This document shows positions 1-64,000 of a stretch of 64,000 nucleotides of DNA, one piece after another. A model generated the notes under the pieces. That model was not told the origin of the DNA. It saw nothing but the letters and a program-made list of their open reading frames with translations, and ran no database searches. Position 1 is the stretch's first letter. Every line of letters starts with the position of its first letter. Origin of the DNA: Paramicrobacterium humi (GTDB lineage: Bacteria > Actinomycetota > Actinomycetes > Actinomycetales > Microbacteriaceae); assembly GCF_900105715.1 (NCBI RefSeq), contig NZ_FNRY01000001.1, positions 682,001 to 746,000 on the forward strand. Reading direction: 5' to 3'. The position numbers and the translations under genes are program-made.

Positions 1-666
1 CTCGAGCATGTCGAGCAGCGCGCCCGGCTGGTCGACGGGAAGCTCGGCGACGAGACTCGTCTTGTCGGCCCCCGTCGGCTCGGGGATGCGCCGGTCGCGC
101 GTGACGAGGGCGAAGCGCGTCACGGCGTTGCGGTTGTCGCCGATGTGCTCCGCGAGCACGTCGAGGTCGTAGTGCTCGGTGATGGAGGGCGGCGCGATCG
201 CGGCATCCGCGAGCTCGTTCTCGAGCAGGTTCGCGGCCGCCGCCACGTTGCTCGTCGCGGGGATGTGGCCGTGGCCGGGAAGGTTCGCGTCGATCCAGAT
301 GCGGCTCTGCGCGTAGGCGACGGGGTGGCCGTTGATGACGCGCACGTCTTCGAGGCGCGTGCCTTTGCGCGCGACGAGGCTGAAGTCCACGGCGACGAGA
401 TACTCGCCGACGATGCGCAGTCCGGGCGTCGTCGCGAGCGCGTCCTGGGCGGCCGAGACGCCGCCGTCGATCGAGTTCTCGACCGCGATCACGGCGCCGT
501 CGCTCACGCCCGAGGTGACATCGGCGAGCGCTTCGGGCACGCTGTTGACGCTGCGCCAGTTCTGGCCGGTCGCATCGGGCACTTGCGCGAGGGCCGCCTC
601 CGTGAAGGTTCCGCGGGGACCGAGATAGCTGTACGTCCGGAGGGCAGCGGGATCGTGCGAGGGCAT
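1..666 (-). CDS. pheA: Prephenate dehydratase, 3' end missing
   Basis: Converts prephenate to phenylpyruvate in phenylalanine synthesis. Reading back from the ATG at 666 gives a product that opens MPSHDPAALRTYSYLGPRGT, the typical start of this enzyme, followed by the periplasmic-binding-protein-like catalytic half with SVNSVPEALADV and AVENSIDGGV. Residues from about 185 read RNAVTRFALVTRD and then TGADKTSLVAELP, which is the linker and the beginning of the C-terminal ACT domain that senses phenylalanine. The last codons lie beyond the left edge, so 222 codons are visible of a usual length near 300. It is divergent from phosphoglucomutase with only 34 bp between the starts. The identification is firm; the end is unseen. 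Confidence 0.93.
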   Translation of the reverse strand, partial: MPSHDPAALRTYSYLGPRGTFTEAALAQVPDATGQNWRSVNSVPEALADVTSGVSDGAVIAVENSIDGGVSAAQDALATTPGLRIVGEYLVAVDFSLVARKGTRLEDVRVINGHPVAYAQSRIWIDANLPGHGHIPATSNVAAAANLLENELADAAIAPPSITEHYDLDVLAEHIGDNRNAVTRFALVTRDRRIPEPTGADKTSLVAELPVDQPGALLDMLE

Positions 667-700
667 AGCACTGAGCCTAGTCGCCTGTCAGAATGGCCAC

Positions 701-2323
701 ATGAACGATCGGGCGGGAACACAGGCGACAGCAGACGACCTCATCGACGTCGAAGAACTCATCGCGGCGTACTACCGACGCCAGCCGGACGTGAGCATTC
801 CCGAGCAGCGCGTCGTGTTCGGCACGAGCGGCCATCGCGGCTCGTCGTTCAACACCGCGTTCAACGAGCACCACATCGCGGCGACGACGCAAGCGATCGT
901 CGAGTACCGCGCGTCCATCGGCATCGAGGGGCCGCTGTTCCTCGGCGCCGACACGCACGCGCTGAGCAACCCCGCGAAGACGACAGCGCTCGAGGTTCTC
1001 GTCGGCAACGGCATCCACGTGCTCGTCGACGAGTACGACGACTACGTCCCGACGCCGGCGCTGAGCCACGCGATCCTGCGCTACAACAATGATCCGGCCA
1101 ACAAGAAGAAGGCCGACGGCATCATCATCACGCCGAGCCACAACCCGCCCGGCGACGGCGGCTTCAAGTACAACCCGCCGCATGGCGGTCCCGCGGACAC
1201 CGACGCGACCTCCTGGATCGCCGAACGCGCCAATGAGCTCATCGCGAGCGGGCTCAGCGACGTGAAGCGCGCGGAGCCGACCGGCGTCGACACGTATGAC
1301 TTCCGCGGCATATACGTGGACGATCTGCAGAACATCATCGACATGGAGGCGATAAAGAACTCCGGAATCACGATCGGCGCCGACCCCCTCGGCGGCGCGA
1401 GCGTGCACTACTGGCAGGCGATCGCTGAGCGTTACGACCTTGACTTGACCGTCCTCAACCCTCTCGTCGATCCCACGTGGCGGTTCATGACCCTCGATTG
1501 GGACGGCAAGATCCGCATGGATCCCTCGAGCGCATCCGCAATGGCCTCCGTGCTCGACCACCAGGGCGACTTCGACATCATCACGGGAAACGACGCGGAC
1601 GCCGACCGTCACGGCATCGTCACGCCCGATGCGGGGCTCATGAACCCCAACCACTTCCTCGCCGTCGCGATCGACTACCTGTACCAGAACCGGCGCGGCT
1701 GGCATCCCGAGGCCGCGATCGGCAAGACGCTCGTGTCGAGTTCGATGATCGACCGCGTGGCCGCGTCGCTCGACCGGCGGCTGTGGGAGGTTCCCGTCGG
1801 CTTCAAGTGGTTCGTCCCCGGCCTCATCGACGGCTCTGTCGCGTTCGGCGGCGAGGAGAGCGCGGGAGCGAGCTTCCTGCGCAAGGACGGCACGGTCTGG
1901 ACGACCGACAAGGACGGGATCCTGCTGTGCCTGCTCGCCTCCGAGATCCGCGCGGTGACGGGCAAGTCGCCCTCGCAGCTGTACGACGACCTCACGGCGC
2001 GCTTCGGCGCCCCGGCGTACCAGCGCATCGACGCTCCCGCGACTCCCGAGCAGAAGGCCGCGCTCAAGAAGCTCGACGGCGACGCGATAACGGCGACCGA
2101 GCTCGCGGGCGAGCCGATCGTCGCGAAGCTCTCGCGCGCCCCCGGGAACGACGAGGCGATCGGCGGCGTGAAGGTCGTGACCGAGAACGCGTGGTTCGCG
2201 GCGCGGCCGAGCGGCACCGAGAACGTCTACAAGATCTACGCCGAGTCGTTCAAGGGCGCCGAGCACCTCGCGCAGGTGCAGGACGAGGCAAAGCGCATCG
2301 TCGACGCCGCCCTTGGCGGCTGA
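701..2323 (+). CDS. pgm: Phosphoglucomutase (alpha-D-glucose phosphate specific)
   Basis: Interconverts glucose 1-phosphate and glucose 6-phosphate, linking glycogen or cell-wall precursor synthesis with glycolysis. The 540-residue product has the length of the family. Visible motifs are VVFGTSGHRG near residue 40, the phosphoserine loop TPSHNPPGDGG with the catalytic serine at about residue 146, the metal-binding loop GNDADADRHG near residue 295, the sugar-specificity loop GGEESAG near 385, and the phosphate-binding loop ARPSGTEN near 506. All key residues are present. The ATG at 701 gives the usual N-terminus. It converges with the amidase-like gene, with three bases between the stop codons. 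Confidence 0.96.
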   Translation: MNDRAGTQATADDLIDVEELIAAYYRRQPDVSIPEQRVVFGTSGHRGSSFNTAFNEHHIAATTQAIVEYRASIGIEGPLFLGADTHALSNPAKTTALEVLVGNGIHVLVDEYDDYVPTPALSHAILRYNNDPANKKKADGIIITPSHNPPGDGGFKYNPPHGGPADTDATSWIAERANELIASGLSDVKRAEPTGVDTYDFRGIYVDDLQNIIDMEAIKNSGITIGADPLGGASVHYWQAIAERYDLDLTVLNPLVDPTWRFMTLDWDGKIRMDPSSASAMASVLDHQGDFDIITGNDADADRHGIVTPDAGLMNPNHFLAVAIDYLYQNRRGWHPEAAIGKTLVSSSMIDRVAASLDRRLWEVPVGFKWFVPGLIDGSVAFGGEESAGASFLRKDGTVWTTDKDGILLCLLASEIRAVTGKSPSQLYDDLTARFGAPAYQRIDAPATPEQKAALKKLDGDAITATELAGEPIVAKLSRAPGNDEAIGGVKVVTENAWFAARPSGTENVYKIYAESFKGAEHLAQVQDEAKRIVDAALGG

Positions 2324-2326
2324 GGC

Positions 2327-3217
2327 CTACGCGGGGACCGAGTAGAACCAGACCTGACCGCCAGGGTGCTCCTCGGTGAGGGTCTCGTCGAGGTCGCGGT
2401 AGTCGTAGTCGATGTTGTGGCCGATGAGCTTGATGTCGACGCTGCCGTCGGCCGCCGGCACCACGTCGGAGACGATCATCACGTGATCGCGGCGCCCGGT
2501 GCCGGTCCAGTCGAAGATCGCGATGTCACCGACCTTGACGTCGCTGCGCTGATCGTCGCTCAGCCGCGTGACCTCCGGGTTCGACTTCAGCCAGTTGTCC
2601 ATCGCCGGCACGTACGACCAGGCGCTCGTCGCCCGACCGCCGTTGTTGTGCCACGTGGGGGTCTGCTGCCAGCCGCGCGCAACGAGCGTCTGTGAGACGA
2701 AGTTGGCGCAGTCTCCGCCGAGCGGGTTGTAATCGCCCCACGCGGCGATGTTGTAGTCGTCCCAGTGGTCGAACGCGTACTGCAGCTGCTTGTCGACCGG
2801 TGAGACGACCGCGTAGTCGAAGTCGAGCGCGTCCTTGGGGGTGACCGCTTCCTCGCCGATCCGCACCGACACGTCGACCGATCCGGCCTGGTACTCGGCC
2901 GCGTGCGGAACGACGGCCGTCACCGTGTTCTCGTCGACGACGGTGACCTCGGATGCCGCTTCGCCGCCGAATTCGACGGCGCTCACGGTGCCGAGCGATG
3001 CGCCCGTGAGGGTCACGGTGTCGCCGCCCGAGACGGAGCCCGTCGACGGCGACATGCTCGCGACGGAGGGGATCGCGGCGGCCGCGGCGGGAGCGCTCGG
3101 CACGGGCCGCACGGGAGTCGACGCCGCACCGGGACCGGCGGCGCAGCCGCCGAGAAGCAGCGCCGACAGCGCGAGGGCCGCCGCGATCGCAGAGCGGGAG
3201 CGAGCGGCTCGGGGCAT
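2327..3217 (-). CDS. Secreted amidase-domain lipoprotein with IPT/TIG domain
   Basis: A 296-residue exported protein. The N-terminus has basic residues, a hydrophobic stretch and a lipobox ending LLLGGC, so it is probably a lipoprotein on the outer face of the membrane. Residues of about 50-130 form an IPT/TIG immunoglobulin-like repeat (SMSPSTGSVSGGDTVTL). The C-terminal half matches the putative amidase domain of the NlpC/CHAP-like cysteine peptidase group: GGDCANFVSQ with the likely catalytic cysteine, and RRDHVMIVSD with the likely histidine. A role in peptide or cell-wall amide hydrolysis is inferred from the domain. The ATG at 3217 was preferred over in-frame starts further out because it places the signal sequence at the N-terminus. 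Confidence 0.82.
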   Translation of the reverse strand: MPRAARSRSAIAAALALSALLLGGCAAGPGAASTPVRPVPSAPAAAAAIPSVASMSPSTGSVSGGDTVTLTGASLGTVSAVEFGGEAASEVTVVDENTVTAVVPHAAEYQAGSVDVSVRIGEEAVTPKDALDFDYAVVSPVDKQLQYAFDHWDDYNIAAWGDYNPLGGDCANFVSQTLVARGWQQTPTWHNNGGRATSAWSYVPAMDNWLKSNPEVTRLSDDQRSDVKVGDIAIFDWTGTGRRDHVMIVSDVVPAADGSVDIKLIGHNIDYDYRDLDETLTEEHPGGQVWFYSVPA

Positions 3218-3315
3218 GAATCGGCTCTCAATCGAAGGTCGGGGCAGCTCCATGCTAGAGGACGCCGGCTTGAGGGGCACTGTGACTCCACCATGATCAC
3301 AATTCGGTCACGGTG

Positions 3316-3345
3316 TTGACAAGCCCTCACGAACCGACCTAGAGT
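3316..3345 (+). promoter_or_regulatory. Sigma-70-like promoter of the beta-glucoside operon
   Basis: TTGACA at 3316-3321 and TAGAGT at 3340-3345 are separated by 18 bp. The predicted start site lies near 3352, directly in front of the two palindromes at 3361-3400, which fits repression by blocking transcription initiation or early elongation. Confidence 0.65.
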
Positions 3346-3360
3346 CGGTGCTCGAAACCG

Positions 3361-3400
3361 TGAGAGCGCTCTCATGCACGAGTGTGAGAGCGCTCTCACA
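3361..3400. promoter_or_regulatory. Tandem LacI-type operators
   Basis: Two perfect palindromes, TGAGAGCGCTCTCA at 3361-3374 and TGTGAGAGCGCTCTCACA at 3383-3400, share the core GAGAGCGCTCTC. Their centres are 24 bp apart. The central CG step and length are typical of LacI-family operators, and the operon ends in a LacI-family gene (8184-9221), the likely ligand-responsive repressor. Confidence 0.75.
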
Positions 3401-3440
3401 CCTCCCTTTCCCTTTCCACACCATCCACAAAGGAGTGATC

Positions 3441-4754
3441 GTGAAACTCTCACGCCGCACCACCGTCTCCGGGGTCGTCGCGGGCGCCGCAGCGTTCGCG
3501 CTTCTCGCGACAGGCTGCTCCGCCGGCTCGGACGCCGCCGCCGACGGCAAGGTCGAACTGACCGTCACCACGTTCGGCACCTTCGGCTACGACGGCCTCT
3601 ACAAGGAGTACGAGAAGCTGAACCCGAACGTCACCATCAAGGCGACGAACATCGACACGGGCGGCAACGCCCGCACCGACACCTTCACCAAGCTCGCGGC
3701 CGGCGACGGCCTGAGCGACATCGTCGCCATCGAGGAAGGCTGGCTCGGCGCGATCATGGAGGTCTCCGACCAGTTCGTCGACCTCAACGACTACGGCGCG
3801 CAGGACATCAAGGACCGCTGGCTCGACTGGAAGTTCCAGCAGGGCACAGACCCCGACGGCCGCGTCATCGGCTACGGCACCGACATCGGTCCAACGGGAC
3901 TCTGCTACAACGGCAAGCTCTTCGAAGCGGCCGGACTGCCGAGCGACCGTGACGCTGTCGCCGAGCTCTTCGGCGGAGCCGACGCGAGCTGGGACAAGTA
4001 CTTCGAGGTCGGCGCCGAATACACGAAGAAGACCGGCAAGGCCTGGTACGACCACTCGGGCTTCGTCTGGAACTCCATGGTGAACCAGCTCGACGAGGGC
4101 TACTACACCGCCGACGGCGAACTCAACGTCAAGGGCAATGACGAGCTGGAGTCGCGCTTCGACCAGCTCGCCGACGCGACGCTGAGCGGCCAGTCCGCCG
4201 CGCAGACCGCGTGGGACTGGGGCAAGGGCAAGGCGTTCGTGGACGGCTCCTTCGCGACCTTCGTGTGCCCGGGCTGGATGCTCGGAACCATCAAGGGGCA
4301 GCTCGAGGCCGGCGGCGGAGACGCGAGCACCGGCTGGGACTTCGCCGACGTGTTCCCCGGCGGTCCCGTGAACTGGGGCGGATCGTTCCTCTCGATCCCC
4401 GAGAGCTCGAAGCACAAGGACGAGGCTGCGAAGCTCGCCGCGTGGCTGACGGACCCCAAGCAGCAGGTCAAGCAGTCGGCCGAGGCCGGCAACTTCCCGA
4501 GCACGCTCGACGCCGAGAAGACGCTCGCCGATGAGGCGACGCCGAACGAGCTGTTCAACAACGCGCCCACCGGAGCGATCCTCGCGAAGCGCGCCGAGGG
4601 CGTGAAGGCGCAGTTCAAGGGACCCGACGACTCCGTGATTCAGGAGAACGTGTTCGGCCCTGCCCTGCAGCTGCTCGACCAGAAGAAGGCGACGGCCGAT
4701 GAGGCGTGGGCGAAGGCTCTCGACCTCCTCGACCAGCTCGTCGTCAACAACTGA
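3441..4754 (+). CDS. ABC transporter sugar-binding lipoprotein (beta-glucoside uptake)
   Basis: Captures an oligosaccharide outside the cell for import by the two permeases that follow. The 437-residue product has a signal sequence with lipobox LLATGC and then the family-1 solute-binding fold (VELTVTTFGTFGYDGLYKEY near residue 45). The GTG at 3441 was chosen over an upstream ATG because AAGGAG lies just before it and the upstream start falls inside the operators. The gene for the ATPase is absent, as is usual for importers of this CUT1 type, which share a common MsiK-like ATPase. The beta-glucosidase in the same operon suggests a cellobiose-like or other beta-glucoside ligand. Confidence 0.88.
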   Translation: MKLSRRTTVSGVVAGAAAFALLATGCSAGSDAAADGKVELTVTTFGTFGYDGLYKEYEKLNPNVTIKATNIDTGGNARTDTFTKLAAGDGLSDIVAIEEGWLGAIMEVSDQFVDLNDYGAQDIKDRWLDWKFQQGTDPDGRVIGYGTDIGPTGLCYNGKLFEAAGLPSDRDAVAELFGGADASWDKYFEVGAEYTKKTGKAWYDHSGFVWNSMVNQLDEGYYTADGELNVKGNDELESRFDQLADATLSGQSAAQTAWDWGKGKAFVDGSFATFVCPGWMLGTIKGQLEAGGGDASTGWDFADVFPGGPVNWGGSFLSIPESSKHKDEAAKLAAWLTDPKQQVKQSAEAGNFPSTLDAEKTLADEATPNELFNNAPTGAILAKRAEGVKAQFKGPDDSVIQENVFGPALQLLDQKKATADEAWAKALDLLDQLVVNN

Positions 4755-4760
4755 TGAACG

Positions 4761-4790
4761 GGAGGCTCCCGGTTCACGCCGGGAGCCTCC
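4761..4790 (+). terminator. Intergenic stem-loop after the binding-protein gene
   Basis: A perfect 12-bp stem (4761-4772 with 4779-4790, arms GGAGGCTCCCGG/CCGGGAGCCTCC) with a 6-nt loop, directly after the stop codon of the binding-protein gene. There is no long T-run. It is probably a partial terminator or an mRNA-stabilising hairpin that keeps the binding protein in excess over the permeases. Confidence 0.7.
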
Positions 4791-4807
4791 TCCTGATTGG
4801 GTATCCC

Positions 4808-5851
4808 ATGACTGCAACACTCAGCCCCGAGAAGGCCAGCTCGCCTCGCAGCGGGACCGCGCGGGCCTCGGCGCCGCAGCCGGCGTGGCGCCATCGCCTC
4901 AGCCGCTTCGACGTCAAGGCGTCTCCGTACTTCTACGTCGCCCCGTTCTTCATCCTGTTCGGCCTCGTCGGTCTCTTCCCCCTCATCTACACGTTCGTCG
5001 TCTCGCTCTACGACTGGCACCTCCTGAAAGGGCAGGGCGACTTCGTCGGCCTCGCCAACTTCGTGCACGTGCTGCAGGACGAGTTCTTCTGGAACTCCCT
5101 GTTCAACACCTTCAGCATCTTCGTGCTCTCCTCCATCCCGCAGCTGATCGCCGCCGTCGTCATCGCGGCCGTGCTGGACCAGAACATCCGCGGCAAGACG
5201 TTCTGGCGCATGAGCGTGCTCCTGCCCTACGTCGTCACGCCCGCCGCCGTCGCCCTGATCTTCTCGAACATGTTCGGCGAGCAGTACGGCCTCATCAACA
5301 ACCTCCTGCAGAACTTCGGCCTCGACGCGATCGGCTGGAAGACCGACACGCTCGCGAGCCACATCGCGATTGCGACGATGGTCAACTGGCGATGGACGGG
5401 CTACAACGCCCTCATCCTGCTCGCCGCTATGCAGTCCGTGCCCCGCGACGTGCACGAGTCGGCCGCCCTCGACGGCGCCGGCGCGATCCGCCGGTTCTTC
5501 AGCATCACTCTTCCCGGCATCCGACCCACCATGGTGTTCGTCATCATCACGGCCACGATCGGCGGACTGCAGATCTTCGTCGAGCCGCGCCTGTTCGACG
5601 CCGCCACCGCCGGCGGCTCACAGCGCCAGTTCCAGACGACGGTGCTCTACCTGTGGGAGATGGCGTTCTTCCGCCAGAACTTCGGCGAGGCCTCCGCGAT
5701 CGCCTGGATCCTGTTCCTCATCATCATCGCGTTCGGCATCGTGAACTTCCTGCTCTCGAAGACCATCGCGACGGCCGAGACGAAGACCGCCGTGAACCGG
5801 AAGGCCCGACGGGCTGCGAAGCGCAGCGCCGCACAAGGAGGAATCCGATGA
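4808..5851 (+). CDS. ABC sugar permease, MalF/UgpA type
   Basis: First membrane subunit of the beta-glucoside importer, 347 residues with six or so hydrophobic segments. The first runs from about residue 40 (FYVAPFFILFGLVGLFPLIY). The EAA loop that docks the ATPase is visible near residues 215-235 as VHESAALDGAGAIRRFFSI. The ATG at 4808 starts just past the intergenic hairpin. An upstream in-frame ATG at 4706 lies inside the preceding gene and was rejected. The stop overlaps the start of the second permease (ATGA), so the two are translationally coupled. Confidence 0.9.
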   Translation: MTATLSPEKASSPRSGTARASAPQPAWRHRLSRFDVKASPYFYVAPFFILFGLVGLFPLIYTFVVSLYDWHLLKGQGDFVGLANFVHVLQDEFFWNSLFNTFSIFVLSSIPQLIAAVVIAAVLDQNIRGKTFWRMSVLLPYVVTPAAVALIFSNMFGEQYGLINNLLQNFGLDAIGWKTDTLASHIAIATMVNWRWTGYNALILLAAMQSVPRDVHESAALDGAGAIRRFFSITLPGIRPTMVFVIITATIGGLQIFVEPRLFDAATAGGSQRQFQTTVLYLWEMAFFRQNFGEASAIAWILFLIIIAFGIVNFLLSKTIATAETKTAVNRKARRAAKRSAAQGGIR

Positions 5852-6732
5852 CAAGCACGACCCTCAGCAGGGAACCGGGAACCGCCGCTGGTCGACGCCG
5901 CAAGTTCTACGGCATCGACCGCCGACCGGGGTTTCTCACCTACGGTCTTCTCACCGTGTTCCTCGTGTGCTCGGCCTACCCTCTGTGGTGGTCGTTCGTC
6001 ATGGCGTCGCGCAGCAACTCCGACCTGGGGCTGACCTGGCCGCCGCTGCTGCCCGGCGGCCGCTTCTGGACGAACGTCCAGACGGTTCTCGAGTCGATCC
6101 CGTTCTGGAAGGCGCTCGGCAACAGCGTCATCATCTCGGTCGTCATCACGATCTCGGTCGTCGCGTTCTCGACGCTCGCGGGCTACGCCTTCGCGAAGCT
6201 GCGCTTCCCCGGCCGCAACGGGCTCATGGTGTTCGTGGTCGCGACCCTCGCGGTGCCGACGCAGCTCGGCATCATCCCGCTGTTCATGCTCATGCGCACG
6301 TGGGGCTGGACGGGCGACATCGGCGCCGTGATCGTGCCGATGCTCGTGACCGCGTTCGGCGTGTTCTTCATGCGCCAGTACCTCGTCGACGTCATCCCGG
6401 ACGAGCTCATCGAAGCGGCGCGCGTGGACGGCGCGAACATGATCCGGACGTTCTTCCACGTCGCCGTGCCCGCCGCGCGGCCGGCGATGGCGATCCTCGG
6501 ACTGTTCACCTTCATGACGGCATGGACGGACTTCCTCTGGCCGCTGCTCGTCCTCAACTCGACGAACCCGACACTGCAGACCGCGCTGAGCCAGCTGCAG
6601 TCGGCGCACTACGTCGATTACTCGGTCGTGCTCGCGGGCGCGGTCATCTCGACCATCCCTCTGCTTATCCTGTTCATCATCGCAGGAAAGCAACTCATCT
6701 CAGGAATCATGCAAGGAGCCGTGAAGGGCTGA
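5848..6732 (+). CDS. ABC sugar permease, MalG/UgpE type
   Basis: Second membrane subunit of the beta-glucoside importer, 294 residues. Hydrophobic segments begin near residue 35 (GLLTVFLVCSAYPLWWSFVM in outline). The EAA-type loop is present as LIEAARVDGANMIRTFFHV near residue 190. AAGGAGG lies seven bases before the ATG at 5848, inside the end of the first permease. The stop codon shares a base with the start of the beta-glucosidase gene (TGATG), so the transporter and the hydrolase are made together. Confidence 0.9.
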   Translation: MTSTTLSREPGTAAGRRRKFYGIDRRPGFLTYGLLTVFLVCSAYPLWWSFVMASRSNSDLGLTWPPLLPGGRFWTNVQTVLESIPFWKALGNSVIISVVITISVVAFSTLAGYAFAKLRFPGRNGLMVFVVATLAVPTQLGIIPLFMLMRTWGWTGDIGAVIVPMLVTAFGVFFMRQYLVDVIPDELIEAARVDGANMIRTFFHVAVPAARPAMAILGLFTFMTAWTDFLWPLLVLNSTNPTLQTALSQLQSAHYVDYSVVLAGAVISTIPLLILFIIAGKQLISGIMQGAVKG

Positions 6733-8153
6733 TGACACTCGAATTTCCCCCGACGTTCATGTGGGGCTCGGCGACCGCCGCCGCGCAAGTGGAAGGAGCC
6801 GGGCACACCGATGGCAAGGAGGACTCCGTCTGGGACGCCTTCGCCCGCGTCCCCGGTGCCATCGCCCGCGGCGACGACCTCGAGACCGCGGTTGACCACT
6901 ACCACCGTTCGGCGGAGGACGTGGCGATCATGGCCCGCCTCGGACTTGACGCGTACCGCTTCTCAACGAGCTGGTCCCGCATCCTCCCGGGCGACGCGCA
7001 CGTGAACCAGAAGGGGCTCGACTTCTACAGCCGCCTCGTCGATGATCTCCTCGAGGCCGGCATCCTGCCCTGGATGACGCTCTACCACTGGGATCTGCCG
7101 CAAGCACTCGAGGAGAAGGGCGGCTGGGCCAACCGCGACACCGCGGAGCGCTTCGCGCACTACGCCGAGGTCGTCTACGGCGCGCTCGGCGATCGAGTGC
7201 GGCACTGGACGACGTTCAACGAGCCGTTCTGCTCCTCCCTGCTCGGCTACGCTTCGGGCGTGCACGCACCGGGCCGGCAGGATCCGCGCGCTGCGGTCGC
7301 GGCGATCCACCACCAGCACCTCGCCCACGGGCTCGCCGTGACGCGGCTGCGGGAGCTCGGCGCCGAGCAGATCGGCATCACCCTCAACCTCTCCAACGCC
7401 ATTCCGCTCGACGCGACCGACCCCGTCGACCTCGAGGCCGCGCGCCGCTTCGACGTGCTGCAGAACCGGGTATTCCTCGACCCCGTGGTCACGGGACGCT
7501 ACGCGGACGACACGCTCGAGGACCTGGAGCCGTTCGGCCTTCGCGAGCTCATCCACCCGGGCGACATGGCGCTCATCGGCGCGCCGATCGACTTCCTCGG
7601 CGTCAACCACTACCACGACGACCAGGTCTCGGGTCATCCCGCACCCGGCGGCGACGGGCACTCGGGCGCCACGGATCGCGCGATCGCCTCGCCGTGGATC
7701 GGCAGCGAGAACCTGAGCTTCCCGAGCAGGGGGCTGCCCCGCACGGCGATGGGCTGGGAGGTCAACCCCTCCGGGCTGCGCACCCTGCTCGTCCGCCTCG
7801 GCAACGAGTACGAGAACCTGCCGCCGCTGTACGTGACCGAGAACGGCGCAGCCTACGAGGACGTCGTCTCTCCCGACGGCCACGTGCACGACGCGGAGCG
7901 CACCGCCTACATCCGCGACCACATCCAGGCGGTGTCGGACGCGATCGCGGACGGCGCAGACGTGCGCGGCTACTTCGTCTGGTCGCTGCTCGACAACTTC
8001 GAGTGGTCATGGGGCTACGACAAGCGCTTCGGCATCGTGCGGGTGGACTACGACACCTTCGAGCGCACGGTCAAGGACTCCGGCCTCGAATACGCGCGGC
8101 TCACCGCGGAAATTCGCGAGCGCAACCGCGCCACAGCGGCATCCGCCCATTAA
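6732..8153 (+). CDS. GH1 beta-glucosidase
   Basis: Cytoplasmic enzyme, 473 residues, that hydrolyses imported beta-glucosides. It opens with FPPTFMWGSATAAAQVEGA, the family-1 N-terminal signature. The acid/base glutamate lies in TFNEP at about residue 164 and the nucleophile glutamate in YVTENGA at about residue 370, so both catalytic residues are intact. There is no signal peptide, which fits import of the intact disaccharide followed by hydrolysis inside the cell. The exact substrate (cellobiose, aryl-glucoside, other) cannot be read from the sequence. Confidence 0.94.
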   Translation: MTLEFPPTFMWGSATAAAQVEGAGHTDGKEDSVWDAFARVPGAIARGDDLETAVDHYHRSAEDVAIMARLGLDAYRFSTSWSRILPGDAHVNQKGLDFYSRLVDDLLEAGILPWMTLYHWDLPQALEEKGGWANRDTAERFAHYAEVVYGALGDRVRHWTTFNEPFCSSLLGYASGVHAPGRQDPRAAVAAIHHQHLAHGLAVTRLRELGAEQIGITLNLSNAIPLDATDPVDLEAARRFDVLQNRVFLDPVVTGRYADDTLEDLEPFGLRELIHPGDMALIGAPIDFLGVNHYHDDQVSGHPAPGGDGHSGATDRAIASPWIGSENLSFPSRGLPRTAMGWEVNPSGLRTLLVRLGNEYENLPPLYVTENGAAYEDVVSPDGHVHDAERTAYIRDHIQAVSDAIADGADVRGYFVWSLLDNFEWSWGYDKRFGIVRVDYDTFERTVKDSGLEYARLTAEIRERNRATAASAH

Positions 8154-8183
8154 GGTGGTGACAACGGCGAGAGGGAGGGCGCG

Positions 8184-9221
8184 ATGAGTCAGCGGATTCC
8201 GACGTCGACCGCGCCCACCCTCGAAGCCGTCGCCGCCCGCGCCGGCGTCTCGCGCGCGACGGTCTCGCGCGTCGTCAACAACTCGCCGAAGGTCACCGAC
8301 GAAGTCGTGGCGCTCGTCAACGCCGCCATCGACGAGCTCGGCTATGTGCCCAATCGGGCGGCGCGCTCGCTCGCGAGCCGGCGCACGCAGGCGATAGCGC
8401 TCATCCTGCCCGAGTCGGCGGCGAAGGTCTTCGACGACCCGTTCTTCTCGAACATCGTGCAGGGAATCGCGCTGCACCTCGCGGATACCGAGTACACGCT
8501 CAGCCTGCTGATCGCCTCGGAGACCGCGTCGGACAAGACCAGGCGCTACTTGCGCGGCGGCAACGTCGACGGCGCCCTCGTCGTGTCGCACCACTCGGGA
8601 GATCACTCCTACACGCGGCTCGGCGCCTCGATTCCGCTCGTCTTCGGCGGGCGACCGCTCAACCCGAGCGAGACCGACAGCTACTTCGTCGACGCCGACA
8701 ACGTCGAGGGCGGCCGGGTGGCGACGCAGCACCTCATCGACGCCGGCCGCACGTCGATCGCGATCATCTCCGGACCGGGCGACATGCCCGCGGGCGTCGA
8801 CCGGCTCGCCGGGTGGCGCACGGCGCTGAGGGGGGCCCGGCTCGACGACTCCCTCGTCGAGCACGGCGACTTCTCCCCGCAGTCGGGAGCCGAGGCGATG
8901 CGCCGGCTGCTCGCCCGCGGGGTGCCGATCGACGGCCTGTTCGCCGCGAACGACCAGATGGCCGTGGGCGCCTACTCGGCGCTGCACGAGGCGGGCTTGA
9001 GCGTCCCCCACGACGTGTCGGTCGTCGGGTTCGACAATGACAAGTACGCTCCGACGGCGACGCCGCCCCTCACGACCGTGAACCAGTCGACCGAGCGGAT
9101 GGGCGCGAAGATGGCTGAAGTGCTCATCCGGCTCATCGACGGCGACGAGAGCGTGCCGCGCGCCACACGGCTGCCGGCGGAACTCGTGGTGCGCGCGTCC
9201 ACATCGCGCAGGGCTGAGTAA
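8184..9221 (+). CDS. LacI-family repressor of the beta-glucoside operon
   Basis: A 345-residue regulator. The N-terminal helix-turn-helix reads TLEAVAARAGVSRATVSRVV at residues 11-30, with the hinge helix NRAARSLASRR after it. The remainder is a periplasmic-binding-protein-like sensor domain (DGLFAANDQMAVGAYSAL, VVGFDNDKYA). GAGAGGGAGG precedes the ATG. It closes the operon that begins at 3441, so it probably represses its own operon by binding the two GAGAGCGCTCTC palindromes and is released by an imported sugar or its product. Confidence 0.92.
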   Translation: MSQRIPTSTAPTLEAVAARAGVSRATVSRVVNNSPKVTDEVVALVNAAIDELGYVPNRAARSLASRRTQAIALILPESAAKVFDDPFFSNIVQGIALHLADTEYTLSLLIASETASDKTRRYLRGGNVDGALVVSHHSGDHSYTRLGASIPLVFGGRPLNPSETDSYFVDADNVEGGRVATQHLIDAGRTSIAIISGPGDMPAGVDRLAGWRTALRGARLDDSLVEHGDFSPQSGAEAMRRLLARGVPIDGLFAANDQMAVGAYSALHEAGLSVPHDVSVVGFDNDKYAPTATPPLTTVNQSTERMGAKMAEVLIRLIDGDESVPRATRLPAELVVRASTSRRAE

Positions 9222-9262
9222 ACACGGCCCCGCCGTCCTCCCGGTCGGGGGACAATGGAAGA

Positions 9263-10555
9263 GTGATCACCTCCACTGTCCCCCTCGACGACACGGCGGT
9301 CCGCCGCATCCGCACCGACTTCGCGGAGCTCGCGAAACCGGTCAACGGACGACCGCTCGTGTATCTGGACTCGGGGGCGACGAGCCTCAAGCCCGCGCCG
9401 GTTCTCGACGCCGAACGCGCCTTCGCCGAGACCTACACGGCGGCCGTACATCGCGGCGCGCACACGCTCGCAGCCGAGGCGACCGAGCTCTTCGAGCAGG
9501 CGCGCGAGACTGTCGCCGCCTTCGTCGGCGCCGCCTCCGATGAGCTCGTGTGGACCTCGAACGCGACGGAAGCCATCAACCTCGTGGCCTACGCCATCGG
9601 GAATGCGACAGCGGGACGCGGCGGGGAAGCCGCCGCCCGATTCCGCCTCTCCCCCGGCGACGAGATCGTCGTGACCGAAGCCGAGCACCACGCGAACCTC
9701 ATCCCGTGGCAGGAGCTCGCCGCACGCACGGGAGCCGTGCTGCGCGCCATCCCCGTGGACGACGAGGGCGTGCTGCGCCTTGACGAGGCCACCGCGATCA
9801 TCGGCGAGCGCACGCGCCTCGTCGCCTTCGCGCACGTGTCGAACGTGACGGCGGCGATCGCTCCCGTCGCCGAGCTCGTCGATCTCGCGCATGCCGCCGG
9901 CGCTCTCGTCGTTCTCGACGCCTGCCAGTCCGTTCCGCACATGCCCGTCGACTTCCATGCCCTCGACGTGGACTTCGCCGTGTTCTCGGGCCACAAGATG
10001 CTCGCGCCCACCGGCATCGGCGCACTGTACGGGCGCCGGGAGCTGCTGAACGCGCTTCCGCCGTTCCTCACGGGCGGCTCGATGATCACGACGGTCACGC
10101 TCGAGCGCGCCGAGTACCTGCCCGCACCGCAGCGCTTCGAGGCCGGCACGCAGCGCATCTCGCAAGCGATCGCCTTCGCGGCGGCCTGCGACTACCTCTC
10201 CGGCATCGGGCTCGACCACATCGCCGAGCACGAGCACGCCCTCGGTCGGCGCCTGCTCGAGGGGCTCACGCAGATCGACGGCATCCGCGTGCTCGGCCCG
10301 CGTGACGCCGACCAGCGCACGGGTCTCGCCTCGTTCGACGTCGATGGCGTGCACGCGCACGACGCGGGACAGTTCCTCGACGACAAGGGCATCGCCGTCC
10401 GAGTCGGGCACCACTGCGCGCAGCCGCTGCACCGCCACCTTGGGGTGACGGCGTCCACGCGGGCGAGCAGCTACCTCTACAACACGCTCGACGACGTCGA
10501 GCTGTTCCTCGAGGCCCTCGCCGACGTGCGCCCGTTCTTCGGAGCCGGCTCATGA
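9263..10555 (+). CDS. sufS: Cysteine desulfurase SufS
   Basis: Pyridoxal-phosphate enzyme that removes sulfur from cysteine for iron-sulfur cluster assembly. The 430-residue product shows VYLDSGATSLKP near residue 33, HRGAHTLAAEAT near 64, the PLP lysine in SGHKMLAPTGIGALYGR at about residue 245, and the sulfur-carrying cysteine in RVGHHCAQP at about 385. The start is a GTG at 9263. The stop overlaps the sufU ATG by four bases, so the desulfurase and its zinc partner are co-expressed. No sufBCD genes are in the window. Confidence 0.93.
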   Translation: MITSTVPLDDTAVRRIRTDFAELAKPVNGRPLVYLDSGATSLKPAPVLDAERAFAETYTAAVHRGAHTLAAEATELFEQARETVAAFVGAASDELVWTSNATEAINLVAYAIGNATAGRGGEAAARFRLSPGDEIVVTEAEHHANLIPWQELAARTGAVLRAIPVDDEGVLRLDEATAIIGERTRLVAFAHVSNVTAAIAPVAELVDLAHAAGALVVLDACQSVPHMPVDFHALDVDFAVFSGHKMLAPTGIGALYGRRELLNALPPFLTGGSMITTVTLERAEYLPAPQRFEAGTQRISQAIAFAAACDYLSGIGLDHIAEHEHALGRRLLEGLTQIDGIRVLGPRDADQRTGLASFDVDGVHAHDAGQFLDDKGIAVRVGHHCAQPLHRHLGVTASTRASSYLYNTLDDVELFLEALADVRPFFGAGS

Positions 10556-10992
10556 GCGAGCTCGAGAGCCTCTACCAGCAGGTGATCCTCGACCACGCGC
10601 GCGAGAAGCACGGCTTCGGGCTGCGCGCGGGCGCAGCGGCATCCAGCCATCAGTTCAACCCGACGTGCGGCGACGACCTCACCCTCGAGCTGCACGTCAG
10701 CGCCGACGGCGAGCGCATCGAGTCAGTATCGTGGGAGGGCGCCGGCTGCTCGATCTCGATGGCGTCGGCGTCGCTGCTGAGCGATCTCGCGGCCGGGATG
10801 CCGCTGGCCGAGGCGCCCGCGCGGATCGCCCAGTTCCGTGAGCTCATGCGCTCGAAGGGCGCCGGCATCGACGATGACGAGGCGCTCGGCGACGCCGCCG
10901 TACTCGAGGGCGTCTCACGCTACGTCGCTCGGGTGAAGTGCGCGATGCTCGCGTGGGTCGCACTCGAAGCGGACCTCGCGCAGCTGCCCTGA
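10552..10992 (+). CDS. sufU: SufU zinc-dependent sulfurtransferase partner of SufS
   Basis: Accepts sulfur from SufS and passes it to the cluster scaffold. The 146-residue product keeps the three zinc-ligand cysteines at about residues 39 (NPTCGDD), 66 (GAGCSIS) and 130 (RVKCAML), and the aspartate after the first cysteine. It also has the insert between the second and third cysteines that distinguishes SufU from IscU. The gene overlaps sufS (ATGA), and the pair forms a two-gene unit. Confidence 0.93.
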   Translation: MSELESLYQQVILDHAREKHGFGLRAGAAASSHQFNPTCGDDLTLELHVSADGERIESVSWEGAGCSISMASASLLSDLAAGMPLAEAPARIAQFRELMRSKGAGIDDDEALGDAAVLEGVSRYVARVKCAMLAWVALEADLAQLP

Positions 10993-10995
10993 GCC

Positions 10996-11871
10996 TCACA
11001 CCTGGCCGAGGCCGAGCCGTTGCCGCATGATCGCGACGGCCTCGGGGTTCTGGTCGATGAGCACGAAGTTGCGGCCAAGGCTCCGGGCGGCGGCGCCCGT
11101 GGTCCCGCTGCCGGCGAAGAAGTCGAGCACCCAGTCGCCCTCGTTGCTCGAGGCCTGGATGATGCGCCGCAGCACGCCCTCGGGCTTCTGGGTGGGGTAG
11201 CCGGTCTTCTCCTTGCCCGTCGGCGACACGATCGTGTGCCACCACACGTCGGTCGGCAGCTTGCCGCGCGCCGCCTTCTCGGGCGTGACGAGCCCGGGCG
11301 CCATGTACGGCTCCCGATCGATGTCGTCGGAATTGAACACGTAGTTCCGCGGGTCCTTCACGTACACGAGGATCGTGTCGTGCTTGGTCGGCCAGCGCGA
11401 CTTCGACTTCGCGCCGTAGTCGTACGCCCAGATGATCTCGTTGAGAAAGCAGTCGCGGCCGAAGATCGCGTCGAGCAGCACTTTCGCGTAGTGGGCCTCG
11501 CGGTAGTCGAGGTGCAAGTACAGCGTGCCGTCGTCGGCGAGCAGTCGCCACGCCTCGAGCAGCCGCGGCTCGAGAAACGCCCAGTAGTCGTCGAACGCGT
11601 CGTCGTACCGGTGCAGCTGCCCGCGAATGCGCTCATAGCTGTACCCCTTGAACCCCGTCACGGTGCCCGAGCCCGCCGCCGCACGCACGTGCGTCGTCGC
11701 GCTGCGCCGCTGCTCCCGCCCGGTGTTGAACGGCGGGTCGATGTACACGAGCCGGAACGCGGCATCCGGGAGCGTGGGCAGCAGCTCGAGGTTGTCGCCC
11801 GCGAGAATCACGCTGCTCTGCGGCAGTCGTCGGGGGTCGGATGCCGCCGCAGCCGCGTCGTCGGCGGACAT
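10996..11871 (-). CDS. Orphan site-specific DNA methyltransferase (beta class)
   Basis: Amino-methyltransferase of about 291 residues that would methylate adenine N6 or cytosine N4 in a specific DNA site. The catalytic motif DPPFNTG (near residue 45) comes before the SAM-binding motif DFFAGSGTTG (near residue 255), the order of beta-class enzymes. The target-recognition region lies between. No restriction endonuclease gene adjoins it, so it looks solitary. The ATG at 11871 is two bases past the lplA stop; an ORF start 24 bases further upstream lies inside lplA and was rejected. Its coupling to a lipoate ligase gene is probably only operon convenience. Confidence 0.85.
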   Translation of the reverse strand: MSADDAAAAASDPRRLPQSSVILAGDNLELLPTLPDAAFRLVYIDPPFNTGREQRRSATTHVRAAAGSGTVTGFKGYSYERIRGQLHRYDDAFDDYWAFLEPRLLEAWRLLADDGTLYLHLDYREAHYAKVLLDAIFGRDCFLNEIIWAYDYGAKSKSRWPTKHDTILVYVKDPRNYVFNSDDIDREPYMAPGLVTPEKAARGKLPTDVWWHTIVSPTGKEKTGYPTQKPEGVLRRIIQASSNEGDWVLDFFAGSGTTGAAARSLGRNFVLIDQNPEAVAIMRQRLGLGQV

Positions 11872-11873
11872 CG

Positions 11874-12923
11874 TCACGGCACCCGGTGCAGCCACGCGTC
11901 GGTGGAGAACTTCGAGTCGACGAGCGCCTCGGCGGCCGCGTACTCCTCGGGCGTGACCCCGCCCATCGTCGCGCCGGTCTGCGAGACGAACACCTGCTTC
12001 ATCCGCTCGATGATCTCCGCGCGGCTGAGGCCCGTCTGGCTGCGCAGCGGGTCGACGCGCTTCGCCGCGGAGGTCGTGCCCTTGTCGCTCATCTTCTCGC
12101 GGCCGATGCGCAGCACCTTCGTCATGAGCTCGCCGTCCATGTCGTAGCTCATCGTGACGTGGTGCAGAACGGCGCCGTTGCCGAGCCGCTTCTGCGCGGC
12201 GCCGCCGATCTTGCCGCCCGGGCTCGTGATGTCATTGAGTGGCTTGTACTCGGCGCGCACGCCGAGCGAGTTCAGCGCCTCGATCACCCACTCGTCGAGA
12301 TAGGCGTACGAGTCGGCGAACGACATGCCCTGCACGAGGTCGGCCGGCACGTACAGGGAGTAGGTGATGACCTCGCCGCGCTTCATGAGCATGGCGCCGC
12401 CGCCCGTGATGCGGCGCACGACCTCGAAGCCGTGCTTCTCGGCGTTGGCCATGTCGACTTCGTTCTTCACCGACTGGAAGCTGCCGATCACGACAGCTGA
12501 TTCGTCCCACTCCCAGATGCGCAGCGTCGGGCCGCGGCGCCCCGCGCCGACCTCGCCCGTGAGCACCTCATCGAGCGCGAGGTGCATGCGCGGCGGCACC
12601 GATGCCGCGTGGATGATCTCCCAGTCGTAGTCCCGCCAGTTCGCGGCTTGCGCGAGCGCCCGACGGATCGCCACGCCGACGGCCTCGGGCGTGAAGCCGA
12701 GCAGCGTCGCCTCGGCCGGAAGGGCAGATCGAACGGATGCCGCGAAGGTCGCCGAGTCGCTCGCCGCGGGCATTCCCGTCACGGCGTCGTTTATCGCGAG
12801 GAGGGCTTCGTCGGGCTCGAGGAAGAAGTCGCCGGCGAGGGCGAAGCGCGTGATGGTTCCCGCTTCCACTTCGAGGTCGACGACCACGAGCTTTCCGCCC
12901 GGAACCTTGTACTCACCGTGCAT
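11874..12923 (-). CDS. lplA: Lipoate-protein ligase
   Basis: Attaches lipoate to the E2 subunits of 2-oxo-acid dehydrogenases. The product of 349 residues has a lipoate-ligase accessory domain placed at the N-terminus (MHGEYKVPGGKLVVVDLEV) and the catalytic biotin/lipoate-ligase fold after it. Catalytic-fold motifs are RRITGGGAMLM near residue 170 and DITSPGGKIGGAAQKR near 230, which contains the adenylate-binding lysine. The accessory-first order is an actinobacterial arrangement. The gene is divergent from the histidine phosphatase across about 50 bp and is followed at once by the DNA methyltransferase. Confidence 0.88.
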   Translation of the reverse strand: MHGEYKVPGGKLVVVDLEVEAGTITRFALAGDFFLEPDEALLAINDAVTGMPAASDSATFAASVRSALPAEATLLGFTPEAVGVAIRRALAQAANWRDYDWEIIHAASVPPRMHLALDEVLTGEVGAGRRGPTLRIWEWDESAVVIGSFQSVKNEVDMANAEKHGFEVVRRITGGGAMLMKRGEVITYSLYVPADLVQGMSFADSYAYLDEWVIEALNSLGVRAEYKPLNDITSPGGKIGGAAQKRLGNGAVLHHVTMSYDMDGELMTKVLRIGREKMSDKGTTSAAKRVDPLRSQTGLSRAEIIERMKQVFVSQTGATMGGVTPEEYAAAEALVDSKFSTDAWLHRVP

Positions 12924-12975
12924 GCTGCAAGCCTATCGCCGCCCGCCGCGTCGGCGGGGAGAGCAGAATGGGGGT

Positions 12976-13587
12976 ATGACGACCAAGCTGATCCTGACCA
13001 GACACGGTGAGACGGTGTGGCACGCCGAGCACCGCTACGCCGGCTCGAGCGACATCGCCCTCACCGATCGCGGACTTCAGCAGGCCGAGGAGCTCGCGGC
13101 CTGGGCGGTCACGCATCGACCTGATGTGCTCGTGTCGTCGACGCTCAGCCGGGCGTGGAACACGGCGGACGCCGTCGCCAAGGCCACCGGGCTCGACCAC
13201 TGGGCCGACAAGGGGCTCAACGAAGTCGACTTCGGCAAGGGCGAGGGGCTCACGATAGCGGAGCTGTACGAGCAGTACCCGGATGCCGCCGCGGCGTTCG
13301 AGAAGGCTCCCGCGCAGTCGCCCATGCCGGCGGGCGAGCCGGGCGCCATCGCCGTCGCGCGCGCCCTCAAGGTGCTCGCGCGCATCATCCTCAAGGCCGA
13401 CGGCGGCACGGCCCTCGTCGTGGGCCACGGCACGCTCATGCGGCTCGTCGTGTGCACGCTGCTCTCGATCGACCCGAACCGCTACCGCGACATCTTTCCC
13501 GTCGTGGGCAACTGCGCGCTCACGACTCTCGAGTTCGAGGGCGACAAGGCCGCCCTGCTCGACTTCAACGTGCCGCCGGTCGCCTAA
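12976..13587 (+). CDS. Histidine phosphatase family protein
   Basis: A 203-residue member of the phosphoglycerate-mutase-like phosphatase group. The catalytic phosphohistidine motif LTRHGETVW is at residues 7-15, the second histidine in VVGHGTLMRL near residue 150, and the conserved arginine in SSTLSRAWNTA near residue 58. All catalytic residues are present. The substrate is not evident; members act on sugar phosphates, nucleotides or cofactor precursors. The gene ends four bases inside the convergent hydrolase gene. Confidence 0.88.
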   Translation: MTTKLILTRHGETVWHAEHRYAGSSDIALTDRGLQQAEELAAWAVTHRPDVLVSSTLSRAWNTADAVAKATGLDHWADKGLNEVDFGKGEGLTIAELYEQYPDAAAAFEKAPAQSPMPAGEPGAIAVARALKVLARIILKADGGTALVVGHGTLMRLVVCTLLSIDPNRYRDIFPVVGNCALTTLEFEGDKAALLDFNVPPVA

Positions 13588-14429
13588 CGCCGGGTGCTGT
13601 GCCGGCCGAGCCAGTCGACGAGCCGGGCGATGACCTCGTCGCGGTTCGTCTCGTTGAACACCTCGTGCCGCGCGCCGGGGTAGATCTCCACCTCGACGTC
13701 GCTCAGTCCCGCGCGGTCCCGGTAGGCGTCGGCGAGCAGTCGAGCACCCCGGCCGCTGCCGAGCGTGTCGTCGGAGCCGGCCATGATGAGAACGGGGAGG
13801 TCGCGTGGCAGGTGCCGCGGCGGCCGGCCGAGGAATTGCAGCGACTGCGGCAGCGTCCATACGGGCTTCTCGGCGATGTCGAAGCACAGCGGGTCGGCCG
13901 TGAACGCCGCGCCGACGGCCTCATCGCGGCTCAGCCACTCGAGTCCCGTCGCGCCGGTGCCTCGCCAGGGTTTGTTGAGGTCGCCGCCGTTGAGCACGCC
14001 GATGACGGCGAGAGACGTGCCGGTCAGCACGACGCCGTCGTACAGGTCGGTGCGGGCGACGATCTTCTGCGCCATGAGCGAGCCCCAGCTGTGCCCGAGC
14101 AGGAACAGGGGCAGGTCCGGATGCCGCTCCCGCAGCGACTCGCCCACCTTCTGCACCGCTGACGTGGCACCGCGGATGCCGTGCGGACCGAGGTGGCCGA
14201 GCCCCAGGTAGTCGAGTCCCGTCTGCCCGTGCCCGCGGTGGTCGTCGGCGACGACCGTGTAGCCGGCGGCGACGAGCTCCCCGGCGAGCGCGCCGTAGCG
14301 CCGGGCGTGCTCGCCGGCGCCGTGGGCGATGTGCACGACGCCGCGCGGGTCGGGCGCCGTCCACTCGTAGTAGGTGATGCGCACGCTGTCGTCGTCGACG
14401 AGGGAGCGAATGGCGTCGGGCTGGGTCAT
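13584..14429 (-). CDS. Alpha/beta hydrolase, monoacylglycerol lipase-like
   Basis: A 281-residue cytoplasmic hydrolase. The nucleophile elbow is GHSWGS near residue 113. HIAHGAGEHARRY near residue 32 carries the oxyanion-hole HG, and ADDHRGHGQTG near residue 60 is typical of the lysophospholipase/monoglyceride lipase subgroup. The acid and histidine are probably in MAGSDDTL and ARHEVFNE near the C-terminus. It converges with the histidine phosphatase with a 4-bp overlap of the stop regions. The lipid substrate is inferred from the family, not shown. Confidence 0.87.
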   Translation of the reverse strand: MTQPDAIRSLVDDDSVRITYYEWTAPDPRGVVHIAHGAGEHARRYGALAGELVAAGYTVVADDHRGHGQTGLDYLGLGHLGPHGIRGATSAVQKVGESLRERHPDLPLFLLGHSWGSLMAQKIVARTDLYDGVVLTGTSLAVIGVLNGGDLNKPWRGTGATGLEWLSRDEAVGAAFTADPLCFDIAEKPVWTLPQSLQFLGRPPRHLPRDLPVLIMAGSDDTLGSGRGARLLADAYRDRAGLSDVEVEIYPGARHEVFNETNRDEVIARLVDWLGRHSTRR

Positions 14430-14476
14430 GCGCCAAGCGTAGCGCCGGCGGCATCCGTCAGCCTTCTCCTATTTAC

Positions 14477-14489
14477 TTAGCAAGGCTAA
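14477..14489. promoter_or_regulatory. Candidate MarR operator
   Basis: TTAGCAAGGCTAA is an inverted repeat (TTAGC/GCTAA around AAG) 20 bp before the MarR-family start, in an AT-rich patch of an otherwise GC-rich region. The position and palindrome fit autorepression of the marR-MFS operon. Confidence 0.55.
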
Positions 14490-14508
14490 TAAGCTAGACT
14501 AAGCAGCT

Positions 14509-14934
14509 GTGGCAAAGACTATTGGGGAACAGGCCACCGAGCTGCGAATCGCAACCTTCCGTCTCGCCCGCCGGCTGCGCGCCGAGAAGGCGGACGGCGA
14601 GTTGAGCGACGCACACTTCTCGGTGCTGGCCGGACTGCACTGGCACGGCGCTCTCACGCTCACCGCTCTCGCCGAGCGCGAAGGGGTGTCGGCGCCGTCG
14701 ATGAACCGCACGGTGAACTGCCTGGAGGAGGGCGGCTACATCGAGCGCGTCGCCGACGAGAGCGATCGCCGCAAGGTCATCATCGCGCTCACCGACGCCG
14801 GGCAGGCGACCGTCAAAGACACTGTGAAGAAGCGCGACCGCTGGCTGCACCAGCAGCTGCGCTCGCTCAGCCCCGAGGATCGCGCCACGCTCGCCGCCGC
14901 CACCGACATCATGAGGAGCCTCACCACTCAGTGA
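14509..14934 (+). CDS. MarR-family transcriptional regulator
   Basis: A 141-residue winged-helix regulator. The DNA-binding part runs through LTALAEREGVSAPSMNRTVN (residues 52-71) and the wing carries the family signature DESDRRKVIIALT (near residue 82). The start is GTG at 14509, downstream of a palindrome it probably binds. Its last codons overlap the GTG start of the MFS exporter (GTGA), so it most likely represses this exporter and is released by a small molecule, perhaps an aromatic compound. A link with the polyketide genes that follow is possible but not shown. Confidence 0.9.
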   Translation: MAKTIGEQATELRIATFRLARRLRAEKADGELSDAHFSVLAGLHWHGALTLTALAEREGVSAPSMNRTVNCLEEGGYIERVADESDRRKVIIALTDAGQATVKDTVKKRDRWLHQQLRSLSPEDRATLAAATDIMRSLTTQ

Positions 14935-16445
14935 AAGCCATGTTCCGCTCGCTGTCGAGCTTCAACTACCGCTTGTGGTTCGTCGGCGCCCTCGTCTCGA
15001 ACGTCGGCGCGTGGATGCAGGCTACGACACAGGACTGGGTCGTGCTCGTCGACCTGACCGACAACGACGCGCTCGCCGTCGGGACGACGATGGCCCTGCA
15101 GTTCGGCCCGCAGCTGCTCATGGTGCCGATCTCCGGCTACATCGCCGATCACTTCGATCGGCGCAAGATCCTCATGTTCACGCAGACCTCGCTCATGCTT
15201 CTCGCGGTCGGGCTCGGCGTGCTGCTGCTCAGCGGGTACGCGCAGCTGTGGCACGTGTTCGTCTTCGCGTTCCTGCTCGGCGTCGTCAACTCGATCGACA
15301 TGCCGGCCCGGCAGGTGTTCGTCTCCGACCTCGTCGGCGAGAAGGACGTCGTGAACGCCGTCTCGCTCAACTCGGCGTCGTTCAACACGGCGCGCCTGAT
15401 CGGCCCCGCGGTCGCCGGCATCCTTATCGCCCTCATCGGCTCGGGCTGGGTGTTCCTCATCAACGCGGCCTCGTTCCTCGCCGTGCTGTGCGCGCTGTTC
15501 ATGCTGCGCGTCGACGAGCTGCACAAGAGCCCGCGCGCGACGGGAAGCCCGCTGAAGAACATCGTGGAGGGCTTCCGCTACGTGAGCGCCCGCCCCGACC
15601 TCACGGTGATCTTCATCATCGTGTTCATCATGGGCGCGTTCGGCATGAACTTCCCGATCGTCGCCTCGACGATGGCGGTCGAGTTCGGTCGCGGAGCCGG
15701 TGAGTACGGCGCGCTCTCGTCGATCCTCGCCGTGGGCTCTCTCACGGGAGCGCTCATGGCCGCGCGGCGGGCGCGACCGCAGATGCGCGTGGTCATCGTC
15801 GCGGCCGGTTTCTTCGGCGTCGCCTCGACCATCTCGGGCGTCATGCCGAGCTACTGGCTCTTCGCCGTCTCCCTCATCCTCGTCGGCTTCTCCACCGTGA
15901 CCCTTCTGACGACGGCGAACAGCTTCGTGCAGACGACATCGAGCTCGATCATCCGCGGGCGCGTGATGGCGCTGTACGGCGCGATCCTCATGGGCAGCAC
16001 GCCCGTCGGCGCACCGATCGTCGGCTGGGTCGCGAACGTGTTCGGCGCCCGCTGGACGCTCGGCGTCGGCGCGATGGCGGGCTTCGCGGCGCTCGCGGTC
16101 GGACTCGGCTGGCTCGTCGTCGCCCGCAAGCTGCGGCTGCGCCGCGACCCGCGCTCGCGCTGGCGCCTCGTCGTCACGCACTACGGCCGCCCCCTGCCGG
16201 GAACCGAGACGGCGAGCTTCACTCCCCTTGGCCTGACCTCGCCGATCGCGGTCGTGCGCGACGAGGCCGAGAGCGCGCGGCCCGACACGAAGCCCATCCC
16301 CGTGGCCGCCACCGACGACGCCGAAGACTGCCCCGAGGCACGGCGCATCCCGAACGCCGGAAGCCCGGCTTCCGCCCCGCAGGCGATCCCCGTCTCCGAG
16401 CCGGAGGCACTCACGGGGCAGCTGCGCCTGCCGCGCGACGACTGA
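14931..16445 (+). CDS. MFS exporter, enterobactin-exporter-like subgroup
   Basis: A 504-residue transporter. It opens FNYRLWFVGALVSNVGAWMQ, the usual start of the MFS_3 exporters that move siderophores and drugs, and has about twelve hydrophobic segments up to residue 410. The signature ADHFDRRKIL lies between helices 2 and 3. The last 90 residues are polar and proline-rich, a cytoplasmic tail not needed for transport. The GTG start overlaps the marR stop. It probably exports the compound sensed by the MarR protein. Confidence 0.88.
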   Translation: MKAMFRSLSSFNYRLWFVGALVSNVGAWMQATTQDWVVLVDLTDNDALAVGTTMALQFGPQLLMVPISGYIADHFDRRKILMFTQTSLMLLAVGLGVLLLSGYAQLWHVFVFAFLLGVVNSIDMPARQVFVSDLVGEKDVVNAVSLNSASFNTARLIGPAVAGILIALIGSGWVFLINAASFLAVLCALFMLRVDELHKSPRATGSPLKNIVEGFRYVSARPDLTVIFIIVFIMGAFGMNFPIVASTMAVEFGRGAGEYGALSSILAVGSLTGALMAARRARPQMRVVIVAAGFFGVASTISGVMPSYWLFAVSLILVGFSTVTLLTTANSFVQTTSSSIIRGRVMALYGAILMGSTPVGAPIVGWVANVFGARWTLGVGAMAGFAALAVGLGWLVVARKLRLRRDPRSRWRLVVTHYGRPLPGTETASFTPLGLTSPIAVVRDEAESARPDTKPIPVAATDDAEDCPEARRIPNAGSPASAPQAIPVSEPEALTGQLRLPRDD

Positions 16446-16513
16446 GCCCTGTCAGATCGCGGCAGACGACGCAAGGCCGCGCGGCATCCGATCACGCGTG
16501 CCTACCATGGCGC

Positions 16514-17590
16514 ATGGCGATCACCCTGGCATCGATAGCGAGCCTCACCCCCGACACCGTCCTCGTCCAGTCCGAGGTGCGCGACGTGTTCGCGTCGCAG
16601 CCCGACCTCAGCCGGCTCGCGCAGCGGCTGATCTCGACGAGCTTCGACCAGTCCGGCATCTCGACAAGGCGGTCGGCGATCGTCGAGTTCGACAACGACA
16701 CGCACGTCGACGAGCCGCAGTTCTACGACCGGGATTCCGGCCTGCTGCTCTCGCCGGGAACGCAGGCTCGCAACGAACTGTACACGGAGGCGGCCGGCGC
16801 GCTGTACGTCGAGGCGGCACGCCGGGCGACCGCCGACATCGACACCGACACGATCACGCACGTCATCACGCTCTCGTGCACGGGCTTCTTCGCGCCGGGA
16901 CCCGAGTTCCTCATCGCTCGCGAGCTCGGCCTGCGCGCGGGCGTGCAGCGCTATCACCTCGGCTTCATGGGCTGCTACGCCTCGATGCCCGCTCTGCGCC
17001 TCGCGCACCAGCTGTGCGAAGCCGACCCGAGCGCCGTGGTGCTCGTCGTGAGCGTCGAGCTGTGCACGCTGCACGTGCGCTCGTCGAACGATCCCGACCA
17101 GATCATCGCCTCGTCCCTGTTCGCCGACGGCGCGGCCGCGGCGATCGTGCACACGGGAACCGGCCTCGCGAGCCTCGACAGCTTCGACACCCGCATCACG
17201 CCGACGGGCGAGGAGGCGATGGCGTGGACCATCGGCGACGAGGGCTTCACGATGGTGCTCAGCAGCTACGTTCCGCACATCATCGGCGAGCACATCACGG
17301 GAGCGCTGACGCCTCTGCTGGGCGACACCCCGGCACGCGACATCGACTGGTGGGCGCTGCACCCGGGCGGGCGCAGCATCGTGGACCGGGTCGAGTCCGC
17401 CCTCGAGCTCGATCCCGCCCAGCTCGGCGCTTCCCGCGCCGTGCTGAACGAGTTCGGAAACATGAGCAGCACGACGGTGCTGTTCGTGATCGAACGGATC
17501 CTGCGCGACGCAGTGGCGGGGGATCGCATGTGCGCCGTCGCGTTCGGCCCTGGTCTCACCGTCGAGTCGGCGCTGCTGACGGTGCAGTGA
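16514..17590 (+). CDS. Type III polyketide synthase
   Basis: Chalcone/stilbene-synthase-like enzyme of 358 residues that extends an acyl starter with malonyl-CoA and cyclises it, giving a resorcinol- or pyrone-type product. The triad is intact: cysteine at about residue 154 in LGFMGCYAS, histidine at about 283 in LHPGGRSIV, asparagine at about 316 in EFGNMSST. The conserved LSCTGFFAPGPE lies near residue 120. The next two genes, a methyltransferase and an FAD hydroxylase, overlap it in tight succession and would tailor the product. The starter unit cannot be read from the sequence. Confidence 0.92.
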   Translation: MAITLASIASLTPDTVLVQSEVRDVFASQPDLSRLAQRLISTSFDQSGISTRRSAIVEFDNDTHVDEPQFYDRDSGLLLSPGTQARNELYTEAAGALYVEAARRATADIDTDTITHVITLSCTGFFAPGPEFLIARELGLRAGVQRYHLGFMGCYASMPALRLAHQLCEADPSAVVLVVSVELCTLHVRSSNDPDQIIASSLFADGAAAAIVHTGTGLASLDSFDTRITPTGEEAMAWTIGDEGFTMVLSSYVPHIIGEHITGALTPLLGDTPARDIDWWALHPGGRSIVDRVESALELDPAQLGASRAVLNEFGNMSSTTVLFVIERILRDAVAGDRMCAVAFGPGLTVESALLTVQ

Positions 17591-18285
17591 TGGTGGACCT
17601 GTCCACGCGAGCGACGACGCTCGTCGAGAAGATGGACGAGCCCGACTGCGACCCGCGTGCGCTGCGCCGCACGTACCGGCGCTTCACGCTCGTGAACCGA
17701 CTCGTCTCGGGTTGGCGGTCGGTGTATCGCTCCCGGATCCGGCCGCGGCTCTCGGCGGAGCGCCCGACACGGCTGCTCGACGTCGGCTGCGGAGGCGGCG
17801 ACATCACCCTCGCTCTCGCCCGCTGGGCCGCACGCGATGGGCTGCAGCTGGAGGTCACCGGCGTCGATCCCGATCGCCTGGCCATCAATGTGGCGAAGGA
17901 TGCCGCCGCCCGCGGCCGCGCGAGAGCCCGGTTCGTCCGGGCGACGGCCTCGCAGCTCGACGAGCGCTTCGACATCGTCGCCTCCAACCACGTCGTGCAT
18001 CACATCGCCGACCTGCCCGGCTTTCTCGCCGAGACGACGGCGTGCTGCACAGCGGAAGGACTCGTGCTGCACAGCGACATCGAGCGCTCGCGCGGCGCAT
18101 ATGCCGGGTTCGCCCTGCTCGCCGTGCCGCTCAGTCCCGGCACGTTCGTGCGCGTCGACGGCCTGCGCTCGATTCGCCGCAGCTACACCGCGGAAGAGCT
18201 GCGGCAGGCGGCGCCCGCCGGCTGGACCGTCACCCGCCACACGCCGAGACGGCTGCTGCTCGCCCGGGAGGGCGGTGATGCCTGA
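17590..18285 (+). CDS. SAM-dependent methyltransferase of the polyketide cluster
   Basis: Class I methyltransferase, 231 residues. The SAM-binding motif I reads RLLDVGCGGGDITLAL near residues 60-75, followed by TGVDPDRLAI (motif II acidic residue) and FDIVASNHVVHHI. The ATG shares a base with the stop of the polyketide synthase, and the stop overlaps the start of the FAD gene, so this is the middle of a three-gene operon. The inferred role is O- or C-methylation of the aromatic polyketide. Confidence 0.85.
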   Translation: MVDLSTRATTLVEKMDEPDCDPRALRRTYRRFTLVNRLVSGWRSVYRSRIRPRLSAERPTRLLDVGCGGGDITLALARWAARDGLQLEVTGVDPDRLAINVAKDAAARGRARARFVRATASQLDERFDIVASNHVVHHIADLPGFLAETTACCTAEGLVLHSDIERSRGAYAGFALLAVPLSPGTFVRVDGLRSIRRSYTAEELRQAAPAGWTVTRHTPRRLLLAREGGDA

Positions 18286-19332
18286 CGTCGTGATCGTCGG
18301 CGCCGGACCGGTCGGGATGCTGCTCGCCGTGCTCCTCGAACGCGAGAGCGTCGACGTCGTCGCACTCGAGCAGCGCACGGAGATCTCGCAGCGCCCGCGC
18401 GCGGTGGGACTGCACCCGCCGGCGGTCGAGATCCTTCGCCGGGCGGGCGTCGAGCTCTCGGGCAGCCTCCCGATCACGCGCGGAGAGGCGCGCGATCGGG
18501 ACCGCGTTCTCGCCGGCATGCGCTTCGACCCGCCCGTGCTCACCCTCGCGCAGCACGGCGTGCAGCACCGGCTCGAGCAGCTCGCGCGTCCGCCGCTGCG
18601 CGGCACGCGCGTGCTCGGCATCGATCAGGACGACGCGGGCGTGCGCATTCGCATGAGCGGCGGGTCGATCGGCGCGCGGCTCGTCGTGGCCGCCGACGGA
18701 GTGGCCAGCGGCATCCGGTCCCAACTCGGCATCGGCTGGGCGCAGCGGCGCGGTCGGGCCCGCTACCTCATGGCCGACGTTCCCGATGACGGCGACCTCG
18801 ACACGCTCGCCGTGCTGTGGTTCGGCGCCTACGGCGTCGTCGAGTCCTTCCCGCTGCCGGGACGGCGCCGCCGATGGGTGGCCCGCTCCCCGAGCGCGAC
18901 GACCTCGAGCAGCTTGTCGCCGAGCGCACCGGCATCACGACCGCCATCGCCCGCGAGGAGACGAGCGCGTTCCTCGCCCAGCAGCACATCGCCGAGCACT
19001 GGGTGGCCGGTCGCGTCGTGCTGCTCGGCGACGCCGCCCACGAGCTCAGCCCGATCGGCGGACAGGGCATGAACCTCGGACTCATGGATGCCGCGGCTCT
19101 CGCGCCCCGGCTCGTCGCCGCCCTCCGCGGCGACGCCGATGAGCTGGTTCGATGGGAGGGCGAGCGGCGTCCGGCGGCTCTGCGCGCGATGAACCAGGCG
19201 GCCTTCAACATGGCGGTCGGTGTGCCCCTTCCCTTGCTGGTTCAGCCGCTTCGCCGCGCTGCGATCCGCGCACTGAGCGTCCCGCCGGTTCGCCGCCGGC
19301 TCGCCGACGCGTTCACGATGCAGCGGCTGTGA
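18278..19332 (+). pseudogene. FAD-dependent monooxygenase of the polyketide cluster, frameshifted
   Basis: The N-terminal part (18278 to about 18885) encodes VVIVGAGPVGMLLAVLLERE, the FAD-binding fold, and RPRAVGLHPPAVEIL. From about 18885 the protein continues one base out of phase as PLPERDDLEQLVAERTG, then the second FAD motif VVLLGDAAHELSPIGGQGMN and the C-terminus to 19332. The halves join at about ARSP/GPLPE, so one base is missing (or two are extra) near 18880-18895. Together they make a normal PHBH-fold hydroxylase of about 350 residues. The cause may be a real mutation, a sequencing error or, less likely, programmed slippage; no obvious slip site is seen. Confidence 0.8.
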
Positions 19333-19354
19333 TCTCTATCGGTAAGCTCGCCCC

Positions 19355-19969
19355 GTGACCAGACTCATCACGGAAGCAGATCTCGACGAGATGGGGTTCC
19401 TGTCCGACAACGCCGCCGAGAACATCGAGGAAGCCCGCATCTGTGAGGCGTGGGCGACCGATCGCGAGAACTTCGAGCTCGATGAGGACGTCACCGCCCA
19501 GTTCCTTCTGACCCTCGCCTCCGAGAAGTACCAGAAGGCCGGAGAACTCGACGAAGCGTGGCGCGTCGCTCAGGCGGCCGTGGCGGCTGGCGACGGCCCT
19601 CCACTGGGAGCTCACTCGCAGCTGCTCGACCTCGCTTTCGAACGGGACGATCGCGCCTCAGCCTTGCATTACCTGGACGAGGTGCGGCGCGCGAGAACCG
19701 ATGATCTGCACGGGCTCCAGTCGATCGCCGAGACGCTCGAGCTGAGGGACGAAGTCGATCTCGCGCAGCGCTGGTTCATCATCGGAATGCGGGCAGCCTC
19801 GTGGGTCGGCTCCGACGCGTACTACGAAGTGTTCCTGCTCGGTCGCTACCGCGTGAGGCGGTTACACGCGATCCCGCTCGACGGCCTCGACGTCGACGCC
19901 GAGCATCTGCGCATCGACCGCGGCCTTGCGCCTCTCGCGGACGGCGAGTCCCCGCCGCTCTCCTTCTGA
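19355..19969 (+). CDS. Hypothetical protein with helical, TPR-like repeats
   Basis: A 204-residue soluble acidic protein that I do not recognise. Residues of about 45-150 form repeated helix pairs (ASEKYQKAGELDEAWRVAQA, then SALHYLDEVRRA) like tetratricopeptide repeats, suggesting protein-protein contacts. There is no signal peptide or membrane segment. The start is a GTG at 19355. It stands between the polyketide cluster and the rhamnose regulon on the same strand as the former and converges with the LacI gene, so its context gives no function. Confidence 0.75.
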   Translation: MTRLITEADLDEMGFLSDNAAENIEEARICEAWATDRENFELDEDVTAQFLLTLASEKYQKAGELDEAWRVAQAAVAAGDGPPLGAHSQLLDLAFERDDRASALHYLDEVRRARTDDLHGLQSIAETLELRDEVDLAQRWFIIGMRAASWVGSDAYYEVFLLGRYRVRRLHAIPLDGLDVDAEHLRIDRGLAPLADGESPPLSF

Positions 19970-19972
19970 GCG

Positions 19973-20989
19973 CTAGCCCGCCGCGCCGACCGTGGAATCG
20001 CGAACGATGAGTTCGGGCTGGAACACGATCTGCTCGGGCGCGAAGGATTCACCATCCGCGTTCTCCCGGATGAGGAGGTCGACGGCGGTGTGGCCGATGG
20101 CATGGCTCGGCTGCCGGATCGAGGACATCGGGACGACAGACGACTGCGCGAAGTCGATGTCGTCGTAGCCGATGAGAGCGATGTCGTCGGGAACCCGCAC
20201 GCTGCCGAGCATGCTGAACGCCTGCAGAACCCCCATGGCGAGCAGATCGTTCGCGGCGAAGACAGCGTCCGGCCGTCGAGACGCCGGACGCTCGCGAATC
20301 TCCTCCCCCGCTGCGCGGCCCTGCAGCACAGTGGGAGCCTCGCGCGCCAGAACCTCGAGCGTCGCGCCCGCCGTTTCTGCGACGGCCGCCCGCGCCCCCT
20401 CGAGCCGCTCGGCGACCTGGCGAAGGCGAGTGGGACCGCCGACGAAGGCGATGCGCCGCCGACCGAGATCGAGCAGGTGCCTGACCGCGAGGTAGCCGCC
20501 CGCGACGTCATCGACGGCCACAGACGAGAACTTGTCGCTGTCGGCCCGCTGGTCGACGAGCACCGTCGGCGTGCCATGCGCGCGCAGCGACTCGAGCCGC
20601 CGGGGCGTGTTGCCCACCGGCGTGATGAGGATGCCGAAGACGCGCTGTTCGGCGAACAGATCGAGATGCGCCGTCTCCCGCTGCTCATCCTGGTCGCTGT
20701 TGGCCAGAAGCACCGAGAGGCCCGACTCTCGAGCGCGGTCCTCCGCACCTCTGGCCATGTCGGTGAAGAACGGGTTGCCGATGTCGAGGACCGCAAGTCC
20801 GATGCTGCGGCTGTGCCCCGCCCGCAGCTGCCGCGCGGCGTCGTTGCGCACGAAGCCGAGCTCCTCGATTGCCGCGACGACGCGCTCGACCGTTGAGGCG
20901 GCAACGCGATCCGGTCGATTGAGCACGTTCGAGACCGTGCCCACCGAGACGCCTGCTCGAGCCGCGACATCGCGAACGCTGACAGCCAT
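19973..20989 (-). CDS. LacI-family regulator next to rhaI
   Basis: A 338-residue regulator with the helix-turn-helix SVRDVAARAGVSVGTVSNVL at residues 4-23 and a sugar-sensor domain (DAVFAANDLLAMGVLQAF; LIGYDDIDFAQSSVVP). The ATG at 20989 has GAGGAGGG just upstream; an in-frame start further out lies in the divergent promoter and was rejected. It is divergent from the rhamnose isomerase gene over 105 bp that hold a palindrome, so it probably controls rhaI and itself in response to rhamnose or a catabolic intermediate. Confidence 0.9.
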   Translation of the reverse strand: MAVSVRDVAARAGVSVGTVSNVLNRPDRVAASTVERVVAAIEELGFVRNDAARQLRAGHSRSIGLAVLDIGNPFFTDMARGAEDRARESGLSVLLANSDQDEQRETAHLDLFAEQRVFGILITPVGNTPRRLESLRAHGTPTVLVDQRADSDKFSSVAVDDVAGGYLAVRHLLDLGRRRIAFVGGPTRLRQVAERLEGARAAVAETAGATLEVLAREAPTVLQGRAAGEEIRERPASRRPDAVFAANDLLAMGVLQAFSMLGSVRVPDDIALIGYDDIDFAQSSVVPMSSIRQPSHAIGHTAVDLLIRENADGESFAPEQIVFQPELIVRDSTVGAAG

Positions 20990-21032
20990 GGGTTCCCTCC
21001 TCTTGAATCGTAGCGTCGAACTGCAGCTCCCC

Positions 21033-21062
21033 TTGCCGAACGTGAAACGATTCAGATAGTCT
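21033..21062 (+). promoter_or_regulatory. rhaI promoter with embedded operator
   Basis: TTGCCG (21033-21038) and TAGTCT (21057-21062) are 18 bp apart. The spacer contains TGAAACGATTCA (21043-21054), an interrupted palindrome of the size bound by LacI-family proteins. It also carries GAAAC, the word repeated between the two DeoR genes at 28615-28630. Confidence 0.5.
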
Positions 21063-21094
21063 CTAACCGTATCCGCACGAAGGAGTGAGCCCTC

Positions 21095-22261
21095 ATGACC
21101 ATCCCGTTCAGCCAAATCTCCGACGACCTCGCCAAGCAGGCCATCGAGCTGCCCTCATGGGCATTCGGAAATTCCGGCACGCGCTTCAAGGTCTTCGGCA
21201 CGCCGGGTACGCCCCGCACCATCGAGGAGAAGATCGCGGATGCCGCTACCGTGCACCGCCACACGGGCCTCGCCCCGACTGTCGCGCTGCACATTCCGTG
21301 GGACAAGGTCGACGACTACGCGGCGCTGCGCGACTACGCCGGCGAGCAGGGCGTCTCCCTCGGCACCGTGAACTCCAACACCTTCCAAGACGACATCTAC
21401 AAGTTCGGATCGCTCACGCACTCCGATCCTGCCGTGCGGCAGAAGGCGATCGACCACCACTTCGCGTGCATCGACGTCATGGACCAGACCGGATCGCGCG
21501 ACCTCAAGATCTGGCTCGCCGACGGCACGAACTACCCCGGCCAGGACGACATCCGTTCCCGCCAGGATCGCCTGCACGAGTCGTTGCAGAAGATCTACGA
21601 TCGGCTTGGCGACGACCAGCGCATGGTGCTTGAGTACAAGTTCTTCGAGCCTGCGTTCTACCACACCGACGTTCCCGACTGGGGAACCTCCTACGCGCAG
21701 GTCTCCGCTCTCGGCGACAAGGCGCTGACCTGCCTCGACACGGGCCACCATGCGCCGGGCACGAACATCGAGTTCATCGTCGCTCAGCTGCTGCGCCTCG
21801 GAAAGCTCGGCTCCTTCGACTTCAACTCGCGCTTCTACGCCGACGACGATCTCATCGTCGGCGCCGCCGACCCGTTCCAGCTGTTCCGCATCCTCGTCGA
21901 GGTCGTCCGTGGCGGCGGCTACGCGAACCCGGACGTCGCGTTCATGCTCGACCAGTGCCACAACGTCGAAGACAAGATCCCGGGCCAGATCCGCTCCGTG
22001 CTGAACGTGCAGGAGATGACGGCGCGCGCTCTGATGCTCGACCGTGAGGCGCTGAACGCCGCGCAGGCGGAGCACGATGTGCTCGGCGCGAACGGCATCC
22101 TCATGGACGCCTTCTACACCGACGTCCGACCGGCCCTCGCCGAGTGGCGCGAGTCACGCGGACTGCCGGCGGACCCGATGGCGGCGTACGCTGCGTCCGG
22201 ATACCAGCAGAAGATCGCAGAGGAGCGCATCGGCGGAACGCAGTCCGGCTGGGGCGCGTAG
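21095..22261 (+). CDS. rhaI: L-rhamnose isomerase
   Basis: Converts L-rhamnose to L-rhamnulose, the first committed step of the phosphorylating rhamnose pathway. The 388-residue product has the TIM-barrel xylose-isomerase-like fold of the RhaI group found in actinobacteria and rhizobia rather than the enterobacterial RhaA type. Metal-ligand and active-site segments include LEYKFFEPAFYHTDVPDWG near residue 180, LDTGHHAPGTNIEF near 212 and FDFNSRFYADDDLIVG near 245. AAGGAG lies ahead of the ATG. The kinase and aldolase of the pathway are at 29559-33004. Confidence 0.93.
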   Translation: MTIPFSQISDDLAKQAIELPSWAFGNSGTRFKVFGTPGTPRTIEEKIADAATVHRHTGLAPTVALHIPWDKVDDYAALRDYAGEQGVSLGTVNSNTFQDDIYKFGSLTHSDPAVRQKAIDHHFACIDVMDQTGSRDLKIWLADGTNYPGQDDIRSRQDRLHESLQKIYDRLGDDQRMVLEYKFFEPAFYHTDVPDWGTSYAQVSALGDKALTCLDTGHHAPGTNIEFIVAQLLRLGKLGSFDFNSRFYADDDLIVGAADPFQLFRILVEVVRGGGYANPDVAFMLDQCHNVEDKIPGQIRSVLNVQEMTARALMLDREALNAAQAEHDVLGANGILMDAFYTDVRPALAEWRESRGLPADPMAAYAASGYQQKIAEERIGGTQSGWGA

Positions 22262-22270
22262 CGGCCCGGG

Positions 22271-22510
22271 TCAGCAGCGGCCAGACAGCAGCCAGCGGAC
22301 CGAAACGTCTTCATCGACTTGCGGCCAGTGGATGCCGTCACCAGGACCGATGAGTTCCCAATCCGCTCGTTCCGAGGCTGTCGCACTCTTCAACCGCGGA
22401 AACCACACGAGTGGGGCCGAAATGCAACGGCCGTCACTGAGAGTGACGGTGAGCGCGTCTTCCGTGACGGCAACATCGACGGCTTCACTGCCGCGGAGTA
22501 AAGAACTCAT
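22271..22510 (-). CDS. DUF2442 protein
   Basis: A 79-residue protein of the DUF2442 family, recognised by the pattern ALTVTLSDGRCISAPLVWFP followed by WELIGPGDGIHWPQVDEDVS. Family members usually lie next to a DUF4160 gene and the pair has been regarded as toxin-antitoxin-like. Here the partner upstream is damaged (22485-22766). The ATG at 22510 overlaps what would be the end of that partner's full-length frame, the arrangement of translational coupling. The local base composition is less GC-rich than the flanking rhamnose genes, which suggests transfer from elsewhere. Confidence 0.75.
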   Translation of the reverse strand: MSSLLRGSEAVDVAVTEDALTVTLSDGRCISAPLVWFPRLKSATASERADWELIGPGDGIHWPQVDEDVSVRWLLSGRC

Positions 22511-22766
22511 GCCATACCTCCCGCAAGTACTAGCCGTTTGCAACAATTATCGCACCGATGCGGCGAAGCTCGTGGGGAGCGAATCCACGGTTACGCGCCA
22601 CTTCGACCGGAGCTAGCCAGTATTTCGCCTCACAGCGATCCCTCGCTACGTGCACGTGAGGCGGCTCCGCGCCCTCGTTACTGTAAAAGAAGAAGCGAAA
22701 TCCTTGTCGTCGCATCGCGTAGGCATGGCCACCTCCTCCATCGACAGTAGGAGTGGCTGTCTTCAC
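22485..22766 (-). pseudogene. DUF4160 protein with in-frame amber stop
   Basis: The frame starting at GTG 22766 contains the DUF4160 core GFRFFFYSNEGAEPPHVHVA and FAPHELRRIGAIIVANG, then meets TAG at 22530-22532. After the stop the same frame goes on as YLREVWHEFFTPRQ to TGA at 22485-22487, which is the normal C-terminal helix of the family, so one codon has become amber. The start also looks damaged: GGAGGAGGT lies just before an ATG-CCT-ACG that is one base out of phase with the core, where the family usually begins MPT. The gene is probably dead, or makes a version lacking the last helix. Confidence 0.7.
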
Positions 22767-22862
22767 GAGTGCATGCTGCGGGCTTCACTGTGAATCACGC
22801 AGAATCCGCCCACTTGTGCACAGCCGAAGAACGGCCGACGGTGAGCCTGCAGCGACTCCGCC

Positions 22863-23948
22863 CTAGACGACGCCGCCGTATTTGCGGCGCGTGAGTGAGT
22901 TGAGCAGCGCGGCGAAGATCAGCACGAGACCGAGCGCGAGCAGCTGGAACTGCACGCCGAGGTTTCCCGGCGCGGCGAGCAGGATGCCCGCGTTGAGCCA
23001 GACGATCAGCAGCGCCGCGAGCACGACGCCCGCGACGCGCCCGATCCCGCCCGTGATCGCAACGCCGCCGAGCACGGCGATCGTTATCGAGGGCAGCGCC
23101 ATCCCGCTTCCGGAGGTTCCGGCATCCGGCCGGGCGGACGCGAACTGCGCGACTGTGACGATGCCGACGAGCCCTGAGATGACGCCGGAGATGATGTAGG
23201 CGAACATGCGGTTCGTGCGGATGTCGATGCCGGACCACAGAGAAGCCGTGTCGTTCGTGCCGAGGGCGTAGATGCGCCGACCGAAGGTCGTCTTGTTCAG
23301 CAGCACCCACGAGATGACGATTGTCGGGATGAGGAACGTGAAGATCCCCACGGGGAAGAGCGGGACGTACTGCCCGATCAGGGGAAGCTCGATCGACTTC
23401 GCCGCCGAGTAGAACGCTTGGATCTGAGTCGAGTTGACGGGTCGCTGTCCGCTCCACACGAGCGCGAGCGATTCGTACGCGTAGTACGTCGCGAGCGTTG
23501 CGATGAGCGGCGGGAAGCCGACGTAGGCGACGAGAACACCGTTGATGGCGCCGAGCAGCGCCCCGACCAGAACCGCGAAGATGAGGCTTGCGACGAGCGA
23601 CCAGCCCCAGATCCCGTACGTGAGTCCGAAGGCGATCCCCGTCATCGAGACGATGGAGCCGACGGACAGGTCGATGCCGCCTCGGCCGGACACGATGACG
23701 AACAGCTGGGCGAGCGCGAGCATCGCGAGCGGAACGGCGCTGATGAGCGAGGCCGCGAGGTAGTCGGAGTCGTAGGAGCCGCGCAAGAGACCGGCGGAGT
23801 CGAGGATCGTCATCACGATGATGAGGATCACGATGAGCACGGCGAGCAGCCAGATGCGCTGCGTCAGCAGCGTCTCGAGAACCCGCTGGACGATGTTCGG
23901 CTGCGACCGGTCCTTTCCGGTGCGCGTCTCCGGCGTCGTTGTCGTCAT
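22863..23948 (-). CDS. rhaQ: Rhamnose ABC permease, second subunit
   Basis: A 361-residue membrane subunit of the ribose/rhamnose-type importers, with about ten hydrophobic segments. The conserved RGGIDLSVGSIVSMTGIAFG lies near residue 90 and GGVAITGGIGRVAGVV near residue 290. The ATG at 23948 has AAGGAGG upstream and lies within the end of the first permease (ATGA overlap); longer in-frame starts lie inside that gene and were rejected. It is the last gene of the importer operon. The symbol follows the rhaSTPQ order described in rhizobia and is assigned from order and family. Confidence 0.87.
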   Translation of the reverse strand: MTTTTPETRTGKDRSQPNIVQRVLETLLTQRIWLLAVLIVILIIVMTILDSAGLLRGSYDSDYLAASLISAVPLAMLALAQLFVIVSGRGGIDLSVGSIVSMTGIAFGLTYGIWGWSLVASLIFAVLVGALLGAINGVLVAYVGFPPLIATLATYYAYESLALVWSGQRPVNSTQIQAFYSAAKSIELPLIGQYVPLFPVGIFTFLIPTIVISWVLLNKTTFGRRIYALGTNDTASLWSGIDIRTNRMFAYIISGVISGLVGIVTVAQFASARPDAGTSGSGMALPSITIAVLGGVAITGGIGRVAGVVLAALLIVWLNAGILLAAPGNLGVQFQLLALGLVLIFAALLNSLTRRKYGGVV

Positions 23949-24961
23949 TGCTTCCTCCTTCGCGCGCGCTCTCGCAATATGTCCGTTCCGACGGCGATGA
24001 CGATGAAGACGCCGACGAAGAAGTTCGCGAGCTGCGACGGCCAGCCGAGCTGGGTGACTCCCGAGCCGACGGTCTGCACGAGCACAGCGCCGAGCAGGCT
24101 CCCGATGACGGAGCCGCGGCCGCCCGTGATCGACGTGCCGCCGATGACCACGGCGGCGATGACCTGCAGCTCGCGACCCGAGCCGACGGCCTGGTCGAGC
24201 GTCGAAGTTCCCGAGGCGACGATGAAGCACGCGCCGAGGCCGACGAGCGCTCCCGTCACGACGTAGGCGATCACGGTGCGCGGCTGGACTTTGATGCCTG
24301 CGAGCCTCGCGGCGTCCGCGTTTCCTCCGATGGCGTAGAAGTGCCGGCCGCCGCTCGAATGCCGCAAGTACCACCAGGCGATGATGACGATGACGATCGT
24401 GATCGCGAAGCTGTGCGGAACCCCGAGCGTGCGTCCGGCCTCACCGCGGCCGAAGATGTCGAGCGTGTTCGGGATGCCGTTCACTGTCGAGGAGCCGAAC
24501 ACCCGAAGAGCGAAGAACTGGAAGACGTTCATCGTGCCGAACGTGATGATGATCGAGTGCACGCGACCGTAGGCCGTGAGGATTCCGTTCACGAACCCGA
24601 GCACCGTGCCGAGGGCGATGCTCACGAGCACGGCGACGATCGCCGGCACGTCGAGGTTCACGAGCAGCTTCGCCGTGACCACGGCGCACAGTGCGATCCC
24701 GCCGCCGACGGAGACGTCGATTCCCGCCGTGATGATGATGAACGTCATGCCGACCCCGATGAGCGCAATCGGCGCGATCTGCACGAGAAGCGGCTGGATT
24801 GAGGACGGGCTCAGAAACGAGGGCGTGAAGATGCCGAGGAGGATCCACATGACCACGATGACGCCGAACAGAACGTACTCCTGTCCCGTGATCGGCGGTG
24901 GGAGGATGCGCCGCGCGACGGCGCGTTCACCGGTGTCGCGCGCGGGGGCTGTCGCCGTCAT
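23945..24961 (-). CDS. rhaP: Rhamnose ABC permease, first subunit
   Basis: A 338-residue permease of the BPD_transp_2 group. Visible family segments are MTFIIITAGIDVSVGGGIAL near residue 75, GTMNVFQFFALRVF near 140 and GGTSITGGRGSVIGSLLGA near 270. It forms the membrane channel together with the following 361-residue permease. Start and stop each overlap the neighbouring importer genes by four bases. The substrate is inferred from the position between the rhamnose isomerase and rhamnulokinase genes. Confidence 0.87.
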   Translation of the reverse strand: MTATAPARDTGERAVARRILPPPITGQEYVLFGVIVVMWILLGIFTPSFLSPSSIQPLLVQIAPIALIGVGMTFIIITAGIDVSVGGGIALCAVVTAKLLVNLDVPAIVAVLVSIALGTVLGFVNGILTAYGRVHSIIITFGTMNVFQFFALRVFGSSTVNGIPNTLDIFGRGEAGRTLGVPHSFAITIVIVIIAWWYLRHSSGGRHFYAIGGNADAARLAGIKVQPRTVIAYVVTGALVGLGACFIVASGTSTLDQAVGSGRELQVIAAVVIGGTSITGGRGSVIGSLLGAVLVQTVGSGVTQLGWPSQLANFFVGVFIVIAVGTDILRERARRRKQ

Positions 24962-26559
24962 TGGTTCGACTCCTCTCGGTGCATGTCGCCAAGCATGTCG
25001 GGCGCTTCTCCGGCGTCGGACGACGCCTCTTCGCGTGTGCCGCCCACGTCTCCCGCTGCCGCGGCGAGGATCTCCACTTGCGTGGCATCCTTCCCGAACT
25101 CAGCGACGATGCGACCGGCGCGCACCACGAGGATGCGGTCGGACACGCGCAGCACTTCCCCGAGGTCGCTCGTGACGACGAGCGCCGCGGTGCCGGACGC
25201 CGCGAGTTCCTCGATGATGCGGTGGATCTCTTCCTTGGCGCCCACGTCGACGCCTTGCGTCGGCTCGACGAGCACGAGCACTTTGGGTCGTTCGACGAGC
25301 TGTCGGGCGAGCACGACCTTCTGCGCGTTGCCGCCGGACATGGCGCTGATCGGCTGCCCTTCGCTCGGCGTCTTGATCGCAAGCCTTGAGATGAACTCGC
25401 GAGCGATGCTTCGCTCGCGCCGCTTCTCGACCCAGCCTCGCAGCTTCGAGAGCAGGGCGAGCTCGCCGATCGTGATGTTGAACGCGATGGACTGGAACGA
25501 GAACGAGCCCTGTGCGGAACGGTCGGCGGGAAGCAGATGGATGCCGCGGCGCTTCGCCGCGCTCGGGCTTCGAACGATCGTCGGCTTCCCCGCGATCTTC
25601 ATCGTGCCGCTCAAGACGTGCTCCATGCCGTACACGGCGCTCGCGATGTCGCCGGCGCCCGAGCCGATCAGGCCGTAGAGTCCGACGATCTCCCCGGCGC
25701 GCACGGTGAGGTCAACGTCGGCGAAGCGCTTGTCGACGGTGAGCTTGTCGAGTTCGAGAGCCACCTCGCCGGGGCCGGAGGCGTCGCGTTCTGCGGATTC
25801 GGCGAGTGTTCCGCCGACCATGAGCTCAGCGATCTGGCGCACCGTAAGCTCGCCGATGGGCTTCGTCGTTATCGTCTCGCCGTCGCGCATCACGGTCACG
25901 AGATCGGCGATGCGGAACAGCTCGTCGAGTCGATGCGAGATGTAGATGACGGCGACGCCGCGTTGCGCGAGCCCCTTGATCACCGCGAAAAGCACGTCGA
26001 TCTCGGAGTCGGTGAGGATGGCCGAGGGCTCGTCGAGAATGAGGACTCGCGCCTCCCCGGCGAGCGCCTTCGCTATCGACACCTGCTGCTGCTGGGCTAT
26101 GGAGAGCGTGCCGACGGGCACCGTCGAGACGGAGTCCGCGAGGCCGACCGTGCGGAGCAGGTCGTGCACCTGCTCCGCTTGCGAAGACCAGTCGATGCGC
26201 ACGCCGCGGCGCAGCTCGCGCCCGACGAAGATGTTCTCGGCGACCGAGAGCTCGGGGAACAGCTTGGGCTCCTGGTACACCGTCTGCACACCGAGCGCGA
26301 TCGCGTCGTTCGTCGAGGTGATCTGCTGGATCTCGCCATCGAAGCGGATTTCGCCGGAGTCGGCTCGCTCCGCGCCGGCGATGATCTTGATCACTGTCGA
26401 CTTGCCCGCGCCGTTCTCGCCGACGAGCGCGTGAACGGTGCCCGCGTCGACGGTGAGGTCCGCATGCCGGATGGCGCGCACGCCGCCGTAGCGCTTCGTG
26501 ATGCCCGTGAGCTGGAGCCGCGGCGCGGCGTCCTCGGTCGACGGAGCGTCGTCTTCCAC
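24958..26559 (-). CDS. rhaT: Rhamnose ABC transporter ATPase (tandem domains)
   Basis: A 533-residue protein with two ATP-binding halves, as in RbsA-type importers. The first half has the Walker A VGENGAGKST near residue 50, the signature LSIAQQQQVSIAKAL and the Walker B RVLILDEPSAI. The second half has a degenerate Walker A, GLIGSGAGD, and the signature MSGGNAQKVVLARQLV near 420, so only the first site is likely to be fully active. The GTG at 26559 was chosen because GGGAGGA lies just before it. An ORF start further upstream falls inside the intergenic palindrome and was rejected. Confidence 0.9.
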   Translation of the reverse strand: MEDDAPSTEDAAPRLQLTGITKRYGGVRAIRHADLTVDAGTVHALVGENGAGKSTVIKIIAGAERADSGEIRFDGEIQQITSTNDAIALGVQTVYQEPKLFPELSVAENIFVGRELRRGVRIDWSSQAEQVHDLLRTVGLADSVSTVPVGTLSIAQQQQVSIAKALAGEARVLILDEPSAILTDSEIDVLFAVIKGLAQRGVAVIYISHRLDELFRIADLVTVMRDGETITTKPIGELTVRQIAELMVGGTLAESAERDASGPGEVALELDKLTVDKRFADVDLTVRAGEIVGLYGLIGSGAGDIASAVYGMEHVLSGTMKIAGKPTIVRSPSAAKRRGIHLLPADRSAQGSFSFQSIAFNITIGELALLSKLRGWVEKRRERSIAREFISRLAIKTPSEGQPISAMSGGNAQKVVLARQLVERPKVLVLVEPTQGVDVGAKEEIHRIIEELAASGTAALVVTSDLGEVLRVSDRILVVRAGRIVAEFGKDATQVEILAAAAGDVGGTREEASSDAGEAPDMLGDMHREESNQ

Positions 26560-26597
26560 TGGTCCTCCCGATTGTCGGGCGCGGTGCGCATCGATGT

Positions 26598-26633
26598 CAG
26601 GTGGGGTGCCGCTCGCGAGCGGCACCCCACCTG
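26598..26633 (-). terminator. 36-bp perfect palindrome after the rhamnose-binding-protein gene
   Basis: Positions 26598-26633 read identically on both strands, centred on CTCGCGAG, with arms beginning CAGGTGGGGTGCC. It starts three bases past the stop codon of the binding-protein gene and could form a very stable hairpin. There is no T-run. It is probably a partial terminator or RNA 3'-end stabiliser that sets binding-protein excess over the ATPase and permeases. Confidence 0.72.
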
Positions 26634-26636
26634 CGA

Positions 26637-27671
26637 CTAGTAGTCGTAGTTGTCGACGTTGTCCTTGGTCAGGACGAGCGGCGGTCCGAGCAGCAGGACC
26701 TTGGTGTCGGCGTCGTACTTCACGTCGGGCAGGTCATCGCTGACCTTGTTCGACGCCTCGAACGACTTGCCCTCGGCGAGCTGCTGTCCGGCCCACGCGG
26801 TGAGGTAGCCGAGCGCCTTGACGTCCCACAGAATCGAAGCGCTCGACGAGCCGTCCTTCAGGTACGGAGCCATCGACTTGGGCGTTCCGAGGCCGACGGT
26901 GAACACCTTGCCGGTCTTGCCCGCGTCCTGCACAGCCTGGGCGACGCCCGGAGCCGACGACGTGCACTCACCGACGAGCCCCGTGAGATCCGGGTGCGCG
27001 TTCATGAGGTCCGTCGCCATGCTCGTCGCCTTGGCCTGGTCTTCGCCGGCGTAGACGATGTCGACGATCTCGGCGTCGGGGTACTTCTCGGCCGTGTACT
27101 TCTTCTGCACCTCGATCCAGGAGTTCAAGTTCGCGGCGGTCTCACCACACGAGACGATCGCGTACTTGCCCTTGTTGCCCATCGCTTTCATGAGCTCATC
27201 GGTCAGCCCCTGGCCGATCCCCTCCGTCGACGCCTGGCTCACGAAGACCTCACGAACGGAGTTCGGGGCGTCGGTGTCGCTTGTCGCGACGGCGATGCCG
27301 GCGTCCTTCGCCTGCTGCAGAAGCGGCGCCATCGAGTCGGGGTCGTTCGGGGCGACCACGAGGGTGTCGACGCCCTGCTGGATGAACGAGCGGACGATGT
27401 CGGCCTGCGCGGCCGCATCCGCCTCGGTCGGCCCTTGATACAGCCACTCGATGCCGAGATCCTTCGCCGCTTCCTGACCGCCCGCGTTCATAGCCTCGAA
27501 GTACGGGATGCCCTGCAGCTTCGGCACGAAGGCGACGCTGATCTTCTCATCGCCGCCGGAGGTGCTCTTGCCCGAACCCGCGTCGTCGTTGCGGCTCGTA
27601 CAGGCGGTCATGACCATCGCCGCTGAGAGCGCGAGCGCTCCAACGGCAAGGAGCCTCTTTCCGTTTTTCAC
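26637..27671 (-). CDS. rhaS: Rhamnose-binding lipoprotein
   Basis: A 344-residue extracellular binding protein of the ribose/rhamnose group. The signal sequence ends in lipobox VMTAC near residue 24, and the mature part begins ISVAFVPKLQGIPYFEAMNA, the typical first strand and sugar-contact loop. GVDTLVVAPNDPDSMAPLL near residue 105 is the family's hinge region. The start is GTG at 27671, preceded by GAGGAGG. Only 53 bp separate it from the DeoR gene upstream, so the regulator and importer are probably one transcript. Confidence 0.88.
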   Translation of the reverse strand: MKNGKRLLAVGALALSAAMVMTACTSRNDDAGSGKSTSGGDEKISVAFVPKLQGIPYFEAMNAGGQEAAKDLGIEWLYQGPTEADAAAQADIVRSFIQQGVDTLVVAPNDPDSMAPLLQQAKDAGIAVATSDTDAPNSVREVFVSQASTEGIGQGLTDELMKAMGNKGKYAIVSCGETAANLNSWIEVQKKYTAEKYPDAEIVDIVYAGEDQAKATSMATDLMNAHPDLTGLVGECTSSAPGVAQAVQDAGKTGKVFTVGLGTPKSMAPYLKDGSSSASILWDVKALGYLTAWAGQQLAEGKSFEASNKVSDDLPDVKYDADTKVLLLGPPLVLTKDNVDNYDY

Positions 27672-27724
27672 TGTGGTGCCTCCTCTTCATCTCTCCGCGC
27701 CGCGTCCCTACGGCGTGGTCGTCA

Positions 27725-28540
27725 TCATGCCGAAGCGGCTCCCGCCATCTCGGCTGCGCGCGCGTCAAGCGGCACGCAGGTCACCGTCGTTCCGAGCGCT
27801 TCCCACTGGTGGACGAGCTCGTCATCGATGCCCTCGTCCGTGCTGACCTCCGCGACCTGGCCCGCCTCGGCGAAGGAATGCAGCCCGAAACCGCGCGCCT
27901 TCGTCGAGGGGAACATCGCGATCACCTGCGAGCAGGCGCGCACGAACGCCTTCTTCACTTCACATTCCTCGACGGACACCTCAAGCAGCCCGAGCGTCGT
28001 CGAGAGCCCAGCCACACCGAAGAATCCGAGCCGGACCCGCCCCCTGCCCTCGAAAACGTCTGAGAGCGGTCCGACCATCGATCCGGAGGAGCGACGGAGG
28101 ATGCCGCCGGGCATGATCACCGTCGCATCGCTCTGATCCATCAGGAGCGATGCACTGCGCAGTCCGTTCGTCACGACTGTGAGACCGCGCCGTGATGCGA
28201 TCTCCTCGCTGAGAAAGTACGACGTCGTCGAGGAGTCGAGCACGATGCTGTCGCCGTCTCGGACCTGGAGCGCGACCTGCCGGGCGATGGCCTTCTTCGC
28301 GAGCGTGTCCGTGCGCAGCCGGATGTCGAAGGCGCCCTCGTCCTGGTTGTCGGCAACGGGAACCGCGCCCCCGCGGACGCGCCGCAGGAGGTGGCGCTCC
28401 TCGAGACGGTCGAGGTCTTTGCGCACCGTAACGGGCGAGACGCCGAAGCGGTCAGAGAGCTCGCTGACCGTGACGCTGCCGGAGTCGGCGAGCACGTCGA
28501 GGATCGTCTCACGACGCACGAAGTCATAGCGCTCGGGCAC
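27725..28540 (-). CDS. DeoR-family regulator ahead of the rhamnose importer
   Basis: A 271-residue regulator. The winged helix reads ILDVLADSGSVTVSELSDRF and then GVSPVTVRKDLDRLEE, the DeoR signature; the sensor domain is DeoR_C (VLDSSTTSYFLSEEIA, DATVIMPGGILRR). The GTG at 28540 was preferred over GTG 28546 because GGAGG overlaps the latter and sits five bases ahead of the former. A DeoR gene in front of rhaS matches rhaR of the rhizobial rhamnose operon, so it probably controls the importer. It is head-to-head with a second DeoR gene. Confidence 0.87.
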   Translation of the reverse strand: MPERYDFVRRETILDVLADSGSVTVSELSDRFGVSPVTVRKDLDRLEERHLLRRVRGGAVPVADNQDEGAFDIRLRTDTLAKKAIARQVALQVRDGDSIVLDSSTTSYFLSEEIASRRGLTVVTNGLRSASLLMDQSDATVIMPGGILRRSSGSMVGPLSDVFEGRGRVRLGFFGVAGLSTTLGLLEVSVEECEVKKAFVRACSQVIAMFPSTKARGFGLHSFAEAGQVAEVSTDEGIDDELVHQWEALGTTVTCVPLDARAAEMAGAASA

Positions 28541-28613
28541 GGTCACCTCCCGTCCGACCTCATCGAAGAACGTGGCTTGAACCTACCCCAGAAGACAACG
28601 TTGCGATAGACAG

Positions 28614-28636
28614 CGAAACCAAAATGAAACCTTTCG
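28614..28636. promoter_or_regulatory. GAAAC direct repeats between two DeoR genes
   Basis: GAAAC occurs at 28615-28619 and 28626-28630, exactly 11 bp apart, and the second copy is followed by CTTTCG (28631-28636), the inverse of the flanking CGAAA at 28614-28618. Same-face direct repeats of this kind fit DeoR-family binding. The site lies in the 155-bp divergent region and could serve either regulator. Confidence 0.45.
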
Positions 28637-28695
28637 TGCGTCGAAGCGCAAGTAGCGGGTGACCGCGGAACCGCCGAGTGGCTAACATCGGCGAC

Positions 28696-29463
28696 ATGGC
28701 CACAACCTCCACCGTCGACGGCGAACGACGCCGTGAGCTTCTCGTCGAGATCGTCAATCGCGACGGCCGGGTTCTCATCGACGAGGCGGCGAGCGAGCTC
28801 GGCGTCTCCGCGATGACGGTGCGCCGCGACCTCGCCGACCTCGAGTCGGGTGGCCTCGTGCGTCGCGTGCGCGGCGGCGCGGTGGCGTCGCTGCGTCCGC
28901 GCAGCTTCGAAGAGCGCATGGCGAGCGACGCGCAGGCGAAGGCGACGATCGCCGCGAAGGCGTCTCGCCTTGTTCCCGTCGGCGGCGCGATCGCCGTCGA
29001 CGCGTCCTCGACGTCGGGAGTTCTGCTCTCCCAGCTCGACGGCGACCCGGCCACCGAGCGCATAATCGCGACGAACTCGCACGAGAATTTCCAGTTCGCC
29101 CGCCGCACACCCGGATCTCGGGCCGTGCTCATCGGCGGTGAGGCGGAGGAGCGCACGGACAGCTTCGTCGGCCTCCTCGCCTGTCGTGCCGCCGCCTCCC
29201 TGCACTACTCGCACTACTTCACGTCGGCGGCCGCCGCCGACGCGTCGTCGGGCACCTCGGAAGTGACGCTTGCCGAGGCCCAGGTGAAGCTCGCCTTCGC
29301 GGACGCCGCGGACGCGACGGTGCTGCTCGTCGACTCAAGCAAGCTCGGCCAGCGTGCGCTCGTGTCGGCGCTCGACTGGGACCGTCTCGCGCTCATGGTC
29401 ACCGAGCTCGACCCGCGCGACTCGACGCTTGATCCCTATCGCGCGTTCGTCGATCTGCTGTAG
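28696..29463 (+). CDS. Second DeoR-family regulator
   Basis: A 255-residue regulator with helix-turn-helix RVLIDEAASELGVSAMTVRR and the following DLADLESGGLVRRVRGGAV near residues 25-60, and a DeoR_C sensor domain (GAIAVDASSTSGVLLSQL; RAVLIGGEAEERTDSF). The ATG at 28696 was chosen; a GTG 18 bases upstream is possible. It lies directly upstream of the rhamnulose-1-phosphate aldolase fusion gene on the same strand and probably controls the catabolic genes. Sequence identity with the opposite DeoR protein is limited to the fold, so this is not a recent duplication. Confidence 0.87.
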   Translation: MATTSTVDGERRRELLVEIVNRDGRVLIDEAASELGVSAMTVRRDLADLESGGLVRRVRGGAVASLRPRSFEERMASDAQAKATIAAKASRLVPVGGAIAVDASSTSGVLLSQLDGDPATERIIATNSHENFQFARRTPGSRAVLIGGEAEERTDSFVGLLACRAAASLHYSHYFTSAAAADASSGTSEVTLAEAQVKLAFADAADATVLLVDSSKLGQRALVSALDWDRLALMVTELDPRDSTLDPYRAFVDLL

Positions 29464-29484
29464 GCTGTAGCCGTCGTGTTATTT

Positions 29485-29504
29485 ATTGTAATCTTTTTCA
29501 CAAT
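29485..29504. promoter_or_regulatory. AT-rich inverted repeat upstream of the aldolase fusion gene
   Basis: ATTGT (29485-29489) and ACAAT (29500-29504) flank a 10-bp spacer in a markedly AT-rich patch, 55 bp before the aldolase start. This is a candidate regulator site or promoter region for the catabolic operon. Which regulator binds is unknown. Confidence 0.4.
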
Positions 29505-29558
29505 CGAACATTGACTGCTCGTGCTCCGGCGCTCGAGCACTCATCCGCGGAGGACCTC

Positions 29559-31595
29559 ATGACAAATCCCACTGCTCAAGAGCTCATCGAGCGCAGCAAT
29601 CGCCTCGGCGCTGATCCGAAGAACACGAACTACGCCGGCGGCAACACCTCGGCGAAGGGGCTCGAGACGGACCCGGTCACGGGCGAGAACGTCGAGCTCA
29701 TGTGGGTCAAAGGATCCGGCGGCGACCTCGGCACGCTCGAGGAGAAGGGCCTCGCCGTTCTGCGCGTCGACCGGCTTCGCGCCCTGCAGAACGTGTACCC
29801 CGGCGTCGAGCGCGAAGACGAGATGGTCGCCGCCTTCGACTACACCCTCTTCGGCAAGGGCGGCGCCGCCCCCTCGATCGACACGGCGATGCACGGGCTC
29901 GTCGACGCCGCGCACGTCGACCACCTGCACCCCGACGCCGGCATCGCGATTGCGACCGCCGCCGATGGAGAGCAGCTGACGACGACCATCTTCGGCGACA
30001 AGGTGGTCTGGGTGCCGTGGCGGCGCCCCGGCTTCCAGCTCGGCCTCGACATCGCCGCGATCAAGGAGCAGAACCCGCAGGCCGTCGGCTGCATCCTCGG
30101 CGGCCACGGCATCACGGCGTGGGGCGACTCGACCGATGAGGCCGAGCGCAACTCCCTCTGGATCATCGACACCGCAGCCGACTACATCGCCGCGAACTCG
30201 AAGGCCGAGCCGTTCGGGCCCGTCCTCGACGGTTACGAAGCGCTGCCCGACGCCGAGCGGCGGACGAAGGCCGCCGCTCTCGCGCCGACGCTGCGCGGAA
30301 TCGCCTCGACGGACAAGCCGATGGTCGGACACTTCACCGATTCCGAGGTCGTCCTCGACTTTCTCGCGCACAGCGAGCACTCTCGTCTGGCCGAGCTCGG
30401 CACGAGCTGCCCGGACCACTTCCTGCGCACGAAGATCAAGCCGATGGTCATCGATCTGCCCTCCACCGCGAGCATCGAGCAGATCCTCGAGCGACTTCCG
30501 GAGCTGCACGAGCAGTACCGCGCCGACTACGCCGCGTACTACGAGCGCAACGCCGACGAGAACTCCCCCGCCATGCGCGGCGCCGACCCGCTCATCACCC
30601 TCGTCCCCGGCGTCGGCATGTTCAGCTACGGCAAGGACAAGCAGACGGCACGCGTCGCCGGCGAGTTCTACATCAACGCCATCAACGTCATGCGCGGCGC
30701 CGAGGGCCTGTCGAGCTATGCGCCGATCGACGAGGCGGAGAAGTTCCGCATCGAATACTGGGCGCTCGAAGAGGCCAAGCTCCAGCGGATGCCGAAGCCG
30801 AAGCCGCTCGCGACGCGCATCGCGCTCGTCACGGGAGCGGCATCCGGAATCGGGAAGGCGATCGCAACGCGGCTTGCGTCAGAAGGGGCCTGCGTCGCGA
30901 TCGCCGACCTCGACATCGAGAAGGCGCGCGCGGCGGCATCCGAGATCGGCACCACCGACGTCGCCATCGGCATCGCCGCCGACGTGTCGAACGAGGAGGC
31001 CGTGAAGGCCGCGATCGACGAGACCGTTCTCGCGTTCGGCGGACTCGACCTCGTCGTGAACAATGCCGGGCTCTCGCTCTCGAAGTCGCTGCTCGAGACC
31101 ACGGAGAAGGACTGGGACCTGCAGCACGATGTCATGGCGAAGGGCTCGTTTCTCGTGTCGAAGAACGCAGCGCGCGTGCTCATCGACCAGAAGCTCGGCG
31201 GCGACATCATCTACATCTCGAGCAAGAACTCGGTGTTCGCGGGCCCGAACAACATCGCGTACTCGGCGACGAAGGCCGACCAAGCGCACCAGGTGCGCCT
31301 GCTCGCCGCCGAGCTCGGCGAGTACGGCATCAAGGTCAACGGCATCAACCCCGACGGCGTCGTGCGCGGCTCGGGAATCTTCGCCTCCGGCTGGGGTGCG
31401 AACCGGGCGAAGACGTACGGCATCCCCGAGGAGGACCTCGGCAAGTTCTACGCACAGCGCACGATCCTGAAGCGCGAGGTCGTGCCCGAGAACGTCGCGA
31501 ACGCCGTGTTCGTGCTGTGCACGAGCGACCTCGACCACACGACGGGCCTGCACATTCCCGTGGACGCGGGCGTCGCGGCGGCGTTCCTGCGATGA
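29559..31595 (+). CDS. Bifunctional rhamnulose-1-phosphate aldolase / L-lactaldehyde dehydrogenase
   Basis: A 678-residue fusion. Residues 1 to about 420 are a class II aldolase/adducin domain (NYAGGNTSAKG; zinc histidines in DHLHPDAG near residue 125 and GGHGITAWG near 185) that cleaves rhamnulose 1-phosphate into dihydroxyacetone phosphate and lactaldehyde. Residues of about 430-678 are a short-chain dehydrogenase (VTGAASGIGKAIA, NNAGLSLS, YSATKA with the catalytic Tyr and Lys) that oxidises the lactaldehyde. This fusion is known from rhamnose operons of many bacteria and is called RhaE/RhaEW or RhaD. GGAGG precedes the ATG at 29559. The stop overlaps the kinase start by four bases. Confidence 0.92.
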   Translation: MTNPTAQELIERSNRLGADPKNTNYAGGNTSAKGLETDPVTGENVELMWVKGSGGDLGTLEEKGLAVLRVDRLRALQNVYPGVEREDEMVAAFDYTLFGKGGAAPSIDTAMHGLVDAAHVDHLHPDAGIAIATAADGEQLTTTIFGDKVVWVPWRRPGFQLGLDIAAIKEQNPQAVGCILGGHGITAWGDSTDEAERNSLWIIDTAADYIAANSKAEPFGPVLDGYEALPDAERRTKAAALAPTLRGIASTDKPMVGHFTDSEVVLDFLAHSEHSRLAELGTSCPDHFLRTKIKPMVIDLPSTASIEQILERLPELHEQYRADYAAYYERNADENSPAMRGADPLITLVPGVGMFSYGKDKQTARVAGEFYINAINVMRGAEGLSSYAPIDEAEKFRIEYWALEEAKLQRMPKPKPLATRIALVTGAASGIGKAIATRLASEGACVAIADLDIEKARAAASEIGTTDVAIGIAADVSNEEAVKAAIDETVLAFGGLDLVVNNAGLSLSKSLLETTEKDWDLQHDVMAKGSFLVSKNAARVLIDQKLGGDIIYISSKNSVFAGPNNIAYSATKADQAHQVRLLAAELGEYGIKVNGINPDGVVRGSGIFASGWGANRAKTYGIPEEDLGKFYAQRTILKREVVPENVANAVFVLCTSDLDHTTGLHIPVDAGVAAAFLR

Positions 31596-33004
31596 CGGTG
31601 ACGGTCGCCGCGATCGACCTCGGCGCGACGAGCGGCCGGGTCATGCTCGGCCACGTCGGGCCGAACGAGCTGCGGCTCGAGCCGGTCGCGCGCTTCCCGA
31701 ACGGTCCGGTCGCGCTGCCCGACGGGCTGCACCTCAACCTCGTGGAGCTGTACCGCGCGATAACGGCCGGCCTGCGCGAGGCGGCATCCGCACGTTCGGA
31801 CATCGCCTCGATCGGCATCGACTCGTGGGCCGTCGACTACGGTCTGCTGCGCGACGGGCGACTGCTCGGTGTGCCGTTCCACTACCGGGATTCGAGAACG
31901 GATGCCGCTGCCGCGCGCGTGCACGAGCGGGTGCCGTTCGCCGAGCTGTACGCCGCGAACGGGCTGCAGTTCCTGCCCTTCAACACGCTCTACCAGTTCG
32001 AGGCCGATCGCGCCGCGGGACTGCTGCACCTCACCGACCAGGCGCTTCTCGTGCCCGACCTCATCGCCTACTGGCTCACGGGCGCTCGCGTCGCCGAGGC
32101 GACGAACGCGTCGACGACGGGGCTGCTGCGCGTTGACGGCAGCGGGTGGAACGAGACGCTGATCGAGCGGCTCGGGCTGCCCGGCAGCATCCTGCCGCCC
32201 CTGGTGCGCCCGGGCGAGCGCATTGGCGAGCTGAGCGCCCGCGTGCAGCACGAGACGGGCCTTCCGGCCGTGCCCGTGACCGCGGTCGGCTCCCATGACA
32301 CTGCTTCCGCGGTCGTGGCGATTCCCATGACGGACCCGGATGCCGCCTACATCAGCTGCGGTACGTGGGGGCTCGTCGGGGTCGAGCTCGAGCACCCCGT
32401 TCTCACCGAGGCCAGCCGGGAGGCGAACTTCACCAACGAGGGCGGCGTCGACGGTCGCGTGCGGTTCCTGCACAACGTCATGGGACTGTGGCTGCTCTCG
32501 GAATCGGTGCGCACCTGGGAGGCCGAATCCGGGGAGCGGATCGACTTGCCCGAGCTTCTGGCCGCCGCAGCCGCTGTGACCGATCTGCAGCCGGTCTTCG
32601 ATGCGAACGACGCGGTCTTCATGGCACCGGGCGACATGCCCGCTCGCATCGCCACCTGGCTGCGGGAGCACGGCATGCCGGTTCCCGAGTCCCGCGCCGC
32701 AATGGTGCGCTGCATCATCGAGAGCCTCGCCGACGCGTTCGCGAACGCCGTGCTCGCGGCATCCGAGCTGTCTGGAAAGGCCGTGCGCACAATCCACCTG
32801 GTCGGCGGCGGCTCTCAGAACGAGCTGCTGTGCCGCCTCACGGCCCAACGCGCGGGCATGCCTGTGCTCGCCGGTCCGGTCGAGGCGACGGCGCTCGGCA
32901 ACGTGCTCGTGCAGGCGCGGGCGCTCGGTGCGATAACGGGAAGTCTCGAATCGCTCCGCGAGCTCGTGACGCGCACGGTGCAGCCACGCCGGTACCTGCC
33001 CTAG
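31592..33004 (+). CDS. rhaB: Rhamnulokinase
   Basis: Phosphorylates L-rhamnulose at C1. The 470-residue FGGY-type sugar kinase starts VTVAAIDLGATSGRVMLG, with the phosphate loop of the actin-like fold. GIDSWAVDYGLL is near residue 75, and the second nucleotide-binding region shows IHLVGGGSQNELLCRL near 405. SHDTASAV near residue 235 is the adenosine/sugar contact loop that is characteristic of rhamnulokinases. The ATG overlaps the aldolase stop (ATGA). With rhaI it completes the route from rhamnose to lactate and DHAP. Confidence 0.93.
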   Translation: MTVTVAAIDLGATSGRVMLGHVGPNELRLEPVARFPNGPVALPDGLHLNLVELYRAITAGLREAASARSDIASIGIDSWAVDYGLLRDGRLLGVPFHYRDSRTDAAAARVHERVPFAELYAANGLQFLPFNTLYQFEADRAAGLLHLTDQALLVPDLIAYWLTGARVAEATNASTTGLLRVDGSGWNETLIERLGLPGSILPPLVRPGERIGELSARVQHETGLPAVPVTAVGSHDTASAVVAIPMTDPDAAYISCGTWGLVGVELEHPVLTEASREANFTNEGGVDGRVRFLHNVMGLWLLSESVRTWEAESGERIDLPELLAAAAAVTDLQPVFDANDAVFMAPGDMPARIATWLREHGMPVPESRAAMVRCIIESLADAFANAVLAASELSGKAVRTIHLVGGGSQNELLCRLTAQRAGMPVLAGPVEATALGNVLVQARALGAITGSLESLRELVTRTVQPRRYLP

Positions 33005-33079
33005 CCGCACCTCTCCTGGACGCTTCGCCGCATATGCAAGCCCCTGCCGCAAGAAAATCACGCGCGTAGCGTGGCCGAC

Positions 33080-33715
33080 ATGAACACACCACGCAGCGCA
33101 AGCAGCAGGGGATGGTCCGGCGTGGCCGCGCTCACTCTGGCTCTCGTGCTCACCGGGTGCGGAAGCGCCGGCGGCACGGACGTGCCGGGCGCATCGAGCC
33201 AGCCGACGTCGAGCAGCAAGCCGAGCGCAGAGGAATCGTCGCCGCACAGCGACAAGGGCGAAGACACCGATCTGGCAACCGCCGAGTTCTCACTCAGCTG
33301 GGAGGACGCCCTCGACCAGGCGAAACAGAAGTTCGATGGCGACGTCTCGTCCATCGAGCTGGGCTGGGAGAGCACGCAGTTCGTCTACACCGTGAAGCTG
33401 CTGTCGGACACCGAGGAGTACAAGACCTTGATCGGCGCCGACAGCGGAGAGGTGTTGAACGAGGAGACGGAAGCGATGGACAAGGACGACGTGGCGGAGA
33501 AGTCCGCCGAAGTCATCGACATCAGCAAGATCGTGCCGTGGACGAAAGCGCGCGATGCCGCGCTGGACGCCGTCACCGGTCGAATCGACGAGTGGAAGCT
33601 CGAAGGCACAGGCAAAGGCCCGCACTACCAGTTCGACATCGCACCTGGCGCCGGCCACGACATCGAGGTGACGATCGCCGCGTACACGGGCGAGGTCGTG
33701 AGCCAGGGCGACTGA
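33080..33715 (+). CDS. PepSY-domain lipoprotein
   Basis: A 211-residue exported protein. The signal sequence ends in lipobox VLTGC near residue 27, followed by a Ser/Pro-rich spacer. Two PepSY-like repeats follow: one starting near residue 75 (SWEDALDQAKQKFDGDVSSI; LGWESTQFVYTVKLLSD) and another near 150 (KARDAALDAVTGRIDEWKLE). PepSY domains inhibit peptidases or modulate sensor kinases, so an extracytoplasmic inhibitory role is possible. The ATG at 33080 was chosen over GTG 33071. It is a single gene between rhaB and a dehydrogenase, with no two-component genes beside it. Confidence 0.8.
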   Translation: MNTPRSASSRGWSGVAALTLALVLTGCGSAGGTDVPGASSQPTSSSKPSAEESSPHSDKGEDTDLATAEFSLSWEDALDQAKQKFDGDVSSIELGWESTQFVYTVKLLSDTEEYKTLIGADSGEVLNEETEAMDKDDVAEKSAEVIDISKIVPWTKARDAALDAVTGRIDEWKLEGTGKGPHYQFDIAPGAGHDIEVTIAAYTGEVVSQGD

Positions 33716-33773
33716 CCGCTCGAGCTCGGACCGGCCGCCGACAGCGGCTTTGGGCGCCCGGTAAGCTCGAAGC

Positions 33774-34697
33774 ATGGCTTCGAAGCTCCTCGTCAGTGTC
33801 CCCGGCAAGACTCTCCGCGACTACGTTGGCGAGGTGCCCGAAGGCGTCGAGTTCATCGAGTGGAAGATGGACGGACCCGCCCCGGTCGAGCACATCGACA
33901 TCGCCGTTCCGCCCTACATGGGCGGTTCGAAGCCGATGCGCAATCTCGAGGGCGTGAGCACACGGCTCGTGCAGGGCCAGTCCATCGGCTACGACGACGT
34001 CGCGAAGAACCTTCCGTCAGGCCACACGTTCGCGAACGCCGCGACCGTGCACGAACCGTCGACGGCGGAGCTCGCGATGGCGCTCATCCTCGCCTCCCAG
34101 CGCGGCATCCCCGACTTCGTGCGCGCCGCCGAGAAGGGAACCTGGGCCCCCGCACGGTACGCGAGCCTCGCCGACCGCCGCGTCCTCATCGTGGGGTACG
34201 GCGGCATCGGCGTCTGTCTTGAAGACCGCCTGCTGCCGTTCGAGACTGTCGTGACGAAGGTCGCCACTCGCGCGCGCGACACGGAGCGCGGCCACATCCA
34301 CGGCCTTGACGAGCTCGACGAGCTGCTGCCCCATGCGGAGATCGTCGTGCTCGCTCTCCCCCTCAACGGTTCGACTCGGCACATGGTGGATGCCGCGTTC
34401 CTCGCTCGCATGGCCGACGACGCCCTGCTCGTGAATGTCTCCCGCGGAGCGATCGTCGACACGGATGCGATGCTCGCCGAAGCGCGCTCGGGACGCCTTC
34501 GCTTCGCCCTCGACGTCACCGACCCCGAGCCGTTGCCCGAGGGACACCCGCTGTTCGCACTGCACAATGTGCTCATCTCCCCACACGTCGGCGGCGCCTC
34601 CACGGCGATGATGCCCCGCATGGCTCGGCTTCTGCGCCGTCAGATCGATCACCTGCTCGCCGGCGAGGAGCCGGAGAACGTCGTCATCCGCGACTGA
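33774..34697 (+). CDS. D-isomer-specific 2-hydroxyacid dehydrogenase
   Basis: A 307-residue NAD(P)-dependent dehydrogenase that would reduce a 2-oxoacid to the D-hydroxyacid or the reverse. The dinucleotide-binding loop is LIVGYGGIGVCLEDRL near residue 140. The catalytic arginine lies in VNVSRGAIVDTDAM near 220 and the catalytic histidine in LISPHVGGAST near 268. The glutamate of the catalytic site is probably in DVTDPEPLPEGHPL. The sequence does not settle the substrate (phosphoglycerate, glyoxylate, other); SerA is unlikely because the regulatory domain is missing. Confidence 0.88.
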   Translation: MASKLLVSVPGKTLRDYVGEVPEGVEFIEWKMDGPAPVEHIDIAVPPYMGGSKPMRNLEGVSTRLVQGQSIGYDDVAKNLPSGHTFANAATVHEPSTAELAMALILASQRGIPDFVRAAEKGTWAPARYASLADRRVLIVGYGGIGVCLEDRLLPFETVVTKVATRARDTERGHIHGLDELDELLPHAEIVVLALPLNGSTRHMVDAAFLARMADDALLVNVSRGAIVDTDAMLAEARSGRLRFALDVTDPEPLPEGHPLFALHNVLISPHVGGASTAMMPRMARLLRRQIDHLLAGEEPENVVIRD

Positions 34698-34722
34698 TTT
34701 TCGAGCAATCCTCGAAAGGCAC

Positions 34723-34752
34723 TTGTGCGGCACGCTCGCGCTGCACTACAGT
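34723..34752 (+). promoter_or_regulatory. Candidate promoter of the small-ORF region
   Basis: TTGTGC at 34723-34728 and TACAGT at 34747-34752, 18 bp apart, placed so that a transcript would start near 34759 and carry a 43-nt leader to the ATG at 34802. Confidence 0.45.
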
Positions 34753-34801
34753 CATCTCTTGTCGTTCGCGTCAGAACTGACCCGTTGAAAGGAGGAGAGC
34801 A

Positions 34802-34879
34802 ATGAAAATGATCACAAAGAACGCCATCGCCGGCGCAGCTTTCGCCGTTCGCGCGTGCTCCCTCCGCCGGGCCGCGTAG
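34802..34879 (+). CDS. 25-residue ORF behind a very strong ribosome site
   Basis: The product begins MKMITKNAIAGAAFAV and ends RACSLRRAA. The site AAAGGAGGAGAG lies directly before the ATG and is the strongest Shine-Dalgarno sequence seen in this window. The N-terminus, two lysines then a hydrophobic run, looks like the first half of a signal peptide that is cut short after about 16 residues. It could be a leader peptide, a small membrane peptide, or the stump of a broken secreted-protein gene. No homologue is recognised. Confidence 0.4.
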   Translation: MKMITKNAIAGAAFAVRACSLRRAA

Positions 34880-35098
34880 AACTCGAACTCTTCCCCGCCG
34901 CACGCTGATTCGCGTGCCCTCGCCGCCATCGTGCGGCGACTGATTGTCGCCGCTCCCTTCACACGGCACCGCATCGCCGGTTCATGCACGATGCGCTCAC
35001 TGCCGTCGGAGCGCTTCTGACGAAACGACATTCGCCTTGCCCGAACGCCTCTTCGCGTGAGGGCGCTCAACCACGCCATTTTCACAAAGGACACGACT

Positions 35099-35341
35099 GT
35101 GACCACCACAGAGACACGCTCAACCACGACCGCCGCCGAGTATCCGAGTGTGCAGTTGCACCCGCCGCCGACGCGTGCGCAGACCGTTCGACGCTCCCTC
35201 CCGGAGCGCTTCCTACGGGCACTGTTCACGCGACGTCGCGTCGAGCGCGACCCGCACCTGGCTCGGCAGAACGAGATCGAACGTGAGCGACGCGAGCACG
35301 CATACTTCGTGCGCGCCGCGTTCGAGAAGCAGATCAGGTGA
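35099..35341 (+). CDS. Small arginine-rich protein, function unknown
   Basis: An 80-residue basic protein starting at GTG 35099, with AAAGGA eight bases upstream. The first 25 residues are Thr-rich and disordered (TTTETRSTTTAAEYPS), the middle reads RRSLPERFLRALFTRRRVER, and the end is a charged helix rich in Arg and Glu. Short proteins with this layout are common next to unrelated genes in Microbacteriaceae, but I cannot name the family. It may lie in the same transcript as the 25-residue ORF. Confidence 0.5.
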   Translation: MTTTETRSTTTAAEYPSVQLHPPPTRAQTVRRSLPERFLRALFTRRRVERDPHLARQNEIERERREHAYFVRAAFEKQIR

Positions 35342-35449
35342 TGAGTGCGCGCCGGGACCCGCGTCCCGGCGCGCATTCTCCGATTCAGAACCGGTCGCGT
35401 GCCTCCGACGGATAGCATCGGAATCGAGCGAACCTCGAGCGGAGGCACA

Positions 35450-36397
35450 ATGGCGACCTCGAACGAACCGCGTGTGGGCATCTACATCGACTTCGACAAC
35501 ATCGTGATCAGTCGATACGACCAGCTGCACGGTCGCGGGAACTTCCTCAAGAACCACATTCGAACCTTCCGGGTCAGCAGCGAGCCGACCGGCGAGATGG
35601 CGCAATCGATCAGCGCCGCGACCATCGACCTCGGTGCGATCCTCGACTTCGCTTCCTCCTTCGGAACAATCGCTGTCAGCCGCGCATACGCGGACTGGTC
35701 GATTCCCGTCAACTCCGACTACCGACAGCAGCTCATCAAGCGGGCCGTCGACCTGGTGCAGCTGTTCCCCGTCGTCGCATCGATGAAGAACGGCGCCGAT
35801 ATCCGCCTCGCCGTCGATGTCGTCGAGGACCTGTTCCGGCTGCCCGACCTGACGCACGTCGTCATCGTCGCCGGCGACTCGGACTACATCGCCCTCGCCC
35901 AGCGCTGCAAGGTGCTCGGCCGCCACGTCGTCGGCATCGGCGTCGCCGGCGCCACCAGCCGGGCTCTCGCCGCAGCGTGCGACGAGTTCGCCGACTACGA
36001 CGCCCTCCCCGGCGTGAAGCCAGCGGCGGCGCGTGCCCGGAAGGCGAAGACCGTGGTCGAGCCGTCGAAACCGGAGAAGCAGGAACCCGATCAGAAGGAA
36101 CCCGAGCCCGCGAAGCCGCCGAAGAAGCGTCCGTCGAAGAAGTCGAGCCCGCCCAAGACGCCGCAGGATGAGGCTGCCGACCTGCTGGTTCGCGCCCTCG
36201 AGCTGAGTACGGCGAAGAACGACGAGGAGTGGCAGCCGAGCAGCGCCGTCAAGAACCAGATGCTGCGCATGGACCCGACGTTCCAGGAGCGGGCACTCGG
36301 CTTCTCGTCATTCACAGGGTTCGTGAAGTCGCTCGAGACCCTCGTCGAGCTCGACGAGGACCATCCCGCCCGCCGCATCAGGCTCGTGCCGGCCTGA
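35450..36397 (+). CDS. NYN-domain protein with C-terminal OST-HTH/LOTUS domain
   Basis: A 315-residue protein. Residues 1-190 form an NYN/PIN-like nuclease fold: VGIYIDFDNIVISR near the N-terminus with the first acidic pair, RLAVDVVEDLFRL near residue 125 and VIVAGDSDYIALAQRC near 140, giving the acidic metal site. A Lys/Pro/Glu-rich linker spans about residues 195-245. The C-terminal 70 residues (AADLLVRALELS to RRIRLVPA) match an OST-HTH/LOTUS fold, which binds RNA in other proteins. It is probably an RNA-processing or RNA-decay enzyme. GGAGG precedes the ATG at 35450. Confidence 0.85.
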   Translation: MATSNEPRVGIYIDFDNIVISRYDQLHGRGNFLKNHIRTFRVSSEPTGEMAQSISAATIDLGAILDFASSFGTIAVSRAYADWSIPVNSDYRQQLIKRAVDLVQLFPVVASMKNGADIRLAVDVVEDLFRLPDLTHVVIVAGDSDYIALAQRCKVLGRHVVGIGVAGATSRALAAACDEFADYDALPGVKPAAARARKAKTVVEPSKPEKQEPDQKEPEPAKPPKKRPSKKSSPPKTPQDEAADLLVRALELSTAKNDEEWQPSSAVKNQMLRMDPTFQERALGFSSFTGFVKSLETLVELDEDHPARRIRLVPA

Positions 36398-36412
36398 GCG
36401 CGCGCAAAGCGA

Positions 36413-37420
36413 TCAGTCGGGGAGGATGACGGTCTTGATTCCTGCGCCTGACCGCACGTTGTCGAAGGCCTCGGACCAGCGGGAAACGGGCACGCGGGCC
36501 GTCACGAGCGGACCGAGACTCACGCGGCCCTGTTCGATCAGCGCCATCGCCCGGCGCCACGACGCGGGCGTCGACGCGAATCCGCTCGTCACCGTGAGCT
36601 CCTTGTAGAGAACGAGGTCGAACGGGATCGAGACCTCTCGGCCGAAGATCCCCACTTGCACGTAGCGGCCTCCCCGTCGCGCCGCTCGCAAGGCCGCGGC
36701 CGCGCCCGGCGCGCTGCCGGAGCATTCGATGACGACGTCGAAAGCCTCCGCGGGAGGGACCTCCGTCGTCACGGCGAGACCGAGGGACGCCGCAACCTCC
36801 AGGCGACTCGCGTCCGCAGGCAGGCCGGCGAGCGTGACGCGCCCGCCCGAAGCCGCCGCGACTTGCGCGGCGAGCTGCCCCATCGCGCCGGGGCCCGTGA
36901 CGAGCACGCGGTCCCCCGGGCTCACGACGGCGGGGTCGCACAGGCATTGGGCGACGCACGCGAGGGGCTCGGAGAGCACGCCGTCTATGTCGCCGAGCCC
37001 CGGCGGAAGCGGGTGCAGGCTGCCGACCGGGACCACGACATGGGAGGCGAACCCGCCGTTCTCGAAGGAGCCGATCGAGCGCCTGCTCGGACACAGGTTG
37101 ACGCGACCGTCCCTGCACCAGTCGCAGCTGCCACACGTGCTGAAGTACGTCTCGGTTGCCACCCGCCGGCCGAGCAGCCCGGCATCGGCGTCGTCGCCGA
37201 CCTGGTCGACCGCGCCGAGGATCTCGTGCCCCATCACCACGGGGGACTCGTACCCGTACTCGTCGCGCGCGATGTGCACGTCGGTTCCGCACACACCGGT
37301 CGCGACAACGCGGAGCCGCGCGAACCCGGGCGCCGCGGAGGGCACGGGGATCTCGCGCAGCTCGACGCCGGCCTCGCCCGCGGCGGCCTTCACGACGGCG
37401 AGAGTGCGCTCTGGCGGCAT
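36413..37420 (-). CDS. Zinc-dependent sugar/polyol dehydrogenase
   Basis: Medium-chain dehydrogenase of 335 residues. The catalytic-zinc cysteine is in TGVCGTDVH near residue 44 and the histidine/glutamate in MGHEILG near 64. A structural-zinc motif with closely spaced cysteines is seen in TCGSCDWCRDGRVNLC near 97-112. The NAD-binding segment is VLVTGPGAMGQLAAQ near 170. It resembles sorbitol or threonine dehydrogenases. The gene follows the second permease of the adjacent importer by four bases, so it probably oxidises the imported sugar or polyol. Confidence 0.88.
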   Translation of the reverse strand: MPPERTLAVVKAAAGEAGVELREIPVPSAAPGFARLRVVATGVCGTDVHIARDEYGYESPVVMGHEILGAVDQVGDDADAGLLGRRVATETYFSTCGSCDWCRDGRVNLCPSRRSIGSFENGGFASHVVVPVGSLHPLPPGLGDIDGVLSEPLACVAQCLCDPAVVSPGDRVLVTGPGAMGQLAAQVAAASGGRVTLAGLPADASRLEVAASLGLAVTTEVPPAEAFDVVIECSGSAPGAAAALRAARRGGRYVQVGIFGREVSIPFDLVLYKELTVTSGFASTPASWRRAMALIEQGRVSLGPLVTARVPVSRWSEAFDNVRSGAGIKTVILPD

Positions 37421-37424
37421 CCGA

Positions 37425-38294
37425 TCACCCCTTCGTCGCCCCGGCCGTGAGACCGGAGACGATGTACTTCTGCGCGAACAGGGCGATGACGATGATCGGC
37501 AGGGTCATGATGACGGCGGCCGCCATGATCGCTCCCCAGTCGATGCTCGCGTACGACACGAAGTCGAAGACCGCTACCGGGAGCGTCTTCGTGTGCGCGC
37601 CCGAGAGCACGAGGGCGAACATGAAGTTGTTCCACGAGAAGATGAACGACAGGATGCCGGCCGTCGCGATGCCCGGCACCGAGAGCGGGAGAAGGATTCG
37701 CAGGAACGCGCCGATGGGGGTGAGTCCGTCGACGAGCGACGCCTCCTCGAGCTCGAGCGGCATGGAGTCGAAGAACGACATCATGATGTACACGCTGATC
37801 GGAATCAGGATGAACATGTGCGAGATGACGAGCACGCCGTAGCCGCCGACCCAGCCGAGATTCGCGAACACGTAGTACCACGGCACGAGCAGGCTCACGC
37901 CGGGGATGATGCGCGCGAGCAGAACGAGGAGCGCAGACTTCTGCATGTTGAAGCGGCTCATCGAGTAGGCGGCGGGGACTCCGATGATGAGCGAGATTCC
38001 CGTCGACAGGAACGCGACGATGAAGCTGTTCCAGACGAAGTTCACGTAGTTGTCGTTGCCGAGCACGTGCTGGTAGTTGTCGATGATCGGGGTGAAGATG
38101 AACGCCTTCGATGTGTCGTGAAGGTCGACGTTCGTCTTGAACGAGGCGAGGACCATCCAGGCGAGAGGCACGAGGAACATGAGCACGACGAGCACGATCA
38201 TGGTGCCGCGGAACCCCGAGTAGGCGCGCACCCGCGCGGGGTGCTTGCGACGTGCGACGTCTGCGGCGGCGCGCGTGGCCACGGTCTCGGTCAT
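37425..38294 (-). CDS. ABC sugar permease, MalG type
   Basis: A 289-residue membrane subunit with six hydrophobic segments. The EAA loop is LELEEASLVDGLTPIGAFLR near residue 190. The ATG at 38294 has AAGGGAG upstream and overlaps the stop of the partner permease; a longer in-frame start lies inside that gene and was rejected. It is followed by the dehydrogenase. The operon order is binding protein, permease, permease, dehydrogenase, with the ATPase absent, as in importers that share one ATPase. Confidence 0.9.
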   Translation of the reverse strand: MTETVATRAAADVARRKHPARVRAYSGFRGTMIVLVVLMFLVPLAWMVLASFKTNVDLHDTSKAFIFTPIIDNYQHVLGNDNYVNFVWNSFIVAFLSTGISLIIGVPAAYSMSRFNMQKSALLVLLARIIPGVSLLVPWYYVFANLGWVGGYGVLVISHMFILIPISVYIMMSFFDSMPLELEEASLVDGLTPIGAFLRILLPLSVPGIATAGILSFIFSWNNFMFALVLSGAHTKTLPVAVFDFVSYASIDWGAIMAAAVIMTLPIIVIALFAQKYIVSGLTAGATKG

Positions 38295-39214
38295 AGCTTC
38301 GCTCCCTTCCCTCGGAATGTGAGGAGCCACATGATGAGCAGGATCATGAGGAAGAAGATGATGAGAACCGCGGAGGCCGTTCCGAAGTCGTTGTACTGGA
38401 AGCTCAAGCCGTACACGTAGATGTTGAGCGTCTCGGCCTCATGGAACGACCCGCCGCCTTGGCCCTTCACGACGTAGAGCAGGTCGAAGGTCTTGAGCGC
38501 GTCGATCGAGCGCAGCAGGATCGCGACGAGAACGACGGGCCGCAGCAGCGGGAGCGTGACGAACCAGAAGCGCTGCCACGCGTTGGCGCCATCGATGCGC
38601 GCCGCCTCGTCGGGTTCGTCGGAGAGGGAGGTGAGCCCGGCGAGCAGGATTATCGCGATCATCGGGGTGAACTCCCAGATATCGACGAAGATCAGCGTCG
38701 GGAGCGTCGTGGCCGGTTCGGAGAACCAGGGTTGGGGCGGGATGCCGAACCAGGACAGGAACTGGTTCGCGAACCCGATGTTCGGCTCGAAGATCAGTCG
38801 CCACATCATCGCGATCGCGACGGGCGTCGCGACGAACGGGAGCAGGATCGCGACGCGCACCCAGCGCTGCGCCTTGAACGGCCGCCAGAGCAGAAGGGCG
38901 ATGAGCATTCCCGCGACGAGTTCGACGGCGAGTGCGCCGAACGTGAAGACGCCCGTGCGCAGGACGGCGGGCCAGAATCTGTCGACGTCGCCGAGCACCT
39001 CGATGTAGTTCTCGATGCCGATGAAGTCGGCGGGACGCCGGACGGAGCCTTTGGCGTCGGTGAGGCTCAAATAGATGGTCCAGCCGATCGGGAATCCGAT
39101 CAGGATGGCCGTGAAGATCATCGCCGGCGCCGCGAACAGCCACTTGCGGTGCGCGTTCACCCAGCGAGAGACCCGCTCTTTTGCGGGCAGGTCCGCCTGT
39201 GCGGTCAGAGACAT
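38291..39214 (-). CDS. ABC sugar permease, MalF type
   Basis: A 307-residue permease. The N-terminal hydrophobic segment KWLFAAPAMIFTAILIGFPI starts near residue 24, and the docking loop reads DEPDEAARIDGANAWQRFW near 205. The motif YLSLTDAKGS near residue 48 is a common opening of polyol and sugar permeases. The gene follows the binding-protein gene after an 85-bp gap that contains a strong stem-loop. Substrate unknown. Confidence 0.9.
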   Translation of the reverse strand: MSLTAQADLPAKERVSRWVNAHRKWLFAAPAMIFTAILIGFPIGWTIYLSLTDAKGSVRRPADFIGIENYIEVLGDVDRFWPAVLRTGVFTFGALAVELVAGMLIALLLWRPFKAQRWVRVAILLPFVATPVAIAMMWRLIFEPNIGFANQFLSWFGIPPQPWFSEPATTLPTLIFVDIWEFTPMIAIILLAGLTSLSDEPDEAARIDGANAWQRFWFVTLPLLRPVVLVAILLRSIDALKTFDLLYVVKGQGGGSFHEAETLNIYVYGLSFQYNDFGTASAVLIIFFLMILLIMWLLTFRGKGAKL

Positions 39215-39259
39215 GTCAGCTTCTCACTCGTGTCGTGTGGCCTCGGCCGGCACGGAGCC

Positions 39260-39291
39260 GCGGGAGCCGGGCCAAGTCGCCCGGCTCCCGC
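39260..39291 (-). terminator. Intergenic stem-loop after the binding-protein gene
   Basis: A perfect 13-bp stem, GCGGGAGCCGGGC (39260-39272) with GCCCGGCTCCCGC (39279-39291), around a 6-nt loop. It begins eight bases after the binding-protein stop codon. There is no T-run. The arrangement matches those at 4761-4790 and 26598-26633. Confidence 0.72.
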
Positions 39292-39299
39292 CGCACCCT

Positions 39300-40595
39300 C
39301 TACTTCTCGTCGTCCAGCAGCTGCTGGAACTTCTTGCTCGCCTCGTCGGCGGCGGAGTCGGAGTCGCCTCCCGTTATCGCCGTCACGATGGGCGCACCAA
39401 CGATCTCACGAGCCTCGGCCACTCCGACGACGAGCGGCCGGTCGTTGCCGACACCGTTCTTGCCGTTCTCGGCGATGGCCTTCGCGAGCTCGTCAGGGAA
39501 GCTCGAAGTGCCTTCCGGGTCGTCCCAGACCGAAGTGCGCGCACTCGGCACGCCCGCCTTCTGGATCTCGAGTGTCATCTCGGGGCTCGTCGCCCACTTG
39601 ATGAACTTCCACGCGTTGTCCTGGTTCTCCGACGCCGAGTTGATGCCAAGGGCCCACGCGGCAACGTTGTACGGCTTGGATCCGGCGGGTCCCTCGGGGA
39701 ACGGAGCGAAGCCGACCTGGTCGCCGACCTTCGACTTGTCCGGGTTGTACACGTTCTCGTACAGGCTCGAGGCATCGACCCAGAATCCGGCGTTGCCCTG
39801 CGCGAAGATGGCCGCCGACTCGGGCCAGCTCATGTCGGTGCTGATCTGGTCAGGACCGTAGTCGTGCAGGAGCTTCCCGTAGAACGCGTACGCCTCCTTG
39901 GCGGCGTCGCTGTCGATGGCGGAGTTGCCATCGCCGTCGACCCAGTCCCCGCCGAAGCTGTACAGGAATCCGGAGAACTGCGTCACCGCGGCAGAGGCCT
40001 GGCTGCGTGCCACGATGCCGGCGACGCCCGGGTTCTGCTCCTTTATCGCCTTGGCGGCCGCCTCAAGCTCGTCCATGGTGCCGGGAACGTCGAGCCCCGC
40101 CTTCTCGAGCAGATCCTTGCGGTAGTAGAGCATCTCGTTCTCGGTGATCATCGGCACGCCGACGACCTCGTCCTCGTACGTCGTCAGGCCGACGGGGCCG
40201 GCCTGGAAGTCGCTCCAGTTCCAGTCCTTGTCGCTCTTCACCTTGTCGGTCAGGTCGGCGAAGTAGCCGTTCTGGCCGAAGAGCTTGCCCACCTGGAGAG
40301 GGCGGTACATCATGACGTCGACGTCGCTCGATCCGGCGTTGAGCTTGACCTTGTAGCTGTCGGCGAGCTGATCCTCGCTCAGCTGATTGACGACGACCTT
40401 GAGTCCGGACTCCTTCTCGAAGTCCTTGATCTTCTTCTTGACCACATCGGTCCAGACGTGGTTGGCGAGCGTCACGTTGAGGGTCTTCGACCCCTCGTCG
40501 CCGCCCCCGCCGCCGCTGCTGCAGGCGGCGAGTCCCGCCGTGAGCAGTGCCGCCACCGACAGGGCGGCGAGTCGCTTTATCGATCCATGCTTCAT
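39300..40595 (-). CDS. ABC transporter sugar-binding lipoprotein, substrate unknown
   Basis: A 431-residue extracellular binding protein. The signal sequence ends in lipobox GLAAC near residue 25, then a glycine run. The mature fold starts KTLNVTLANHVWTDVVKKKI, typical of family-1 oligosaccharide/polyol binding proteins. FADLTDKVKSDKDWNW and TEWAT-like features of the C-lobe (WKFIKWATSPEMTLEI) agree. The ATG at 40595 has AGGAGG upstream. The divergent short-chain dehydrogenase and the operon's zinc dehydrogenase suggest a polyol or deoxy-sugar ligand. Confidence 0.88.
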   Translation of the reverse strand: MKHGSIKRLAALSVAALLTAGLAACSSGGGGGDEGSKTLNVTLANHVWTDVVKKKIKDFEKESGLKVVVNQLSEDQLADSYKVKLNAGSSDVDVMMYRPLQVGKLFGQNGYFADLTDKVKSDKDWNWSDFQAGPVGLTTYEDEVVGVPMITENEMLYYRKDLLEKAGLDVPGTMDELEAAAKAIKEQNPGVAGIVARSQASAAVTQFSGFLYSFGGDWVDGDGNSAIDSDAAKEAYAFYGKLLHDYGPDQISTDMSWPESAAIFAQGNAGFWVDASSLYENVYNPDKSKVGDQVGFAPFPEGPAGSKPYNVAAWALGINSASENQDNAWKFIKWATSPEMTLEIQKAGVPSARTSVWDDPEGTSSFPDELAKAIAENGKNGVGNDRPLVVGVAEAREIVGAPIVTAITGGDSDSAADEASKKFQQLLDDEK

Positions 40596-40658
40596 TGCGT
40601 TGACCTCCTGAGCTGTGCCTCGTTGCACCGTACGGGCACCAAAGCACCCTCCTTCGAG

Positions 40659-40680
40659 GGTATATAGAATAAGTAATACC
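40659..40680. promoter_or_regulatory. Operator-like repeat in the divergent promoter region
   Basis: GGTAT (40659-40663) and ATACC (40676-40680) bracket an AT-rich 12-bp spacer in the 143-bp region between the divergent binding-protein and short-chain dehydrogenase genes. It is the only clearly AT-rich patch here and probably holds one promoter plus the binding site of the FadR-type regulator at 41554-42357. Confidence 0.5.
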
Positions 40681-40738
40681 TATCAACGACGTGACCAAAT
40701 CGTGACCGCGACTCACGGGCACGGGCAACGGAGCCAGC

Positions 40739-41557
40739 ATGCAGATAGATCTAGGCGGCAAGGTCGCCATCGTCACCGGAGCCGGCAGGGGCATCGGCCG
40801 GGAGATCACCCTCGCGCTCGCGAGGGAAGGCGTCATCACCGTCGCCCTCGACCTGAACTCGACGGACCTCGAGAACCTCTCACGCGAGGTCGAGGCCATC
40901 ACGCCCGACGCCATGCACGCGGTGTGCGACGTTCGAGACGCCGACGGGATCCGCTCGATCGTTGACACGGCGAGCGAGAACCTCGGAGGGATCGACATCC
41001 TCGTCAACAATGCGGGCGTCGTCGGCGACGCCCTCGTCGACGAACTCGACGAGGGAACGTGGGATCTCATTCAGGACGTCAACGTCAAGGGCACCTTCCT
41101 GATGTGCCGCGCGGTGATCCCGCACATGAAGCGACGTGGTTCAGGGCGCATCATCAACGCGGCATCCTTCGCCGCGATATCGCCGCGCGTCGGGAGCATC
41201 GCGTACGCCACGTCGAAGGCCGCCGTCGCGCACTTCACCCGCGGGCTCGCGGGTGAAGTCGGGCCGTGGAACATCACCGTCAACGCGTATGCGCCGGGCA
41301 TGATCCCGACGGCGATGAACCACTTCGCGGAGCTGCCCGACGACAAGAAGGCCGAGCTTCTCGACACGCTCACGCTTCGCCGCTGGGGCAGCGCCGCTGA
41401 CATCGCGAACCTCATCTGCTTTCTCAGCTCCGATCAGGCCTCGTACATCACCGGCACCCTCATCGACGTGAGCGGAGGGAAGCTCGCGACCCAGATCCCG
41501 TCTGAGGCGTATGACCGATTCAACGCGTACGGCGAGGAGGGCGTCGATCCGGCATGA
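40739..41557 (+). CDS. Short-chain dehydrogenase of the sugar/polyol cluster
   Basis: A 272-residue NAD(P)-dependent oxidoreductase. The cofactor loop is VTGAGRGIGREI near residue 13, NNAGVVGD near 92, the catalytic serine in NAASFAAIS near 145 and Tyr/Lys in YATSKAA near 160. It resembles the FabG-like dehydrogenases that act on sugars and sugar acids. Divergent from the importer operon and overlapping the regulator gene (ATGA). It probably takes the second oxidation or reduction step of the imported compound. Confidence 0.88.
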   Translation: MQIDLGGKVAIVTGAGRGIGREITLALAREGVITVALDLNSTDLENLSREVEAITPDAMHAVCDVRDADGIRSIVDTASENLGGIDILVNNAGVVGDALVDELDEGTWDLIQDVNVKGTFLMCRAVIPHMKRRGSGRIINAASFAAISPRVGSIAYATSKAAVAHFTRGLAGEVGPWNITVNAYAPGMIPTAMNHFAELPDDKKAELLDTLTLRRWGSAADIANLICFLSSDQASYITGTLIDVSGGKLATQIPSEAYDRFNAYGEEGVDPA

Positions 41558-42357
41558 GCGATTCGCCAGCCGACCCTGGACCGCACGGGCTCGCGCCCGT
41601 CAGCTCGCGCTACGGCCTGCAGCGCGGCAACGGGCTGTATGACCGCGTCGTCGCGGACGTCGGAGGGCGCATCGTGTCGGGGGAACTCGCGCCGGGCACG
41701 ACGATCTACGTCGACCAGGTCTGCGAGCAGCTCGGCATCTCGCGCTCGGTCGTGCGCGAGGCGATGCGCACACTGAGCGCGATGGGGCTCGTGGAGTCAA
41801 GACCGCAGCGCGGCACCCGCGTGCAGCCGCGTGAAGCGTGGGATCTGCTCAACCCCCGGATCGTCGAGTGGCGGGGCGAGGGACCGGAGTACCTGCAGCA
41901 GATGCTCGAGCTGCTCGAGCTCCGGCTGGGGGTGGAGCAGGCGGCAGCGCACTTCGCGGCCGAGCGCATGAGCGACCAGGCGCGCACCGAGATCGTCGCC
42001 GCGGGGCACCTCATGCAGCGCAGCTTCGAGCAGCAGGACGCGTACACCTTCTTTTGCGCCGACGCGGAGATCCACCGGCTCATGCTCGAGGGCAGCGGCA
42101 ACGCCGTGATTGCGCAGTTCGCCGGGACGGTCACGACGGCGCTGCGCATTCGCGGCAGCCATGAGTCGCGCTCATACTCCGCCGCGCAGAGCCTTGACGC
42201 TCGTTCGGCGAATCGGCACCTTCAGCTGGCCGAGGCCCTTGCGGCGCACGACGCTGCGGCGGCGCAGAACGCGGTGTCCGCGATCATCTTCGCGACGCTC
42301 GCGGAGACCGAGCACATCCTCGCGGTGCGCCGGCAGGATCGCCCGCGAGCACGCTGA
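41554..42357 (+). CDS. FadR-subfamily GntR regulator of the sugar/polyol cluster
   Basis: A 267-residue regulator. The winged helix reads LYDRVVADVGGRIVSGELAP and then YVDQVCEQLGISRSVVREAM near residues 28-75. The C-terminal all-helical FCD domain carries the metal-ligand pattern with DAEIHRLMLEGSGNAVI near 165 and NRHLQLAEALAAHD near 225. Such FCD regulators usually sense small carboxylates or sugar acids. It is translationally coupled to the dehydrogenase and probably binds the GGTAT/ATACC site. Confidence 0.88.
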   Translation: MSDSPADPGPHGLAPVSSRYGLQRGNGLYDRVVADVGGRIVSGELAPGTTIYVDQVCEQLGISRSVVREAMRTLSAMGLVESRPQRGTRVQPREAWDLLNPRIVEWRGEGPEYLQQMLELLELRLGVEQAAAHFAAERMSDQARTEIVAAGHLMQRSFEQQDAYTFFCADAEIHRLMLEGSGNAVIAQFAGTVTTALRIRGSHESRSYSAAQSLDARSANRHLQLAEALAAHDAAAAQNAVSAIIFATLAETEHILAVRRQDRPRAR

Positions 42358-43092
42358 TCACTTGCCGTAGGAGTGGCTGTTCACGGGCGAGACGACGAGT
42401 TCGTTGATGCAGACCTCTCGCGGCGAGTCGAGAACGAACCGCACGGCGCGTGCGACGTCATCCGGTGTCAGCATGCGGCTGCGCGCAGCGGCATCCGGAA
42501 CCGTCGGCCGCTTGTCGACGAACTCCGTGTCGATGTCGCCCGGGCAGATGAGGCTCGCGCTGATGCCGTTCGCGCTCTCCTGGTCGTTGAGCGACTCGGT
42601 GAGCGGCCGCAGCGCGGTCTTGCTCGCCGAGTAGGCGACGCCGGCGCCGCGGCCGTAGGTCCAGCCGGCCCACGATGAGATGACCACGACGCGGCCGCCG
42701 CCGGCCTCCCGCATTCCGGGCAGGATGCCGCTGATGCCGCGCGCGACGGATGTGAGGTTGGTTTCGACCACCGCTTGGAACTCGGCGATCTCGAGCTGGT
42801 CCCAGTGGCGCTTCGCGACGTTGAGTCCCGCGCAGAACACGGCCTCGGTGATCGTGCCATGCTCACTGGCAATGCGCTCGAGCGCCGCGGCCGTCGACGC
42901 GGCGTCCGCCGCATCCATCGGCACGGCGACGGCGGTGCCGCCGCGTTCGCGCACGCTCGCGCACACCTCCTCGAGCACGGAGGCGCGGCGCCCGCTGAGC
43001 ACGAGCGTTCGATCGGATGCCGCCAGCGCGAGCGCGCTCGATCGGCCGACCCCCGACGTGGCTCCGACGATCCAGGTGACGGTGCTGCTCAT
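42358..43092 (-). CDS. Short-chain dehydrogenase
   Basis: A 244-residue oxidoreductase with cofactor loop VGATSGVGRSSALAL near residue 9, catalytic serine in VVISSWAGW near 138 and Tyr/Lys in YSASKTAL near 154. AGGAGGAG precedes the ATG. It ends one base after the stop of the convergent GntR gene. The YdfG/serine-dehydrogenase-like group is the closest match by eye. No operon partner; substrate unknown. Confidence 0.87.
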   Translation of the reverse strand: MSSTVTWIVGATSGVGRSSALALAASDRTLVLSGRRASVLEEVCASVRERGGTAVAVPMDAADAASTAAALERIASEHGTITEAVFCAGLNVAKRHWDQLEIAEFQAVVETNLTSVARGISGILPGMREAGGGRVVVISSWAGWTYGRGAGVAYSASKTALRPLTESLNDQESANGISASLICPGDIDTEFVDKRPTVPDAAARSRMLTPDDVARAVRFVLDSPREVCINELVVSPVNSHSYGK

Positions 43093-43128
43093 GCTCTCCT
43101 CCTCGTGGTGCTTGCGACAGTCGCCACC

Positions 43129-44049
43129 CTACTCGGGCTGCGCCGCCTGCCACGCGTCGAGGATGCGCCGGCTCGTGAACTCGCGCGCCGCGCCGTCGAC
43201 CGGATCGACGAACCGCAGCGTCTTCGCGAGCAGCTGCAGCGGCGCCGAGAAGTCGTCGACGGCGACGTCGGTGACGACGGGGTAGAACGGGTCGCCGATG
43301 ATCGGCAGCCCGAGCGCTGTCATGTGCAGGCGGATCTGGTGCGTCTTCCCCGTGTGCGGCACGGCGCGATAGAGCCCCCGATCACCGCGCTCGCCGATCA
43401 GCTCGATGCGCGTTTCGGCGTTCGGGGGCGCGCCTTCGATCTCGAATGCCTGCATGACGCCGCGCTGCTTGACGATATGGCTGCGCACCGTGGCCGGAAA
43501 CGACAGCTCGCCCGGCGCGGCGGCGACGGCCTCGTACTCCTTCTCGAGCGTGCGCTGCTCGAACATCGACTGGTAGGCGCCGCGCCACTGCGGCTCCGTC
43601 GTGAGCAGCAGCACCCCCGCCGTGACCCGGTCGAGGCGGTGCGCCGGCACGAGGTGCGGCAGCCCGAGCGCTCGCCGGGCGCGCACGACGACGCTCTGCT
43701 GCACGTGCCGTCCACGAGGAATGGTGGAAAGGAAGTGCGGTTTGTCGATCACGACGATGCGCTCGTCGCGGTGCAGCACCTCGATCTCGAACGGCACCTC
43801 GACCTCGTCGGGCAGGTCGCGGTGGAACCAGACGAACGTGTGCGGTCGATACGGGGCGTCCACCGCGAACGGCGTCCCGCCGTCATCGACGAAGGCGCGT
43901 TCGTCCAACATCTCGTCGATGCGATCGGGCGCGAGTCGCGGCATCCGCTCGACGAGGTGATCGCGCATCGTCGCCCAGTGCCGCTCGCGCGGCGTGCGAA
44001 TCCAGGCAGCGTCGAGCCCGTGGCGCTGCGGCAGGGGCGAACGAGGCAC
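43129..44049 (-). CDS. RluA-family pseudouridine synthase
   Basis: A 306-residue RNA-modification enzyme. The catalytic aspartate is in AHRLDRVTAGVLLL near residue 165, with the flanking IVVIDKPHFLSTIP near 125 and the C-terminal GKTHQIRLHMTALGLPIIGD, all hallmarks of the RluA group. The target uridine in rRNA or tRNA cannot be told. The GTG at 44049 was chosen because GAGG lies upstream; longer in-frame starts run into the divergent operators. Confidence 0.9.
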   Translation of the reverse strand: MPRSPLPQRHGLDAAWIRTPRERHWATMRDHLVERMPRLAPDRIDEMLDERAFVDDGGTPFAVDAPYRPHTFVWFHRDLPDEVEVPFEIEVLHRDERIVVIDKPHFLSTIPRGRHVQQSVVVRARRALGLPHLVPAHRLDRVTAGVLLLTTEPQWRGAYQSMFEQRTLEKEYEAVAAAPGELSFPATVRSHIVKQRGVMQAFEIEGAPPNAETRIELIGERGDRGLYRAVPHTGKTHQIRLHMTALGLPIIGDPFYPVVTDVAVDDFSAPLQLLAKTLRFVDPVDGAAREFTSRRILDAWQAAQPE

Positions 44050-44098
44050 GCCTCGAGAGTACTCGTGCCGCTCGCGGCGAAGCTGAGCGCGTGCTAGC

Positions 44099-44125
44099 CT
44101 GTGGTCTGACCACAGAGGTCTGACC
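44099..44125. promoter_or_regulatory. Tandem LldR/FadR-type operators
   Basis: CTGTGGTCTGACCACAG (44099-44115) is an exact inverted repeat around CTG, and GGTCTGACC (44117-44125) is a second one with the same core. TGGTnnnACCA palindromes are typical sites of FadR-family regulators including LldR. They lie just upstream of the GntR gene, which is followed by the lldD-like gene, so autoregulation of the operon is likely. Confidence 0.7.
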
Positions 44126-44134
44126 ACAGGTTCG

Positions 44135-44854
44135 ATGAGCGAGCGAAGAGGAAGCGCCGTGGCTGACGAGAAGCGCGCATGGCAGACGGTGCTCTCTCAT
44201 GTCGAGGCGGCGCTGCTCGATGGAACGCTCGCTCCCGGCCAGCGGCTGCCGGGCGAGCGCGCGCTCGCGACCGAGCTCGGCGTCGGCCGTTCGAGCGTGC
44301 GCGAGGCGCTTCGCGTGCTCGAAGTGCTCGGCCTCGTGCGCACGGCCGCCGGATCAGGCCCCCACGCGGGAGCGATGATCGTCGCGACCCCGCGCGGCGG
44401 AATGTCGACGCTGCTTCGCCTCCAGGTCGCCGCAAGCGGATTCGCCAGGCGCGACGTCGTCGCCACGCGACTGCTGCTCGAGACCGCGGTCGCCGCCGAG
44501 CTCGCCCAGCAGGCGCAGCCCGATCTCGCGGCGGCCGACGAGATGCTCGGCGCCATGGCGGCATCCGATCTCGCCCCCGCCGAGTTCCTCGCTCTCGACG
44601 CCCAGTTTCACCTCGCTCTCGCCGAGGCGTCGGGCAACACCGTCGTCGCGGCGGTCATGGCCGGACTGCGCACGGCCATCGAATCGTACGTGCTCGAAGG
44701 CAGCGAAGGCATCGCCGACTGGCCAGCGACGGTCGAGCGGCTGCGTGCCGAGCACCGCCGCATCGTCGACGCCATCCGCGCCGCCGACCCCGTCGCCGCG
44801 CGAGAGCACATGCACGACCACATCACCGGGTACTACGCCCAGATCACCCCTTGA
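44135..44854 (+). CDS. FadR-subfamily GntR regulator, LldR-like
   Basis: A 239-residue regulator (231 if the GTG at 44159, which has a better ribosome site, is used). Helix-turn-helix: [20 protein letters not shown] near residues 38-57. FCD sensor domain: [34 protein letters not shown] and [20 protein letters not shown], which carry the usual aspartate and histidines of the metal site. It lies ten bases before the FMN hydroxyacid oxidase gene and behind tandem operators, so it probably responds to L-lactate or another 2-hydroxyacid. Confidence 0.88.
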
Positions 44855-44864
44855 AAGGACGACA

Positions 44865-46151
44865 ATGGTCACTCGACAGCTGCCGAAGCCCGCGGAGATC
44901 TTCGAGCTCATGCAGTTCAAGAAGCCCGATCTGAACGCCCGCCGACGCCGTCTCGACGCCGCGCTCACGATCGCGGACCTGCGAGCGATCGCGAAGCGCC
45001 GAACACCGCGGGCGGCATTCGACTACACCGAGGGGGCGGCGGAAGGCGAGATCTCGCTCGCCCGCGCCCGCCAGGCGTTCGAGGACGTCGAGTTCCACCC
45101 GTCGATCTTGCGGCCTGCGACCGACGTCGACACGTCGACGACGGTTCTCGGCGGTCCGAGCGCGCTGCCGTTCGGCATCGCCCCAACGGGCTTCACGCGC
45201 CTCATGCAGACGGAAGGCGAAGTCGCCGGAGCCGGCGCGGCAGGGGCCGCCGGCATCCCGTTCACCCTCTCCACTCTCGGCACGACGTCGATCGAGGGAG
45301 TGAAGGAGGCGAACCCGCACGGCCGAAACTGGTTCCAGCTGTACGTCATGCGCGACCGCGAGATCTCGTACGGTCTCACCCGCCGCGCCGCTGCCGCCGG
45401 CTTCGACACGCTGTTCTTCACCGTCGACACTCCGGTCGCGGGCGCGCGCCTGCGCGACAAGCGCAACGGATTCTCGATCCCGCCGCAGCTCACGCCGAAG
45501 ACGATCCTCAACGCGATCCCGCGGCCGTGGTGGTGGATCGACTTCCTCACGACGCCGAAGCTCGAGTTCGCGTCGCTCACGACGACGGGCGGAACCGTCG
45601 GCGAGCTTCTCGACGCGGCGATGGACCCGACGATCAGCTTCGAAGACCTCGAGGTGATCCGCGGCATGTGGCCCGGAAAGATCGTGATCAAGGGCGTGCA
45701 GAACATCGAGGACTCGAAGAAGCTCGTCGACCTCGGCGTCGACGGCATCGTGCTCTCGAACCACGGCGGCCGTCAGCTCGACCGTGCACCGATTCCGTTC
45801 CACCTGCTGCCGCACGTCGTGCGCGAGGTCGGCCGCGATGCGACGGTCATGGTCGACACGGGCATCATGAACGGCGCCGACATCGTCGCGTCGATCGCGC
45901 TCGGCGCGAAGTTCACGCTCGTCGGTCGCGCCTACCTGTACGGCCTCATGGCCGGTGGCCGTCAGGGCGTCGACAGGATGATCGCGATTCTGCGCAGCGA
46001 GATCGAGCGCACGATGAAGCTGCTCGGCGTCTCCTCGCTCGAAGAGCTGACGCCGGCCCACGTGACGCAGCTCACGCGGCTGTCGCCGGTGACGAAGGAT
46101 GCCGCTCTCGCCGCCGAGTCGGCGTCGGCGAGCGCCGCGGCCGAGAAGTAG
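44865..46151 (+). CDS. lldD: FMN-dependent alpha-hydroxy-acid dehydrogenase, LldD-like
   Basis: A 428-residue FMN enzyme that oxidises an L-2-hydroxyacid, most probably L-lactate, to the oxoacid, passing electrons to quinone or oxygen. The N-terminal [16 protein letters not shown] near residue 60, the substrate tyrosine in [11 protein letters not shown] near 160, and the active-site [14 protein letters not shown] near 298 with catalytic histidine are all present. GAAAGG precedes the ATG at 44865; an earlier in-frame ATG is inside the regulator gene. Mandelate or glycolate oxidation cannot be excluded. Confidence 0.87.
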
Positions 46152-46215
46152 GGGACGCCGCGCCGGACCGTGAGCGGCGGCGCGGCGTCGGACCGTGAGC
46201 GGCGGCGCGGCGTCG

Positions 46216-46704
46216 TCACACCGACTTCGCGGGGCCGCCGACGACGCGCTGCGCCTCGGCGAAATGCTCGACAGCGACGAGCACGGCGTAGCGCTCGGCT
46301 TCGAGCCCGCGCACGCTGCTGAAATCACGCCGGCCCCTGGTCGCCCAGTGCGCGAAGAAACCGAAGATGGCGCCCCAGATGGCCCCGATGACGAGCCCGA
46401 GAAGCAAGGCGCCGATCCAGGCTGGGCCGATGACGAAGAAGCCGAGAACGATGCCGATGAGCAGGCCGAACCAGGCGCCGCTTCCCGCGCCGAGCAGCGC
46501 CGCGCGCCCCTTCGTGAGTCGGCCGGTGACCTGCTCGACGATGCGCACGCCTTCGCCGACGATGCGCACGTGCTCGACGGGGAATCCGCCGTCGGAGAGC
46601 CGATCGACGAGCGCTTGCGCGCCGGCGTAGTCGCCGAATTCAGCGAGGACGTTCGACGGAACGGACGGCATGGGGTTCTGGCCGGAGAAGGATGGTGAAG
46701 ACAC
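46216..46704 (-). CDS. Membrane protein of the general-stress-protein 17M type
   Basis: A 162-residue protein. Residues of about 12-60 form the heat-induced/YflT-like domain (VLAEFGDYAGAQALVDRLSD; VEHVRIVGEGVRIVEQVTGR). Two hydrophobic helices follow (WFGLLIGIVLGFFVIG; IGALLLGLVIGAIWGAIFGF), typical of glycine-zipper membrane proteins. The C-terminus is short and basic. GAAAGGAG before the GTG at 46704 decided the start. Probably a stress-induced envelope protein; the biochemical role is unknown. Confidence 0.82.
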   Translation of the reverse strand: MSSPSFSGQNPMPSVPSNVLAEFGDYAGAQALVDRLSDGGFPVEHVRIVGEGVRIVEQVTGRLTKGRAALLGAGSGAWFGLLIGIVLGFFVIGPAWIGALLLGLVIGAIWGAIFGFFAHWATRGRRDFSSVRGLEAERYAVLVAVEHFAEAQRVVGGPAKSV

Positions 46705-46807
46705 AACTGCTCCTTTCGTCGTTTCGCCAGCACACCGCGTTGTCGGCGCGGAGTCAACCCCCTTCCCCACTCCGCCGACGGGAGCCGGAACCGGGCACAA
46801 TGGTCGA

Positions 46808-47341
46808 GTGCTCTCTCTTCGTTCGTGGCGTCCGCAGGACGCGGCCACGTTGCACGATATCGCCGCCGCGACCCGTGACCTCGCCCTGCAGACCGCTGGG
46901 GCGCGGCTCACGACGATCGACGAGTGCGAGTCATTCATCGCGGAGCGACTGCCGTGCACGGCATCCGTCGTCAATCTCGCGATCGCGGAAGACGACGTGC
47001 CCGTCGGGAACGTCGGCCTGAGCAACATCGAATACAGTCACGGGACCGCGTGGGCGTATTACTGGCTCGCGGAGGGAGCACGCGGGCGTGGTCTCGCGAC
47101 GCGGGCGCTCGCGAGCATCGCACAGTGGGCGTTCACCGAACAGGCGCTGCATCGCCTCGAACTCGGGCACCGCGTGAACAATCCGGCCTCGTGCGGCGTC
47201 GCGACGCGGGCCGGCTTCGCGACGGAAGGCGTCGAGCGCGAGAAGCTGCGTTACGGCACCGAGCGCTTCGACGTCGAGCGCCACGCCCGGCTCGCGACGG
47301 ATGCCGCGCCGCAGATCGAACCCATCCGCGTCGAGGCGTGA
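46808..47341 (+). CDS. GNAT-family N-acetyltransferase, RimJ/RimL type
   Basis: A 177-residue acetyltransferase. It begins LSLRSWRPQDAATLHDIA, like the ribosomal-protein-alanine acetyltransferases, and has the acetyl-CoA loop EGARGRGLATRALASIAQWAF near residue 97, followed by ELGHRVNNPASCGVATRAGF near 120. The fold is complete. The acceptor (protein N-terminus or small amine) is unknown. The start is GTG at 46808. Confidence 0.87.
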   Translation: MLSLRSWRPQDAATLHDIAAATRDLALQTAGARLTTIDECESFIAERLPCTASVVNLAIAEDDVPVGNVGLSNIEYSHGTAWAYYWLAEGARGRGLATRALASIAQWAFTEQALHRLELGHRVNNPASCGVATRAGFATEGVEREKLRYGTERFDVERHARLATDAAPQIEPIRVEA

Positions 47342-47357
47342 GCGTGAAATGAGAGCT

Positions 47358-47374
47358 CTCTCATCCAGCTCTCA
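47358..47374 (+). promoter_or_regulatory. 11-bp-spaced CTCTCA direct repeats
   Basis: CTCTCA at 47358-47363 and again at 47369-47374, one helical turn apart, with the inverse TGAGAG at 47350-47355. Direct repeats of this spacing are typical of OmpR/PhoB-family response-regulator sites. They lie upstream of the remains of a sensor-kinase operon, so the site may now have no cognate regulator nearby. Confidence 0.45.
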
Positions 47375-47408
47375 CACGTGAGGCGCGAAACTCCGAGAGA
47401 CTTGGCCT

Positions 47409-47678
47409 ATGGCGCGGTGGGGCTTGATAGCAGCACCGGCGGGACTTCTGGTGGCCGCCGGTGTCTGGTGGGCCGCAGACGCGATGCTCGCTCAAGCGCC
47501 TCCGGAGCTGGGCGAGAGCATCGTTGTCACGCCGAGCGCGCCATCTCCCCGTCCCACCCCAAGCACCCCGCCGAGCTCGGCGCCTCCCGACGATGGCGCT
47601 CCCACCGCGCCGCCCGCTCCCCCGCCCGACGCGGGCGACGATGACGACGATTATGACGACGACGATGACGACGACTGA
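47409..47678 (+). CDS. Small exported protein with aspartate-rich tail
   Basis: An 89-residue protein. A single hydrophobic segment (LIAAPAGLLVAAGVWWAADA) at residues 6-25 is followed by a Pro/Ser/Thr-rich stretch and a C-terminal run of aspartates with one tyrosine. It probably spans or leaves the membrane, with a strongly acidic tail outside that could bind cations. It overlaps the start of the truncated sensor-kinase gene, so it may have been an accessory to that two-component system. No family recognised. Confidence 0.6.
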   Translation: MARWGLIAAPAGLLVAAGVWWAADAMLAQAPPELGESIVVTPSAPSPRPTPSTPPSSAPPDDGAPTAPPAPPPDAGDDDDDYDDDDDDD

Positions 47679-48121
47679 GCATCATCGCGGCGTGACCGCG
47701 CGCACCCGGATCCTCGCCTGGATCCTCCTGATCCTGACCCTTGCCGTCGTCACCATCGTTCTCGTGACTGGCAAGGCGCTGTTCTCCCGCGTGGACTCGC
47801 AGATCTCGGCCGAGCTCTCACACGAGGCCGAGAAGTTCGGCACATTCGCTCGCGGCGCGGACCCGAGCACGGGCCTCGAGTTCCGCTCGGCTCAGCAGCT
47901 GCTCACGAGCTACCTGACGCACAACCTGCCTGAGCAGAGCGAGACGTTCTTCAGCATCGTCGACGGGGTCGCCGATCGACGCAGCCGGGGCGCACCGCTC
48001 GCGCGCCTCGACCGCGATTCGGCTTTCGTCGCCGACGTCGGCCGTGCGGAAGAGCCGGTCTCCGGTCGCGTCGATACGGGTGCCGGTCCGGCCGAGTACG
48101 CCGTCATCCCGGTCACCGTCC
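47665..48121 (+). pseudogene. Truncated sensor histidine kinase, N-terminal part
   Basis: About 152 codons from ATG 47665. There is a membrane helix (ILAWILLILTLAVVTIVLVT) near residues 15-34, then an extracytoplasmic sensor domain starting FSRVDSQISAELSHEAEKFG and ending near VIPVTVP. At the point where a second membrane helix, HAMP, histidine and ATPase domains should follow, the sequence changes at about 48121 into the end of an unrelated gene in another frame. The kinase frame itself runs on with meaningless sequence to 48684. This is a deletion remnant; no response-regulator gene is next to it. Confidence 0.75.
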
Positions 48122-48361
48122 CTGGATGCCGCGGCCGAAGCGTCCGAAGGCACGACGGGCTCCTTCGCGAAGGAGGCCGTGCGTCGTGCCGTGCTTCGCG
48201 CCGCGCGCGACGAGAGGAACGCGCAGGACCGCGATCTGGAGGCGGTGCTCGCGGAGATGACATCAGAGTCCGAACGGCTGACGCGTTCCCTGCTCGGCTC
48301 GGGCGAGCACGTTCCGGCGGAGGGCGGGATGTTCGAACCGGGCCTCGCGCCCCGCTTCTGA
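48122..48361 (+). pseudogene. C-terminal fragment of another gene, perhaps an AAA+ ATPase
   Basis: An open frame without its own start encodes LDAAAEASEGTTGSFAKEAV, then RRAVLRAARDERN and ERLTRSLLGSG, ending EPGLAPRF. The pattern GTTGSFAKEAVRRAVL resembles the sensor-2 lid helix of AAA+ ATPases of the Cdc48 type, which fits a lost N-terminal ATPase core. A ribbon-helix-helix protein lacking its first strand is the alternative. It adjoins the kinase remnant at base level, and the joint lies at a CTGGATGCCG sequence. Confidence 0.55.
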
Positions 48362-48365
48362 GCGC

Positions 48366-48740
48366 CTACCGCTCGACGCGCACGAGATGCCGAGTGATGA
48401 GGGCGGATGACTCGTCCAATGGGAGCTTGCCCGAGGCCACGCCGATCACGAGATCAAAACTCTCTTCGGTTGTGAACGTGAGCCTGAATCCGTTGATCCA
48501 GAGGAAGGTGCGCATGATCGTCCATGCGCTGCGCTTGTTTCCGTCGATGAGCGCGTGGCTGCGGGCCAACGACTCCAGCAGGGCCGCCGCTTTGTCGTTC
48601 AACCTGGGATATGCGTCCTCACCGAAGACCGACATCGAAGGGCGCACGACCGCCGATGCAAGCAGACCGAGATCGCGCACGTGAAAACCGAGCCGCTTGA
48701 CGACCTGCAGCGCGTCTTCGATCTCCAGAAATTCAGTCAC
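48366..48740 (-). CDS. Doc-type toxin (Fic fold)
   Basis: A 124-residue death-on-curing protein. The Fic motif reads SHALIDGNKRSAW at residues 61-73 with histidine 62, aspartate 66 and NKR at 68-70, the Doc pattern. Doc proteins phosphorylate elongation factor Tu and stop translation. The C-terminal helices (MRTFLWINGFRLTF; ESFDLVIGVASGKL) are complete. The ATG overlaps the stop of the antitoxin gene by four bases, so the pair is translationally coupled and probably active. Confidence 0.87.
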   Translation of the reverse strand: MTEFLEIEDALQVVKRLGFHVRDLGLLASAVVRPSMSVFGEDAYPRLNDKAAALLESLARSHALIDGNKRSAWTIMRTFLWINGFRLTFTTEESFDLVIGVASGKLPLDESSALITRHLVRVER

Positions 48741-48943
48741 GCGTCCGCAAGCCGCTCGAGCAAGGCCGCGTCACGGTCGAGCACATCATCGATCGCCTCG
48801 TCCACGGCGATTCTTCGCGCATGACGCTGAACGACAAGCTCGGCGCCCTGCAGAAGGAGCGCGTGCTTCGAGACATGCTCAGCCGCTGCGAGCTGTTCGA
48901 GCTTGCGATCCAGCGCTTCTGGCAGTCTGACATTTATCGCCAT
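48737..48943 (-). CDS. Ribbon-helix-helix antitoxin
   Basis: A 68-residue protein starting MAINVRLPEALDRKLEQLAA, the strand and first helix of a ribbon-helix-helix DNA-binding fold, with a C-terminal tail (IDDVLDRDAALLERLADA) that would neutralise Doc. Such pairs commonly use this antitoxin in actinobacteria instead of Phd. Its start codon lies within the inverted repeat TACCAGAATGGTA, a likely autoregulatory site. Confidence 0.85.
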   Translation of the reverse strand: MAINVRLPEALDRKLEQLAAAEHVSKHALLLQGAELVVQRHARRIAVDEAIDDVLDRDAALLERLADA

Positions 48944-48955
48944 ACCAGAATGGTA
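48943..48955. promoter_or_regulatory. Inverted repeat over the antitoxin start
   Basis: TACCA-GAA-TGGTA spans 48943-48955, and the overlapping TGGTACCA (48951-48958) is a second palindrome. The position at the first base of the antitoxin gene fits cooperative autorepression by the RHH-Doc complex. Confidence 0.55.
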
Positions 48956-48975
48956 CCAACCGACGATCCAGGTCG

Positions 48976-49722
48976 CTAGGGCCGCTGAACGTCCGCCGCC
49001 CTCCGGAACCTCGCGGGAACGTTCCGGAGCCCCCAGAGGGTGACGCGCCACATAGCCTCGAACACGATGCCCGTCGTCATCTTCGACCGACCCTGCGTGC
49101 GCTCGATGAACGTTATCGGCACCTCGACGATGCGCAGTCCGGCGCGGTGAGCGTGCCACAGCATGTCGACCTGGAAGCCGTAGCCCTGGCTGTGCACGTC
49201 GTCTCGGCGGATCCGCCGCAGGGCGTCTGCCGTGAACACGCGGAATCCGCCGGTGACATCTCGGTACGGCAGCCCGAGCACGGTGCGCGCGTAGGCGCTG
49301 CCGCCGCGCGACAGCAGGCGGCGGTGCCAGGGCCAGTTCTCGATGCCGCCGCCCGGAAGCCAGCGCGAACCGAGAACGAGGTCGGCGCCGGCACGCGACG
49401 CTTCCAGCAGAGCGGGCAGCTGCTCGGGCTGGTGCGAGCCGTCGGCGTCCATCTCGACGAGCCGGTCGTAGTCGCGCTCGAGCCCCCACCGGAATGCGTC
49501 AGCGTAGGCGGCGCCGAGACCCTGCTTGCCGGGCCGGTGCAGCACGTGCACGCGCTCATCGGATGCCGCGAGCTCATCGGCGATCAGTCCCGTGCCGTCG
49601 GGGGACGCGTCGTCGACGATGAGAATATCGGCGTCGGGCACCGCCGTGTGCACGCGACGCACGATCGCCGCGAGATTGGCGCGCTCGTTGTAGGTGGGGA
49701 TGAGAACGAGCGTCGCGGTCAC
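48976..49722 (-). CDS. Polyprenol/dolichol-phosphate mannosyltransferase-like glycosyltransferase
   Basis: A 248-residue family-2 glycosyltransferase of the DPM1/Ppm type. It starts VLIPTYNERANLAAIVRRV. The nucleotide-sugar site shows LIVDDASPDGTG near residue 38 and the metal-binding MDADGSHQPEQLP near 90. GSRWLPGGGIENWPWHR and VTGGFRVF are diagnostic of polyprenol-phosphate-mannose synthases, and QGYGFQVDML and FIERTQGRSKM close the domain. It lacks the C-terminal membrane domain of some relatives. It would supply the lipid-linked mannose donor for glycoprotein or lipoglycan synthesis. AAGGGA precedes the GTG. Confidence 0.88.
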   Translation of the reverse strand: MTATLVLIPTYNERANLAAIVRRVHTAVPDADILIVDDASPDGTGLIADELAASDERVHVLHRPGKQGLGAAYADAFRWGLERDYDRLVEMDADGSHQPEQLPALLEASRAGADLVLGSRWLPGGGIENWPWHRRLLSRGGSAYARTVLGLPYRDVTGGFRVFTADALRRIRRDDVHSQGYGFQVDMLWHAHRAGLRIVEVPITFIERTQGRSKMTTGIVFEAMWRVTLWGLRNVPARFRRAADVQRP

Positions 49723-49822
49723 GGCATCCCTTCTGCACCCCTCGCCCACACGATTCGCCAGGCGTGACTTCCAAGCCTACTTCCCGCGACTATGCGGCTT
49801 CGACGCGACCAGGAAGCCGATC

Positions 49823-50881
49823 TCAGCGCTCCGAGCCGGCCCCTCGGTACTCCCCGTCACCGCCGACGGCGTCGGGCATCTCGATGACCTGGGCGGCGTA
49901 GCAGAGGCCGGCGCCGAAGCCGAACTGCAGCGCGAGCTGGCCGCCGTGCGCCTGCCCTTCGCGAAGCAGGCGCTCGGTCGCGAGCGGGACCGACGCCCCC
50001 GACGTGTTGCCCGTGTCGACGACGTCGCGCGCGACGACGACGTCATCGCGCAACCCGAGCTTGCGCGCCATCGTCTCGACGATGCGCAGGTTGGCCTGGT
50101 GCGGGATGAAGACGTCGATGTCTTCGGCGCTCACGCCGGCCGCCTCGATGGCCCGGGCCGCCGCTTCGGGAACGACGGACGTCGCCCAGCGGAACACCGA
50201 GGGCCCTTCCTGCCGCACGGTCGGCCACGGGACGTTCTCTCCCGGCTCGGCGTGCTTGAAGTCGAGCCAGCTGCGCGTCATGCCGATCACGTCGGCCCGC
50301 GTGCCGTCCGAGCCCCAGATGGTCGGTCCGATGCGCGGTATATCGGAGGGGCCGAGAACCGCTGCGCCCGCGCCGTCGCCGATGATGAACGACAGGCTGC
50401 GGTCGGTGGGGTCGCGGAAGTCGGAGAGCTTCTCCGCGCCGATGACGAGGACGTGCCGCGCGAGTCCCGAGCGGATCATCGCGTCGGCCTGCCCGATGCC
50501 GTAGCAGTAGCCGGCGCAGCCGACGTTGATGTCGTAGGCGGCAGCGCCTGGCGAAGCGCCGAGGCCCGCGGCGACCGTCGGCGCGAGTCCCGGTGTCGCG
50601 TGCATGCGCGACACGGTCGAGAGGATGACGGCATCGATGTCGCCCGGCTCGACGCCGGAGGCTTCGACGGCGTAGCGGCCCGCCTGCTCGGCGAGGTGCT
50701 CGACGAGCACGTCCCGCGTGGCATAGCGGCGCGTGATGATGCCGGTGCGCCGTCGGATCCACTCGTCGGAGCTGTCGATCGGCCCGACGATGTCGTCGTT
50801 GGGCACGATCGTCTCGCCGCGTGCCCCGCCGACGCTCAGCAGCCGCGAGTACCCGCTCGCCTCAGAACTTCGCAACGCCAC
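49823..50881 (-). CDS. Stand-alone 3-oxoacyl-ACP synthase III (KASIII/FabH-like)
   Basis: A 352-residue thiolase-fold enzyme that condenses an acyl-CoA starter with malonyl-ACP. The triad is intact: cysteine near residue 122 in VGCAGYCYGIG, histidine near 261 in IPHQANLR and asparagine near 292 in TGNTSGAS. The start is a GTG preceded by GGAGG. The usual fabD, acpP and fabF neighbours are absent, so it may be the primary FabH located away from the fab cluster or a specialised starter enzyme. The substitution CAGYCYG for the usual CAGF is a mild departure. Confidence 0.87.
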   Translation of the reverse strand: MALRSSEASGYSRLLSVGGARGETIVPNDDIVGPIDSSDEWIRRRTGIITRRYATRDVLVEHLAEQAGRYAVEASGVEPGDIDAVILSTVSRMHATPGLAPTVAAGLGASPGAAAYDINVGCAGYCYGIGQADAMIRSGLARHVLVIGAEKLSDFRDPTDRSLSFIIGDGAGAAVLGPSDIPRIGPTIWGSDGTRADVIGMTRSWLDFKHAEPGENVPWPTVRQEGPSVFRWATSVVPEAAARAIEAAGVSAEDIDVFIPHQANLRIVETMARKLGLRDDVVVARDVVDTGNTSGASVPLATERLLREGQAHGGQLALQFGFGAGLCYAAQVIEMPDAVGGDGEYRGAGSER

Positions 50882-50981
50882 GGTTCCTCCTCAGACCGGC
50901 TGCGGACGTGTTGCTCCGAGCGTACTCCGCTGCCGCGGCCGGGCAACGGCAGGGCCTGCCCGGCCGCGATTCACGCGACGA

Positions 50982-52187
50982 TCAGGAGCGCAGGTCCTCG
51001 AGCACGGCGGAGAGCTGGTCCACAGCCCAGTCGAGGTCTCCCTCGTCGATGACGAGCGGCGGAGCGAGGCGGATCGTGGAACCGTGCGTGTCCTTCGCAA
51101 GGACGCGGCGCTCGGCGAGCTTCTCGCACACGTGGCGGCCGGTTGCGAGCGCGGGGTCGATGTCGACGCCCGCCCACAGCCCGACCCGGCGGTAGGCGAC
51201 GACGCCGCGGCCGACGAGCTGCGCGAGGCGGGCATCGAGGCGTTCGCCGAGCGTGCGGGCGCGCTCCTGGTAGACCCCGCTCTGCAGCATCCGCACCACT
51301 TCACGGCCGATCGCGACGGCGAGCGGGTTGCCGCCGAAGGTCGAGCCGTGCTCGCCCGGTCGCAGCACGCCGAGGATCTCGCTGTCGCCGACGACGGCGG
51401 ACAGCGGGACGATGCCTCCGCCGAGCGCCTTGCCGAGGAGGTACAGGTCGGGGACGACGCCTTCGAGCTCGCAAGCGAAGGTCGAGCCTGTGCGGCCGAG
51501 GCCGGACTGGATCTCGTCCGCGATCATGAGCACGTTGTTCGCTGTGCACAGCTCCCGCACCTCGCGCAGGAACCCGTCGGGCGGGACGATGACTCCGGCT
51601 TCGCCCTGCACGGGCTCGAGCAGCACCGCGACAGTGTTCTCGTCGATCGCGGCCGCTATCGCCGCGGCGTCGCCAAACGGGACGGAGCGGAATCCGGGCG
51701 CGAACGGCCCGAAGTCGTCGTGCGCGGTCGGGTCGTCGGAGAAGCCGACGATCGTCGTCGTGCGCCCGTGAAAGTTGCCGTTCATCACGATGATGTTCGC
51801 CTGATCGGACGCGACGCCCTTCACCCGGTAACCCCACGCGCGAGCGACCTTGATGCCGGACTCGACGGCTTCGGCGCCCGTGTTCATCGGCAGGACCATG
51901 TCTTTGCCACACAGCGCAGCGAGCTCGGCCGCGAACGGCGCGAGCTGATCGTTCTCGAACGCGCGGCTCACGAGCGTGACGCGATCGAGCTGGTCATGAG
52001 CGACGGCGAGAAGCTCCGGGTTCGCGTGACCGAAGTTCACGGCGGAATAGGCGGCGAGGCAGTCGAGGTACCTGACGCCCTCGGCATCCGTCACCCACGC
52101 GCCCTCTCCGGAGGCGATGACGACCGGGAGCGGCTCGTAGTTATGGGCGAGGTGAGGGCTCACCTGCGCAGTTCGAGCGTGCAGCAC
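50982..52187 (-). CDS. rocD: Ornithine aminotransferase
   Basis: Pyridoxal-phosphate enzyme of 401 residues that converts ornithine and 2-oxoglutarate to glutamate semialdehyde and glutamate. It starts AHNYEPLPVVIASGEGAWVTD and has NTGAEAVESGIKVARAWGY near residue 103, ADEIQSGLGRTG near 230 and the PLP-lysine region LLGKALGGGIVPLSAV near 255. All are typical of OAT rather than acetylornithine aminotransferase. The GTG start lies 28 bases inside the end of the dimethylarginase gene behind GAGGAGG. Together they route arginine derivatives to ornithine and glutamate. Confidence 0.9.
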   Translation of the reverse strand: MLHARTAQVSPHLAHNYEPLPVVIASGEGAWVTDAEGVRYLDCLAAYSAVNFGHANPELLAVAHDQLDRVTLVSRAFENDQLAPFAAELAALCGKDMVLPMNTGAEAVESGIKVARAWGYRVKGVASDQANIIVMNGNFHGRTTTIVGFSDDPTAHDDFGPFAPGFRSVPFGDAAAIAAAIDENTVAVLLEPVQGEAGVIVPPDGFLREVRELCTANNVLMIADEIQSGLGRTGSTFACELEGVVPDLYLLGKALGGGIVPLSAVVGDSEILGVLRPGEHGSTFGGNPLAVAIGREVVRMLQSGVYQERARTLGERLDARLAQLVGRGVVAYRRVGLWAGVDIDPALATGRHVCEKLAERRVLAKDTHGSTIRLAPPLVIDEGDLDWAVDQLSAVLEDLRS

Positions 52188-53017
52188 TTGACACCTCCTC
52201 CGCCGAGCAGGAGCTCGGACAGGTCGACGCCGATGGGGTTGTAGCCGCGTTCCCGCAGCTGCGCCTCGAAGCCCGTCGCGCGCTTGGCGATGACGACGTT
52301 GTAGCCGTCGGAGATCGAGTTGAGGCCGAGAATGCGGGAGTCCTCTTCGCTCACGTGGATGGCGTTCGGGTAGCGCTCGTCGAGGATGGCGCGAGAGGCC
52401 TCGTCGAACGCGCCGGGCAGGTACGCGATGTTCGCGTCGGCGTCGCCGGTGAGCGGATCGAGCACCGAGATCGCCGTGTCGAGGTGGTAGAAGTTGGCGT
52501 TCGTCAGAGTGAGCGAGACGACCTCGCGCCCGAAGATCTCGGCGATCTCACGATGACTGTCGGGCGTCGAGCGGAATCCCGTGCCGGCGAGGATCGTGTC
52601 GCCGACGAGGAGGAAGTCGCCCTCGCCCTCGTTGACGCTCACAGGCTCGGCCACCTGGAAGCCGTTGTCGGCGAACCAGCGCATGAACGCGGGTGCCTCG
52701 GGCTGACGCTCGGGGTAGCGGAAGCTCGGGCCGTAGGCGACGCCGTCGATGATGAAGCCGCCGTTCGCGGTGTAGACCATGTCGGGCAGCCCGGGCAGCG
52801 GCTCGATGAGCTCGATGCTGTGGCCGAGGCCGATGTACGTCTCGTACAGGGTCTCCCATTGCGCGATCGCCCGGGCGGTGTCGGTCGGTTTGGCGGGTTC
52901 CATCCACGGGTTGATGCGGTACGAGACGGTGAAGTACTCGGGCCTGCACATCAGGTAGCTGCGCGGCTGCGGCGAGTGCTCGCGGCTCGGCGTGGAAATC
53001 GTGTGGGTGTTGGTCAT
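52160..53017 (-). CDS. ddaH: Dimethylarginine dimethylaminohydrolase-like amidinotransferase-fold enzyme
   Basis: A 285-residue guanidine-modifying enzyme. RSYLMCRPEYFTVSYRINPW is the typical N-terminal motif. MVYTANGGFI and EGEGDFLLVGDTILAGTGFR carry substrate-contact acidic residues, FYHLDTAISVLD holds the catalytic histidine, and LLGGGGVKCCT near residue 278 the nucleophilic cysteine. Members hydrolyse methylarginine to citrulline, or arginine to ornithine/citrulline in related groups. Together with rocD and a divergent Lrp gene, a role in arginine breakdown is likely. The ATG at 53017 follows GGAG. Confidence 0.87.
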   Translation of the reverse strand: MTNTHTISTPSREHSPQPRSYLMCRPEYFTVSYRINPWMEPAKPTDTARAIAQWETLYETYIGLGHSIELIEPLPGLPDMVYTANGGFIIDGVAYGPSFRYPERQPEAPAFMRWFADNGFQVAEPVSVNEGEGDFLLVGDTILAGTGFRSTPDSHREIAEIFGREVVSLTLTNANFYHLDTAISVLDPLTGDADANIAYLPGAFDEASRAILDERYPNAIHVSEEDSRILGLNSISDGYNVVIAKRATGFEAQLRERGYNPIGVDLSELLLGGGGVKCCTLELRR

Positions 53018-53200
53018 GTCGTCTCCAGTTCGCACTCGGAACGGCGGACACTGTCCTCGAGGCCCGGACAAATGAATGCACTCGGGCACGCCTTCGCGTT
53101 CCAGTCTGGCACCGGAAGTACGCAGTTGCCTGTGACGGCACGCAGTTTTCGTGCACACTCGCCACGGTTGACGCAAGGATGCGCGGCTAAGCTGGCGAAC

Positions 53201-53638
53201 ATGGACAATATCGATCGCGGCATCATTGACGAACTGCGAAAGAACGCGCGAGCCGGCTACGGCGATATCGGGCAGGTCGTCGGCCTCTCGGCATCCGCCG
53301 TCAAGCGGCGCGTCGACAGGCTCGTCGCCGACGGCGTCATCCGCGGATTCACCGTGCAAGTGGACCCGGCCATCGACGGCCGCAGCACCGAGGCCTACGT
53401 TGAGCTGTTCTGCCGCGGCACTGTCGCGCCCGCCGAACTGCGGCGCATGATGAGCGGCGTGCCCGAGGTCGTGGGCGCGTGCACGGTGTCGGGAAGCGCC
53501 GACGCGATGGTGCACATCCGCGCTCGCAGCATCCCCGCGCTCGAGGATGCGCTCGAGCGCGTGCGCGTCGCGCCGAACGTCGACCACACGCGCTCGTCCA
53601 TAGTGCTCTCACGGCTCATCGACAGGCCGATCGACTGA
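53201..53638 (+). CDS. Lrp/AsnC-family regulator
   Basis: A 145-residue regulator with helix-turn-helix GIIDELRKNARAGYGDIGQV and VGLSASAVKRRVDRL near residues 7-45, and a C-terminal RAM ligand-binding domain (AYVELFCRGTVAPAELRRMM; DAMVHIRARSIPALEDAL). It is divergent from the ddaH-rocD operon across 183 bp and probably senses arginine, ornithine or another amino acid to control it, as AsnC-type neighbours of rocD often do. Confidence 0.9.
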   Translation: MDNIDRGIIDELRKNARAGYGDIGQVVGLSASAVKRRVDRLVADGVIRGFTVQVDPAIDGRSTEAYVELFCRGTVAPAELRRMMSGVPEVVGACTVSGSADAMVHIRARSIPALEDALERVRVAPNVDHTRSSIVLSRLIDRPID

Positions 53639-53649
53639 ACACAAGAAAA

Positions 53650-53681
53650 GGAGGCGGGCCACAGAACGTGGCTCCGCCTCC
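53650..53681 (+). terminator. Rho-independent-like terminator of the Lrp gene
   Basis: GGAGGCGG (53650-53657) pairs with CCGCCTCC (53674-53681), and inside it GCCAC (53658-53662) pairs with GTGGC (53668-53672), giving a long, very stable hairpin 11 bases past the lrp stop codon. The T-tract is short, as is common in high-G+C actinomycetes. Confidence 0.7.
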
Positions 53682-53701
53682 ATTGGTTCGCGCTCACTCT
53701 C

Positions 53702-53725
53702 CCCGTGCTCACCCGAAAGCACGGG
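53702..53725 (-). terminator. Hairpin downstream of the small membrane-protein gene
   Basis: CCCGTGCT (53702-53709) pairs with AGCACGGG (53718-53725) across an 8-nt loop. It lies 35 bases past the stop of the minus-strand gene at 53760 and may terminate it; no T-tract is seen. Confidence 0.5.
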
Positions 53726-53759
53726 CCCCCATGTCGTGCGCGAACGGTTGTGCCGCTGA

Positions 53760-53924
53760 CTAGGCGCGGTTGCGCCCGGTCAGGGCCCGAATGATCCACG
53801 CGATGATCGCGAGGATCAGGAGAATGATTCCAATCCAGAGCAGGAACTTGACCGCTTCGACGAACCCTCCGATGAAGAGGAGAACGATGGCGATGATCGC
53901 GACGATTATCAGCAGAATGTTCAT
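53760..53924 (-). CDS. 54-residue two-helix membrane protein
   Basis: A very hydrophobic small protein, MNILLIIVAIIAIVLLFIGG at the start, then EAVKFLLWIGIILLILA and the basic end IRALTGRNRA. It would form two closely spaced membrane helices with a positive C-terminus. The clean start, isoleucine-rich composition and own downstream hairpin support it as real. Similar short membrane proteins are common in actinobacteria without assigned function. Confidence 0.65.
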   Translation of the reverse strand: MNILLIIVAIIAIVLLFIGGFVEAVKFLLWIGIILLILAIIAWIIRALTGRNRA

Positions 53925-54043
53925 GACCCGAACATAGCTCGGAGGCTGTGCCTCCGATATGGGGTTGACCCGGCGCTCGCTCCTCTGGTAGGCCGCTCGA
54001 GACTTCTTGACCGTACGCTGGAGGTTCCAACTACGCTGGAGGC

Positions 54044-55486
54044 GTGAGCGGCACGAGCAGCACGAGGATCCTCCGATTGCGCCTGCGCCAGCACCTCATC
54101 GACCTCGCGGGCGGCTGGGTGCGCGGGGCCGGCATGCCGACAACGCGCATCGCGCTTCCCGGCAGCGACGACGCGATCACGCAGAAGCACGCGCGGTCGG
54201 TCATCGACCTGTGTCTGCGCATGGGCGAGGCGATGCTCGCGACGGGAGCGTCGTCGGCGGACGTCGTGGCGACCGTGCTGCGGCTCAGCTCGAGCTTCGG
54301 CATCAGCGGCATGCACGTCGACATCGCCTTCACGTCGATAACGGTCTCGGTGCACCGCGGCGTCGACGAGGACCCGATCTCGGTCGTGCGCGTGGTGCGC
54401 GTGCGCACGACGGACTACACGCGCCTGCAGGACGTGTACCGGCTCATCGACGACATCACGAGTTCCGACGAGCCCGTCGACCCGGATGCCGCTCGCGAAC
54501 GGCTCAACCGGATCCTCGTGCAGCCGCACCCCTACCGCCGCTGGGTCATGTCGCTCGGCAAGGCCGTGCTCGCGGCGGGCGTCGTCGTGATGTACGACGC
54601 GAGCATCGTGCTCGTGCTCGTCGCGGCGGGCTCCGCGATCGTCGCCGACGTCGTCACGCGACGGCTCGAGAAGTGGCGGGTCTCGGCGTTCTTCGTGCAG
54701 ATGGCGGCCGCTGCCGTGATCACGGCGATCGCCGCGGCGCTCAAGTGGTTCAGCTCGCTCGGGCTCGCCCTGCCGGGGGCGGATCAGCCGACCGTCATCG
54801 TGATCTCGGGAATCATGCTTCTGCTCTCGGGCATCGGCCTCACGGCCGCCGCGCGCGACGCGATCGACGGCTACTACATCACGGCGTCCGCGCGCGGGCT
54901 CGAAGTGCTCATGATGACTCTCGGTCTCGCCGTCGGGATCTTCGTCACGCTCGGCGTCGCGCTGCGCCTCGGCTCCCCCATCACCGTCGGCACGTCGCTC
55001 GGGCGCACCGAGAGCATTGCCGCCGGCATGCTCGGCGCGGGCCTCATCGGAATCGGCTTCGCGCTCACCTCGTATGTGCGTCTCATCATCGCCCCGCTCA
55101 TGGGCATTCTCGCCGCTGTCGTGTTCGCGGTCTTCTTCGTCGTGCAGCCGCTCGCTCCCGAACCGGGTCTCGCGCAGGGCACGGCGGGAGTCGTCGCGGG
55201 GGTCGCGGCGTACCTGCTGTACCGGTGGATCAAGGTTCCCGAGGCGGCGATGACGATGGCGGGCATCATCGGGCTCATCCCCGGCCTCACGGTGTATCGC
55301 GCGATCTTCACGCTCATGAGCAACGACCACGGGCTATCCAGCTCGCTCGTCGAGTTCGTCTCCGCTCTCGCGATCGGCATCGGTCTTGCGGCGGGCACGA
55401 CGATCGGCGGCCACGTCACTCGGCGCGCGTTCGGCCTCGACCGCGCTGCTCAGCTCTCGATCCGACGCACGCGCGGCCCCCGCTGA
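54044..55486 (+). CDS. ThrE-family threonine/serine exporter
   Basis: A 480-residue membrane protein of the DUF1212/ThrE type. The N-terminal cytoplasmic domain shows VIDLCLRMGEAMLATGASSA near residue 50 and FTSITVSVHRG near 97, the family's predicted hydrolase-like domain. About ten membrane helices follow from residue 165, with SSLVEFVSALAIGIGLAAGT near the end. The single chain holds both halves that are split into two proteins in other groups. The start is GTG 54044 with GGAGG. It probably exports small amino acids. Confidence 0.87.
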   Translation: MSGTSSTRILRLRLRQHLIDLAGGWVRGAGMPTTRIALPGSDDAITQKHARSVIDLCLRMGEAMLATGASSADVVATVLRLSSSFGISGMHVDIAFTSITVSVHRGVDEDPISVVRVVRVRTTDYTRLQDVYRLIDDITSSDEPVDPDAARERLNRILVQPHPYRRWVMSLGKAVLAAGVVVMYDASIVLVLVAAGSAIVADVVTRRLEKWRVSAFFVQMAAAAVITAIAAALKWFSSLGLALPGADQPTVIVISGIMLLLSGIGLTAAARDAIDGYYITASARGLEVLMMTLGLAVGIFVTLGVALRLGSPITVGTSLGRTESIAAGMLGAGLIGIGFALTSYVRLIIAPLMGILAAVVFAVFFVVQPLAPEPGLAQGTAGVVAGVAAYLLYRWIKVPEAAMTMAGIIGLIPGLTVYRAIFTLMSNDHGLSSSLVEFVSALAIGIGLAAGTTIGGHVTRRAFGLDRAAQLSIRRTRGPR

Positions 55487-55491
55487 GCCGT

Positions 55492-56955
55492 TCAGCGCAA
55501 GCGTGACGGCGGCACGAGCGTCGCGAGCTCGTCGCGCATCCACCAGAGTCCCGTGCGGCGACGCTCCTCGCGCGTGGCGAAGCGGTACGCGAACAGACGA
55601 GCGCGCACCATGCGCGGCCGCTCGCCGTGGAACGGGTCGACCCGCAGAAGCCGCAGCGTCGCGGCATCCGCTTCGAGAAGTCTCTGCAGAAACCGCTGGA
55701 ACCACACGTCGTCCCAGGAGCCGAGCGCGAGGAACCACATGAGCCAGTCGAGGCGCAAGTGGTACGGGGCGAACTGGCGCGGGACTCTGGTGGGGTCGCC
55801 GGGCTTGCCCTTGAACTCGTAGGGCTTCCAGTCCGTTGGGCCGGGATCGTCGCTCATCGTGCCCTCGACGATGACCTCACGGCGCAGCTGAGTGACGCTG
55901 CCGAACGCGCCGTACGCGTTCACGAGGTGCCAGCGGTTGAAGCTCGCGTTCATGAGCTGGCGGCGCGAGAACAGGTTGAGCACCGGCTGCCAGCTGAGCG
56001 CCGCGAGACCGAGGAAGGCGAGCGTCGTGAGCACGAGCCACCAGATCGGCATGGGGCCGCCCGCTCCCTCGCCGATGTGCTCCCAGCCCCAGCCGGGCCA
56101 GCCGTGCCCGGTGATCCAGTCGAAGAACGAGTCGCTGATGCCGCAGAACGCGATGACGATCGTGATCCAGTTGAGCCACGCGAAGTTTCCCGAGATCACG
56201 AGCCACAGCTGCGTGAGGATGATGAGGCACGCGGCGAAGCTCGCGATGGGCTGTGGGAAGAACAGCAGCCACGGCATGCCGAGCTGCACGATGTGGTTGC
56301 CGAGCGTCTCCAGGCGGTGCACGGGCTTGGGCAGCAGGTGCGCGAACCGGCTCACGGGGTTCGGCATGGGCTGGGTCTCGTGGTGGTAGTACATGGCCGT
56401 GAGATCGCGCCACGTTCGGTCGCCGCGCATCTTGATCATGCCGGCGCCGAACTCGAGCCGGAAGATGAGCCAGCGCAGGAACAGGATGATGAGGAACGGC
56501 GGCGCGGCCTCGTTCGAGCCGAGCAGCCCGACGATCGCGCCGGCCTCGAGAAGCAGCGACTCCCAGCCGAAGCCGTAGAAGGTCTGCCCCACGTTCACGA
56601 TCGACAGGTAGAACACCCACATCACGGCGAACACGGCGAGCGGCACCCACGACGGGCCGAGCTGCGGGAGGCCGAGAACGACGGATGCCGCGAGCGCGAT
56701 GCCGATCGCGGCGGTGAGGCGCAGCATCCTGTCGCTGTATCGCCAGCGGAAGAGGCTCGGGAATCGCTTTGCGCTCGTGCGGGCGATGAACGCGGGCGCC
56801 GGGAGCAGGCCGTGCTCGCCGAGGAGGGCGGGGAACTGCGCGATCGCCGAGGCGAACGCGACGATGAAGATCGCCGCGACGCCGCGTTCGATGATCTCGC
56901 GGGCGATCGTGTAGTCGCTCGCCGAGGCCCACGTGAGCCAATCGGTCCATTGCAT
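55492..56955 (-). CDS. Lipase maturation factor family membrane protein
   Basis: A 487-residue membrane protein of the LMF1/LMF2 family. It starts MQWTDWLTWASASDYTIARE and has multiple hydrophobic helices with the diagnostic motifs FYGFGWESLLLEAGAIVGLL near residue 128, FRLEFGAGMIKMRGDRTWRD near 172 and YYHHETQPMPNPVSRF near 192. The C-terminal soluble domain has LRREVIVEGT and YHLRLDWLMWFLALG. In animals the family helps lipases fold in the ER; the bacterial role is unknown. The ATG at 56955 was preferred over GTG 56961 because the GGGGG ribosome site is better spaced. Confidence 0.87.
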   Translation of the reverse strand: MQWTDWLTWASASDYTIAREIIERGVAAIFIVAFASAIAQFPALLGEHGLLPAPAFIARTSAKRFPSLFRWRYSDRMLRLTAAIGIALAASVVLGLPQLGPSWVPLAVFAVMWVFYLSIVNVGQTFYGFGWESLLLEAGAIVGLLGSNEAAPPFLIILFLRWLIFRLEFGAGMIKMRGDRTWRDLTAMYYHHETQPMPNPVSRFAHLLPKPVHRLETLGNHIVQLGMPWLLFFPQPIASFAACLIILTQLWLVISGNFAWLNWITIVIAFCGISDSFFDWITGHGWPGWGWEHIGEGAGGPMPIWWLVLTTLAFLGLAALSWQPVLNLFSRRQLMNASFNRWHLVNAYGAFGSVTQLRREVIVEGTMSDDPGPTDWKPYEFKGKPGDPTRVPRQFAPYHLRLDWLMWFLALGSWDDVWFQRFLQRLLEADAATLRLLRVDPFHGERPRMVRARLFAYRFATREERRRTGLWWMRDELATLVPPSRLR

Positions 56956-57147
56956 GTGCACTCACCCCCAGCGTCGGGTTCAACCGGTGCCAGCCCATCA
57001 CCGTGCCTGCGGCGCTGCAAGGGGTTGCGCTCGCACGGCGTCGTTCACGAGGCCGACGATAGGCTCGTTCCATGGCGAGCTGCCGGCGAGCCGGCGGCTC
57101 GGGAGCCCCTCGAACGGGCCTACGCGCCGATCGCCGCCGAGAAGCGC

Positions 57148-57612
57148 ATGGCCGATCTCCGCCGCCGGGAGCGGGAGAGCGACAAGCGGCTGCTGAGCCC
57201 GGCCTGCGTCGACGCTCTCGCCCACTATGGAGCACGTGTCGACCTGCACGCTGACGCCGTCTGCGACTTCTCGCACGCGGGGAAGGAGTGGTCCGCCCAG
57301 CTCCACGACACGATGGTGGTCGTCTACGACGGGCAGGGGGTGCCGCCGATCGGCTCGCTTCGCCCGATCAGTGCCGCGGAACAGTGGCTCGTCGGCATGA
57401 TCGGCGCGGCGACCAGGACCGAACGTGGGCTGCCCGCGTTACCCGCATTCGACGCGCGTCCGGTGCCGGAGCTTCGTCGTCAGAGAGACAAATGGTTCAG
57501 CCTCGGATCGGCAACCGTCACGGTCAACCTTGCTGATGGACTGCCCGTTGAGGTGTTCCGCTTCGTCAGCGGGCGCTCGCTGCCCGAGATTCGCGCGGCG
57601 ATCGGACAGTGA
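57148..57612 (+). CDS. Conserved-looking hypothetical protein
   Basis: A protein of about 154 residues, soluble, which I do not recognise. It has a charged start (MADLRRRERESDKRLLS), a middle part LHADAVCDFSHAGKEWSAQL followed by MVVVYDGQGVPPIGSLRPIS, and a C-terminal stretch GSATVTVNLADGLPVEVFRF. The frame is open further upstream with plausible sequence (ERAYAPIAAEKR), so a non-ATG start before 57148 is possible. Codon use supports coding in this frame to 57612. There is no operon partner. Confidence 0.5.
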   Translation: MADLRRRERESDKRLLSPACVDALAHYGARVDLHADAVCDFSHAGKEWSAQLHDTMVVVYDGQGVPPIGSLRPISAAEQWLVGMIGAATRTERGLPALPAFDARPVPELRRQRDKWFSLGSATVTVNLADGLPVEVFRFVSGRSLPEIRAAIGQ

Positions 57613-57662
57613 CCGCGCGCTGAAGGGGTTTGCGCTCGTCGAAGCGAGCGGCCGGAGCGGTT

Positions 57663-57724
57663 GGGAGCCAGAATGCGTTTTGGGAGCTCGTTCATCCTGG
57701 CTCCGCGGGACAGTTCTGGCTCCC
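57663..57724. repeat. Intergenic inverted-repeat element
   Basis: GGGAGCCAGAA (57663-57673) and its exact inverse TTCTGGCTCCC (57714-57724) flank 40 bases that contain further GGGAGC and CTGGCTCC copies. The block fills most of the 124-bp gap between a plus-strand and a minus-strand gene. It may be a bidirectional terminator or a member of a dispersed repeat family. Confidence 0.5.
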
Positions 57725-57736
57725 GAACTCAACCGG

Positions 57737-58636
57737 CTACGACAGCGACACGTCGAGGATGACCTTGCCCTGTGGGCGTCCGAACTCGAGCCGGTCGAAC
57801 GCGGCGGCGGCATCCACGAGCGGGAAGACCGAGTCGACGCGGGCGCCATAGCCGTGCTCGCTGATAAGGCCCGGCAGTTCGTCGAGTACGTCCCACGCGC
57901 TGTCGGCGCCGCCGCCCGTCGCGCGCGCCCCGAACTGCGGCGCGTCGAAGTCCGCGATCGAGACGACCTGCGAGGGGTCGTCGACGAGACCCACGAGCTC
58001 GGGCAGCGAACCGGAGCCGGCCGTGTCGAGAACGGCGTCGACGTGATCTGCGATGTCGCGCACGCTCGCGGCGATGCCCGCGCCGTAGAGCACCGGCTCG
58101 GCGCCGATACTCTGCAGGTACTCGTGGTTGCGCTCCGACGCCGTGCCGATCACCCGGGCGCCCCTGATGCGGGCGAGTTGAACGGCGGCGGCGCCCACTC
58201 CGCCCGCCGCGCCCTCGACGACGAGAGTCTGCCCCGCCTGCACGTTCAGGAGGCGCAGAGCCCGCTCGGCGGTCTCGGTGACAAGCGGCAGGCCGGCCGC
58301 CTCGATCCAGCCGAGCCCGGCGGGCTTCACGGCCACGTGCCGGAGCACTGCGAAGTCCGCGAGAGTGCGGAATCCCCAGCCGAGCACTTCGTCGCCGACC
58401 GCGACATCCGCGACGCCGTCGCCCACCTCGTCGACGATTCCGGCGGCGTCGAAGCCCGGAACGGCGGGAAACGTCGCCTCGCCCATGTCTCCGCTGCGCT
58501 TCTTGACGTCGGCGCGGTTCAGCGCGGCCGCGCGCACCCGGACGCGCACCCGGCCTTCGCGCGCGTGCGGCTCGTCCCGCTCGGTCACGTGCAGAACCGA
58601 CGAGTCCCCGAACCGGTCATAGGTCACAGCGCGCAC
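57737..58636 (-). CDS. NADP-dependent quinone-oxidoreductase-like protein
   Basis: A 299-residue medium-chain reductase without zinc-binding cysteines. It starts RAVTYDRFGDSSVLHVTE, has VPGFDAAGIVDEVGDGV near residue 60 and the NADPH loop VVEGAAGGVGAAAVQLARI near 140, then GARVIGTASERNHEYLQSIG. This is the QOR/zeta-crystallin group, which reduces quinones or alkenals. AAGGAGG precedes the GTG at 58636. Neighbouring FAD monooxygenase on the same strand, 37 bp upstream, suggests joint action on an aromatic or xenobiotic compound. Confidence 0.87.
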   Translation of the reverse strand: MRAVTYDRFGDSSVLHVTERDEPHAREGRVRVRVRAAALNRADVKKRSGDMGEATFPAVPGFDAAGIVDEVGDGVADVAVGDEVLGWGFRTLADFAVLRHVAVKPAGLGWIEAAGLPLVTETAERALRLLNVQAGQTLVVEGAAGGVGAAAVQLARIRGARVIGTASERNHEYLQSIGAEPVLYGAGIAASVRDIADHVDAVLDTAGSGSLPELVGLVDDPSQVVSIADFDAPQFGARATGGGADSAWDVLDELPGLISEHGYGARVDSVFPLVDAAAAFDRLEFGRPQGKVILDVSLS

Positions 58637-58673
58637 ATCGGCCTCCTTCGATCTGTCTCCAGCTTGGCCACCG

Positions 58674-60185
58674 TCACTGTGCGTTCACTGGCTGCCGCCC
58701 TCCGGGAACGAGCGCGGCGAAGCGCGCGGCGGCCTCGGAAGCGCGCGCCCGACCGGCGACGTACCCGTCGGGGCGCACAAGGTAGAACTCTCCGGGGACG
58801 AGCGGCGTGCCGGGCGCGGCCGGGAACCGGTGCACGGTAAGCCCGAGCGAGCGCTCGAGCGCGTCGACCGCCGCGGACGCGACGCTTCCGTACTCGTGCA
58901 CCTGCCACTCGCACGAGCGCAGCGCCTGGAAGTTCTCGCCGGCCCACGGCAGACGGCGGCCGACGACGCTGTCGCGCTGCCCGTCGTGCTCGCTGCCGGG
59001 CATGCGGTAGCGCACGCGGATCTGCGACAAGTAGCCGAACAGCCGGCGGGCACGGCCGAGGCGTGGAACGAGGGAGGTGACGGGGCCGCCGAGCACGCGG
59101 GGCACGATGCGGCGCGCGAGAGCCGGCAGCATCCGGTCTGATGTGACGAACGAGAACAGCCGGTCGGCCGTCGCGACGAGGGTGAGCGCGACCGGGCGGC
59201 GTTCCCGCTCGTAGCGGTCGAGGGTGTCGTCGTCGGCGCCGCGGCGCAGCACGTCCGCGAAGGCGAATGCGAGATTGTGGGCGTCTTGAAGTCCTGTGTT
59301 CATGCCCTGCGCGCCGACGGGCGAGTGCACGTGGGCGGCGTCGCCGGCGAGGAACACGCGCCCGTCGCGGAAGCGCTCGGCGACGCGGTGATGCACGCGG
59401 TATGCGGCGAACCACGAGGCCGACCGCCAGTGCACGCCGAACTGCGCGGCGACGCGTTCGGCGACGGCGGTCTCGGGGTCTGCGCCGTCAGAAACGGCGC
59501 TCGGCACGACCGTGATGACACGGGCGTGCCCGGCGCCCGACATGGGGAAGGTGAGGAGAAAGTCGGTGGTGGCGGGGCGGATGTTGATCGCCTCCTCGTC
59601 GATGCCCGTGACTCCGTCGGCGTCGATGACGCAGAACGTCTGCGGGTTTGTGGTTCCCGTGAATCGGATGCCGCGGGCCTCCCGCACGGCGGACGACGCG
59701 CCGTCCGCGCCGACGAGGTACCGGGCCGTGACGCTCACCGTCTCTCCGCCGTGGTCGAGACGCGCCTCGACGCCGTCGCCGGTCTCCGTGACGGACTGGA
59801 ACGCGTGCTCCCAGAGCACCTCCCGGCCGAGCAGCCGCAGGTTGTCGTCGAGGATCTGCTCGTTGCGGCTCTGCTCGAGCATGTACACGCGCGGATACGG
59901 CGTGAGCCCCTCGCCGAGCGCGGCGAAGGGCACGCGGTGGAACATGCGCGGTCCGAGGCCGAATCGCGCGGCGGGCGCCTCCCGCGCCTGCGCGAGAACC
60001 TCGTCGGCGAGGCCGAGCTGGGCGTAGATCTCGATCGAGCGCGCCTGCAACCCAAGTGCGCGAGACTCGCGCGTCGTGCCGGACTTCGCGTCAGCGATGA
60101 TCGCGCCGATGCCGAGCTTCGCGAGCCAATTCGCGAGCATGAGCCCCGTCGGCCCGGCTCCCACGACGAGAACGTCCGTGTCCAT
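58674..60185 (-). CDS. FAD-dependent aromatic monooxygenase, PHBH fold
   Basis: A 503-residue flavoprotein hydroxylase. Motifs: DVLVVGAGPTGLMLANWLA at the N-terminus (FAD), ADGASSAVREA near residue 160 (the DG motif) and VFLAGDAAHVHSPVGAQGMN near 275 (second FAD motif). The C-terminal thioredoxin-like domain (FYLVRPDGYVAGRA) is typical of phenol and polyketide hydroxylases. It is complete, unlike the similar gene at 18278-19332. It probably hydroxylates a phenolic substrate, together with the quinone reductase downstream. Confidence 0.88.
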   Translation of the reverse strand: MDTDVLVVGAGPTGLMLANWLAKLGIGAIIADAKSGTTRESRALGLQARSIEIYAQLGLADEVLAQAREAPAARFGLGPRMFHRVPFAALGEGLTPYPRVYMLEQSRNEQILDDNLRLLGREVLWEHAFQSVTETGDGVEARLDHGGETVSVTARYLVGADGASSAVREARGIRFTGTTNPQTFCVIDADGVTGIDEEAINIRPATTDFLLTFPMSGAGHARVITVVPSAVSDGADPETAVAERVAAQFGVHWRSASWFAAYRVHHRVAERFRDGRVFLAGDAAHVHSPVGAQGMNTGLQDAHNLAFAFADVLRRGADDDTLDRYERERRPVALTLVATADRLFSFVTSDRMLPALARRIVPRVLGGPVTSLVPRLGRARRLFGYLSQIRVRYRMPGSEHDGQRDSVVGRRLPWAGENFQALRSCEWQVHEYGSVASAAVDALERSLGLTVHRFPAAPGTPLVPGEFYLVRPDGYVAGRARASEAAARFAALVPGGRQPVNAQ

Positions 60186-60294
60186 GTCCTCGACGCTACG
60201 CCGCTGGCCGCGCCCCGTCGAGAGTCGGTGACGCAGCGCGTGAGGCCCTGCCCCTAGACTTGGCGCAAACGAGCAGACGGGCGAGAGTCAGCGG

Positions 60295-60921
60295 ATGACG
60301 ACGGGACGACTCGAAGCGTTCAGCGATGGCGTGCTGGCCATCATCATCACGATCATGGTGCTCGGCCTCGCGGTGCCGCAGGGCGGCTCGTTCGCCGCGT
60401 TCTTCTCGACCGTGGGCACGGGGCTCCTCGGCTACGTGCTGAGCTTCGCCTACGTCGGCATCTACTGGAACAACCATCACCATATGTTCCAGGTCGTGGA
60501 GCGAGTGACGGGCCCCGTGCTGTGGGCCAACCTGCACTTGCTCTTCTGGCTGTCGCTGCTTCCGCTCACGACTGCGTGGCTCGACTCGACCGGCCTCGCT
60601 CCCGCCGCCGTCATCGTCTACGGCACGGATCTGCTGCTCTGCGCCGTCGCCTACTTCCTTCTGCAGTCCGCCGTGCTCCGCGCGGAAGGCGCCGGGTCCC
60701 GGCTGCGGCGACTCATCGGCCGCGACTGGAAGGGGCACCTGTCTCCCGCCCTGTACGCCGTCGGCATCGCCCTCGGCGCCGCCGCCTTCGCACTGCCGGG
60801 CCTCGCGTGGGGCTCCGTTCTCATCTACGCGGGCGTCGCCGTCATGTGGATCGTCCCCGACCGCCGCATCGAACGCGGCGTCGCCCCCTACCCGCCGCCC
60901 ACCGAGAGGAACAGCCCATGA
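60295..60921 (+). CDS. TMEM175-family potassium channel protein
   Basis: A 208-residue membrane protein. It starts TTGRLEAFSDGVLAIIITIM, the RxxxFSD signature of the TMEM175/DUF1211 family at the first helix. Six helices follow, including YVGIYWNNHHHMFQ between helices 2 and 3. Bacterial members form potassium-selective channels as tetramers. The stop overlaps the ATG of a GntR regulator, an unusual pairing that suggests ligand-controlled expression. Confidence 0.9.
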   Translation: MTTGRLEAFSDGVLAIIITIMVLGLAVPQGGSFAAFFSTVGTGLLGYVLSFAYVGIYWNNHHHMFQVVERVTGPVLWANLHLLFWLSLLPLTTAWLDSTGLAPAAVIVYGTDLLLCAVAYFLLQSAVLRAEGAGSRLRRLIGRDWKGHLSPALYAVGIALGAAAFALPGLAWGSVLIYAGVAVMWIVPDRRIERGVAPYPPPTERNSP

Positions 60922-61286
60922 CCGAGCCCTTCGTGAGCATCGACACGGATGCCGCCGAGCCGCCGTTCGAGCAGATCCGCCGCCAGGTCATCGACGGGGT
61001 GCGCGTTGGACGGCTCACGCCCGGAGACAAGCTGCCGACGGTCCGCGGCCTCGCGCTCGAGCTCGGCCTTGCCGCGAACACGGTCGCGAAGGCGTATCGG
61101 GCGCTCGAGGCCGACGGCGTCATCGAGACGCACGGCCGCAGCGGCTCGTTCGTCTCGACGCACGGCGACCCGATCCAGCAGAAGGCTCAAGCCGCGGCGC
61201 GCGACTTCGCGCAGCGGATGGCGGAGCTCAGAGTGGATGCCGAGGACGCGCTCGCCTACGTGCAGCGCGCCCTCGGCATCCGATAG
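60918..61286 (+). CDS. YtrA-subfamily GntR regulator
   Basis: A 122-residue short regulator. After PPFEQIRRQVIDGVRVGRLT the helix-turn-helix reads LPTVRGLALELGLAANTVAK near residues 40-59, then RALEADGVIETHGRSGSFV. The C-terminal tail is one helix with no ligand domain, which is the YtrA type. Relatives repress their own operons encoding membrane transporters, so control of the TMEM175 gene is likely. ATGA overlap with the channel gene. Confidence 0.9.
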   Translation: MTEPFVSIDTDAAEPPFEQIRRQVIDGVRVGRLTPGDKLPTVRGLALELGLAANTVAKAYRALEADGVIETHGRSGSFVSTHGDPIQQKAQAAARDFAQRMAELRVDAEDALAYVQRALGIR

Positions 61287-61305
61287 CTCTGTCGACCGCC
61301 CTCCG

Positions 61306-62247
61306 TCAGACTTCGTCGGTCGTTCTGCCCACGGGTTCCTTCTCTCCCGCGAGCCAGCGGGAGTGCAGCACGTCGCCGATGAACAGGTCGTAGACCAAGA
61401 CGCCGATCACGCCGCCGACGAGCGGCCCGATTATCGGAACCCAGAAGTACCAGCTGAACGAGCCGTCGACCGTGCCCGGCATGGCGACATCACCCCAACC
61501 GGCCGCCCACGCGAACAGGCGCGGGCCGAGGTCGCGCGCGGGGTTGATGGCGTATCCCGCGTTCGCCCCGAAGGACATGCCGATCGCGGCGACCGCGATG
61601 CCGATCATGAACGGTCCGAGGTTCGCCTTGACCGCCGTGTTGCGCAAGTCGATCACGGCCGCCACGAACATCACGAGGAACATCGTGCCAACGACCTGGT
61701 CGATGAAGGGCCCGAACATGTTGCCGTTGAAGTACGGCGCCGGGAAGGTCGCGAAGATCGAGAACGTGATGTTTCCGTCCGCATCGGTGCGGCCGGTGCC
61801 GAGCGCCTTGTTGAACGCGTCGATGGCGTCGTGGTACACGAGGTAGACGAGCGCCGCGCCCACGAAGGCGCCGACGAGCTGTGCGGCCATGTACGGCAGC
61901 ACCTTTCGCCACGGGAACCGTCGTCGCACGGCGAAGGCGAGCGTCACGGCGGGGTTGATGTGCGCACCGCTCACGCCGCCGGCGACGTAGACGCCGAAGG
62001 CGACGGCGAATGCCCAGCCCCACGTGATGAGCAGCCAGTCACCGGCGCCTTGGAAGAACGTCGTGGGATCGGCGGTTCGGCCCGATCCCGGCAGGCCGGC
62101 GACCGCCATAGCGACGACCCCGTCTCCGAAAGCGATAAGGACGAACGTTCCGAGGAACTCTGCGAGCACCTCCCCCCAGGTGTTGTCCAAGCGTTTCAGG
62201 CCGCTTCCATGCCGCAGGGCGGTGCGTAGCGGAGTCACGTCACTCAT
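61306..62247 (-). CDS. glpF: Glycerol facilitator (aquaglyceroporin)
   Basis: A 313-residue major-intrinsic-protein channel. Both NPA boxes are present, GAHINPAVTLAFA near residue 95 and YAINPARDLGPR near 225. The aspartate after the second NPAR marks glycerol-type channels rather than water-only aquaporins. Six helices fit. The ATG at 62247 was chosen over an upstream start because AGGAGG lies before it. No glycerol kinase or glycerol-3-phosphate dehydrogenase gene adjoins it within the window. Confidence 0.87.
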   Translation of the reverse strand: MSDVTPLRTALRHGSGLKRLDNTWGEVLAEFLGTFVLIAFGDGVVAMAVAGLPGSGRTADPTTFFQGAGDWLLITWGWAFAVAFGVYVAGGVSGAHINPAVTLAFAVRRRFPWRKVLPYMAAQLVGAFVGAALVYLVYHDAIDAFNKALGTGRTDADGNITFSIFATFPAPYFNGNMFGPFIDQVVGTMFLVMFVAAVIDLRNTAVKANLGPFMIGIAVAAIGMSFGANAGYAINPARDLGPRLFAWAAGWGDVAMPGTVDGSFSWYFWVPIIGPLVGGVIGVLVYDLFIGDVLHSRWLAGEKEPVGRTTDEV

Positions 62248-62368
62248 GGTGATCCTCCTGGGATTCTGACCGCAATGTCTGTATTTCCCGAGTCTCGTCT
62301 GTACATGACGAAGCCTCAATTGGCACGGTACCCCCGCCCTCGCCGCTTGGCAATAGGCCAGCGGGCCC

Positions 62369-63058
62369 TCAGCTCACGGGCGAATATCGCATCTCGGGGC
62401 GGCCGGTCTGCCCATACCGCGGCGCGACCGTCGCCCGGCCGGCGGTCGTGAGGTATTCCAGATAGCGGCGAGCGCTCACGCGCGACATCCCCGTCGCTTC
62501 CGCGATCTCGACGGCCGACGCGGAATTTTCCGTCTGCGCGAGGGCCGCGGCGACGCGCTCGAGCGTGGCCTTGCCGATTCCCTTCGGCAGGGCGGACGTC
62601 GACTGTCGCCGGCCGTCGTGCATGATCGCGTCGATGGCGGACTGGTCGATGACAGCGCCCGGCTGCGTGTCGAGTCGCCGCTTCGACTGCGCGAACTCGG
62701 CGAGCGCGTCGCGCAGCATCCCGGCGCCGAAGGGCTTGACGAGGTAGCGGAACGCGCCGCCGAGCTTCGCCCGCCGCACGCTCTCGAGATCGCGCGCGGC
62801 CGTGACGGCGATGACGTCGATGTCGCGTGTCGCGTCCTCCGCCCGAAGCCGGGCGAGAACGTCGAGGCCGTTGATGTCGGGCAGGTAGAGGTCGAGCAGC
62901 ACGAGCTCGGGCTTCAGGGCGTGCGCCTGGCGAAGCGCCTGCCCTCCCGAGTGCGCGACGCCCACGACGGTGAACTCCTCGAGCGACTCGATGAAGCGCT
63001 TGTGGATGCTCGCGACGGCCACGTCATCGTCGACGACGAGCACCGTGCGCGGGCTCAT
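62369..63058 (-). CDS. Response regulator, CitB/DcuR type
   Basis: A 229-residue regulator. The receiver domain begins TVLVVDDDVAVASIHKRF, with the phosphorylated aspartate near residue 56 in LVLLDLYLPDINGLD and the lysine in YLVKPF near 107. The C-terminal half has the winged-helix of this family (GIGKATLERVAAALAQ; ATGMSRVSARRYLEYL). It overlaps the stop of the sensor kinase gene by four bases. It probably switches on genes for uptake of a di- or tricarboxylate, which may lie beyond the edge. Confidence 0.9.
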   Translation of the reverse strand: MSPRTVLVVDDDVAVASIHKRFIESLEEFTVVGVAHSGGQALRQAHALKPELVLLDLYLPDINGLDVLARLRAEDATRDIDVIAVTAARDLESVRRAKLGGAFRYLVKPFGAGMLRDALAEFAQSKRRLDTQPGAVIDQSAIDAIMHDGRRQSTSALPKGIGKATLERVAAALAQTENSASAVEIAEATGMSRVSARRYLEYLTTAGRATVAPRYGQTGRPEMRYSPVS

Positions 63059-64000
63059 TGCGAGACCGCCGTTGTCGGAGCCGTGAACCGCTCGACGAGG
63101 GTCACCGTGAACGTGGCGCCGCTTCCCGGATCGGTCACGAGGTCGATGCCCCCGCCGTGGCGCCGGGCGATCCGCGCCACGAGCGCGAGTCCGATGCCGC
63201 GCCGACCGTTCGTCGGCTCCTTCGTCGACACGCCCGTGTCGAAGATGCGCTTCGCAAGCTCGCTCGGCACGCCGTCGCCGTCGTCGCTGACGGTGATCAC
63301 GCACGACTCGTCGTCGTGGATGCTGACGGTCACCGTGCCGCCCGGCTCGCACGCATCGAGGGCGTTCTCGACGAGGTTGCCGATCACCGTGAGCACGTCC
63401 ATGCGCGTATCCGCATCTCCCGAGAGGTCACGGAGGGAGCTGCCGGAGTCGATCTCGAGGCCGATGACGCGCTCGCGGGCGCGGGCACCGAGCGAGATCA
63501 GCAGGGCGCTGACTTCGAGATCCCCGATCCCCGGGTGCGCGGCAGACCCGGTGAGGGCGCCTCCGCCGTTCGTGCGCTCGATGAACGCGACGGCCTCGTC
63601 GGTGTGGCCGAGCTCGATGAGACCGGAGATGACGTGCAGCTGGTTGGAGAATTCGTGCGCCTGGGCGCGCAGTCCCTCGGCGAGGCCCTGCACGCCTTCG
63701 AGTTCCCGCAGCATCTCGTGCAAGTGCGTGTGGTCGCGCAGGATCAGCACGACGGCGGTCGGCCCGCTTGGCACGGCGACCGAGTCGCTGTGCGCGATGA
63801 GCACACGGTGCCCCGCGAGAATGAGCCGTTCGTCGACGTCGCGTTTCTCGACGAGCTGGAGCACGTCGGCCTCCAGCACCTCCGCCGCGGGACTGCCGAC
63901 GTAGTCGACCTCGTCGTCGAGGTCGAGCAGGCGGCGTGCCTCGTCGTTGATGAGCGCGATGCGCTGCCGCTCGTCGACGGCGACGATTCCCTCCCGGATG
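63055..64000 (-). CDS. Sensor histidine kinase, CitA/DcuS type, 5' end missing
   Basis: The visible 314 codons contain a PAS domain (IVAVDERQRIALINDEARRL near the edge), then the phospho-acceptor helix LRAQAHEFSNQLHVISGLIE with the histidine of the CitA/DcuS group, and the ATP-binding boxes TVIGNLVENALDACEP, DDGDGVPSELAKRIF and GRRGIGLALV. Family members have two membrane helices around a PASp sensor that binds citrate, fumarate or similar; that part lies beyond the right edge. It is coupled to the response regulator at 62369-63058. Confidence 0.9.
   Translation of the reverse strand, partial: IREGIVAVDERQRIALINDEARRLLDLDDEVDYVGSPAAEVLEADVLQLVEKRDVDERLILAGHRVLIAHSDSVAVPSGPTAVVLILRDHTHLHEMLRELEGVQGLAEGLRAQAHEFSNQLHVISGLIELGHTDEAVAFIERTNGGGALTGSAAHPGIGDLEVSALLISLGARARERVIGLEIDSGSSLRDLSGDADTRMDVLTVIGNLVENALDACEPGGTVTVSIHDDESCVITVSDDGDGVPSELAKRIFDTGVSTKEPTNGRRGIGLALVARIARRHGGGIDLVTDPGSGATFTVTLVERFTAPTTAVSQ

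Follow-up and report, generated by a model that had tools for sequence, protein, structure and literature searches.

Remnants of a sensor kinase and an AAA+ ATPase meet out of frame in a variable chromosomal interval of Paramicrobacterium humi

In Paramicrobacterium humi, the start of a sensor histidine kinase gene gives way within a single base to the end of an unrelated AAA+ ATPase gene, which raises the question of what these two pieces are and how they came to adjoin each other. The window, i.e., the whole stretch of DNA analyzed here, comprises 64,000 nucleotides (positions 682001–746000 of contig 1, C1) of a genome (G000) assembled into two contigs totalling 3.36 Mb. The genus comparison included five genomes, this one and four congeners (G001–G004), and a family sample of 398 genomes was searched. 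Judging from sequence comparison, the two remnants are very probably a pseudogene pair, generated by non-homologous (illegitimate) joining after, or together with, the arrival of a foreign gene. The features of the locus are as follows.

46811–47341, plus strand: GNAT acetyltransferase, the left conserved neighbour (Pfam; DNA synteny with G002–G004, also G001)
47409–47678, plus strand: small gene with an N-terminal hydrophobic helix and an acidic, Asp-rich tail (by eye); it overlaps the kinase start and its open frame is intact
47665–48120, plus strand: sensor histidine kinase remnant, the N-terminal 152 codons with transmembrane helix and sensor domain (homology to the G002, G003 and G004 kinases)
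48120–48124, no strand: the joint (GTC at 48118–48120, unassigned base 48121, CTG at 48122–48124)
48121–48684, plus strand: run-on of the kinase frame past the joint, reading the ATPase remnant out of frame and then doc in antisense; its stop ends at 48684
48122–48131, plus strand: over-represented word CTGGATGCCG, opening the ATPase piece
48122–48361, plus strand: AAA+ ATPase remnant, the last ~80 codons of a ~480-aa protein (38–61% identity to AAA+ C-termini)
48366–48740, minus strand: Doc-type Fic toxin (Pfam Fic PF02661, E 3e-11; NCBIfam TIGR01550 DOC_P1, E 7e-12; G+C 60.5%)
48737–48943, minus strand: ribbon-helix-helix (RHH) antitoxin, 68 aa (Pfam RHH_1 PF01402, E 2.3e-6; G+C 62.3%)
48976–49749, minus strand: family 2 glycosyltransferase, the right conserved neighbour (Pfam; DNA synteny with G001–G004)

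The kinase piece starts with ATG at 47665 and, from GTG at 47692 to 48120, shares 61–65% identity with the kinases of G002, G003 and G004 over 143 of 143 codons. Comparison with these kinases places the last kinase codon at GTC 48118–48120, and the DNA matches end at 48119 for the best congener (G003), 48114 for G004 and 48030 for G002. Where the congener kinases read AVIPVSV or AIIPVSV and then (E or D)GDPATGQ, the window reads AVIPVTV and breaks off. The membrane helix and sensor domain, assigned in the 47665 frame by eye and by homology, are thus those of a kinase N-terminus, and HisKA and HATPase_c do not follow in frame. Pfam detected HAMP, HisKA and HATPase_c in the G003 kinase and none of the three in the remnant; HisKA and HATPase_c are present in locus L029 (7464–8960). 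The whole kinase frames of G002–G004 are 498–536 aa long, with the in-frame upstream stretch included. The small gene overlapping the kinase start has no Pfam family and shares 50% (G003) and 44% (G002) identity with the gene that precedes the kinase in these congeners (tblastn).

On the other side of the joint, alignment with AAA+ homologues begins at codon CTG 48122–48124, in a frame other than that of the kinase, and a single base (48121) separates the two homologies. The switch from kinase N-terminus to AAA+ C-terminus, with a change of frame at about 48121, had been proposed in the first-pass annotation and proved accurate almost to the base. The ATPase remnant runs to a stop at 48359–48361. 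Its assignment is far above chance (best E 2.6e-17 in one genome), and an alignment with five homologues gave 38–59% identity, with 12 columns invariant. In G024, the homologue (479 aa) has its AAA domain (PF00004) at residues 252–373, upstream of the part kept here, so that the remnant lacks this domain and is without a Pfam match. The ATPase homologues continue whole through the joint point. HMMER and tblastn extended the ATPase match 5' of the joint, to 48002 or 47999; we discount the added stretch as arginine-rich frame noise into which the alignment was forced, since in BLAST comparisons with its homologues the remnant begins to match at its residues 17–38 (three of the matches starting before residue 24), with the joint at residues 26/27. 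A Pfam scan of the frame from 47692 to 48684 matched no family. The kinase piece has the features of a pseudogene, i.e., an intact syntenic orthologue in relatives, an abrupt end of homology and the absence of the genes that follow downstream.

What is missing can be read from the congeners. Three of the four (G002, G003 and G004) have a whole kinase at the same place, followed by genes for a response regulator, a DUF4956 protein and a VTC-domain protein. In G003, the order past the kinase is response regulator, DUF4956, VTC, MarR-, EamA- and SDR-like genes and then the glycosyltransferase, the first three being named by Pfam and the MarR-, EamA- and SDR-like genes by eye. The distance from the joint position to the glycosyltransferase match is 5.66 kb in G003 versus ~0.88 kb in the window. 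Brevibacterium renqingii (locus L093, 7986–11736) has the same four-gene module, with identities to G003 of 64% for the kinase, 69% for the regulator, 71% for DUF4956 (residues 1–190 of 298) and 54% for VTC; conservation of the module thus extends beyond the genus, to a second family. A literature search returned no paper joining DUF4956 with the VTC domain.

None of the lost parts sought (kinase core, regulator, VTC gene and the rest of the ATPase) has a close match elsewhere in the genome, and their translocation was accordingly rejected. No close copy of the kinase core was found in the genome; the other kinase matches have 29–35% identity over long stretches, 44% over 113 residues and 37% over 92. 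The regulator has eight matches at E ≤ 1e-20 with 37–42% identity (the best 40–42%), and the G003 regulator shares 93% identity with that of G002 and 91% with that of G004. VTC has no match in the genome at E ≤ 1e-5; DUF4956, MarR, EamA and SDR have none within the window. The rest of the ATPase was not found elsewhere in the genome either, where the best matches reach only 32% and 28% identity. The loss of the kinase core, the response regulator and most of the ATPase, as first suggested, is thus upheld by three syntenic congeners and by the lack of close copies elsewhere.

Loss is one part of this history. The ATPase gene was searched for in all four congeners and is absent from them, and the region 48122–48943 has no DNA in common with the congeners at the same place; the congeners are distant relatives, with 67–82% DNA identity in the pieces that do match and dS mostly near or above 1. 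As the ATPase and the toxin-antitoxin pair are both absent here in the four congeners, gain or replacement is also part of the history, a component that the earlier annotation did not include. The distribution of the ATPase gene in the family is patchy: its C-terminus matched at E ≤ 0.001 in 6 of 39 other genomes of the relatives set and at E ≤ 1e-4 in 51 of 397 other family genomes (52 of 398 with the window's own). A total of 47 of these 51 matches lie in open frames of at least 458 aa, one of them with a TGA inside the match, and four lie in shorter frames of 236–314 aa. The four short frames (in G089, G251, G352 and G384) are possibly truncated copies or contig ends. No common neighbours were apparent in the ATPase neighbourhoods of four genomes, judged by eye from first residues.

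A toxin-antitoxin pair had been noted just past the scar, and it is indeed there: a Doc/RHH pair occupies 48366–48943 on the minus strand and fills the space up to the conserved glycosyltransferase. By sequence it is a Fic/Doc toxin adjoining a small predicted DNA-binding antitoxin, whose frame (48737–48943) has no NCBIfam match. Neither gene has a match in the fetched congener or ATPase loci, and a genome-wide search of the four congeners gave one weak match to Doc, in G002 (40% over 55 residues), at another place. The pair seems to have arrived recently, perhaps independently of the ATPase. The ATPase remnant and doc are convergent, their stop codons lying 4 bases apart (48361–48366).

Comparison shows an ancestral arrangement in which GNAT and the glycosyltransferase would have flanked the kinase, response regulator, DUF4956 and VTC module. 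The Doc/RHH pair and a foreign ATPase gene, either complete or cut beforehand, would then have entered the interval; we infer their arrival from the absence of both at this place in all four congeners. The kinase and ATPase genes would each have been broken and the broken ends joined, at the cost of about two thirds of the kinase gene, over four fifths of the ATPase gene, and all of the regulator, DUF4956 and VTC genes. The order we prefer is insertion of the whole ATPase gene followed by deletion, though the order of steps is itself conjectural. Because the join is out of frame, neither protein should work; the two-component system would have been lost and the leftover frame would be noise.

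The same material could have arrived in another order, with the 3' end of an ATPase gene truncated beforehand, alone or together with Doc/RHH, replacing the kinase-to-SDR interval in one non-homologous event. We regard this course as possible, if somewhat unlikely; it is a variant of the main reading with a different order, and the probabilities we attach to the two overlap. All of 48122–48943 is absent at the congener locus, as such a replacement would have it, the G+C content of the toxin-antitoxin pair is 60.5–62.3% versus 68.2% window-wide, and with so short a gap between the ATPase and doc stops the whole may have arrived as one block. However, the ATPase remnant has a G+C content of 71.3%, unlike the pair, and the fetched ATPase loci gave no Doc or RHH match, so that ATPase and pair do not resemble a single travelling unit.

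Whichever order applies, GNAT and the glycosyltransferase enclose five different gene arrangements in five species. In G001, the acidic gene, kinase, regulator, DUF4956 and VTC are absent here and MarR, EamA and SDR are kept; GNAT lies directly before MarR in this species (L064, 12745–12873), by clean loss or because the module was never gained. MarR, EamA and SDR are absent from the interval in G002. In G004, MarR and EamA are absent and SDR is cut to residues 145–209 of 213 (77% identity), adjoining the glycosyltransferase. This forms a second truncation scar (L030, 5840–6034), between VTC (6169) and the glycosyltransferase (5778). The sole GGATGCC in the surrounding 700 bases is on the other strand, ~175 bases into the SDR remnant, and none lies at the start of that scar.

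This motif matters because the first-pass annotation had the joint carrying an over-represented word, CTGGATGCCG, at which recombination could have removed the missing genes. The word is present, and its location needs correction: it belongs to the start of the ATPase piece, not to the kinase part, with the GGATGCC copy starting at 48124. Its over-representation is clear, as the 10-mer CTGGATGCCG occurs 112 times in the genome versus 16 for a reversed control, and, counting both strands of the window, GGATGCC occurs 69 times (~1.1 per kb) versus 8. A random joint in the window would have GGATGCC within 3 bases in 1.5% of cases and within 5 bases in 1.9%. The proximity of word and joint is therefore suggestive and mildly unusual, but it is a one-sided, post hoc observation.

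A word-mediated deletion would be a homologous exchange between copies of GGATGCC (or the 10-mer) in the kinase and ATPase genes, for which 7–10 bases are short if the exchange is RecA-dependent. The kinase genes of G002, G003 and G004 contain no sense-orientation GGATGCC anywhere and read GA(C/G)GG(C/T)GACCC at the joint position; copies in the opposite orientation (two in G003, one in G002) lie away from the joint, and the Brevibacterium kinase has no copy in either orientation. On the ATPase side, 32 of 34 loci could be placed (L038 and L083 could not), and 0 of 32 have the word at the matching codon; one of them (L089) has GGATGCC one codon further on. Three homologues read CGATGCC at the matching place, which differs from the word by a single base; the copy at the joint may accordingly have arisen by drift within the ATPase gene or been created by the join. 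Sense copies do occur downstream of the joint position in the congener intervals (three in G003, one in G004 and two in G002); right-hand repeat partners would have been available, and a left partner was not seen. A direct repeat on both parental sides was thus not detected in these relatives, which stand in for the true parents. With no copy at the joint in four kinases and none at the matching codon of the ATPases, recombination at the word is not supported as the cause, the expectation that GGATGCC copies would bound the deletion on both sides did not hold in the relatives, and we consider such an exchange very unlikely.

The timing of the break bears on whether the kinase piece may still serve a purpose. 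Divergence was estimated by simple Nei–Gojobori counts of dN and dS, in which dS was 0.7–1.6, near saturation. The dN of the GNAT gene is 0.29–0.31 between G000 and its congeners and 0.07–0.13 among the congeners; that of the sensor half is 0.28–0.30 and 0.04–0.12, respectively. The relative-rate argument rests on this one neighbour gene, and the glycosyltransferase does not separate G000 (dN 0.15–0.17 to the others and 0.14–0.16 among them; four species, G003 left out). No decay is apparent in the sensor half, whose frame remains open. Since this half has diverged no faster than GNAT, either the break is recent or the piece is still constrained, and we prefer the former: the break looks recent relative to the species split.

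An open sensor half with unhurried divergence, in a frame that stays open to 48684, could also point to a working stand-alone sensor or decoy, with its membrane helix, sensor domain and new basic tail. The tail, however, reads the ATPase end out of frame and doc in antisense, Pfam gives no match, and the two pieces are adjacent in no other genome of the 398-genome sample, so we judge a functional product of this kind exceedingly improbable. We give equally little credence to selection having kept the sensor half as a kinase-less membrane sensor with a tail made of the out-of-frame ATPase end and the antisense toxin gene. An old fused layout common to relatives, which would have spoken against a deletion scar as first proposed, was looked for and not seen in the same family sample, where the ATPase end and the sensor domain co-occur in one other genome only (G227, on separate contigs). 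An assembly error joining two distant genome pieces is scarcely believable: the assembly does consist of two contigs, but no other place in the genome contains the kinase core or the rest of the ATPase, and the congeners show synteny on either side of the locus, so that a mis-join would also require lost sequence.

Illegitimate joining thus remains the preferred reading, and it places the locus among familiar ones, as truncated-gene scars (pseudogenes) arise by illegitimate recombination in bacterial chromosomes. Like such scars, it has abrupt ends of two unrelated genes, a frame change, missing genes between them and no common repeat seen at the joint; there is no difference in kind, except that here both partners are remnants and the ATPase is itself patchy in distribution. 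Relative to the module of G002–G004 and B. renqingii, the sensor half (47692–48120) is orthologous in place and sequence, whereas HAMP, HisKA and HATPase_c are lacking, as are the regulator and the two genes after it. With the 479-aa AAA+ ATPase of G024 the window has the C-terminal ~80 codons in common, and the AAA domain is missing.

The locus is an ordinary scar, in which a two-component module was lost by non-homologous joining in an interval that is turning over in the genus. It lends no support to the over-represented word driving deletions. For annotation, the frames 47665–48684 and 48044–48361 should be labelled pseudogenes rather than a fused kinase-ATPase. The species is without a two-component module that three of the four congeners compared have kept and, as gene content differs across the five species, the interval is a small natural record of non-homologous joins reshaping one place.
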